IMG/VR virus record: IMGVR_UViG_3300050015_000864
Coordinates: 1 to 26,942 of that record
Reading direction: 5' to 3' (one strand)
DNA length: 26,942 nt
Origin: a virus
The first letter of the stretch is position 1. Each line of letters opens with the position of its first letter. Below are positions 1 through 26,942 of this stretch, in pieces. The translations under genes were made by a program, and so were the position numbers. Under the pieces are notes generated by a model that was not told the DNA's origin, searched no databases, and was given only the letters and a program-made list of their open reading frames with translations.

Positions 1-55
1 CTAATATCCCTTGGCTTTTATAGCCCCATAGGTTCGAATCCTATCGACGGTACCA
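1..55 (+). tRNA. 3' part of a class II tRNA (Leu/Tyr/Ser type), cut by window edge
   Basis: The T arm is clear: ATAGG, loop TTCGAAT, CCTAT at 28-44. It is followed by a 7-nt acceptor strand (45-51), discriminator A52 and an encoded CCA (53-55). Before the T arm, TTGGC-TTTTATA-GCC forms a long variable arm, so this is a class II tRNA. The anticodon lies at the window edge. If the 3' anticodon strand is ATCCC, bases 1-3 would be the anticodon CTA. Other registers give TAA (Leu) or a serine-type CT. A73 argues against Ser. Confidence 0.75.
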
Positions 56-62
56 AATTTAA

Positions 63-83
63 TGTATAAAAATGTATTATACA
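63..83 (+). promoter_or_regulatory. Start-codon hairpin of HEG1
   Basis: TGTATAA (63-69) pairs perfectly with TTATACA (77-83). The 7-nt loop contains the ATG at 72-74. This is one of six HEG leaders in the window where the start codon lies in or on a hairpin. Here it is in the loop; in the other five it lies in the stem. Confidence 0.55.
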
Positions 84-578
84 ATTTACAAAACTACGAA
101 TAAATTTAATGGCAAGTTTTATATCGGAAAGCATCAGACTCAGAAATTAAATGATAATTATTTAGGGTCTGGAAAAGCTTTGGAACTGGCTATTAAGAAA
201 TACGGTAAAGAGAATTTTCAAAAAAGAATTATTTTTGTTTTTGATAATGAAATTTTAATGAATCAAAAAGAAAAAGAAATTGTTACAGAGAATTTTATAT
301 CCAGCAATACAAATTATAATTGTGGGGTTGGGGGAGAAGGAGGAGCTCAATTCTTAAATAAATCTCACTCTGAAAAAACTAAAAAATTGCTTGCTGAAAA
401 AGCTAAATTAATAAAGCCCTCTAAAGAAACTAGAGATAAAATATCAGAGGGTAATAGAAAAAGAACATTATCTAAAGAAACAAGAAATAAACTCTCTCAA
501 AAATCTTTCGAGAGATGGAAAAAATTGCGGGTTGGAGAAAATAGTCATCTCATTGGGCTCATAACCCAAGGTTGCTAG
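72..578 (+). CDS. GIY-YIG homing endonuclease (HEG1)
   Basis: A DNA endonuclease of 168 aa that spreads its own gene. The GIY half is YTIY (residues 3-6), the YIG half is FYIGK (16-20), and acidic candidates lie at 67-69, followed by NYNCG near residue 81. This matches phage GIY-YIG nucleases of the Seg/I-TevI kind. From about residue 95 there are SEKT-KK and SKETR-K repeats of the NUMOD3 DNA-binding type. It starts 16 nt after a tRNA CCA. Its last 17 codons and stop run through an initiator-type tRNA (526-601), so one stretch is both coding and tRNA. The family call is firm; the target site is inferred to be the tRNA. Confidence 0.88.
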   Translation: MYYTIYKTTNKFNGKFYIGKHQTQKLNDNYLGSGKALELAIKKYGKENFQKRIIFVFDNEILMNQKEKEIVTENFISSNTNYNCGVGGEGGAQFLNKSHSEKTKKLLAEKAKLIKPSKETRDKISEGNRKRTLSKETRNKLSQKSFERWKKLRVGENSHLIGLITQGC

Positions 579-601
579 GGCGGTACTAGTGCCCGCTACC
601 A
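526..601 (+). tRNA. Initiator-type tRNA-fMet (CAT) with atypical D and T loops
   Basis: The anticodon arm TTGGG-CTCATAA-CCCAA has the three G-C pairs typical of initiator tRNAs. Bases 1 and 72 do not pair (T-T), as in bacterial initiators. The acceptor is TGCGGGT/GCCCGCT, followed by A73 and an encoded CCA. The T stem GCTAG/CTAGT pairs, but its loop is GGCGGTA instead of TTCRANN. The D stem GAGA/TCTC has a loop without the GG pair. The bases that normally lock the D and T loops together are therefore missing on both sides. The 5' 53 nt also encode the end of HEG1. It may be functional with an unusual elbow, or it may be decaying. Confidence 0.72.
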
Positions 602-710
602 ATTAAGCTGTAGTAACTGTAAGAATTACTTCGTTGAGTTCGATTCTCAATTTTCCCGCCAGATTTTAAAGGGAAAATCGCCACAAAGGGTGGCATTATT
701 CTTCTAATTT
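602..710 (+). other. tRNA 3' half followed by a matching 5' half-like sequence
   Basis: Positions 634-661 are a tRNA 3' end: T arm TTGAG-TTCGATT-CTCAA, acceptor strand TTTTCCC, G73 and CCA. No complementary 5' acceptor strand lies upstream. Instead GGGAAAA occurs downstream at 671-677, followed by TC and a D-arm-like hairpin GCCAC-AAAGG-GTGGC (680-694). Upstream of the T arm is the hairpin AGTAA-(9 nt)-TTACT (612-630). ATTCTT in the second half could also pair with AAGAAT in the first. It may be a permuted tRNA, a truncated tRNA, or a simple inverted repeat. Confidence 0.4.
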
Positions 711-774
711 TTCTCAGCGAAAATACATGCCGGATGACCCCCGTTGTATCACGGTGCCGGCTCCAATAAGGTCA
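711..774 (+). other. Spacer with a compound hairpin before tRNA-Lys
   Basis: GCCGG (729-733) pairs with CCGGC (757-761) around an inner CCGT/ACGG stem (741-744 with 751-754). The element ends CTCCA. It resembles a tRNA 3' end in layout but has no TTC-type loop. I cannot assign it to a known RNA. Confidence 0.3.
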
Positions 775-847
775 GATCTCGTAGCTCAGTTGGTAGAGCA
801 CATCCCTTTTAAGGATGGGGTCCTGGGTTCGAGCCCCAGCGGGATCA
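775..847 (+). tRNA. tRNA-Lys (TTT)
   Basis: This is a full cloverleaf. The acceptor is GATCTCG/CGGGATC with one G-T pair. The D loop is canonical (AGTTGG). The anticodon arm is CATCC-CTTTTAA-GGATG and the T arm CTGGG-TTCGAGC-CCCAG. A73 is present and CCA is not encoded. Confidence 0.96.
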
Positions 848-848
848 C

Positions 849-945
849 AATCGTAGTAATGGAAAGAGTTACTTCGTGCTAATGGTTAGCAAAATCCTGT
901 TAAGATTACTTCGCGGTTCAATTCCGCCTGTTACCTCTTCCGATT
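849..945 (+). other. Asn-type (GTT) tRNA-like element with an extra hairpin
   Basis: Recognisable parts are a D-arm-like TGCT-AATGGTT-AGCA (877-891), an anticodon arm AATC-CTGTTAA-GATT with anticodon GTT (893-907), and a T arm GCGG-TTCAATT-CCGC (913-927). Instead of two linker bases before the D arm there is an extra hairpin, AGTAA-(9 nt)-TTACT (855-873). The same hairpin occurs at 612-630. Three competing closing stems are possible: AATCG/CGATT, GTAATGG/CTGTTAC, or a bulged GGAAAGAG/CTCTTCC. It could be a decayed tRNA-Asn or a tRNA with an inserted arm. Confidence 0.45.
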
Positions 946-956
946 TTCTCGATTAT

Positions 957-1031
957 GGGAGCTTAGCTCAGTTGGTTCAGAGCATCTGCCTTACAAGCAG
1001 AGGGTCGAGGGTTCGAATCCCCCAGTTCCCA
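957..1031 (+). tRNA. tRNA-Val (TAC)
   Basis: The acceptor is GGGAGCT/AGTTCCC. The D arm has the loop AGTTGGTTCA, the anticodon arm is TCTGC-CTTACAA-GCAGA, and the T arm is GAGGG-TTCGAAT-CCCCC with one mismatch. A73 is present and no CCA is encoded. Confidence 0.95.
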
Positions 1032-1033
1032 CA

Positions 1034-1057
1034 TAACGTATAAAATAATATACGTTA
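1034..1057 (+). repeat. 9-bp perfect inverted repeat
   Basis: TAACGTATA (1034-1042) and TATACGTTA (1049-1057) are separated by AAATAA. No T run follows, so it is not a typical terminator. It sits between two tRNAs and could be a processing hairpin or a protein-binding site. Confidence 0.5.
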
Positions 1058-1090
1058 ACTAAGAAAAAGGGACTTAATGTATAATATTTT

Positions 1091-1120
1091 ATCCGTTATG
1101 ACCCGATAATATCCGATAAT
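1091..1120 (+). repeat. Three imperfect 10-bp tandem repeats
   Basis: ATCCGTTATG, ACCCGATAAT and ATCCGATAAT lie head to tail directly before tRNA-Arg(TCT). They end one base before the tRNA acceptor. The repeat unit is about one helical turn. No function is assigned. Confidence 0.5.
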
Positions 1121-1193
1121 GGTCCGGTAGCTCAATGGATAGAGCACCTGCCTTCTAAGCAGGTGGTTGAGAGTTCGAGTCTCTCCCGGATCA
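1121..1193 (+). tRNA. tRNA-Arg (TCT)
   Basis: A canonical cloverleaf with acceptor GGTCCGG/CCGGATC (one G-T), D loop AATGGAT, anticodon arm CCTGC-CTTCTAA-GCAGG and T arm GAGAG-TTCGAGT-CTCTC. A73 is present and CCA is not encoded. Confidence 0.96.
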
Positions 1194-1200
1194 CTAATTT

Positions 1201-1275
1201 GGTCTCATAGTACAACGGATAGTGCGCGAGTTTCCTAAACTTGAAATCCGGGTTCGATTCCCAGTGAGATCACCA
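1201..1275 (+). tRNA. tRNA-Arg (CCT)
   Basis: The acceptor is GGTCTCA/TGAGATC, the anticodon arm CGAGT-TTCCTAA-ACTTG and the T loop TTCGATT with a mostly paired stem. A73 and an encoded CCA (1273-1275) are present. The next gene starts 14 nt later, so it may share the tRNA transcript. Confidence 0.94.
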
Positions 1276-1289
1276 AATAATTTATAAAC

Positions 1290-1523
1290 ATGACTCATAC
1301 TCTTAAGCAAATTGTTAAGGGTAATACTGCTCGCTTTTCATATGCATGCGAAGGGAAGCTCTATTACACTATTGAAGTAGAAGAATCAGTATATCAAGTA
1401 GAATTGGACAGTACCGCCGATGAATGGAGGGCAACATATATGACCCCAACTTTTCCTGCCATCACTCTTATGAGATGGATCAGAAAAGGTATGGAAAATG
1501 AAAAATTTATTCAGATAAAGTAG
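1290..1523 (+). CDS. Hypothetical protein, 77 aa
   Basis: A small protein of unknown function. It has no signal peptide or membrane segment, and alternating polar and hydrophobic residues suggest a small beta-rich fold. Two tryptophans lie in the second half (EWRATY and MRWIRKG). It starts 14 nt after tRNA-Arg(CCT) with no visible ribosome site, as usual here, and ends TAG. A promoter-like sequence for the next gene follows the stop. The reading frame is convincing; the function is unknown. Confidence 0.6.
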   Translation: MTHTLKQIVKGNTARFSYACEGKLYYTIEVEESVYQVELDSTADEWRATYMTPTFPAITLMRWIRKGMENEKFIQIK

Positions 1524-1552
1524 ACAACTTTAGGATATTTTTCGTATATTTG
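1524..1552 (+). promoter_or_regulatory. Bacteroidota-type promoter ending 4 nt before the 1557 start
   Basis: TATATTTG at 1545-1552 fits the TAnnTTTG -7 box. A T-rich stretch with CTTTAGG lies upstream. Only four bases separate the box from the ATG, which suggests a leaderless or nearly leaderless mRNA. Confidence 0.5.
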
Positions 1553-1556
1553 TCCC

Positions 1557-1988
1557 ATGGTAATTCACGAAATATTGAAGGAACATGGGATTTTTAGTAA
1601 TGACATAAAAGTCAAAATTAAAAATGGCCAGATTAAATTAAATGGAGAAGTTGTTACGGATCCTTTAATGGATTTGGATATTGAATTCGTGAAGAAGGAG
1701 GACCGGCCTACCAAAGAAACCCCTGCATTTGAAGATGCTGGAAATTTTCTTTTCAGAGCAATTAGTAAAGACAAAGAATGTTTTGACTTATGTACAGCTA
1801 TGGGGGTTGATGGATTGGGTATTCATCCAGAATTTTGGCCAGATTTGAATTTTACCAACAAACTAGTTGAAAAATTTAGAAAGGTTTATGTCTTAAAGAT
1901 TTCTAAAAAAGAATGGATCATACTCCAGAAAAAAGAAGTTGAAATTGAAACGGAAGAATTTTTAATATTGAAGAAAAATGATTGTTAA
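1557..1988 (+). CDS. Hypothetical protein with S4-like N-terminal segment, 143 aa
   Basis: The function is unknown. Residues 17-45 (KVKIKNGQIKLNGEVV and following) resemble the short beta-hairpin pattern of S4-type RNA-binding domains, where a residue run ending in NG is followed by VNG or LNG. This is a weak similarity by eye. The C-terminal half is mixed charged and hydrophobic, without membrane segments. The ATG is four bases behind a TATATTTG promoter box, which fixes the start. Its last 11 bp overlap the next gene, so the two are probably cotranscribed. Confidence 0.6.
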   Translation: MVIHEILKEHGIFSNDIKVKIKNGQIKLNGEVVTDPLMDLDIEFVKKEDRPTKETPAFEDAGNFLFRAISKDKECFDLCTAMGVDGLGIHPEFWPDLNFTNKLVEKFRKVYVLKISKKEWIILQKKEVEIETEEFLILKKNDC

Positions 1989-2211
1989 AAAAAGAACTGA
2001 TAAGATTGAAGTTGACCTGACAGGTCCGCATGGAAATGCTTATGCTCTTTTAGGATTAGCAAGTGATATTTGCAAGAATTTAAATCGTCTTGCAGGAAAA
2101 GAATTATATGACTTCAAAGAAATTGAAAAAGATATGAAGAGTTCTGATTATGAACATCTTTTGGAAGTTTTGGAAGAACACTTTGGTAACTTTATAATAT
2201 TATACAGATGA
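1978..2211 (+). CDS. Hypothetical protein, 77 aa
   Basis: An unrecognised small, soluble, largely helical protein. It carries a short conserved-looking segment DLTGPHGNAYALLGLA near residue 13. It overlaps the preceding gene by 11 bp and the following bL12 gene by 4 bp (ATGA), placing it within one translationally coupled run. No catalytic motif, cysteine cluster or transmembrane segment is visible. Confidence 0.6.
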   Translation: MIVKKRTDKIEVDLTGPHGNAYALLGLASDICKNLNRLAGKELYDFKEIEKDMKSSDYEHLLEVLEEHFGNFIILYR

Positions 2212-2615
2212 GATTTGCAAATGATCCAGCGGAGCCAACAACTCCCACGAACCCGAAATTATCTTCGATAGCTTATACATTGTCAAAATTGACTGTATTG
2301 GAAGCTAAAGAATTAGCTGATATACTTGAAAACGATTTTGGTATCAAGAAAGCTAAAACAGAGTTTAAACCTGCAGGATATGAACCTGTTCCTGAAGTGG
2401 AACAAACTGAATTCAATGTTTACCTCAAAGAAATTGGCAATCAAAAATTGCAGGTTATAAAAAAGGTCCATGAAGTAATGGGATTGGGTCTTAAAGAAGC
2501 CAAAGCATTGGTTGATTCTACCCCCTGTCTTTTAAAAGAAAAGATTTTAAAAGCTGAAGTAACAACCATAAAAGCCGAATTGGAAAATGTCGGAGCAGTA
2601 GTGGAAGTGAGATGA
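2208..2615 (+). CDS. rplL: Ribosomal protein bL12 (L7/L12) homologue
   Basis: In bacteria bL12 forms the ribosomal stalk that recruits and activates translation GTPases. Residues about 65-135 match the bL12 C-terminal domain throughout: EQTEFNVYLK, then KLQVIKKVHEVMGLGLKEAKALV, then a valine-rich end (GAVVEVR). The GLGLKEAK helix that contacts elongation factors is intact. Residues 20-50 (SKLTVLEAKELADILENDFGI) look like the bL12 dimerisation domain. A length of 135 aa is close to the usual 120-130. It is therefore a complete homologue, not only the C-terminal domain. It probably enters host ribosomes, which is inference. It overlaps both neighbours by 4 bp. Confidence 0.88.
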   Translation: MRFANDPAEPTTPTNPKLSSIAYTLSKLTVLEAKELADILENDFGIKKAKTEFKPAGYEPVPEVEQTEFNVYLKEIGNQKLQVIKKVHEVMGLGLKEAKALVDSTPCLLKEKILKAEVTTIKAELENVGAVVEVR

Positions 2616-2899
2616 AATTAAAGAACCTCATATTAGCATTAAAAGATCAAGGTCCGCTTAAAAGAGCTTTTCGAAACTTCTTTATAACTGGAAATGCATG
2701 GGGTTTATTTTCCATAAACTCTCACATAAGGCAGGATACTCAAAAGCCAAAGGTGACTTATAATACTCAAGAAACAGCTGCTAAATCAGCTATCAGTTTG
2801 GGTAAGAAAAATGGGGTTCACTTTAGCTATTACAAATGTGCTTACTGTGATGGTTATCATATCGGTAAGAATAGAGACAATAAAACAAATGAAAAATAG
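2612..2899 (+). CDS. Small zinc-ribbon-like protein, 95 aa
   Basis: The C-terminal part contains YKCAYCDGYHIGK, one CxxC pair followed by a histidine. This pattern is common in short phage proteins that bind one metal through Cys and His. The N-terminus is basic and helical. No second cysteine pair is present, so a full zinc finger is not certain. It begins with a 4-bp overlap with the bL12 gene. The role is unknown; nucleic-acid binding is the simplest guess. Confidence 0.6.
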   Translation: MKLKNLILALKDQGPLKRAFRNFFITGNAWGLFSINSHIRQDTQKPKVTYNTQETAAKSAISLGKKNGVHFSYYKCAYCDGYHIGKNRDNKTNEK

Positions 2900-3101
2900 A
2901 GCAAAAGGTTTTTATTGGGTTCAATATGCAAATTTATCTTGGGTAGTTTGCGAATGGGATGGTGTCCAATGGCATCACCAAGGGGCAAGTTATCCGGATG
3001 AAAGTTTTAAACAGATTCATGAGATAAGAATTGAGCCTCCAAAACCCAAAGATGTTAGAAATTCCGATGGTATATGGACTCCAGAATGTTTAATTTTTTA
3101 A
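2889..3101 (+). CDS. Hypothetical protein, 70 aa
   Basis: An unrecognised protein rich in aromatic residues (FYWVQY, SWVVCEWDGVQWHH), suggesting a small beta structure. I chose the ATG at 2889, which overlaps the previous gene by 11 bp. An in-frame ATG at 2811 would overlap it by 89 bp and give a poor N-terminus. A short gap of one base separates it from the next gene. Confidence 0.55.
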   Translation: MKNRAKGFYWVQYANLSWVVCEWDGVQWHHQGASYPDESFKQIHEIRIEPPKPKDVRNSDGIWTPECLIF

Positions 3102-3102
3102 A

Positions 3103-3291
3103 ATGAGAATAATAATCACAGCTGAAGAAGCAATCGATAAAGGAATCTGGGAAGATTTATGCGACATGGTCGGATACAGTTATTATGCAGTTAACGAAGG
3201 TATGGACCCTGATACAGAAATTTCTTTAACAGAGGATCAAGCAAGACAGCTGGGAGTAATACCTGCAAAAAATAGTATTTCCTGGGACTAA
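3103..3291 (+). CDS. Hypothetical protein, 62 aa
   Basis: A short acidic protein containing AEEAIDKGIWEDLCDMVGYS and a later DPDTEISLTEDQARQLG. The alternating helix pattern and acidity are typical of small phage proteins of unknown role. The stop overlaps the RNA ligase start (TAATG at 3289-3293), so the two are likely coupled in translation. Confidence 0.58.
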   Translation: MRIIITAEEAIDKGIWEDLCDMVGYSYYAVNEGMDPDTEISLTEDQARQLGVIPAKNSISWD

Positions 3292-3925
3292 TGAAAGCAT
3301 ATCACACAATACAGAAATATACCGAGGATCACTATGGAAAGTTTGTATGGGCTTTCGATAAGGTAGATGGATCTAATTTCAGGTAGAGTGGGATAGAAAA
3401 CTTTCAAAGAAAAGCCAGTTTACATTTGGATTCAAAAAATTCGGGACAAGAACCGAAATGATAATGAACAACAGAAATCCATTTATTGAAGCTGTTACTT
3501 TGTTTGAAATGGAATATGCTCCAAAATTTGACCAGATTTTTAAAGACGCAAAAGAGCTAAGAGGAGTTCCGATAATTACCTTATTTGGAGAGTTTTATGG
3601 TCCAGGTAGCTTTGCAGGTATGCACGATTGGAACGCTACCCATAGTTTAACATTTTTCGATGCGGCAATATATAAGAAGGGATACCTTCCTCCATCAGAT
3701 TTTCAAAATCTATTTGGAGAACTCCCCATACAAAAACTTATTTGGAAAGGAATTTTCAATGAGGAATTTGTAAAAAGAGTAGAAGCCAATGAATTCGGAC
3801 TTTCCGAAGGAATAGTTTACAAGGGCGTTGAAGACGGAGATGTCTTTATGGGCAAAATCAAAACTCTTCAATGGCTCGAAAGTATAAGAAATAAGTACGG
3901 TATCAAAAAAATGCTAGAGTACTAA
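3291..3925 (+). pseudogene. RNA ligase (Rnl2-like) interrupted by a -1 frameshift
   Basis: RNA ligases of this superfamily seal RNA breaks through a lysine-AMP intermediate. From the ATG at 3291 the first frame gives 31 codons, including motif I KVDGSN, and then hits TAG at 3384. From about 3383 the -1 frame continues directly with VEWDRKLSKKSQF and runs to 3925. It carries LFGEFYG (motif III), EGIVYKG (motif IV) and KIK near the end (motif V). One missing base near 3383 explains the break. Restored, the protein would be about 211 aa. It may be a sequencing error, a real mutation, or less likely recoding. The context with many tRNAs fits tRNA repair. Confidence 0.82.
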
Positions 3926-4110
3926 TGGAAGATTTCAAAAAGAAGCGAAAAGATCTTCGCGATCGAAAAAGAGAAGCAATGAACGAGGAATATAAATCCG
4001 CCAAAGAAAGAAAAGGGGTTGTTAACACATTTAAAAGAGAATCCAGATCCATTAAGAGATCTGAGAAAAATGAAATAAAGAAAGTTCTTCGGAACGATTT
4101 TGGAATTTAA
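3925..4110 (+). CDS. Hypothetical highly charged protein, 61 aa
   Basis: Lys and Arg make up a very large share, alternating with Glu, so the chain is probably a single long charged helix. No known domain is visible. It starts on the last base of the ligase stop and ends just before the arm-swapped tRNA-Arg at 4113. It may bind nucleic acid, but nothing beyond composition supports this. Confidence 0.5.
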   Translation: MEDFKKKRKDLRDRKREAMNEEYKSAKERKGVVNTFKRESRSIKRSEKNEIKKVLRNDFGI

Positions 4111-4112
4111 AC

Positions 4113-4188
4113 GCGCCGGTATCACGCCTCGCTACGAACGAGGAGAAGTGTAATTGGACACATGAGGGTTCGAATCCCTTTCGGCGTT
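4113..4188 (+). tRNA. tRNA-Arg (ACG), non-canonical arm order
   Basis: The acceptor is GCGCCGG/TCGGCGT, all 7 pairs with two G-T. The T arm is GAGGG-TTCGAAT-CCCTT. The anticodon arm CCTCG-CTACGAA-CGAGG is perfect but begins only seven bases after the acceptor (TATCACG), with no D arm between. The expected D-type sequence follows it instead: GTGT-AATTGG-ACAC at 4148-4161. CAC of the linker could also pair with GTG to extend the anticodon arm. Total length, 76 nt, is close to normal. The alternative is a D-armless tRNA with a long variable arm. Confidence 0.65.
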
Positions 4189-4356
4189 CTAATGGGTAAA
4201 GTGTTATACGGTCTGAAGCCCGGGTTTGGGAAATGAATCATCAGAGTACCTCAGGTCTATAAAATAACACAAGAGGGGAATCTTTTCAGATGATCAATCC
4301 TTCAAAGACGCTGAATTTATCCAGGTGGGAAGGGTTCGCCCGATTCTCACCAAATT
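4189..4356 (+). other. Non-coding stretch with two structured elements
   Basis: No gene is seen. GTGTTAT (4201-4207) pairs with ATAACAC (4264-4270) around a 56-nt domain. A second hairpin, GGTGGGA (4324-4330) with TCTCACC (4345-4351), has an inner GGG-TTCG-CCC stem and ends in ACCA, like a tRNA acceptor-plus-T-arm minihelix. The sequence between them is unpaired by eye. I cannot match it to a known RNA family. Confidence 0.4.
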
Positions 4357-4428
4357 GCGGAGGTAGTATAACGGTTAGTATAGGGCCTTGCCAAGGCTCA
4401 GATGGGTTTTCGATTAACCTTCTCCGCA
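4357..4428 (+). tRNA. tRNA-Gly (GCC)
   Basis: The acceptor is GCGGAGG/TCTCCGC, the D stem GTAT/GTAT type, the anticodon arm GGGCC-TTGCCAA-GGCTC and the T arm GGGTT-TTCGATT-AACCT. The discriminator is A where bacterial tRNA-Gly normally has T. CCA is not encoded. Confidence 0.88.
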
Positions 4429-4456
4429 CAAAGTAGCAAAATTGGTAGAGCGCATG
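4429..4456 (+). pseudogene. Truncated 5' half of a tRNA left of HEG2
   Basis: AAGTAGC and TTGGTAGAGC (4431-4451) match the D-arm region of the intact tRNA-Gly(TCC) on the far side of HEG2 (5282-5302). No T arm or 3' acceptor follows; the HEG2 leader begins instead. This looks like the left remnant of the tRNA that HEG2 invaded. Confidence 0.55.
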
Positions 4457-4484
4457 TGAATATATATAGAAAATATTCGCATGC
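4452..4484 (+). promoter_or_regulatory. Start-codon hairpin of HEG2
   Basis: GCATGTGAATAT (4452-4463) pairs with ATATTCGCATGC (4473-4484), 12 bp with one G-T. The ATG at 4481-4483 is inside the stem. TATATATAG in the left arm and loop resembles the promoter-like core seen in the other HEG leaders. Confidence 0.6.
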
Positions 4485-5287
4485 TACCAAGAAATAAAAA
4501 AAATTGTGAAAAATGCAATAAAGAAATAAGTTTGTCTAATTTTAATTTGCATTATTCTTCATGTAAAGGAAATATAGAAGAAACAAAGATAAGAGTAAAA
4601 GAAGAATGGAAATTGGTCAACGGAAAATACAAATGTCCATATTGTAATAAAGAGTATTCGAAGAATGGAATTTCTACACATATTATAAGAAATCATACCG
4701 AAAAAGGAAAAGGGCAAAATCCCAATATTGGTTTTTTAAAGGAAACCCAAATTATTTGGAATAAGGGGTTATCAAAGGAAACAAATAAAAGTCTTGAAAA
4801 TCTTTCAAAAACATTATTAAAAAAATATAAATCTGGAGAATTAAAATCCGGATTTAAAAATAAAAAACATAATAAAATATCATGTGAAAAAATGTCTAAA
4901 AGTGCTATTCTAGCATTTCAAGAAGGAAGACATTCTGGATGGGTTTCAAGAAAAATACAAAGTTATCCTGAGATATATTTTGAAAAGGTTTTAAAAAGCA
5001 AAAAGTTATTTGAAGAATGTATCCCTGAATATTTTATTAAACATAAAAACAATTCTAATTATTTTTTGGATTTTTATTTTCCAAATAAAAGGATTAATTT
5101 AGAAATTGATGGCTCTCAACATGAATTGGAAGATCGAAAAATATCTGATAATCAAAGAGATAATTTTTTATCAGAACAAAATATATTTGTTTTTAGAATA
5201 AAATGGAGAAACCCAAAATCATTAGATGGTAAAAAATATTTGGAGAATAAAATAAAAGAATTTATTGAATTATACAAGCGGAAGTAG
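4481..5287 (+). CDS. Zinc-finger and VSR-like homing endonuclease (HEG2)
   Basis: A free-standing DNA endonuclease of 268 aa. Two N-terminal zinc fingers are visible: C9, C12, H24, C28 and C52, C55, H67, H72. The middle, about 85-150, has short NUMOD-like basic repeats. The C-terminal 64 residues carry EIDGSQH (E208, D210, H214), DNQRD and FRIKW, the pattern of the VSR/DUF559 nuclease fold. The gene starts inside a leader hairpin and ends in tRNA-Gly(TCC), whose conserved TAG at positions 8-10 serves as its stop. A truncated tRNA half lies upstream, so it probably invaded a tRNA gene. Confidence 0.85.
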   Translation: MLPRNKKNCEKCNKEISLSNFNLHYSSCKGNIEETKIRVKEEWKLVNGKYKCPYCNKEYSKNGISTHIIRNHTEKGKGQNPNIGFLKETQIIWNKGLSKETNKSLENLSKTLLKKYKSGELKSGFKNKKHNKISCEKMSKSAILAFQEGRHSGWVSRKIQSYPEIYFEKVLKSKKLFEECIPEYFIKHKNNSNYFLDFYFPNKRINLEIDGSQHELEDRKISDNQRDNFLSEQNIFVFRIKWRNPKSLDGKKYLENKIKEFIELYKRK

Positions 5288-5350
5288 CTCAGTTGGTAGA
5301 GCACCGTCCTTCCACGTCGGGGGTCGCGAGTTCGAACCTCGTCTTCCGCT
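5278..5350 (+). tRNA. tRNA-Gly (TCC)
   Basis: The acceptor is GCGGAAG/CTTCCGC and the D arm is canonical. The anticodon arm is CCGTC-CTTCCAC-GTCGG with one T-T mismatch; the T arm is GCGAG-TTCGAAC-CTCGT. T73 is present. Its first ten bases overlap the end of HEG2, including the stop codon. Confidence 0.92.
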
Positions 5351-5357
5351 CAATTTT

Positions 5358-5429
5358 GCCTCTATGGTGTAATGGATAACATGGGTGACTTCGGATCATC
5401 TGTTACGGGTTCGAATCCTGTTAGGGGCA
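5358..5429 (+). tRNA. tRNA-Arg (TCG)
   Basis: The acceptor is GCCTCTA/TAGGGGC, the D stem GTGT/ACAT, the anticodon arm GGTGA-CTTCGGA-TCATC and the T arm ACGGG-TTCGAAT-CCTGT. A73 is present and no CCA is encoded. Confidence 0.93.
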
Positions 5430-5450
5430 CAACTTTTTTAAACTAAAATA

Positions 5451-5750
5451 ATGAATTATACAAATTATATTTTAAGCGGAAACTCTATCAATATCAATTC
5501 TCTCATCTCCAAAAAAAGATACTTAAAACCAATAACTATTACAATTGCTATTCCAGTAGCTATAGTAGGATTTCTAGCATTTTCGGGAATATTACCAGCA
5601 ACCTATATAATAGATCGTGTTAAAGAAGGAGAAATTAAATATCTTAAAGTTATAAGAAAATATAAAAGAAACAAAGAGTTTCAAGCTTTTTTAGAAACCA
5701 TTTCAGATGATAAAGAAGAAATGAAAAGAATCAAAAAAATGTATCATTAA
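5451..5750 (+). CDS. Small membrane protein, 99 aa
   Basis: One hydrophobic segment (about residues 29-55, from ITITIAIPVAIVGF through to ATYII) is followed by a strongly basic and acidic cytoplasmic-type tail. The topology is a single-pass inner-membrane protein. No enzymatic motif is visible and I do not recognise the family. It starts 21 nt after tRNA-Arg(TCG). Confidence 0.55.
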   Translation: MNYTNYILSGNSININSLISKKRYLKPITITIAIPVAIVGFLAFSGILPATYIIDRVKEGEIKYLKVIRKYKRNKEFQAFLETISDDKEEMKRIKKMYH

Positions 5751-5768
5751 TCATGAAAAAATTATTCG

Positions 5769-5807
5769 ATGGTCATTAGGTAAGAAAGTTACCTAAAATA
5801 AGACCAT
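5769..5807 (+). promoter_or_regulatory. Nested hairpin directly before the 5809 start
   Basis: The outer arms are ATGGTC (5769-5774) and GACCAT (5802-5807). The inner arms are TTAGGTAA (5776-5783) and TTACCTAA (5789-5796) with loop GAAAG. The structure ends one base before the ATG at 5809, so it could control access to the start. There is no U run, so a terminator is unlikely. Confidence 0.5.
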
Positions 5808-5808
5808 T

Positions 5809-6084
5809 ATGAGAAGAAGACATTATTTGAAAACGACTCAAATACTTGAGCACACCACAAATCGTAGAGAATTTAAAATTCTTACCACCGTTGATCAAGA
5901 TCCATATCCTGAAGAGTATGGGTATTACCAAAAGCACAAATGGGGATTCAGAGGATGCAGAAAGTCCAGATTAATCTGGAAACATCAAGTAAGAATGTAT
6001 CGTACTTGGAAGCATAATAGAAAAACCCAGTATAAATATAATAAAAACGATGGATATATCCACAATAACGAAGGAACAATTTGA
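5809..6084 (+). CDS. Hypothetical basic protein, 91 aa
   Basis: Rich in Arg, Lys, His, Tyr and Trp (MRRRHYLK, HKWGFRGCRKSRLIWKHQVRMYRTWKHNRK in parts), suggesting RNA or DNA binding. No known domain is recognised. It is preceded by a nested hairpin and overlaps the next gene by 35 bp. Confidence 0.55.
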   Translation: MRRRHYLKTTQILEHTTNRREFKILTTVDQDPYPEEYGYYQKHKWGFRGCRKSRLIWKHQVRMYRTWKHNRKTQYKYNKNDGYIHNNEGTI

Positions 6085-6442
6085 TTTAGCTTATAATAAG
6101 TTTCAACCAAATGCTTGGGTCAAATTTGGATTTAAGTACTTTTCTAATAGTACTTTAAAAGAAAATTTCAAAATAAAGAAAACTGTAACTTGGATTCTCG
6201 GTGTTCTTTTTGGAATTGGTTTTTTAGCAACTGTAATTGGATTACCGCACAATGTAATTGCAGTTCCTGTTCTAATATATTCAGGAATTATTGTTATTTT
6301 AGCTATTATTATGGGGGGATCCGCTCTAATGAATAATCTGAGAATTAAAAAAATTCAGAAAGAATTAGGAGTAAACATTTGGCAATATGAAGCTTTAGTA
6401 AATATGTTTTATCCAACCCCTATCAACCCACTTCAAAATTAA
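6050..6442 (+). CDS. Two-pass membrane protein, 130 aa
   Basis: Two hydrophobic segments lie at about residues 44-65 (TWILGVLFGIGFLATVIGLP) and 70-95 (AVPVLIYSGIIVILAIIMGG), flanked by basic residues. The topology is a small inner-membrane protein with both ends on one side. No family is recognised. The start overlaps the previous gene by 35 bp; no better downstream ATG keeps the N-terminal part. The stop touches the next start (TAATG). Confidence 0.55.
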   Translation: MDISTITKEQFDLAYNKFQPNAWVKFGFKYFSNSTLKENFKIKKTVTWILGVLFGIGFLATVIGLPHNVIAVPVLIYSGIIVILAIIMGGSALMNNLRIKKIQKELGVNIWQYEALVNMFYPTPINPLQN

Positions 6443-7029
6443 TGAATAAATTGAGTCCTTTTCTTCAATACAAGGACATCCTTGAGAAATATTTGTCTCC
6501 TAAAACCATTTTTAAATTAAAGGAGGCTTGGAATGAACCCAGAAGAAGGTATCATAATGAAGATCACTTATATCAGATTTTAAAAGATCTCGAAAAAAGT
6601 AAATCAAAAGTATCTTCAGTTCAATGGGAATCTTTAGTAATAGCCGCTTTCTTTCACGATGCTATTTATGTTCCGGGGAATTCCAATAACGAGGATCAGT
6701 CCATTAAAGTTTTCTTAGAGTCTTTTTTAGGAAAAAGATTTGATATGGTTAAAGCTATTAAAGAAATGATCAAAGCAACTCAATTTAGAGTGGTTCCAGC
6801 GGATAAACTAGTTAAGATTTTTTGGGAAGCAGATAATGCAGGATTCCAGGGACCATTTGAAAGTTTTTTAGAAACCGAGAAGAAGATTAGATTAGAGTTT
6901 GGACATGTTTCTTTGCATACTTATAAGAAAGGAAGACTAAAGTTTCTCAATTCCTGTTTAGGATTAATGGGGCCAAAAGCAGACGAAAACGTCTCAAAAC
7001 TAATCGAGTACATAGAAAAAAATTACTAA
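6442..7029 (+). CDS. HD-superfamily metal-dependent hydrolase
   Basis: A predicted phosphohydrolase of 195 aa. RRRYHNEDH (H38, H42) matches the YHNxxH start of this HD subgroup, and FFHDAIY holds the HD pair (H72-D73). NNEDQS follows at 82-87, and an EADNAG segment near 130 can supply the last metal ligand. These proteins usually cleave phosphate from nucleotides; the true substrate cannot be read here. It is coupled to the membrane protein upstream (TAATG) and closes a transcription unit, with a new promoter after its stop. Confidence 0.8.
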   Translation: MNKLSPFLQYKDILEKYLSPKTIFKLKEAWNEPRRRYHNEDHLYQILKDLEKSKSKVSSVQWESLVIAAFFHDAIYVPGNSNNEDQSIKVFLESFLGKRFDMVKAIKEMIKATQFRVVPADKLVKIFWEADNAGFQGPFESFLETEKKIRLEFGHVSLHTYKKGRLKFLNSCLGLMGPKADENVSKLIEYIEKNY

Positions 7030-7050
7030 TTTTAACGTTTTTTCTTCAAA

Positions 7051-7086
7051 AATATTTTTTTTCTAAGTAAAATAATTGTACATTTA
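7051..7086 (+). promoter_or_regulatory. Bacteroidota-type promoter, probably leaderless
   Basis: A long T run with TTCTAAG (to 7067), then AATAATTG and the box TACATTTA at 7079-7086. The ATG at 7089 is two bases later. The same 35-nt pattern recurs at 14883-14915 and 23973-24008. Confidence 0.65.
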
Positions 7087-7088
7087 CT

Positions 7089-7532
7089 ATGAAATTAAAA
7101 ATAAGAGATATGAGAACCACAGGCGTTATCGAATTCGAAGGATTTAAATTCAAAAATACAGAATTTCAATTTAAGAACAAGAAAGAGATGAACAGCTTTT
7201 TTAATGAGGTTCTTATTGATAGTCCTCAGAGATTCATTAATACTTTGGATCGTTGGAATTTGGAAAATATGCACATTGCGTTTTCACAATTTATGCTGAT
7301 GAAAGTTATTGCTTTTTCAGGTCTTGGAATGGGATTAGTATCAATACTTGCAAAGCTTCCGTCAATTGTTGGAATTGGTTTCGTAGTAATGGCAGCAGTT
7401 AATTATATTGCAAGCAAAAAAGCCGAAAAAAGACTTGATAACATCAACTACAGCAGAGGAGATTATGAAATGATGGCTGAAGGACTTGATGAAGTTCGTG
7501 AAGATTTAATAAAAGAAAAAAATTCAAAGTAA
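7089..7532 (+). CDS. Membrane protein, 147 aa
   Basis: The N-terminal 70 residues are soluble and basic. A hydrophobic region at about 77-108 (from FSGLGMGLVSILAKLP to VVMAAVNYIA) can span the membrane once or twice as a hairpin. The tail is acidic and helical. The family is unknown. Its own strong promoter suggests a discrete expression time. Confidence 0.55.
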   Translation: MKLKIRDMRTTGVIEFEGFKFKNTEFQFKNKKEMNSFFNEVLIDSPQRFINTLDRWNLENMHIAFSQFMLMKVIAFSGLGMGLVSILAKLPSIVGIGFVVMAAVNYIASKKAEKRLDNINYSRGDYEMMAEGLDEVREDLIKEKNSK

Positions 7533-7598
7533 TACAAAACCTAAGCATTTTTACGTATATAAGATAGATATATAAAGAAACAACAAAAAGTTAAAACA

Positions 7599-7676
7599 AT
7601 GAAAAGGCAGTCCATACATACGATTAGTATTACCTCATCACACGATAAGGGCGGCCTTTTTATGACTAGACTTTAG
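7599..7676 (+). CDS. Short peptide gene, 25 aa (possible leader peptide)
   Basis: An ATG-to-TAG frame of 26 codons begins MKRQSIHTIS and ends LFMTRL. Upstream is AT-rich sequence with GATATATAAAG and an A-rich leader. A strong terminator (7703-7734) follows the stop by 26 nt. The layout promoter, peptide, terminator, tRNA cluster would fit a control region for the tRNAs. The peptide may equally be chance. Confidence 0.35.
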   Translation: MKRQSIHTISITSSHDKGGLFMTRL

Positions 7677-7702
7677 TACTAAGATATTAAATGATTTATT
7701 CA

Positions 7703-7734
7703 AAGGAAGGCTCCAATCAGTCTTCCTTTTTTTT
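7703..7734 (+). terminator. Rho-independent terminator
   Basis: AAGGAAGGCT pairs with AGTCTTCCTT (one G-T) around a CCAATC loop, followed by a run of T. It lies 6 nt before the first tRNA of cluster C. Confidence 0.8.
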
Positions 7735-7739
7735 GTTTT

Positions 7740-7825
7740 GGAGAGTAGCATTCGATGGTGGATAACAGGTCTCGAAAACCTGGCCGGCGGTTCAAATCCC
7801 GAGGGTTCGACTCCTTTACCCTCCG
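7740..7825 (+). tRNA. tRNA-Ser (CGA)
   Basis: The anticodon arm CAGGT-CTCGAAA-ACCTG is perfect. A long variable region of class II type follows. The T arm is GAGGG-TTCGACT-CCTTT. The acceptor GGAGAGT/ACCCTCC has one A-C mismatch. G73 is present as expected for Ser. The D arm is weak (ATTC/GGAT). Confidence 0.85.
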
Positions 7826-7841
7826 CTAGAAAATAAAATAT

Positions 7842-7931
7842 GGATGGGTACCCAAATTGGTTAAGGGGGCGGTCTTGAAAACCGTTAGGTCGTGTAAACA
7901 CGGCGCGTGGGTTCGAACCCCACCTCATCCG
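7842..7931 (+). tRNA. tRNA-Ser (TGA)
   Basis: The acceptor is GGATGGG/CTCATCC, the anticodon arm GCGGT-CTTGAAA-ACCGT, the variable arm GTCGTGTAAACACGGC, and the T arm GTGGG-TTCGAAC-CCCAC. G73 is present. Confidence 0.95.
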
Positions 7932-7934
7932 CAA

Positions 7935-8004
7935 GGGGCGAAACCAACTTCGCAAGTTGGATCTGGATTTAGCTACCAGATAAGCATATGTGTGATGCTG
8001 TCCC
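7935..8004 (+). ncRNA. Cloverleaf-like cluster of three hairpins, not a canonical tRNA
   Basis: Three perfect hairpins stand almost end to end: CCAACTT-CGC-AAGTTGG (7944-7960), ATCTGG-(9 nt)-CCAGAT (7961-7981) and AGCAT-ATGTGTG-ATGCT (7983-7999). GGGG (7935-7938) and TCCC (8001-8004) can close them. The size, 70 nt, is tRNA-like, but no TTC-type T loop exists. It lies between tRNA-Ser and tRNA-His and would be processed with them. The role is unknown. Confidence 0.45.
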
Positions 8005-8010
8005 GGTTAT

Positions 8011-8087
8011 GGTGGTATTAGTGTTAGTGGTAAGCACGAAAGTCTGTGGAACTTTTAGGATGGGTTCGAATCCCATATAACACCCCA
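8011..8087 (+). tRNA. tRNA-His (GTG), copy 1
   Basis: It has an encoded G-1 opposite C73, the His identity pair. The acceptor GTGGTAT/ATAACAC has one G-A mismatch. The anticodon arm is AAAGT-CTGTGGA-ACTTT and the T arm ATGGG-TTCGAAT-CCCAT. CCA is encoded. A Thg1-type enzyme, whose family adds G-1, is encoded at 14011. Confidence 0.93.
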
Positions 8088-8091
8088 TTAT

Positions 8092-8171
8092 GGTAGACGT
8101 AGCTTAATTGGTTAAAGGGCCAGATTGTGGATCTGATGCGATTGAGGGTTCGAATCCCTTCGTCTACCCCA
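8092..8171 (+). tRNA. tRNA-His (GTG), copy 2
   Basis: G-1, acceptor GTAGACG/CGTCTAC (perfect), C73 and encoded CCA. The anticodon arm is CAGA-TTGTGGA-TCTG; the T arm is GAGGG-TTCGAAT-CCCTT. The D region is slightly long. It is the second His tRNA, four bases after the first, and differs widely in sequence, so it is not a recent tandem copy. Confidence 0.92.
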
Positions 8172-8172
8172 C

Positions 8173-8245
8173 GCCTCTATAGTATAGTTGGTAATTATAG
8201 CTGATTCGTAATCAGCAGACTGGGATTCGAATTCCCGTAGAGGCT
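8173..8245 (+). tRNA. tRNA-Thr (CGT)
   Basis: The acceptor is GCCTCTA/TAGAGGC, the anticodon arm GCTGA-TTCGTAA-TCAGC and the T arm TGGGA-TTCGAAT-TCCCG. Discriminator T. No CCA. Confidence 0.93.
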
Positions 8246-8252
8246 CAATAAT

Positions 8253-8326
8253 GCACCCTTAGCTCAGCTGGTAGAGCACTTGCTTGGTAAGCAAGAGGTT
8301 CCCGGATTCGATCTCCGGAGGGTGCT
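8253..8326 (+). tRNA. tRNA-Thr (GGT)
   Basis: The acceptor is GCACCCT/AGGGTGC, the D arm is canonical, the anticodon arm is CTTGC-TTGGTAA-GCAAG and the T arm CCGGA-TTCGATC-TCCGG. Discriminator T. No CCA. Confidence 0.96.
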
Positions 8327-8331
8327 CAAAA

Positions 8332-8345
8332 GCATACGTGTATGC
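8332..8345 (+). repeat. 14-bp palindrome
   Basis: GCATACGTGTATGC is a perfect palindrome between tRNA-Thr and a small structured element. It could be a protein-binding site or a short hairpin. Confidence 0.45.
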
Positions 8346-8348
8346 GAC

Positions 8349-8404
8349 AATAGTGAAGAGTGGTAATACACCCCGCCGTTAACTTGAGGAGGTCAGGCAC
8401 TATT
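8349..8404 (+). ncRNA. 56-nt stem-closed element inside the tRNA cluster
   Basis: AATAGTG (8349-8355) pairs perfectly with CACTATT (8398-8404), the length of a tRNA acceptor. Inside are GTG-GTAATA-CAC and CTTGA-GGAGG-TCAGG hairpins. No anticodon arm or T loop is recognisable. It may be a degenerate tRNA or a separate small RNA. The GGAGG in a hairpin loop resembles a Shine-Dalgarno core but has no gene after it. Confidence 0.35.
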
Positions 8405-8407
8405 TTT

Positions 8408-8492
8408 GGAGGGTTGACCGAGAGGTAAGGTATCGCTCTGGAAAGGCGAAGTCAGGGTTAAACTTGGGTGGGATCGTTACCCGCATCCTCCG
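8408..8492 (+). tRNA. tRNA-Ser (GGA)
   Basis: The acceptor is GGAGGGT/ATCCTCC, the anticodon arm TCGCT-CTGGAAA-GGCGA, with a long variable region and G73. The T stem GTGGG/CCCGC is sound but the loop is ATCGTTA, not TTCRANN. Confidence 0.88.
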
Positions 8493-8499
8493 CAAAAAT

Positions 8500-8572
8500 A
8501 CTGGTGTGGCGCAATGGTAAGCGCAGGACCCTTATAAGGTCAAGGTTGGGGGTTCAAGTCCCTTCACCAGTA
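8500..8572 (+). tRNA. tRNA-Ile (TAT)
   Basis: The acceptor ACTGGTG/CACCAGT is perfect, the D stem is GCGC/GCGC, and the anticodon arm is GGACC-CTTATAA-GGTCA. The T arm is GGGGG-TTCAAGT-CCCTT. A73. Anticodon TAT reads AUA directly, while most bacteria use a modified CAT tRNA. Confidence 0.93.
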
Positions 8573-8579
8573 CAAATTT

Positions 8580-8656
8580 CGGCCTGTATACCCTCTGTCT
8601 GATAAACAGTTGAAAGGTTAGCTGGTTGCATAGTGGTTCGACTCCACTCAGGCCGA
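8580..8656 (+). tRNA. tRNA-Ile (GAT), non-canonical arm order
   Basis: The acceptor CGGCCTG/CAGGCCG is perfect and the T arm AGTGG-TTCGACT-CCACT is perfect. The anticodon hairpin CTGT-CTGATAA-ACAG starts soon after the acceptor, after TATACCC and one more base, with no D arm before it. A 21-nt segment follows, holding GCTGGTT, which looks like a D loop. TACC before and GGTTA after the hairpin may extend the anticodon arm. The layout and length match tRNA-Arg(ACG) at 4113. A normal tRNA-Ile(GAT) follows at 8663. Confidence 0.6.
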
Positions 8657-8662
8657 CAAAAT

Positions 8663-8735
8663 GGGCGTATCATATAGTTGGTTAGTATACGTGCCTGATA
8701 AGCACGACACGGAGGTTCGAGGCTTCCTATGCCCA
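8663..8735 (+). tRNA. tRNA-Ile (GAT)
   Basis: The acceptor is GGGCGTA/TATGCCC (one G-T), the D stem ATAT/GTAT, the anticodon arm CGTGC-CTGATAA-GCACG and the T arm GGAGG-TTCGAGG-CTTCC. A73. Confidence 0.94.
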
Positions 8736-8742
8736 CAAATTC

Positions 8743-8779
8743 TAGAGGGTTAAGAAATGGGGATAGCAATCTAGCCTGC
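8743..8779 (+). pseudogene. Truncated 5' half of a Ser-type tRNA left of HEG3
   Basis: GAGGGTTAAG followed by a D-arm-length stretch and ending CCTGC resembles tRNA-Ser 5' halves in this cluster. It stops in what would be the anticodon loop (CTGC, as in CTGCTAA of tRNA-Ser at 9560). The HEG3 leader follows. It is probably the left half of an invaded tRNA-Ser(GCT). The similarity is by eye and gapped. Confidence 0.45.
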
Positions 8780-8790
8780 ATTTTTACGGA

Positions 8791-8817
8791 TATATATAAT
8801 AAATAATATTATGTATA
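8791..8817 (+). promoter_or_regulatory. Start-codon hairpin and promoter-like core of HEG3
   Basis: Bases 8791-8801 (TATATATAATA) pair with 8807-8817, 11 bp with one T-G, around a 5-nt loop. The ATG at 8811-8813 lies inside the right arm. The left arm itself is a TATATATAATA promoter-like core. Confidence 0.6.
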
Positions 8818-9557
8818 AGTGTAATCATTGCGATAAAGAATTTGAATTAAAACAACAAAAAACTAATCATGAAAGATGGCATGCCAATCCTAAACACAAT
8901 GAGATTAAAAAAGAATATTGTTGTTCGATATGTGGAAAAACATTTACAAATTTTGGATGGAAACAAATTCATGAAAAATATTGTGATGGATCAGGATTAA
9001 CTAAAAAAGAAAAAATTCTTAAAAACAGAGAAAATAATAAAGGCAAAACTTTTGATGAAATTTTAGTTCAAAAAGGAACTTATGAAAAGTTTTGTCAAAA
9101 TGTATCTTTTGGAATGAAAGAAGCTTTTAAAGAAGGCAAATTTACCGGATCCCCATCTACAGAAGAAGGCAAAAAAAGAAAAAATGAAAAATTAAGACAG
9201 AGTACATTAAAAAGATACAAGGAGGGGTGGGATTCAAAATGTGGAAGAGCTCCTAAATATCATTACGAAAGCAAGATAGCAGGAAAAATAACTGTTGATG
9301 GGTCATGGGAATTAAATGTAGCCAAATATTTAGATAACAATAATTTTAGATGGATTAGAAATACAAAAAGATTTGATTATGTTAATTTAGAAGGAAAACA
9401 ATCAACATATAAACCGGATTTTTATATTTTTAATTGGAGTAGTTATTTAGAAATAAAAGGATTTGAAACAAAACTGGATAAATGTAAATGGGAGCAATTT
9501 AAAGAACCCCTAATAATATGGAAAAGAAATGATTTAAAAGAATTAAAAATAATTTAA
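8811..9557 (+). CDS. Zinc-finger PD-(D/E)XK homing endonuclease (HEG3)
   Basis: A free-standing DNA endonuclease, 248 aa. Two N-terminal zinc fingers are visible: C4, C7, H20, H24 and C38, C41, H54, C58. A basic NUMOD-like middle region follows. The C-terminal domain begins VDGSWELNVAKYL and has the PD-(D/E)XK core: KPDF (D203) and LEIKG (E214, K216). The stop is two bases before tRNA-Ser(GCT), and a truncated tRNA-Ser half lies upstream, so the tRNA is the likely target. The start codon is buried in a hairpin. Confidence 0.86.
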   Translation: MYKCNHCDKEFELKQQKTNHERWHANPKHNEIKKEYCCSICGKTFTNFGWKQIHEKYCDGSGLTKKEKILKNRENNKGKTFDEILVQKGTYEKFCQNVSFGMKEAFKEGKFTGSPSTEEGKKRKNEKLRQSTLKRYKEGWDSKCGRAPKYHYESKIAGKITVDGSWELNVAKYLDNNNFRWIRNTKRFDYVNLEGKQSTYKPDFYIFNWSSYLEIKGFETKLDKCKWEQFKEPLIIWKRNDLKELKII

Positions 9558-9559
9558 AA

Positions 9560-9646
9560 GGAGAGTAAACCGGAAAGGTTTGCCGGAACCGCCTGCTAAG
9601 CGTGTTGAGCGTTAATTCGCTTGGTTTTCGAATATCCTGCTCTCCG
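9560..9646 (+). tRNA. tRNA-Ser (GCT)
   Basis: The acceptor is GGAGAGT/GCTCTCC, the D stem CCGG/CCGG, the anticodon loop CTGCTAA on a weak stem (CGC/GCG), the variable arm AGCG-TTAATT-CGCT, the T loop TTCGAAT and G73. Several stem mismatches suggest divergence. It follows HEG3 by two bases. Confidence 0.8.
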
Positions 9647-9652
9647 CTCATG

Positions 9653-9692
9653 AAAAAGACCCAATATAATTTTTTTATATGGGTCTTTTTTT
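9653..9692 (+). terminator. Rho-independent terminator of tRNA cluster C
   Basis: AAAAAGACCC (9653-9662) pairs with GGGTCTTTTT (9681-9690), with further ATATAA/TATAT pairing inside, then a T run. It lies 6 nt after tRNA-Ser(GCT). Confidence 0.85.
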
Positions 9693-9701
9693 GTACATTT
9701 A
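9688..9701 (+). promoter_or_regulatory. Bacteroidota-type promoter box
   Basis: TTGTACATTTA with the -7 box TACATTTA at 9694-9701 overlaps the terminator tail. It is 20 nt before the ATG at 9722. Confidence 0.5.
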
Positions 9702-9721
9702 CAGAGTTAAAAAGTATATGT

Positions 9722-10104
9722 ATGAACTTTGAAAGACATCAGGATCCTTTAACCTCAATGAATATTGGGATTACTACTTGGGATAAACTGCAGCAAGGTC
9801 AAGTCCTAAAAACTAAAAGAAGCGTAAAGCTTACCGAAATCCCTGGGGAGCATGGAAAATAAAAGCTGATGGTAGTGTGTTGGATAATTCTATTGGTAAA
9901 GATATGTTCTGCCATCTTATTCGTGTAAACCACGTTAGGGTAAAAGACGGAAAAACAAAAATTTTACAAATTGTATTTGCTGAATATTTATGGTTAGACA
10001 GTATAGCTAAAGATACTAAACAATTTACAGCTACAAAAACTTTAATTGGAAATATTGATCAGATCAAAAGTAGATTTGAAATTATTCAAAGAGTAAAAAT
10101 ATGA
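9722..10104 (+). pseudogene. Unknown protein gene broken by a -1 frameshift
   Basis: The first frame from ATG 9722 reads MNFERHQDPLTSMNIG and ends at 9862. The overlapping -1 frame reads RNPWGAWKIKADGSVLDNS, continues to 10104 and has no good start codon (only GTG at 9877). Together they would make one protein of about 127 aa. The shift lies between about 9800 and 9845, where there are runs of A and G. The family is unknown. It ends with a 4-bp overlap with the next gene. As with three other genes here, one missing base explains it. Confidence 0.6.
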
Positions 10105-10886
10105 AAAATCATTTTGTCCGAGGGGGAAATGTCATTAAGAAATTAGGTATAGGAAGATCCATTCTTGATGAACTCATGGAACATAAGGTTGCTAGACCTA
10201 TGAATGATCCTCGTGAAAAGCTGGAGGGAGATGAAAAATACAGTCAGAATATTGCTGTTTGGATAAATCCTAGTAATCAAACCTGTTTTAATGCTATGTG
10301 GTGTGACTATCAGAATCTGGAGGATTGGATGAACGGAAAAGGACCGATGGTTAAAGGGGATACAGATGAGGAAAAGAAAAAATATTGGGATTATGCTGTA
10401 GCTGAAGCAGAAGACACGGAACATATGATGTGGTCCATTTTATATCATTGGAAATGGTTTGACCAGTTTACAACAGATTTTGATCCTCATAAACATGCAG
10501 CTTCTTTTGGAATAAGTAACGTTATAAAAAATCCTCTTAAGCTTAACAAGAAAGACCCCTCGGAAACTATAAAAGCTATGTATGCTCCGTATGTGGATGA
10601 AATGGCCAGAGATATGGAATATAGGGACTGGGGTAACATTAGAAGAGAAGCTGAAAAAGAATGGTATGGGATTAAAAGAACCCTTTATTGTTTAGGAATT
10701 GGTTATATGGGAGCTTGCAATACCCCAGAGGAGATTGAAAATCTTAATTGGATTGAAGGTATTGTTCTATCTAAAGCATATTATAATGGATTGATTAAAT
10801 ATTCCCCCCATAAATCTCTTCCTGATTTTGCATGGCTTTCCCAAAAAGAGCAAGATAAATACAAGAAAGATAAGATGGATTTATGA
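10101..10886 (+). CDS. Hypothetical protein, 261 aa
   Basis: A soluble, mainly helical protein rich in Trp, Asp and Lys, with no signal peptide or membrane segment. The segments WCDYQNLEDWMNGKGPM and HMMWSILYHWKWFDQF stand out, but I do not recognise a family or catalytic pattern. It overlaps the previous gene by 4 bp and the hemerythrin gene by 4 bp (ATGA), so the three are probably one operon. Confidence 0.6.
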   Translation: MKNHFVRGGNVIKKLGIGRSILDELMEHKVARPMNDPREKLEGDEKYSQNIAVWINPSNQTCFNAMWCDYQNLEDWMNGKGPMVKGDTDEEKKKYWDYAVAEAEDTEHMMWSILYHWKWFDQFTTDFDPHKHAASFGISNVIKNPLKLNKKDPSETIKAMYAPYVDEMARDMEYRDWGNIRREAEKEWYGIKRTLYCLGIGYMGACNTPEEIENLNWIEGIVLSKAYYNGLIKYSPHKSLPDFAWLSQKEQDKYKKDKMDL

Positions 10887-11305
10887 AAAACCAACTCCTA
10901 TGGAATGAATCGCTTGAAACTGGTATCGTTGAATTAGATATTCAGCATAGAAACCTTTTCAACATATTTAAGATTCTACGCGATGCTATTGAAAACAAAA
11001 AATCTTCATTAGTTATTAAATACATTATTGAAGAGGTAGAACGATACGGAGAGTATCACATAAATGCCGAAGAAGAGATTCTAAGAAAATATCAGGTATT
11101 AAGTGAATCCCATTATAGGGAACACGAAAGCTTCAAAAAAATCGTTCATGATTTTAAAGAAAGATATATCACAACCCCAGATAATATTTTAGCTGAGGAA
11201 ATTTCTAAATATCTCTATAGCTGGGTAACGAATCATATCATGAAAATTGATATGGAAGACATTCGGCTTCTGAATGAAGAATTTAAAAAAGCTGGAAAGC
11301 TTTAA
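10883..11305 (+). CDS. Bacteriohemerythrin
   Basis: A small O2-binding or O2-sensing four-helix protein with a di-iron site, 140 aa. Every expected ligand is present in order: H22 (DIQHRNLF), H59 and E63 (HINAEE), H77 and H81 (HYREH), H118 and D123 (HIMKID). The N-terminal WNESLETG matches the family. Length is typical. It is the last gene of its unit, with a strong terminator right after. A phage might use it to bind oxygen, nitric oxide or iron in the infected cell; this is inference. Confidence 0.93.
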   Translation: MKNQLLWNESLETGIVELDIQHRNLFNIFKILRDAIENKKSSLVIKYIIEEVERYGEYHINAEEEILRKYQVLSESHYREHESFKKIVHDFKERYITTPDNILAEEISKYLYSWVTNHIMKIDMEDIRLLNEEFKKAGKL

Positions 11306-11307
11306 AA

Positions 11308-11345
11308 AAGATCCCAAATTATTTTTTAGTTTGGGATCTTTTTTG
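11308..11345 (+). terminator. Rho-independent terminator
   Basis: AAGATCCCAAA pairs perfectly with TTTGGGATCTT around an 11-nt loop, followed by T. It closes the hemerythrin unit. Confidence 0.88.
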
Positions 11346-11353
11346 TACATTTG
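11343..11353 (+). promoter_or_regulatory. Bacteroidota-type promoter box
   Basis: TTGTACATTTG, with TACATTTG at 11346-11353, lies immediately behind the terminator and 20 nt before the ATG at 11374. Confidence 0.55.
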
Positions 11354-11373
11354 TCCTATATAAATGACGACAC

Positions 11374-11655
11374 ATGGAAGAAATGGATCCCAGAGACGTA
11401 AAAGATAAAGATGGCAACATCGTTATGAACTGTACTGGTTACGAAGCTTATCTCAAAGAAAACGGAAAACTCAGCTTAAAAGGAATGAAAAGAGGAGACC
11501 AGATTGAGGTTAGTACTTACTGGGGGAGCAAAAGAGTCGTAGTAGATGGTTTCGAGGATAATCATATTTTCTGCGATGATGATGGTGTTGAAATGTGTGT
11601 TGCTTTACAACAGGATTCTGGAAGACTTATGTTTGTTGATAGAACTGAAAGATAA
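11374..11655 (+). CDS. Hypothetical protein, 93 aa
   Basis: Short, probably beta-rich and acidic. The segment GMKRGDQIEVSTYWGSKRVVVDGF looks like an SH3 or Sm-like small barrel. No known catalytic residues. It has its own promoter after a terminator and overlaps the next gene by one base. Confidence 0.55.
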   Translation: MEEMDPRDVKDKDGNIVMNCTGYEAYLKENGKLSLKGMKRGDQIEVSTYWGSKRVVVDGFEDNHIFCDDDGVEMCVALQQDSGRLMFVDRTER

Positions 11656-11834
11656 TGGCAAAAGAAACCGAATTACACAGAGCTATAATGAGTAGCCGAG
11701 AAATCTCCTTCGAAGAAGCAGATGATTTGATTGCTGAAATGAAAGAACGATTCAAAGAAGGGGAAGACCCGGAAGAGGTTCTTTTAAGCGAAGGATATGA
11801 ACCTGATTACGTATTTGATATATTATTTGACTAA
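11655..11834 (+). CDS. Hypothetical protein, 59 aa
   Basis: A short acidic helical protein (MAKETELHRAIMS to EDPEEVLLSEGYEPDYVFDILFD in parts). The start overlaps the previous stop (TAATG) and its own stop overlaps the next start (TAATG), so it lies in a coupled run. Its size and the perfect junctions support it as a real gene. The function is unknown. Confidence 0.6.
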   Translation: MAKETELHRAIMSSREISFEEADDLIAEMKERFKEGEDPEEVLLSEGYEPDYVFDILFD

Positions 11835-12079
11835 TGAAAACATTTGAAGAAATCGACATTACTGCTCCTCTTTTGAAAGAGGAATTCTTCATGTTATTTG
11901 ATACTCAGCTTCCATTAAATGATGCTGAAAAGAAGAAAATAAATGAAGACTATTTTCCCTTATATGCTTTATTTATAACTGATGGCGGAGTTACGCCGGA
12001 AGTAGCATTTGAAGCAACCAAAACAGTTTTTTATAGTCAGGAAACTCAGATTAAAGAACGTCTCGATGGAAAAATTTGA
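11834..12079 (+). CDS. Hypothetical protein, 81 aa
   Basis: An unrecognised acidic and helical protein. It contains LFDTQLPLNDAEKKKINEDY and GGVTPEVAFEATKTV. No membrane segment or metal site is visible. It is joined to neighbours by overlaps at both ends (4 bp or less upstream, 14 bp downstream). Confidence 0.55.
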   Translation: MKTFEEIDITAPLLKEEFFMLFDTQLPLNDAEKKKINEDYFPLYALFITDGGVTPEVAFEATKTVFYSQETQIKERLDGKI

Positions 12080-12398
12080 AAATACAGGAAAAACAACCCA
12101 TTGCGATGCATTGGGAAATCCTATTGAAATAGGCAAGGCTTATGGTTTTTCTAAAAATGTAAACGGTCTTACCCAAGTCATAATAGGGGTTGCTAAAAAA
12201 CTTACTGATCATGGGGTAACTCTTACCGTAATCAGTTCTTGCAAAGCTCTTTATGATTATGATTCGGAACCTGAAGAAACAAAAGCATCTGTAACAACTC
12301 GAGGAATGATGATGTTTCCTATTCCGCCAGCGAAAACTCGTAATCCCGGGACATTTATTCATGGAAACAACAACGGGTTTGCTCATTTGGATGATTAA
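12066..12398 (+). CDS. Hypothetical protein, 110 aa
   Basis: The N-terminal part HCDALGNPIEIGKAYGFSKN with later TQVIIGVAKKLTDHGVTLTV looks like a small beta-barrel of the kind found in many short phage proteins. I use the ATG at 12066, overlapping the previous gene by 14 bp. An earlier in-frame ATG at 12009 would overlap by 71 bp. The C-terminus is rich in Gly, Pro and Asn. The function is unknown. Confidence 0.55.
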   Translation: MEKFENTGKTTHCDALGNPIEIGKAYGFSKNVNGLTQVIIGVAKKLTDHGVTLTVISSCKALYDYDSEPEETKASVTTRGMMMFPIPPAKTRNPGTFIHGNNNGFAHLDD

Positions 12399-12504
12399 GA
12401 TTTAACCAGAATTTAACAAAAACTTCAAAACTATCTCTAAAACTAGCATAAAAAGAGTGTCCAGAGAGAAGGTAAGAAGGTTACTTATAATAGAAAGGAA
12501 AGAA

Positions 12505-12999
12505 ATGGCAACAAATTTCATGACGACTAAGTTCGATAAGTGGTTAAACAGAGATGTTAAAACCCACAAAAAAGGAGTAACCTTAATCCATTTATTTCAC
12601 GAAGTATGGAGAACCGGAAAACTCAATGAGAAAAAAGATAAACCAGCTCACCTGGTTATCTATGATCCCCATGATAAACAATACGATGTTTATGGGCAGG
12701 AAGCTTTGGATTTAATGAGTGCCTACACTCGCGAATTTCGTGGATGCATGAGAGTCGATCCAGCCAAAGTAAAAATCTATATCTTATCTTCAATCCTTGA
12801 TAAAAAGGAAAACTGGTGCTTTAATCTTTCGGAAAAACCAGCTGTTGATGCTATGATCAAAGTTATTTATAACAACGGAACGATCAAAGTTATCAAATCT
12901 ACAGGTAACTGGGAGCCTGAAGTTATTGACAGAAAATACTCAGAGGATACTTCTATACCTCAAACAATTTACCCGGTTGCTTATAAATGCAAACAATGA
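12505..12999 (+). CDS. Hypothetical protein, 164 aa
   Basis: A soluble mixed alpha/beta protein starting MATNFMTTKFDKWLNRD. I recognise no family. The ATG at 12505 follows an A/G-rich stretch (AAAGGAAAGAA). A GTG at 12457 in the same frame would add a basic 16-residue tail but is less likely. About 100 bp of AT-rich non-coding DNA before it may hold a promoter. The stop overlaps the next start (ATGA). Confidence 0.58.
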   Translation: MATNFMTTKFDKWLNRDVKTHKKGVTLIHLFHEVWRTGKLNEKKDKPAHLVIYDPHDKQYDVYGQEALDLMSAYTREFRGCMRVDPAKVKIYILSSILDKKENWCFNLSEKPAVDAMIKVIYNNGTIKVIKSTGNWEPEVIDRKYSEDTSIPQTIYPVAYKCKQ

Positions 13000-13244
13000 A
13001 AAGCGATAAAAAATACGTCGTTTTAGAACATCTAACCCTACCAGATAGAGGTTTTAGATTTTTCACTGCCAATACGGAAGATAATACTCACGGACGTAAT
13101 GGGGAACTTTGGTATAAAGAAGTTCTTTTTACCGATAGCACCAAGGAAGCTCAGGAGGCATGTCGAAGTCTTGGCGAGGTTCCATCCATGCATGAATTGG
13201 AAGAATATTATAGAAACTTATTAGAACAAGAAAATGAAAATTAA
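12996..13244 (+). CDS. Hypothetical protein, 82 aa
   Basis: An unrecognised protein with MKSDKKYVVLEHLTLPDRGFRFF and a helical acidic C-terminus. The start at 12996 forms an ATGA overlap with the upstream stop; another ATG at 12987 is possible. It overlaps the next gene by 11 bp. Confidence 0.55.
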   Translation: MKSDKKYVVLEHLTLPDRGFRFFTANTEDNTHGRNGELWYKEVLFTDSTKEAQEACRSLGEVPSMHELEEYYRNLLEQENEN

Positions 13245-13473
13245 AGGTTATGTACTCGTTGGGGTTTCCAGAGGGGTTTCCAGAGATGTAAATTTTTACT
13301 TCTCTAGATCTCAGGAAAAATTTGTGGATAGTGTTATGAAATTAAATCTGTCTGATCTGGAAGAAGAACCAAGCGGGGTTGGCCCAACTGAGATGCTTAA
13401 GATAAGACAGGATTATCCGCTTATTGATAGTATCAAAGGATATGCTAAAATCAAAATTAAAATAAAGCTATGA
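13234..13473 (+). CDS. Hypothetical protein, 79 aa
   Basis: Begins MKIKGYVLVGVSRGVSRDVNF, probably a short beta-sheet protein, and ends in alternating Lys and Ile. No domain is recognised. It sits in an overlapping gene run (11 bp upstream, 4 bp downstream). Confidence 0.53.
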   Translation: MKIKGYVLVGVSRGVSRDVNFYFSRSQEKFVDSVMKLNLSDLEEEPSGVGPTEMLKIRQDYPLIDSIKGYAKIKIKIKL

Positions 13474-13814
13474 ATAGAAGAAACTTGCGTAGAATGATTC
13501 TACTTTTAGCCACTGCTGTTGCTATAATTCTAATGTTATCCAGCTGTATGTGCAAAGGGATGCCCGATGATGCAGTAACAGTCACCACGAATTTTTATGT
13601 TACCGATGTTTATGTCGGCAAATATTCTAAGGTAAAGGGATATATCATTTACAAAGATATAAAAATCCCAGCTGATAATGGTGGTTCTGGATATTATAGT
13701 TTAACTGAAGGAAGCGTTGTTCCGGTAACAATTAGTATTGCTATAGAGAATGATGGGTATAATTCTGTTACTCTTAGAACTTCCGCTCTGGATTTAACCA
13801 AATACATTCAATAA
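13470..13814 (+). CDS. Predicted lipoprotein, 114 aa
   Basis: A basic start (NRRNLRR), a hydrophobic core (LLLATAVAIILML) and the lipobox LSSC with C26 make a clear lipoprotein signal, so the mature protein would be lipid-anchored. The rest is beta-rich (TVTTNFYVTDVYV, then VVPVTISIAIEN). Phage lipoproteins at the cell surface often block superinfection; that role here is inference. It overlaps neighbours by 4 bp and 1 bp. Confidence 0.78.
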   Translation: MNRRNLRRMILLLATAVAIILMLSSCMCKGMPDDAVTVTTNFYVTDVYVGKYSKVKGYIIYKDIKIPADNGGSGYYSLTEGSVVPVTISIAIENDGYNSVTLRTSALDLTKYIQ

Positions 13815-14014
13815 TGGAATTCAATACATGCGGCACTTGTGGTGCTAAAAATGGAAGAGCAGGTCCTCTTATAGCTACAGAAAAAAGCAATCGGGTTTTT
13901 GAATGTATGAATTGTCATGATACCAGGGAATCTGGAGAAATTACTATTCATACGAATCTATCCAGAACTGATGCAGAAATTGAAAAAACAATGAAAATAC
14001 TTGATACAAAATGA
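13814..14014 (+). CDS. Small zinc-ribbon protein, 66 aa
   Basis: Two CxxC pairs, CGTC near residue 6 and CMNC near residue 31, form a classic four-cysteine zinc ribbon. The helical acidic tail contains NLSRTDAEIEKTMK. The target is unknown. Its stop overlaps the Thg1-like gene by 4 bp, so they are likely coexpressed. Confidence 0.7.
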   Translation: MEFNTCGTCGAKNGRAGPLIATEKSNRVFECMNCHDTRESGEITIHTNLSRTDAEIEKTMKILDTK

Positions 14015-14883
14015 AAGACGAATTAGGTGACAGAATGAAGGGTAATTACGAAGACAGAACTCGTTTCTCCCTTCCAAGAAGAACATATACAATTATCCGA
14101 GTTGACGGAAAAGCATTTCACACATTAACAAAGGGGATGTGTAAACCGTTCAGCGTAGATTTTAAACAAAACGTATTTGCTGGTTTTATGGACAAAACAG
14201 CAAAAGCTTTATGCGAACATATTCAAGGAGCTCAGTTTGCTTTTGTTCAGTCCGATGAAATCTCAGTTTTGTTAACTGATTTTGAAAAGACTACAACTGA
14301 TGCATGGTTTGATGCCAATATTCAGAAAATGGCTTCCGTAGCTGCTTCAATTGCTACAGCTGCTTTTAACAAAGCTAGACTGATAAGAGTTTTCGAGGAA
14401 TTCCCCAATACATTTGATATTGAACCTGAATTGGATTGCTATACTGTTGCAAAAATGATCGATATGGTTAAAGTTGGGGAATTTGATGCAAGAGTATTTA
14501 CTATCCCGGATCCAATAGAAGTTGAAAACTACTTTATATGGAGACAAAAAGATGCCGTAAGAAACTCTGTTTCGATGGCCGCTAAATCTCTTTATTCAAC
14601 AAAAGAACTCGAAGGAGTATCTTCTCAGGGAAAACTGGATTTGATTCACGATAAAGGAGAAAATTGGAATGATCTCCCCGATGGATTTAAAAGAGGACGT
14701 TTAATATCTTACAACTATTCTTTTGATCTTGAAACTGCTCCTTTAAATACTGGATCCTTTAAAGAAGAACACCAAATGGTTGAGGGGGTTTCCAGAGGAG
14801 CTTGGGAAGTTAATCCTGCTCCGGATTTTCTTAAGGAAAGGGATGAGTTGAGAGACCGTATTCCAAAAATAGAAGTAAATTAA
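14011..14883 (+). CDS. tRNA-His guanylyltransferase (Thg1-like)
   Basis: Thg1 enzymes add nucleotides in the 3'-to-5' direction: G-1 onto tRNA-His, and in Thg1-like proteins also repair of 5'-truncated tRNAs. The metal-binding motifs are present: IRVDGKAFH (D32) and QSDEISVLL (D82, E83). ARPRR-like basic residues are replaced by a shorter N-terminus (SLPRRTYTI). Length, 290 aa, is normal. Two tRNA-His genes here already encode G-1, so a 5' repair role for other tRNAs is as likely. It overlaps the zinc-ribbon gene by 4 bp and ends before a promoter. Confidence 0.9.
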   Translation: MKDELGDRMKGNYEDRTRFSLPRRTYTIIRVDGKAFHTLTKGMCKPFSVDFKQNVFAGFMDKTAKALCEHIQGAQFAFVQSDEISVLLTDFEKTTTDAWFDANIQKMASVAASIATAAFNKARLIRVFEEFPNTFDIEPELDCYTVAKMIDMVKVGEFDARVFTIPDPIEVENYFIWRQKDAVRNSVSMAAKSLYSTKELEGVSSQGKLDLIHDKGENWNDLPDGFKRGRLISYNYSFDLETAPLNTGSFKEEHQMVEGVSRGAWEVNPAPDFLKERDELRDRIPKIEVN

Positions 14884-14915
14884 TTTTTTTACTAAGGATT
14901 TTTGTTGTACATTTG
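14883..14915 (+). promoter_or_regulatory. Bacteroidota-type promoter, probably leaderless
   Basis: A T run followed by ACTAAGG, then TTGTTG and the box TACATTTG at 14908-14915. The ATG at 14920 is four bases later, as at 1557. Confidence 0.65.
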
Positions 14916-14919
14916 CTTT

Positions 14920-15447
14920 ATGAATAAGTATTTAATCTACGGACTTTATTGCCCATTTACCGATAACTTACATTATGTCGGACAAAGCAGTACCGGAATG
15001 ACGAGACCCAAATCTCATATGACCGGAAGAAGTTCAAAGAAAATAGGTGAATGGGTTGACCAATTAAAATTTTTAGGATATAAGCCTATAATTAAAATAC
15101 TTGAAGAATGCTCAAAAGATAATCTTGATGAAAAAGAAAAATATTGGATTAAAAAATCCAAAGATGAGGGGGCATATCTTTTAAATGTTGTGTACAACAA
15201 AACTGAGAAGATATTATTTCAAAAAGAATATGAATTTAGTGATGCGGATATTTTAACTATTGCTAAAATAATTCGAGAAACCCGCCACAAATTAGATATT
15301 CGTCAAGAGGATTTATGCGAAGCAGCAGGAATTACTCGTCCAACTTTATACATGATTGAAAAAGGAAACAATAAAACAGTTTATAATAATTTGAAAAAGG
15401 TTTTGGGGATTTTGGGATTTGAAATTACGATTCGAAAAAAATCATAA
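14920..15447 (+). CDS. GIY-YIG nuclease fused to an XRE helix-turn-helix
   Basis: A 175-aa protein. The N-terminal GIY-YIG domain has YLIYGLY and LHYVGQSS, an ERK-like acidic segment (LDEKEKYWIKK) and LLNVVYN. From about residue 108 an HTH_3 domain follows: IRETRHKLDIRQEDLCEAAGITRPTLYMIEKG in parts, then a terminal segment typical of Bacteroidota XRE proteins. A promoter four bases before the ATG fixes the start; a TTG at 14902 is less likely. Such a fusion may be a nuclease that controls its own transcription. It lacks the start-codon hairpin of the HEGs. Confidence 0.85.
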   Translation: MNKYLIYGLYCPFTDNLHYVGQSSTGMTRPKSHMTGRSSKKIGEWVDQLKFLGYKPIIKILEECSKDNLDEKEKYWIKKSKDEGAYLLNVVYNKTEKILFQKEYEFSDADILTIAKIIRETRHKLDIRQEDLCEAAGITRPTLYMIEKGNNKTVYNNLKKVLGILGFEITIRKKS

Positions 15448-15500
15448 CGTCAAATATCTTTTACAAAGGCCCCGGTAAATTCGCAAATATAATTGACATT

Positions 15501-15773
15501 ATGGAAAATACTACATTTGACAATAAACAAAAGGAACTTAGGGAACAACTCATGGCAAGACCTACCCCGGTTCACTTTACTTACAGAAAAGCTGATGGAA
15601 CTATCAGAGATGCCATTGGTACCCTTCGTCCCGGATTAATTCCGGTAAGCAAAGAACCTAAGTCTCCTAATTTAAACGACAATCCAAGTCTTAATCTGAG
15701 ATATTATGATCTTCAGAAAGAGGCTTGGAGGTCTTTAACACAGGATTGTTCAATTATAAATATTTTGGACTAG
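15501..15773 (+). CDS. WYL_2/Sm-like SH3-barrel protein (DUF2693-like)
   Basis: The segment VHFTYRKADGTIRDAIGTL followed by RYYDLQKEAWRSL near the C-terminus is the signature of small Sm-like SH3-barrel proteins common in Bacteroidota and their phages. Length, 90 aa, fits. The function is unknown; nucleic-acid binding is presumed for the family. The upstream spacer has AT-rich promoter-like sequence. It ends TAG. Confidence 0.72.
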   Translation: MENTTFDNKQKELREQLMARPTPVHFTYRKADGTIRDAIGTLRPGLIPVSKEPKSPNLNDNPSLNLRYYDLQKEAWRSLTQDCSIINILD

Positions 15774-15781
15774 GTTAAATG

Positions 15782-15817
15782 ATGGAACAAAACTTTTTAG
15801 AAGATTTTGATATATAA
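15782..15817 (+). CDS. Possible 11-aa remnant or leader before HEG4
   Basis: The frame MEQNFLEDFDI ends in the left arm of the HEG4 hairpin. By analogy with the guanylate kinase fragment left of HEG5 it may be the truncated start of a gene HEG4 entered, but no re-supplied copy is visible downstream. Confidence 0.2.
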   Translation: MEQNFLEDFDI

Positions 15818-15850
15818 TACAAAAACAATATTATGTTTTATGTATATCAA
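15807..15850 (+). promoter_or_regulatory. Start-codon hairpin of HEG4
   Basis: Two alternatives exist. ATATAATA (15812-15819) pairs with TATTATGT (15829-15836), 8 bp including one T-G to the start codon. TTGATATA (15807-15814) pairs with TATATCAA (15843-15850) enclosing it. The promoter-like TATATAATA is in the left arm. Confidence 0.52.
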
Positions 15851-16411
15851 TTAAGTTCTTTATCTTACGGGGTTTTTTATATTGGAAAAGGAAAAGGAAA
15901 CAGAATGTACCGGCATAGTGAAATAGCTCGGGGAAATTCTATTAATAGGAAAACTAATATTCATTTGTATAACCGAATTTTAAAAATTATTCAGTCAGAT
16001 GAAAAATTGGTTTATAAAAAAATATTTACTTCTGAAAATGAGGAGGAATGTTTAAAAGTTGAAATCCAATATATTAAGGAATATGGAACTTTTCATAAAG
16101 TTAAAGGAATTAAGCGAGGCCCTTTATTAAATTTGACACTAGGTGGAGAAGGAACTTCCGGATATACATTATCCGAAGAGACAAAAGAAAAAATGTCAAA
16201 AGCAAAAAAAGGAAAAAGTTTGCCTAAATGGTCGGATGAGTCGAAAGAAAAGTTGTCAAAAACAAATATGGGGAAGAAGGGATTCTGGGAAGGAAAAAAT
16301 TTATCCGAAAAAACAAAAGAGAACATGAGCAAATCTCATCTTGGAAAAAATAAAGGACCCATTTCTGAGAAACGAAGATTAGCTATTATAGAAGGAATGA
16401 AAAAATATTGA
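15833..16411 (+). CDS. GIY-YIG homing endonuclease (HEG4)
   Basis: A free-standing nuclease, 192 aa. The GIY half is YVYQL (residues 3-7) and the YIG half FYIGKGKGNRMYRH (from 16), with the conserved Arg next to it. The acidic residue is in ENEEECLKVE (about 60-70), then LLNLTLGGEG. From about 110, four NUMOD3-like repeats (SEETKEKMSKAKKGK and similar) bind DNA. The TGA stop lies inside a 10-bp inverted repeat that closes the following RNA domain. This placement recalls HEGs inside group I introns, but the gene has its own promoter-like hairpin. Confidence 0.88.
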   Translation: MFYVYQLSSLSYGVFYIGKGKGNRMYRHSEIARGNSINRKTNIHLYNRILKIIQSDEKLVYKKIFTSENEEECLKVEIQYIKEYGTFHKVKGIKRGPLLNLTLGGEGTSGYTLSEETKEKMSKAKKGKSLPKWSDESKEKLSKTNMGKKGFWEGKNLSEKTKENMSKSHLGKNKGPISEKRRLAIIEGMKKY

Positions 16412-16609
16412 TACAGAGAATTCGTCGCACTACGGTGAGAAACTTCAGTCCATCACAGCTGAAAGCGGGAGATCTAACTAATCGTTAATACCGCTGAGAG
16501 ATGCAACTTAAACAGACTTAGACTAAAAGCTGATCAATGATAGTCGGGTTAAGGCCAATAGACAAATGACGAAATAAAGCAAAAGACTGGGTACGCTCAT
16601 ATCAATATT
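16404..16609 (+). ncRNA. Stem-closed structured RNA domain, weakly group I intron-like
   Basis: AATATTGATA (16404-16413) and TATCAATATT (16600-16609) form a perfect 10-bp closing stem around about 186 nt with no gene. Inside, AGCGG/CCGCT (P4-like), CAGCT/AGCTG (P3-like) and GACTA (16521-16525)/TAGTC (16541-16545, P7-like) occur in the order of a group I core. AGACTAAA and ATAGTCGG resemble the R and S boxes. However, only 15 nt separate the P7 strands, leaving a very short P8, and no exon junction can be defined. Confidence 0.38.
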
Positions 16610-16613
16610 AAAT

Positions 16614-16721
16614 GGTTTCGTAGCTTAGGGGCAGAGTACTGGCGGAACATGCGGGGAGCGAGAGATCGTCCGTAATGACCTAGAGGCATACGGGGCGGAG
16701 GTTCGATTCCTTCCGAGACCA
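16614..16721 (+). tRNA. tRNA-like sequence with interrupted anticodon region
   Basis: The acceptor GGTTTCG/CGAGACC (one G-T), the D arm GCTT/GAGT, the T arm GGAGG-TTCGATT-CCTTC and A73 are all good. Between CTGGC (27-31) and the T arm lie about 52 nt where 17 are expected, so about 35 nt are extra. These contain GCGA-GAGA-TCGT and CCGTA/TACGG hairpins. No anticodon loop can be chosen. It is too short for a group I intron. It could be a tRNA with a small insertion, or tRNA-derived RNA with another job. Confidence 0.55.
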
Positions 16722-16734
16722 CAAAAATTAAATT

Positions 16735-17268
16735 ATGAACACAAAACAGATTGCAGTTACAGGAGATTTGGCTTTAGGGAATTCGGTAAAACCCCTTTTG
16801 AAAAATACAGAACTTTATTGCGAAGTCTGTAAAGACTACACTGAACACGAAGAAGGTGAAATCACAAAATGTATGGTTTGCGGCTCCGTCTATCGGAATG
16901 TTAAAAGATATATCATCTGCGGTAAACCTGATAATGCAGAAGTAATTGCAGCTCGCGAGGCATTATTGGACAAAGAACCCGATGTTATTATCATCGATGA
17001 AGAGGTTGCTTGGAAACATAAGGTTAAAGGATTTTCTAACAATCCATTCCAATCTCGCCCAACAATGCCAATCTATCCTAATCCCGAATTATTTCAGGGT
17101 TTAGAAGATATGAGATATGATCATCTTTCCAAAAGAGAAAGAAATGCTGTTATTGAGCCGGTTCGTACCGAACCTAAATACCAAAGGAACGAACCATGTC
17201 CTTGCGGTAAAACCGACGATAATGGTAAGAGATTAAAATACAAAAAATGCTGTGGAAAAAATGGCTAA
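16735..17268 (+). CDS. Zinc-binding protein with C-terminal SEC-C motif
   Basis: A protein of 177 aa. The N-terminal zinc ribbon is CEVC and CMVC (about residues 29-50). The C-terminus ends PCPCGKTDDNGKRLKYKKCCG, a SEC-C metal-binding motif as found at the end of SecA and in many adaptor proteins. The middle is acidic and proline-rich. It may act as an adaptor to the host Sec or ribosome machinery; this is speculative. It starts 13 nt after the tRNA-like sequence. Confidence 0.72.
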   Translation: MNTKQIAVTGDLALGNSVKPLLKNTELYCEVCKDYTEHEEGEITKCMVCGSVYRNVKRYIICGKPDNAEVIAAREALLDKEPDVIIIDEEVAWKHKVKGFSNNPFQSRPTMPIYPNPELFQGLEDMRYDHLSKRERNAVIEPVRTEPKYQRNEPCPCGKTDDNGKRLKYKKCCGKNG

Positions 17269-17482
17269 GAAAGAAAAAAGAATCAAAAATCAGGACATTA
17301 TTGATTTCCGATATTGGCTAATCAATCAGATGTATCCCGGATCAGTTCCCGATACTTCAAGCACTTCTTTTATTGTTAATGGAAAGAAAAGAGAAATGGA
17401 TCCGTATGAAAGAGCAGTCTATGATGAAGTGCTGCTTCAGTTTAACAGTCACTTTGGAGTAAGAGGTTATGATATAGGATAA
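17261..17482 (+). CDS. Hypothetical protein, 73 aa
   Basis: MAKKEKRIKNQDIIDFRYWL, then PGSVPDTSSTSFIVNGKKREMDPYERAVYDEVL: a small alpha-helical protein without recognised family. I choose ATG 17261, which overlaps the SEC-C gene stop by 8 bp; a GTG at 17252 is less likely. Confidence 0.55.
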   Translation: MAKKEKRIKNQDIIDFRYWLINQMYPGSVPDTSSTSFIVNGKKREMDPYERAVYDEVLLQFNSHFGVRGYDIG

Positions 17483-17484
17483 TT

Positions 17485-17838
17485 ATGGCTATAAATTTTG
17501 CAGAGTTAGATAAGGAGCTCAAGGAGGGTCCGCTAACAAGAGACGAATTATTAATCATTGAAAGATTTGAAAATCAGATCGACAAAGATATAAAAAGACA
17601 ATATACTGGAAACAACTCGGTTCATATTTCTGATCATCAAGTTGAGTTTACTTTTGACTCAATACAGGATCGTCAATTAAATCTTCCTTATGCCCGAAGA
17701 AAAATCATGACAAAAGAACTTTTGAATCGATATGATAGAGCTGGATGGAAAGTTCAGAAGGATTCAGGTGGAGAAGATGATGGCCCAAATCGTCCAGCAA
17801 TTCCATTTTACGTATTCACAGGCAAAACCTTAAGATAA
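17485..17838 (+). CDS. Hypothetical protein, 117 aa
   Basis: A soluble acidic protein. The central region, with RRKIMTKELLNRYDRAGWKV, resembles a small alpha/beta unit seen in phage proteins that end in beta strands (FYVFTGK). The function is unknown. It overlaps the next gene by one base. Confidence 0.55.
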   Translation: MAINFAELDKELKEGPLTRDELLIIERFENQIDKDIKRQYTGNNSVHISDHQVEFTFDSIQDRQLNLPYARRKIMTKELLNRYDRAGWKVQKDSGGEDDGPNRPAIPFYVFTGKTLR

Positions 17839-18050
17839 TGTATACGGATGCACTTTCACTCGAAGAAAAGAAATACAGGCAAACAAAGTCTGTAAGGTGG
17901 TTAGATACACCAGAGGGAACTATTTGGGCAACATATGGTTTTAGAAACTATATCCAGCCCGTTGATCCGAATTTAAGATATACCCCGCTTGGAGTTGATC
18001 TTGATCTTTTGTTTGATGAAGATGAAGCAATATTTGAACCTACAAAATAA
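17838..18050 (+). CDS. Hypothetical protein, 70 aa
   Basis: It contains RWLDTPEGTIWATYGFRNYI and an acidic C-terminus (LDLLFDEDEAIFEP). Probably a small folded domain; no family recognised. Coupled to both neighbours by tight junctions. Confidence 0.52.
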   Translation: MYTDALSLEEKKYRQTKSVRWLDTPEGTIWATYGFRNYIQPVDPNLRYTPLGVDLDLLFDEDEAIFEPTK

Positions 18051-18051
18051 T

Positions 18052-18216
18052 ATGGCTAAAATTATTATTGATCCCGTCGGAGACTATGATGTAAATTGGA
18101 GAAGGGGTCTTTGGAAATCTGTTTGGAAAAATGCTTTTATTCCAGAAGGTTTGCGAGGAAAAATCAAAATAGTTTTTGATAAGAAAGACGGGCATCCTAT
18201 AATTAAAAAGAAATGA
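18052..18216 (+). CDS. Hypothetical protein, 54 aa
   Basis: MAKIIIDPVGDYDVNWRRGL and a Lys-rich tail: a short basic protein of unknown role. ATG 18052 is one base after the preceding stop; its own stop overlaps pnuC by 4 bp. A longer in-frame start inside the previous gene (17989) is unlikely. Confidence 0.55.
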   Translation: MAKIIIDPVGDYDVNWRRGLWKSVWKNAFIPEGLRGKIKIVFDKKDGHPIIKKK

Positions 18217-18788
18217 TTGAAACCCTTGCGGTCATATTTACTATAATAGATGTTTGGCTGACAACCAAAAGGCATATTTTAACTTGGCCTGTAGGAATCA
18301 TCGGGGTTATTCTTTATGGCATCGTTTTCTGGAATTCCAGACTTTATTCTGACTTTGGTCTTCAATTTGTTTTCTTAGCTCAAAGTATTGTTGGCTGGAT
18401 AACTTGGAGCAGACATCTGGAGGATGTTAAAACTCATACGAGAGTCACATGCATGACTCCAAAAGAAATGGCTTATTGGTTTTCTGGGGGAATTTGGGCA
18501 TATATCATTTTAGCCATAGTGATGAAAAAATATACAAATGCTGCTGTTCCATGGGTAGATTCATTTGTAGCAGTTTTTAGCTTAATAGCCAACTGGTTAC
18601 TTGCTAAAAGGAAACTTGAAAATTGGTATGTCTGGATTCTTGCAAACACGATTTATGTCGGACTATTTTTATATAAAGGGCTTTACCTATCCTCAGTTCT
18701 ATATGCTGGATTAATATATTTGGATATTGTAGGATTGAAAGATTGGACCAAAAAATTAAAAGAACAATTTTTAATGTTTAAATCATGA
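18213..18788 (+). CDS. pnuC: Nicotinamide riboside transporter PnuC
   Basis: An inner-membrane protein of 191 aa with about seven hydrophobic segments. PnuC lets nicotinamide riboside diffuse in for NAD synthesis. Family marks are WPVGIIGVILYGIVFW (residues 25-40), WITWSR near 67, and the C-terminal block WYVWILANTIYVGLFLYKGLYLSS in parts, with conserved Trp and Asn residues lining the substrate site. Length is typical. With the NadD-like domain at 21051 it could support NAD supply in the infected cell. It overlaps its neighbours by 4 bp on both sides. Confidence 0.93.
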   Translation: MIETLAVIFTIIDVWLTTKRHILTWPVGIIGVILYGIVFWNSRLYSDFGLQFVFLAQSIVGWITWSRHLEDVKTHTRVTCMTPKEMAYWFSGGIWAYIILAIVMKKYTNAAVPWVDSFVAVFSLIANWLLAKRKLENWYVWILANTIYVGLFLYKGLYLSSVLYAGLIYLDIVGLKDWTKKLKEQFLMFKS

Positions 18789-19048
18789 ACTGCGCAGCTA
18801 AATTATTTTGGTTAATGTTAGGGCTCTTTTTTATCATGTGCCTTATATTCTTCTTTTCGTGGATAGTGATGATTGTATTTGGAGCAATTCTGATAACCGG
18901 AATCTGCGGAATATTCTCCAATAAAAGAAAAAAGGAAATATCTATTTCAGTAAGAGGTACTGGAACTGTGGATGAAAATGGAAAAGTGACAGATTATAAA
19001 TTGCAAGGTATTGATATAGTGGAAAATGAAAACACCAAAGAAAGCTAA
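18785..19048 (+). CDS. Small membrane protein, 87 aa
   Basis: A long hydrophobic stretch at about residues 6-45 (LFWLMLGLFFIMCL to FGAILITGICGIF) can form two membrane helices, then a basic KRKK stop-transfer and a short beta-rich tail. Unknown family. Coupled to pnuC by a 4-bp overlap. Confidence 0.55.
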   Translation: MNCAAKLFWLMLGLFFIMCLIFFFSWIVMIVFGAILITGICGIFSNKRKKEISISVRGTGTVDENGKVTDYKLQGIDIVENENTKES

Positions 19049-19049
19049 A

Positions 19050-19187
19050 ATGAGCGATGATCCTCGATGGGAAAAATATGATGAACTGAGGAAAGCTGGA
19101 GATATTTTAAAAGCAGATAAATTAAAAGAGGAAATCAAAGATACTTACATTTGGAAAAAACCGTGTCACCATGTCGGAGAAAAATGA
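19050..19187 (+). CDS. Hypothetical protein, 45 aa
   Basis: MSDDPRWEKYDELRKAGDIL, then KADKLKEEIKD: a short charged helix resembling the RxxGDxxxAxxL pattern used in small repeat helices. ATG 19050 follows the previous stop by one base. An ATG at 19026 would overlap 23 bp more. It overlaps the next gene by 17 bp. Confidence 0.5.
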   Translation: MSDDPRWEKYDELRKAGDILKADKLKEEIKDTYIWKKPCHHVGEK

Positions 19188-19407
19188 ACTAAGCAAATCC
19201 TATCGCGATTGGGAAAAAGATGTTGATCTTGACGAACTGGATAAAAAAATGGCAAAAGAATTGGAAATGACACAGCAGGATAAGGACTTGGCTAAAGTTA
19301 CTGGTTTTGTTAGTAAAAATTATGGGCCAAAAGCTGCTCTAATTTTTTACATTGATTTTATACAACCTATTAAAGAACGTTTAGAAGAATTAAAAGATGA
19401 GTCATAA
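19171..19407 (+). CDS. Hypothetical protein, 78 aa
   Basis: A charged helical protein (YRDWEKDVDLDELDKKMAKELEM). The end, codons for D-E-S then TAA, overlaps the start of the truncated guanylate kinase fragment at 19397. The same overlap pattern occurs at the HEG5 end, showing that this was the original neighbour of guanylate kinase before HEG5 entered. Confidence 0.58.
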   Translation: MSEKNELSKSYRDWEKDVDLDELDKKMAKELEMTQQDKDLAKVTGFVSKNYGPKAALIFYIDFIQPIKERLEELKDES

Positions 19408-19453
19408 ACGTATAATTTTTGTGGGTTCAACTTTTTCGGGAATGAACTTGGAT
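19397..19453 (+). pseudogene. Truncated 5' end of guanylate kinase left of HEG5
   Basis: The frame reads MSHKRIIFVGSTFSGMNL. The intact gene 926 bp downstream reads MSHKRVIICGATCSGKTYL. The first 14 bases are identical (ATGAGTCATAAACG); the rest is diverged, and the P-loop lysine is lost (GM instead of GK). It runs into the HEG5 leader. This is the left remnant of the invaded gene. Confidence 0.82.
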
Positions 19454-19480
19454 ATATATAATAAAAACTATGTATTCAAG
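19447..19480 (+). promoter_or_regulatory. Start-codon hairpin and promoter-like core of HEG5
   Basis: CTTGGATATATA (19447-19458) pairs with TATGTATTCAAG (19469-19480), 12 bp with two G-T pairs. The ATG at 19470-19472 lies inside the right arm. The left arm and loop contain TATATATAATA. Confidence 0.62.
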
Positions 19481-20333
19481 AAATTGTCCAAAATGCGGAA
19501 AAGTAATAAATTATCGAAATAAAAGATCTTTTTTAATTTCGATAAAACAAAATACCAACTGTGGGCCATGCCGTTCTGCTGGTATAAATAAAGGGAAAAA
19601 AGCTTCAGAAAAAACAAAGAAGAAATTAAGTATAAACAATTCCGGCTCTGGAAATGGTTTTTTTGGTAAAAATCATACAAAACAATCCAAAGATGCTATA
19701 AAAAATTATAATATTGGGAAAACATATTCTGATGAAACAAATAAAACTAAAGGATTAAAAGGAGAATTAAATCCTAGATATGGCAAAAATAATTATGATT
19801 CATGGCTTAAAAAATATGGAGAAAAAGAAGCAAATGAAAAACTTAATAATTTTAAAAAGAAAGCATCAATAAATTCTTCAGGAAAAAATAATCCAATGTA
19901 TGGTAAGCCTTCCCCAACTGGTTCTGGGAATGGTTGGTCTGGTTGGTATAAAAATAAATATTTTCGAAGTTTGCGAGAACTTTCTTTTATAATTTACTAT
20001 ATTGAAAGATTTAATCTAAAATATGAAACTGGAGAAAGTAAGAAATATCAAATAAAATATAAGGATAATGAAGTTGAAAGAAATTATTATCCTGATTTTT
20101 TTATAAGCAACCATTATTTAGTAGAAATTAAGCCAATAAAACTTTGGAATAGTAGATCCGTTCTATTAAAAAAAGAAGCAGCAATTAGATTTTGTGAAGA
20201 GAGAGGATTAAAATATAAATTGATAGACCCCATAAAATTAGTTACAAAAATCGAGTTAATGAAAAAAATTGAAATGGGGGAACTCCAATTTTTAGAAAAA
20301 TATCAACTAAAATTAAATAATTATGAGTCATAA
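19470..20333 (+). CDS. PD-(D/E)XK homing endonuclease with NUMOD3 repeats (HEG5)
   Basis: A free-standing nuclease of 287 aa inserted at the start of guanylate kinase. C6, C9, C31 and C34 make a four-cysteine zinc site. NUMOD3-type segments follow (GNGFFGKNHTKQS, KNNPMYGKPS). The C-terminal nuclease core has FRSLRELSF, then YYPDFF and LVEIKP (about 205-222), matching PD-(D/E)XK nucleases. The last codons (Tyr-Glu-Ser-stop) are written in the re-supplied start of guanylate kinase, an 11-bp overlap, just as in the original upstream neighbour. Confidence 0.87.
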   Translation: MYSRNCPKCGKVINYRNKRSFLISIKQNTNCGPCRSAGINKGKKASEKTKKKLSINNSGSGNGFFGKNHTKQSKDAIKNYNIGKTYSDETNKTKGLKGELNPRYGKNNYDSWLKKYGEKEANEKLNNFKKKASINSSGKNNPMYGKPSPTGSGNGWSGWYKNKYFRSLRELSFIIYYIERFNLKYETGESKKYQIKYKDNEVERNYYPDFFISNHYLVEIKPIKLWNSRSVLLKKEAAIRFCEERGLKYKLIDPIKLVTKIELMKKIEMGELQFLEKYQLKLNNYES

Positions 20334-20808
20334 ACGCGTGATAATTTGTGGCGCAACTTGCTCCGGTAAGACCTATCTTCGAAAGAAACTTGAAGAAAAA
20401 GGATTTCATTTTGATGTTTCATATACTACTCGCCCTCGTAGACCAGGTGAGGAGGACGGAGTTCATTACAAATTCATTAAACAAGATGCATTTGAATTTA
20501 TGGTTAAGATAGGATCTTTCTATGAACATGTAGAGTATAATGGATTTGGTTACGGAACTGGAAAACAGGAATGGAATACCTCAGATTGTTTCATCATGGA
20601 AACTGATGGTATCAAACACATTGATAAAACCAGCAGAAAACATACATTCATCATATACATCAACCCACCAGTAAAAATTCGTAAAGAAAGAATGCTTGGA
20701 GAACGTGGTTGGTCCGAAGAAGAAGCTAATGCGAGACTCAAAACAGATAAGAAGAAATTCAAAGACTTCACGGATTACGATTTAATGATTACAAACCCCG
20801 ATTTCTAA
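20323..20808 (+). CDS. gmk: Guanylate kinase
   Basis: It converts GMP to GDP for nucleotide supply. The P-loop is GATCSGKT (about 10-17). The GMP-binding block is SYTTRPRRPGEEDGVHY (33-49), and FYEHVEYNGFGYGT (about 67-80) is typical. Length, 161 aa, is shorter than the usual 190-205, mainly in the C-terminal part. The first 14 bases are duplicated at 19397, on the other side of HEG5. Together with NAD and NTP-related enzymes nearby it fits phage nucleotide metabolism. Confidence 0.9.
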   Translation: MSHKRVIICGATCSGKTYLRKKLEEKGFHFDVSYTTRPRRPGEEDGVHYKFIKQDAFEFMVKIGSFYEHVEYNGFGYGTGKQEWNTSDCFIMETDGIKHIDKTSRKHTFIIYINPPVKIRKERMLGERGWSEEEANARLKTDKKKFKDFTDYDLMITNPDF

Positions 20809-21049
20809 TGAAAGAAATACTAACCGGTTTATTATACCTTTTAGGATTTATAGCAGTCCTTATAGGAACTCTATATTTTCTGGGTCATGCTGGCCGAATT
20901 ATTAAGAATTTTTTCTCTTGCTGTAGCTATACCCCTCCAGAAAACTTTGAAGATACCTGTTTAAGAGGAGTAACAAGTATGCTAATTCTTTTATAGTAGC
21001 TGCATTTATAATGGTATGCTATGCTCTAGGATCTGCAATTTTAAATTAA
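20808..21049 (+). pseudogene. Small membrane protein with a -1 frameshift
   Basis: The first frame from ATG 20808 has one membrane helix (LTGLLYLLGFIAVLIGTLYFLG) and ends at 20996. From about 20966 the -1 frame continues NKYANSFIVAAFIMVCYALGSAILN and stops at 21049, two bases before the next ATG. The second part is a clear second helix. One missing base near AGAGGAG would restore a two-pass protein of about 80 aa. The function is unknown. Confidence 0.6.
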
Positions 21050-21050
21050 T

Positions 21051-21944
21051 ATGGACTCAAAATCTCTACAAAAGAAAGTTTCGGGGGTTTTCAAAGATAA
21101 CTTTGGATATACTCCTCTTAGCGAACGTCTTCAAGATATTCAAAGAGAATTCTTTGAACTTATGAAATGGACTGATGTAAAAAATCTTAAAGAGGAAGCA
21201 GGGGATCTCTTAACTTCCTTGATTGCTCTTCATGAAGAAAATGAGTGGTGGTTTGATGAGAATGTTCATGCAACTTTAGAAAAAATAGAAAAGAGGAAAC
21301 TTCAATATAAAACACTTGGAAGAAAAACCAAGGTAGCTATTTATGGCGGAGCATTTAATCCTATCACAACTGGTCACATTCAAGTTTGTAAATTCTTATT
21401 GAACACTTCCAAAGAATTTGACGAAGTTTGGATAATGCCGGCTTATCACCACATGTATAATAAAGAAATGGTATCTCCCGAACACCGTCTTTCAATGTGT
21501 GAACTTGCTGCTCAGGTTGATAAAAGAATCAAAATATTCCCATTTGAGATTGACAATAAGCTTCATGGGGAAACTTATTACTTTGTCAAGAAACTCAAAG
21601 AAGAAACACTTAACGAACAATACAATTTTAGCATAGTTATTGGTTTGGATAATGCTAATACTTTCTATCATTGGGTTAATTATGAACTACTTGAAAGACT
21701 AATTCGTTTCGTGGTTGTTCCTAGAAAAGGATACTCAGCTATTGAAAATGCCTGGTATTTTAAAGAACCTCATATTTACTTACATGAAGATCCTAATGCA
21801 ATAGAGGTTTCATCTTCGGAAGTTCGAGGACTATTAGGCATGTCGGAATTTAACGCAGAAAATCATAAACATTTAATGACTAAAATTTGTCCGGAAGTCT
21901 TCGAGTATATTATAAAAAACAAATTATACATCTATGGCACGTAA
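21051..21944 (+). CDS. MazG-like domain fused to NadD-type NMN/NaMN adenylyltransferase
   Basis: 297 aa with two domains. Residues 20-85 are MazG-like: REFFEL (E33, E36) and EEAGDLL (E48, E49, D52) supply the metal site of a nucleotide pyrophosphohydrolase. From residue 94 begins a NadD domain: YGGAFNP (98-104), GH at 108-109, and VSSSEVR near 265, the nucleotidyltransferase signature. It would make NAD or deamido-NAD from the mononucleotide and ATP. With PnuC this forms part of an NAD salvage route. The fusion might also clear damaged nucleotides. It overlaps the next gene by 11 bp. Confidence 0.87.
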   Translation: MDSKSLQKKVSGVFKDNFGYTPLSERLQDIQREFFELMKWTDVKNLKEEAGDLLTSLIALHEENEWWFDENVHATLEKIEKRKLQYKTLGRKTKVAIYGGAFNPITTGHIQVCKFLLNTSKEFDEVWIMPAYHHMYNKEMVSPEHRLSMCELAAQVDKRIKIFPFEIDNKLHGETYYFVKKLKEETLNEQYNFSIVIGLDNANTFYHWVNYELLERLIRFVVVPRKGYSAIENAWYFKEPHIYLHEDPNAIEVSSSEVRGLLGMSEFNAENHKHLMTKICPEVFEYIIKNKLYIYGT

Positions 21945-22200
21945 ATCTATTTGTTCAGATTGCGGCGAAGTTCTGGAACCAACTAACAAAGATTATGTTG
22001 TTTGCGGAAATTGCGGTGAATTCCAATGGGTTGACTTTGATCAAAAAATAGAAGAGGAACCTACAATTTCAGAAAGACTCAGGGAAGCTGCAAAGAAATA
22101 TAAAGCAGTAACAGAAGAGATGGGGGTACCCGGAAAATTTCACGGAAATAAAGTCATGAAAAGCACATTGGTTAAAAAGAAACGTAATAAAAAATATTAA
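21934..22200 (+). CDS. Zinc-ribbon protein, 88 aa
   Basis: Four cysteines, CSDC (residues 7-10) and CGNC (24-27), form a zinc ribbon. The rest is a basic helix ending KKKRNKKY. Probable nucleic-acid binding. It starts inside the NadD fusion gene and its last base overlaps the peptide deformylase start. Confidence 0.68.
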   Translation: MARKSICSDCGEVLEPTNKDYVVCGNCGEFQWVDFDQKIEEEPTISERLREAAKKYKAVTEEMGVPGKFHGNKVMKSTLVKKKRNKKY

Positions 22201-22736
22201 TGGTAAGACCTATCGTATTATTTGGAGACCCTATGCTAAGGCTTATTAGCACAGAGGTTCAAAAAAATAGCAAAATTCCTATTGAGCCGCTTCTTGTTGA
22301 CATGTTTGAAACTGTGAAGAAAGCAAACGGTGCTGGTCTTGCTGCAATTCAAGTTGGAGTTCCTCTTCGTATTTTTGTTGTTGATGCTAATCTTGAAAAG
22401 GAGGACTTTCACTTCAAACAGTCATTTATAAATCCTAAGATTTTAAAAGAATGGGGAGAACCGGAAAAGCATCCGGAAGGTTGTCTTTCTATTCCTCAAT
22501 TAACAGCGATGATCTCACGTCTTCCTAATATAGAATTCGAATGGTATGATGAAGAATGGGTTTACCATAAGGAAGAATTTTCTGGTTACGCAGCTCGCAT
22601 TATACAGCATGAATACGAGCATTTAAATGGTGGGTTATATGTTGATGATCTGGATCTCATGTGGAGCGAAATGTTTAAACTTCCTCTTGACTTAATTGAA
22701 AAAAGAAAAATCAAATTACCATATTTATGGAGATAA
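22200..22736 (+). CDS. def: Peptide deformylase
   Basis: It removes the formyl group from new proteins. All three motifs are present: GAGLAAIQVG (motif 1), EGCLS (motif 2, metal-binding Cys) and QHEYEHLNG (motif 3, HExxH with both histidines). Length, 178 aa, is typical. Phage deformylases are known in marine and other phages. The initiator tRNA at 526 and the bL12 homologue make a translation theme. It overlaps neighbours by 1 and 10 bp. Confidence 0.94.
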   Translation: MVRPIVLFGDPMLRLISTEVQKNSKIPIEPLLVDMFETVKKANGAGLAAIQVGVPLRIFVVDANLEKEDFHFKQSFINPKILKEWGEPEKHPEGCLSIPQLTAMISRLPNIEFEWYDEEWVYHKEEFSGYAARIIQHEYEHLNGGLYVDDLDLMWSEMFKLPLDLIEKRKIKLPYLWR

Positions 22737-22963
22737 CATCTGATTTCATTTACACAGAAAGGATCAAACGATTAGAGAAACTCTATCAGGATGGAATTGA
22801 TCTATTGAAAGAAAATAAAAGACAATGGGATAAAGCTGTCGACGATGAAACCTGCAATCCCATTATGCTAAATATCATAGCGGATAATATGTACTCGATG
22901 GAAGAAACTCTTCGAGTCATTAAGGAACGAATGGGTACAATTAAACTTGAAATATCCAATTAA
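22727..22963 (+). CDS. Hypothetical helical protein, 78 aa
   Basis: Largely heptad-like helix (RIKRLEKLYQDGIDLLKENK, then MEETLRVIKERMG): likely a small coiled coil. The function is unknown. Overlaps def by 10 bp and the next gene by one base. Confidence 0.55.
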   Translation: MEITSDFIYTERIKRLEKLYQDGIDLLKENKRQWDKAVDDETCNPIMLNIIADNMYSMEETLRVIKERMGTIKLEISN

Positions 22964-23472
22964 TGAAGAATAGAATACCACATGAATTTTTTATAACCAA
23001 AGGTTCTGGTTGTAGTGACTTAGCTCTCCATCCGGGTTCATATCACATGGCTTTGCATGATGCTGGAATACACCAATTCAATATAGTTGGATATTCTTCA
23101 GTGTTACCTGCTTCAGCTAAACTCGTAACTACTGATGAAGTAGATTTACCCGAATTTGGTTCAGAACTTTCTACAATAATGGCTTGTGCCAGCGGTAACT
23201 ACGGAGAACATATTTCAGCAGGGATTATTTATGCTTGGTTATACAAGGATGATAATTTTGATGAAAAAATCGGTGGCATTGTTTGTGAACTTGCCGGATA
23301 TTTTAACGTAGAAGAATTAGAAGGAAGATTGTATGCAGTTATTGAAGACATGCATAAGAAAACTTTCGACCAATACTTTATGGGGGAACCTCAGGTTCTT
23401 ACAGAATCTCTTACCATAGATAAAAGATTTGGTACCGCTTTAGTTTCAATGTGTTTCGTAAATTACAAATAA
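22963..23472 (+). CDS. Pyruvoyl-dependent arginine decarboxylase (PvlArgDC)
   Basis: It makes agmatine, a polyamine precursor, from arginine. In this family the chain cleaves itself at a Ser pair to create the pyruvoyl group. Here HEFFITKGSGCSDLALHPGS, then LHDAGIHQFNIVGYSSVLPA, match the family, with S45-S46 as the likely cleavage site. GEHISAGIIYAW later fits the substrate-site region. Length, 169 aa, is typical. It sits between two unknown small genes. I know of few phage examples. Regulation is not visible. Confidence 0.84.
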   Translation: MKNRIPHEFFITKGSGCSDLALHPGSYHMALHDAGIHQFNIVGYSSVLPASAKLVTTDEVDLPEFGSELSTIMACASGNYGEHISAGIIYAWLYKDDNFDEKIGGIVCELAGYFNVEELEGRLYAVIEDMHKKTFDQYFMGEPQVLTESLTIDKRFGTALVSMCFVNYK

Positions 23473-23473
23473 G

Positions 23474-23656
23474 ATGGATAGCAGGATTTGTACATATCTC
23501 AACACTGTTGAGCTGGATGCAGTAATCCAGAGAATAATTAACGAACTTACAAATATTCAGATTATATCTGTTGTTCGTACTTCGGAATTTCAAAGATTAA
23601 CTCCTACATCGGGAGACTGTGCCGATTATATAATACTTTATACCAATACCAATTAA
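23474..23656 (+). CDS. Hypothetical protein, 60 aa
   Basis: A short protein, MDSRICTYLNTVELDAVIQR, with no known motif. Start one base after the preceding stop and stop one base before the next gene, both typical junctions here. A reverse-strand frame over it has no support. Confidence 0.48.
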   Translation: MDSRICTYLNTVELDAVIQRIINELTNIQIISVVRTSEFQRLTPTSGDCADYIILYTNTN

Positions 23657-23657
23657 T

Positions 23658-23963
23658 ATGACAAAAGAAGAAATTGCTCGAGAAGTAGCTGTAATGACCC
23701 CGGTTAAAAATGGTCGTTACTTAATGGGAACCAAAGCATATCATCAACTTGGTGATATAAGCAGAGATGAACCTGATCTTTTCTGTGCTTCTGCCGAAAC
23801 CGAAAAGTTTTACATTGGTATGTGGGTTACTGGTTTTGGATTTTTCAATGTATGTTTCCCTAAAGAAACCAGCCGGGAACTTACTCCTGAAGAAATTGAA
23901 AAGTACAACAAAACCTACATTCAGATCTCTTCACAGCCTCCCATAAAATTAAAAGTCGATTAA
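23658..23963 (+). CDS. Hypothetical protein, 101 aa
   Basis: A soluble protein with GRYLMGTKAYHQLGDISRD and FYIGMWVTGFGFFNVCFP, likely a compact alpha/beta fold. No family recognised. It ends a transcription unit; a strong promoter follows. Confidence 0.55.
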   Translation: MTKEEIAREVAVMTPVKNGRYLMGTKAYHQLGDISRDEPDLFCASAETEKFYIGMWVTGFGFFNVCFPKETSRELTPEEIEKYNKTYIQISSQPPIKLKVD

Positions 23964-23972
23964 TTTCTTAAA

Positions 23973-24008
23973 AATATTTTTTTTCTAAGGAATAATTGTG
24001 TACATTTG
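23973..24008 (+). promoter_or_regulatory. Bacteroidota-type promoter
   Basis: A T run with TTTCTAAGG, AATAATTG, and TACATTTG at 24001-24008. Nearly the same sequence stands at 7051-7086. The gene starts 33 nt later, so here there is a normal leader. Confidence 0.7.
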
Positions 24009-24041
24009 TATCCACATTTAAATTAACTTAATCGAATACAC

Positions 24042-24565
24042 ATGAAGAAAATCGTATTGTTATTTATGCTACTTATTTTTTCAGCTGTGGCTTATTCCCA
24101 GTCTAGCGGAATAACACTCACTCCTGATCAAATTAGTAAGTTGGACCCCGCCACAAAGGCTCAGATTGTAGCTTTACAGGCTGAACAGAAAACAGATCAA
24201 CTAATTTCTACCGGATCAAAATGGGTAGGATTAGGAAAAGAAATTGCTGAAGCTGTAAATGAATCAGCTAAAGGAGTCGCTTTAACTGCATCTGAATTTG
24301 CCGAAACTAAACTCGGAAAGTATACCATGTTTCTTATTGCTTATAAGGTACTTGGTGGAGATTTTCTGCGATTTTGCTTCTTATAAACACTATGGTTTAT
24401 GGAGGTCTTATCTGGTTTCTTGATTCCCAACTTTTGCAGGATATAAAAGATCCAATCAATCCTAAAACAGCAATTAATGCAATTCTTTTAACTGGATGGG
24501 CATTAAGCTCTGTAGTTTGTTGCATACTTCCATACATTAAACTTCATAAAAACAAGACAATATGA
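24042..24565 (+). pseudogene. Exported membrane protein with a -1 frameshift
   Basis: The first frame from ATG 24042 starts with a signal peptide (KKIVLLFMLLIFSAVAYSQ, cleavage likely after YS) and reads to 24386. Near 24365 the -1 frame continues AILLLINTMVYGGLIWFLD and on to 24565, with a further helix (INAILLTGWALSSVVCCILP). One missing base in GGAGATTTTCTGCG would restore a protein of about 174 aa. The family is unknown. The stop overlaps the next gene by 4 bp. Confidence 0.65.
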
Positions 24566-26025
24566 TAATGTTCGGTGCCCTTATCGTTGTTATCCTTATC
24601 ACTGGGATATTCTATTTTCTCAAACCTAAAGAATTTACTTGGTGGGAATTTTTTGTTCCTATGATTATAACTACCGGAATTATATTCGGTATGAAAGCAT
24701 TGGTTGAACGTAGCAATGTTATGTTCACGGAATATTGGGGGGAAACTATCGACGTTGTCGGGGAAGAAGCTCCTTATAATTACTGGCATAGTGAAACATG
24801 TTATCGTCAGGTCGCTTGTGGAACTGACAAAGATGGGAATACAGAATATTGTTCAGAACCTTATGATTGTTCTCATCAGGAAGACGTTGGTCCAAGTTGG
24901 TGGGCTCATACTAATTTAGGAAACACTTATTCTCTTACTGAACATCAGCATGATAGTATCGTAGCTTTGTTTAGAACTCCTAAAATAATCGTTAGCAGAA
25001 GAGACAATTATTCTCCTCGGGATCGAGCTGTTGGCTCAGATGGAACTAAATTTGAAGGAACTTGCGTAGGACAATCTAGCCCAATATGGAATACAACTTG
25101 GTCTGGGACAGATCAAACTCGGAAAGGCTATTTTACAATGCATACTTATGAAAATCGAATTAAAGCTTCGGATTTAACCATATTTAATATTTCAGTTATT
25201 GATGATAAAGAAGCAGATAGTATTGGCCTTTATAAATACCCAAATATGAATGAAGGCGGATTTTTCAGAGGGATTGGGGATGCTATTTATTTTCCCACAA
25301 TACTTGGTAAGAATGTTTCCAAAACTACTCAAACAAAATTTCAACGACTTAATGCGAAGTTTGGTCCGTCAAATGAATTAAGATTGTGGATTCTCTTATT
25401 TGATAAGAAGCCTGCTTCAATAGCTGCACTTCAGGAAAATTACTGGGTTAAGGGAAATCAGAATGAATTAATCATTTGTATTGGAACCAATGGCGATGAA
25501 ATTACTTGGGTACATTCATTCTCATGGGCTTTATCTGGAGACCTAACAGCCGAAACAACTCAAAAAGCTTTGGATCTTTATATGATGAATATTGAAACCA
25601 AAAAGGGCCAAACTCTTCCAGTTGCAATACCATTAAATTCTCAGCTGAAAGAAACTATCGGAAAAGGAACAGGCATAGATACTGCATTACTTCCTCCAGT
25701 TCTTCCTTTAAACTTGAATAAGAAAGATATAACCAAAGTCACCAAAGGAAAGTATCCTGTTCTCAACGATCAAACCTGGGATGTATATTACAACTATCTT
25801 AATCAGAACCTAAACAAATTTAAGAGGAGACATTTTGAGGAATTTTCTTATTTGAAAGTAGTTCCAAAGACATGGCAGGTTATCTTGCTATACGTATTAG
25901 CCATTGCCATTGCGATAGGTATAAACTTTTGGAATATCAGTAATGAGTTTAATGATGATAGTCCAAGGGGAAATTCAGGCTACGGTGGTTACAATATTCA
26001 ATACAGAAATAAATTCAGGTACTAA
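24562..26025 (+). CDS. Large membrane-anchored protein, 487 aa
   Basis: Two N-terminal hydrophobic segments (about 2-20 and 31-46), a long soluble middle of about 380 residues, and one C-terminal helix (about 442-458, VILLYVLAIAIAIGINF), then a Gly/Tyr-rich tail. The middle has a cysteine cluster (ETCYRQVACG, EYCSEPYDCSH) that may bind metal or form disulfides. I do not recognise the family. It is coexpressed with the exported protein before it and is the largest gene in the window. It may act at the cell envelope. Confidence 0.68.
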   Translation: MIMFGALIVVILITGIFYFLKPKEFTWWEFFVPMIITTGIIFGMKALVERSNVMFTEYWGETIDVVGEEAPYNYWHSETCYRQVACGTDKDGNTEYCSEPYDCSHQEDVGPSWWAHTNLGNTYSLTEHQHDSIVALFRTPKIIVSRRDNYSPRDRAVGSDGTKFEGTCVGQSSPIWNTTWSGTDQTRKGYFTMHTYENRIKASDLTIFNISVIDDKEADSIGLYKYPNMNEGGFFRGIGDAIYFPTILGKNVSKTTQTKFQRLNAKFGPSNELRLWILLFDKKPASIAALQENYWVKGNQNELIICIGTNGDEITWVHSFSWALSGDLTAETTQKALDLYMMNIETKKGQTLPVAIPLNSQLKETIGKGTGIDTALLPPVLPLNLNKKDITKVTKGKYPVLNDQTWDVYYNYLNQNLNKFKRRHFEEFSYLKVVPKTWQVILLYVLAIAIAIGINFWNISNEFNDDSPRGNSGYGGYNIQYRNKFRY

Positions 26026-26363
26026 TGAAAATGTATATCTTCCTCTGGGAACATGTCCCAGATCATATGGCACCGGTTGTTGCAGCTCATGCTTCATTAG
26101 CTTGTTATCTTAAATTTCAAGACGATCCAAGAATGAAAAAATGGCTGGAAACCTCATTTAAAAAAGTAGTTTGTCGAGTATCTGAATCCGACTTTAAATG
26201 GTTAAAGCTGTGTGATAAGATTGATAACCTTAAACATCTCAATTATAATGTTACTACAGAATCTTCATTAAGTGGAGAAGAAGTAGCTATTACATTCTGT
26301 CCTGAAGAAACATTCCCTGAATTCTTTCATAAATTTAAACTCTGGAAACCTAATAAATCTTAA
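26025..26363 (+). CDS. Pth2-like peptidyl-tRNA hydrolase family protein
   Basis: 112 aa, the usual Pth2 size. VVAAHASLACYLKFQ matches the helix that follows the first strand in Pth2 (xxAQxAHA), KKVVCRVSES fits the second strand, and LSGEEVAITFCPEE fits the last strand before PxE. Pth2 frees tRNA from stalled peptidyl-tRNA. Some conserved residues (the GK and Q of the first motif) differ, so catalysis is uncertain. Its role may be tied to the many phage tRNAs. Confidence 0.62.
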   Translation: MKMYIFLWEHVPDHMAPVVAAHASLACYLKFQDDPRMKKWLETSFKKVVCRVSESDFKWLKLCDKIDNLKHLNYNVTTESSLSGEEVAITFCPEETFPEFFHKFKLWKPNKS

Positions 26364-26394
26364 AGTCCGGATTACTGGGGATATTTGGTATTTC

Positions 26395-26428
26395 TTCATG
26401 AATATATAAATAAAAAGATATTCATGAA
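26395..26428 (+). promoter_or_regulatory. Start-codon hairpin with TATAAATA core (HEG6)
   Basis: TTCATGAATAT (26395-26405) pairs perfectly with ATATTCATGAA (26418-26428), 11 bp. The ATG at 26424-26426 is inside the right arm. The loop edge carries TATAAATA (26405-26412), identical to the T4 late-promoter core. Confidence 0.65.
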
Positions 26429-26942
26429 AGAATTAAGAAAAGAAAAAGAATTATATATTTGTGAAGAATGTGGAACCCTACATAAAAAAATTAATGGTTT
26501 ATTAACCCATGTTGCTTTAAAACATGATAAAAAAGCATATTTTGATAAATGGAGAAAAGAAGAAATAGATGATAAATGCAAAATTTGTAATCAAAAAACC
26601 GAATTTATTTCTGTTTTCTTAGGATATAAAAATGGATGTTGTAAAGAGCATCTGAATCAATATGTTTATAAAACTAGTCAAGAAGCTATATTTGATAGAT
26701 ATGGAGTTGAAAATCAGTATCAAAGAGAAGATGTAAAAAAGAAATTGAAAAAAACCTGGTTTAAAAATTATGGATTTGATAATCCTTCCAAATCTGAAGC
26801 TATAAAAAGTCAAAAAGAAAAAACTTGTTTAAAAAATAATGGAGTTAAATATGCTTTACAATCCTTAGTATTTCAGGAAAAATACAAGCAAACTTGTTTA
26901 AGAAAATATGGGGTTGAATATAGTCATCAGAATAGAGGGATT
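26424..26942 (+). CDS. Zinc-finger homing endonuclease-type protein (HEG6), cut by window end
   Basis: 173 codons are visible with no stop. The first zinc finger is C13, C16, H29, H34; C52 and C55 begin a second cysteine site. Then come repeated motifs of the form KYGVENxxQ-exxKxKxKxT (DRYGVENQYQ, KNYGFDNPSKS, KNNGVKYALQS, RKYGVEYSHQ). These repeats are typical of phage homing-endonuclease proteins before a VSR- or PD-(D/E)XK-type nuclease domain, which would lie beyond the window. The leader hairpin matches the other HEGs. Confidence 0.78.
   Translation, partial: MKELRKEKELYICEECGTLHKKINGLLTHVALKHDKKAYFDKWRKEEIDDKCKICNQKTEFISVFLGYKNGCCKEHLNQYVYKTSQEAIFDRYGVENQYQREDVKKKLKKTWFKNYGFDNPSKSEAIKSQKEKTCLKNNGVKYALQSLVFQEKYKQTCLRKYGVEYSHQNRGI

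What the first reader, a model, noticed from the sequence alone, without database searches (positions are those of the whole stretch)
8580..8656. Second tRNA, Ile(GAT), with the same unusual arm order
Seen: acceptor CGGCCTG/CAGGCCG and T arm are perfect, and the GAT anticodon hairpin comes directly after a short linker. The D-loop-like GCTGGTT follows it. The spacing (linker, hairpin, 20-21 nt, T arm) nearly equals tRNA-Arg(ACG). Two independent cases make a shared architecture more likely than decay. A normal tRNA-Ile(GAT) stands right behind it, so this copy is not needed for decoding alone.
Basis: partly seen in the sequence, partly recalled or inferred. Interest (0 to 1): 0.75.

Follow-up and report, generated by a model that had tools for sequence, protein, structure and literature searches.

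The report
Phage tRNAs with a rewired core
A phage gene that standard tRNA finders miss turns out to belong to a widespread family of phage tRNAs (mostly for arginine and isoleucine) in which half of the D-stem and the D-loop lie behind the anticodon arm instead of in front of it, which suggests that the tRNA L-shape can be built with a second strand order.

Summary
8580-8656 is a 77-nt tRNA-Ile(GAT) gene with perfect acceptor and T stems and the anticodon arm only 7 nt after the acceptor. ARAGORN does not call it, nor does Rfam's tRNA model at its cut-off; Arg(ACG) at 4113-4188 has the same layout. About 75 further members were found in other phages and prophages, including cultured Streptomyces, Microbacterium, Pseudomonas and Vibrio phages, where almost all are unannotated. 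The D region is usually not a separate hairpin. The 3-nt strand before the anticodon arm pairs with the 3-nt strand after it, in 12 different Watson-Crick combinations (71 of 74 members; permutation maximum 36). It is followed by U13-A14-A15-Y-Y-G18-G19-N20 and ends in U48. So [D-stem 5' strand + D-loop] has moved behind [D-stem 3' strand + anticodon arm + variable nt], with the acceptor and T arms untouched. Identity bases follow the anticodon: A20 in 34/35 Arg, U20 and A73 in 28/28 Ile. Most likely these are working tRNAs of the usual L-shape with permuted core connectivity. Charging and ribosome use are not shown. I found no precedent in the open-access library.

The parts
8580..8656 (+). 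whole rewired tRNA-Ile(GAT) gene including discriminator A73 (8656)
   Evidence: scanner; model R1 81.7 bits (it is in the training set); homologues
8580..8586 (+). acceptor stem 5' strand CGGCCTG, pairs with 8649-8655
   Evidence: 7/7 pairs; all 7 pairs change on both sides across 71 members, 97.8% paired
8587..8589 (+). connector TAT = U8, A9 and U22 in tRNA numbering
   Evidence: TA in 74/74 and third T in 72/74 members; partly fixed by the search patterns
8590..8592 (+). ACC, the strand equivalent to D-stem 23-25, pairs with GGT 8616-8618
   Evidence: 12 Watson-Crick combinations across members; RNAalifold finds it unprompted
8594..8610 (+). anticodon arm TCTGT-CTGATAA-ACAGT, anticodon GAT 8601-8603; outer pair U.U, so a 4-bp stem
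   Evidence: sequence; pairs covary; the 27-43 mismatch is shared by 28/28 Ile members
8611..8615 (+). TGAAA, variable-region-like linker between anticodon arm and D strand
   Evidence: 5 nt in 49 of 74 members, 4 nt in 22
8616..8618 (+). GGT, the strand equivalent to D-stem 10-12
   Evidence: as for 8590-8592
8619..8631 (+). D-loop equivalent U13 A14 G15 C T G18 G19 U20 TGCA U48, joined straight to the T arm
   Evidence: GG and U48 in 36/36 members whose search pattern did not fix them; U20 in 28/28 Ile
8632..8648 (+). T arm AGTGG-TTCGACT-CCACT
   Evidence: 5/5 pairs; 98.6% paired across members
8649..8656 (+). acceptor stem 3' strand CAGGCCG and discriminator A73
   Evidence: A73 in 28/28 Ile members
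4113..4188 (+). second rewired tRNA, Arg(ACG): acceptor 4113-4119/4181-4187, CAC 4123-4125 pairs with GTG 4148-4150, anticodon 4134-4136, GG then A20, T arm 4164-4180
   Evidence: R1 80.4 bits (in the training set); homologue with compensated acceptor in L023:8389-8464
8663..8735 (+). normal cloverleaf tRNA-Ile(GAT) directly downstream, for comparison
   Evidence: only 12.4 bits with R1

Best explanation
This is a working phage tRNA of a new structural class. Acceptor and T arms are normal, and the RNA keeps the elements of the usual L-shape, but the strand order of the core is permuted. A normal tRNA runs acceptor - 8,9 - [10-13, D-loop] - [22-25, 26, anticodon arm, variable region] - T arm - acceptor. 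In this class the two bracketed blocks are swapped. The D-stem and anticodon stem then form one continuous hairpin with an internal loop, and the D-loop runs directly into the T arm, still carrying A14 and A15 (to meet U8 and U48) and G18 G19 (to meet the T loop). The phage transcribes it within its tRNA array. Host enzymes that read the untouched acceptor/T half should process it. IleRS or ArgRS should charge it by anticodon, base 20 and base 73, and it should decode Ile or Arg codons. Shown: sequence, pairing by covariation, conservation, the identity-base rule, distribution. Inferred: transcription, tertiary contacts, charging, use on the ribosome.
For: (1) The same layout in dozens of other phage contigs and prophages: 72 unique sequences by the strict rule, 0 in an equal-size 3.76 Mb shuffle. 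(2) All 7 acceptor pairs, 4 of 5 T pairs and all 3 pairs of the enclosing helix change on both sides; 95.6% of cells paired against 59.1% shuffled; RNAalifold finds the same fold unprompted. (3) Without requiring the helix, 71 of 74 pair 3/3, all Watson-Crick; permutation mean 20.1, maximum 36 of 10,000. (4) A pattern that allowed mismatched CCC/GTG and CAC/GGG gave 0 mismatches among 36 hits in a tRNA context but 23 of 60 outside it, p 3e-6. (5) Two tandem copies in L083 differ by compensated changes in both acceptor and core helix (CTC/GAG, CCC/GGG). (6) Base 20 is A in 34/35 Arg and U in 28/28 Ile; base 73 is A in 28/28 Ile; A20 is the main bacterial Arg determinant, and the discriminator, anticodon and D20 serve Ile (PMC9976931). 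(7) 544 tRNAs around members lie on the same strand, 6 opposite. (8) PA11's only detectable tRNA is a rewired Arg(TCT), and AGA+AGG make 41% of its Arg codons.
Against: No expression, charging or structure data. Energy folding of the window's own RNA does not prefer the proposed core, although that of the Jay2Jay member does. Three of 74 members break the 3-bp helix at the fixed register. Most members were fetched with patterns that fix TAT, TAA(T) and parts of the anticodon loop, so conservation there is partly ascertainment. In this window and in some other phages a normal tRNA with the same anticodon is also present.
Confidence: 0.8

Rival explanations
1. One reading: four ordinary arms in a new order, acceptor - anticodon arm - separate D hairpin - T arm.
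For: Arg(ACG) 4113-4188 can form GTGT-AATTGG-ACAC, and energy folding prefers it there.
Against: Only 14 of 73 members can form such a hairpin; the enclosing helix is the one that covaries.
Confidence: 0.05
2. Decaying or scrambled tRNA remnant.
For: ARAGORN does not call it; the window holds other degenerate tRNA-like stretches; a normal Ile(GAT) lies beside it.
Against: Perfect, covarying stems and conserved core and identity bases in unrelated phages.
Confidence: 0.02
3. The gene is permuted but the RNA is cut and re-joined into a normal cloverleaf before use, as for permuted tRNA genes.
For: Permuted tRNA genes exist in red algae and archaea (PMC3218864); Zooman encodes an RtcB-like RNA ligase about 2 kb from its tRNA array.
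Against: Acceptor ends are already in normal order; restoring the core would need three cuts and three joins; the conserved joints and the hairpin-continuous helix make sense only in the unspliced order; I know of no such pathway in bacteria.
Confidence: 0.04
4. A tRNA mimic that is not a translator: a decoy for a tRNA-cutting defence enzyme, or a regulator.
For: In this window, Jay2Jay and Zooman a normal tRNA with the same anticodon is also encoded; phage tRNAs are proposed to counter tRNA-depleting defences (PMC10264068).
Against: Base 20 and base 73 follow the anticodon as charging would require; PA11 and Zooman use the class for an anticodon with no other phage copy.
Confidence: 0.09

Closest known systems
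Canonical tRNA (Rfam RF00005)
   Same: 7-bp acceptor, T arm with TTCRA loop, anticodon arm with U33, U8/A14/A15/G18/G19/U48 equivalents, place in tRNA arrays, identity bases
   Different: order of the core strands: D-stem 5' strand and D-loop follow the anticodon arm; ARAGORN calls neither window member, and Rfam scores are low or below cut-off
Permuted tRNA genes of Cyanidioschyzon merolae and Thermofilum pendens (PMC3218864)
   Same: order of tRNA parts differs from normal
   Different: there the 3' half lies upstream of the 5' half, a BHB motif is spliced and the mature tRNA is normal; here the ends are normal and the core itself is permuted
D-armless mitochondrial tRNAs (reviewed in PMC7609411)
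   Same: no D hairpin between acceptor and anticodon arm
   Different: those lose the D arm; here D-stem pairing and the GG loop are kept but re-threaded, in phages of bacteria
Allo-tRNAs and tRNA-Sec-like tRNAs (PMC7609411)
   Same: natural tRNAs with non-canonical structures
   Different: they change arm lengths within the normal strand order
Plant-virus tRNA-like structures (own knowledge)
   Same: an L-shape reached through a different strand topology
   Different: they are 3' ends of viral genomic RNA with a pseudoknotted acceptor; here the acceptor is normal

Membership tests
canonical tRNA | 7-bp acceptor stem closed at both ends | tested here: met
   7/7 in the window; 97.8% paired with covariation across 71 members
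canonical tRNA | T arm, 5 bp with TTCRA loop | tested here: met
   5/5; 98.6% paired across members
canonical tRNA | anticodon arm with 7-nt loop and U33 | tested here: met
   loop CTGATAA; stem 4 bp plus U.U in Ile members, mostly 5 bp in Arg
canonical tRNA | D hairpin between acceptor and anticodon arm | tested here: not met
   only 7 nt there; D strands flank the anticodon arm instead
canonical tRNA | recognised by ARAGORN and RF00005 | tested here: not met
   Ile not called by either; Arg only 29.1 bits in RF00005; a minority of members elsewhere pass at low score
canonical tRNA | aminoacylated and used on the ribosome | not testable with these tools
   identity bases agree with the anticodon
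[quoted passage not shown]
   acceptor 5' strand is first and 3' strand last in every member
permuted tRNA genes | BHB splice motif at the joint | not tested
   no search for a BHB motif was run
D-armless tRNA | D-stem pairing absent | tested here: not met
   3-bp D-stem equivalent pairs in 71 of 74 members
tRNA-Sec | Rfam RF01852 score and UCA anticodon | tested here: not met
   19 bits against a cut-off of 47, anticodon GAT
rewired class defined here (model R1) | R1 score far above normal tRNAs | tested here: met
   81.7 bits (in training set) against at most 24 for normal tRNAs in the window; unseen PA11, Vibrio and second Zooman members 59-67 bits

The most novel reading that the evidence does not exclude
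The tRNA L-shape has a second working topology: mature, charged, translating tRNAs with a permuted core, spread among phages of distant hosts because the altered core escapes host tRNA-cutting defences or other enzymes that read the normal D-arm/variable-loop face.
Probability: 0.3. Interest if true: 0.97.

Novelty: new variant of a known kind. Interest (0 to 1): 0.9.

Why it matters
As far as I know, all described tRNAs, including armless, Sec and allo-tRNAs, keep one strand order, and genes known to be permuted are repaired to it. A natural family with another order would show that the L-shape, not its connectivity, is what translation needs. It would add a missed set of tRNAs to phage genomes, which matters for studies that relate phage tRNAs to codon usage or to tRNA-targeting defences. 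It also offers a ready-made scaffold for orthogonal tRNAs. Isolated phages of laboratory hosts carry it, so it can be tested at once.

Tried and rejected
Decay (rejected by covariation). Separate D hairpin (only 14/73 can form it). tRNA-Sec (19 bits). Cellular origin: of 148 Bacteroidota genomes only the Pedobacter used as centre has a match, next to a phage portal gene; the Devosia member lies near an integrase. Other isotypes: two anticodon-restricted scans of IMG/VR found one Trp(CCA) member and no other clear one; those scans also fixed CT...AA loops. Searches that led nowhere: protein 10101-10883 gave no relatives; exact core pattern in viral contigs; Trp member in cultured phages, only partial stretches. 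Weak model hits L417 and L171 (37 bits) could not be read as clear members. Eight literature searches on phage, permuted, armless or atypical tRNAs did not turn up this class.

Full report
WHAT IS THERE. The window is a 26,942-base fragment of an uncultured phage in IMG/VR, with 16 ARAGORN tRNAs. Between two of them, at 8580-8656, stands CGGCCTG TAT ACC C TCTGT CTGATAA ACAGT TGAAA GGT TAGCTGGTTGCAT AGTGG TTCGACT CCACT CAGGCCG A. Acceptor 7/7, T arm 5/5, anticodon GAT in a proper loop; but the anticodon arm begins 14 nt from the start and there is no room for a D arm before it. ARAGORN does not call it, nor Rfam's tRNA model at its cut-off. Arg(ACG) 4113-4188 has the same layout. The chance rate is 0.005-0.01 per shuffled window.

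MORE MEMBERS. Relatives of the phage, found through its Thg1 and MazG/adenylyltransferase proteins, carry the same kind: Ile(GAT) in L017, Arg(ACG) and Arg(TCT) in L023. The Arg(ACG) pair differs by compensated acceptor changes (GCGCCGG/TCGGCGT against GCGCTTG/CAGGCGT). A pattern scan of IMG/VR with structural filtering, a free-anticodon scan of bacterial and archaeal genomes, two anticodon-restricted scans and a base-20-restricted scan gave 72 unique sequences by the strict rule and none in an equal-size shuffle. Anticodons: TCT 20, TAT 16, GAT 12, CAT 10, ACG 8, CCT 3, TCG 2, CCA 1.

THE STRUCTURE. On 71 aligned members, RNAalifold, with no structure given, predicts acceptor, anticodon and T stems plus a 3-bp helix between the linker before and the stretch after the anticodon arm. 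Pair counts: 95.6% paired against 59.1% in shuffles and 37-47% when slid; covariation score 0.940 against 0.221; all three core pairs change on both sides. Without requiring the helix, 71 of 74 candidates pair 3/3 and all are Watson-Crick: CCC/GGG, CAC/GTG, CGG/CCG, CTC/GAG, ACC/GGT, TCC/GGA, CGC/GCG, AGC/GCT, CAG/CTG, AGG/CCT, ATC/GAT, CCG/CGG; random re-pairing gives 20.1 on average and at most 36 in 10,000. The first scan fixed C[AC]C and G[GT]G independently, so it could have returned CCC/GTG or CAC/GGG; in a tRNA context it returned 36 matched and 0 mismatched, outside 37 and 23. In the same 36, GG and the U before the T arm, which the pattern did not fix, are present in 36/36. Two neighbouring copies in L083 differ by CTC/GAG against CCC/GGG, with a compensated acceptor pair as well.

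READING IT IN tRNA NUMBERS. U8 A9 U22 [23-25] 26, anticodon arm 27-43, 3-5 variable nt, [10-12] U13 A14 A15 Y16 Y17 G18 G19 N20 ... U48, T arm. U8A9 74/74 (pattern-fixed in part), A15-U48 70/74 with one G-C. The D-stem and anticodon stem, which stack in normal tRNA, become one continuous hairpin; the D-loop runs directly into the T arm. That the tertiary contacts form is inferred from conservation.

DOES IT LOOK CHARGEABLE? In bacteria A20 is the main arginine determinant, with A/G/U73; isoleucine uses the discriminator, the anticodon and D20 (PMC9976931). Members obey: A20 in 34/35 Arg, U20 in 28/28 Ile, A73 in 28/28 Ile and 10/10 CAT; Arg base 73 is A, G or U; the single Trp(CCA) has G73, as bacterial TrpRS wants (own knowledge). 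All four amino acids are served by class I synthetases; with so few isotypes this is only suggestive.

WHERE IT LIVES. Members sit in tRNA arrays, same strand as neighbours 544 to 6. Cultured phages carry it, almost always without annotation: at least 80 records for one query alone, mostly Streptomyces (Jay2Jay), also Gordonia, Microbacterium (Zooman), Pseudomonas PA11, Vibrio and crAss-like phages. The window's core (positions 7-66) is 86.7% identical to that in several Streptomyces phages such as StarPlatinum and Karimac, with most of the acceptor stem outside the match. Model R1 separates the class from normal tRNAs: 81.7 and 80.4 bits against at most 24 in the window; members outside the training set in PA11, Vibrio phage 1.101.O and a second in Zooman score 59-67. 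In 148 Bacteroidota genomes only the Pedobacter used as centre matches, beside a phage portal gene.

WHAT IT DOES. PA11 has no ARAGORN tRNA; its one rewired tRNA reads AGA/AGG, 41% of its Arg codons. CrAss-like phage cr130_1 has a rewired Ile(TAT), and AUA is 46% of its Ile codons. Zooman lacks normal Arg(TCT) and has a rewired one, but duplicates Arg(ACG); Jay2Jay and this window have both forms of Ile(GAT). So decoding is the simplest role, and in some phages the rewired copy is a duplicate. A duplicate of altered shape fits the proposal that phage tRNAs resist host tRNA-cutting defences (PMC10264068), but nothing here tests that.

LIMITS. No expression, charging or 3D data. The patterns fix parts of the sequence, so conservation of TAT, TAA and the loop edges is partly built in; the covariation and identity results do not depend on it. 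Energy folding alone does not favour the proposed core for the window's RNA but does for Jay2Jay's. The literature search covered open-access papers only; subscription papers and most preprints were not seen, so absence of precedent is provisional. I rate it a new variant of a known kind, because it is still a tRNA, though its strand order matches none I know.

Noticed in passing
L447:1588-1671 and L123:7399-7482: Beside the rewired Ile(GAT) sits a tRNA with a long variable arm and a Leu/Ser-like D arm but a GAT anticodon; it may put another amino acid at Ile codons.
   Followed up: no
window 8594-8610 and all Ile/CAT members: Every rewired Ile (28/28) and CAT (10/10) member has a pyrimidine-pyrimidine mismatch at 27-43, giving a 4-bp anticodon stem; Arg members mostly keep the pair. 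Compare 4-bp-stem tRNAs in PMC13092985.
   Followed up: partly
window 14011-14880: Thg1 (tRNA-His guanylyltransferase family, PF04446) gene in a phage with two tRNA-His(GTG) genes at 8012 and 8093.
   Followed up: no
window 8336-8405, 855-936, 540-660, 4194-4340, 9559-9650: Further tRNA-like stretches not called by ARAGORN: Asn(GTT)-like, Met(CAT)-like hairpin and Ser(GCT)-like; some may be decayed or unusual tRNAs.
   Followed up: no
window 16614-16721: A 108-nt match to the Rfam tRNA model (37.5 bits) that ARAGORN does not call; perhaps an insertion or long arm.
   Followed up: no
L178:127-205: The Trp(CCA) member is miscalled by ARAGORN as tRNA-Ser(ACT).
   Followed up: yes
MK494112 75266-75339: The rewired Ile of Streptomyces phage EGole is annotated as tRNA-Leu.
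   Followed up: no
NC_055901: ARAGORN reports a CTA-anticodon tRNA (labelled Pyl) in crAss-like phage cr130_1, a likely amber suppressor.
   Followed up: no
window 4481-5287, 8811-9557, 15833-16411, 19470-20333: Endonuclease-like ORFs (GIY-YIG/HNH-looking by eye) lie next to or among the tRNA genes; not tested with profiles.
   Followed up: no
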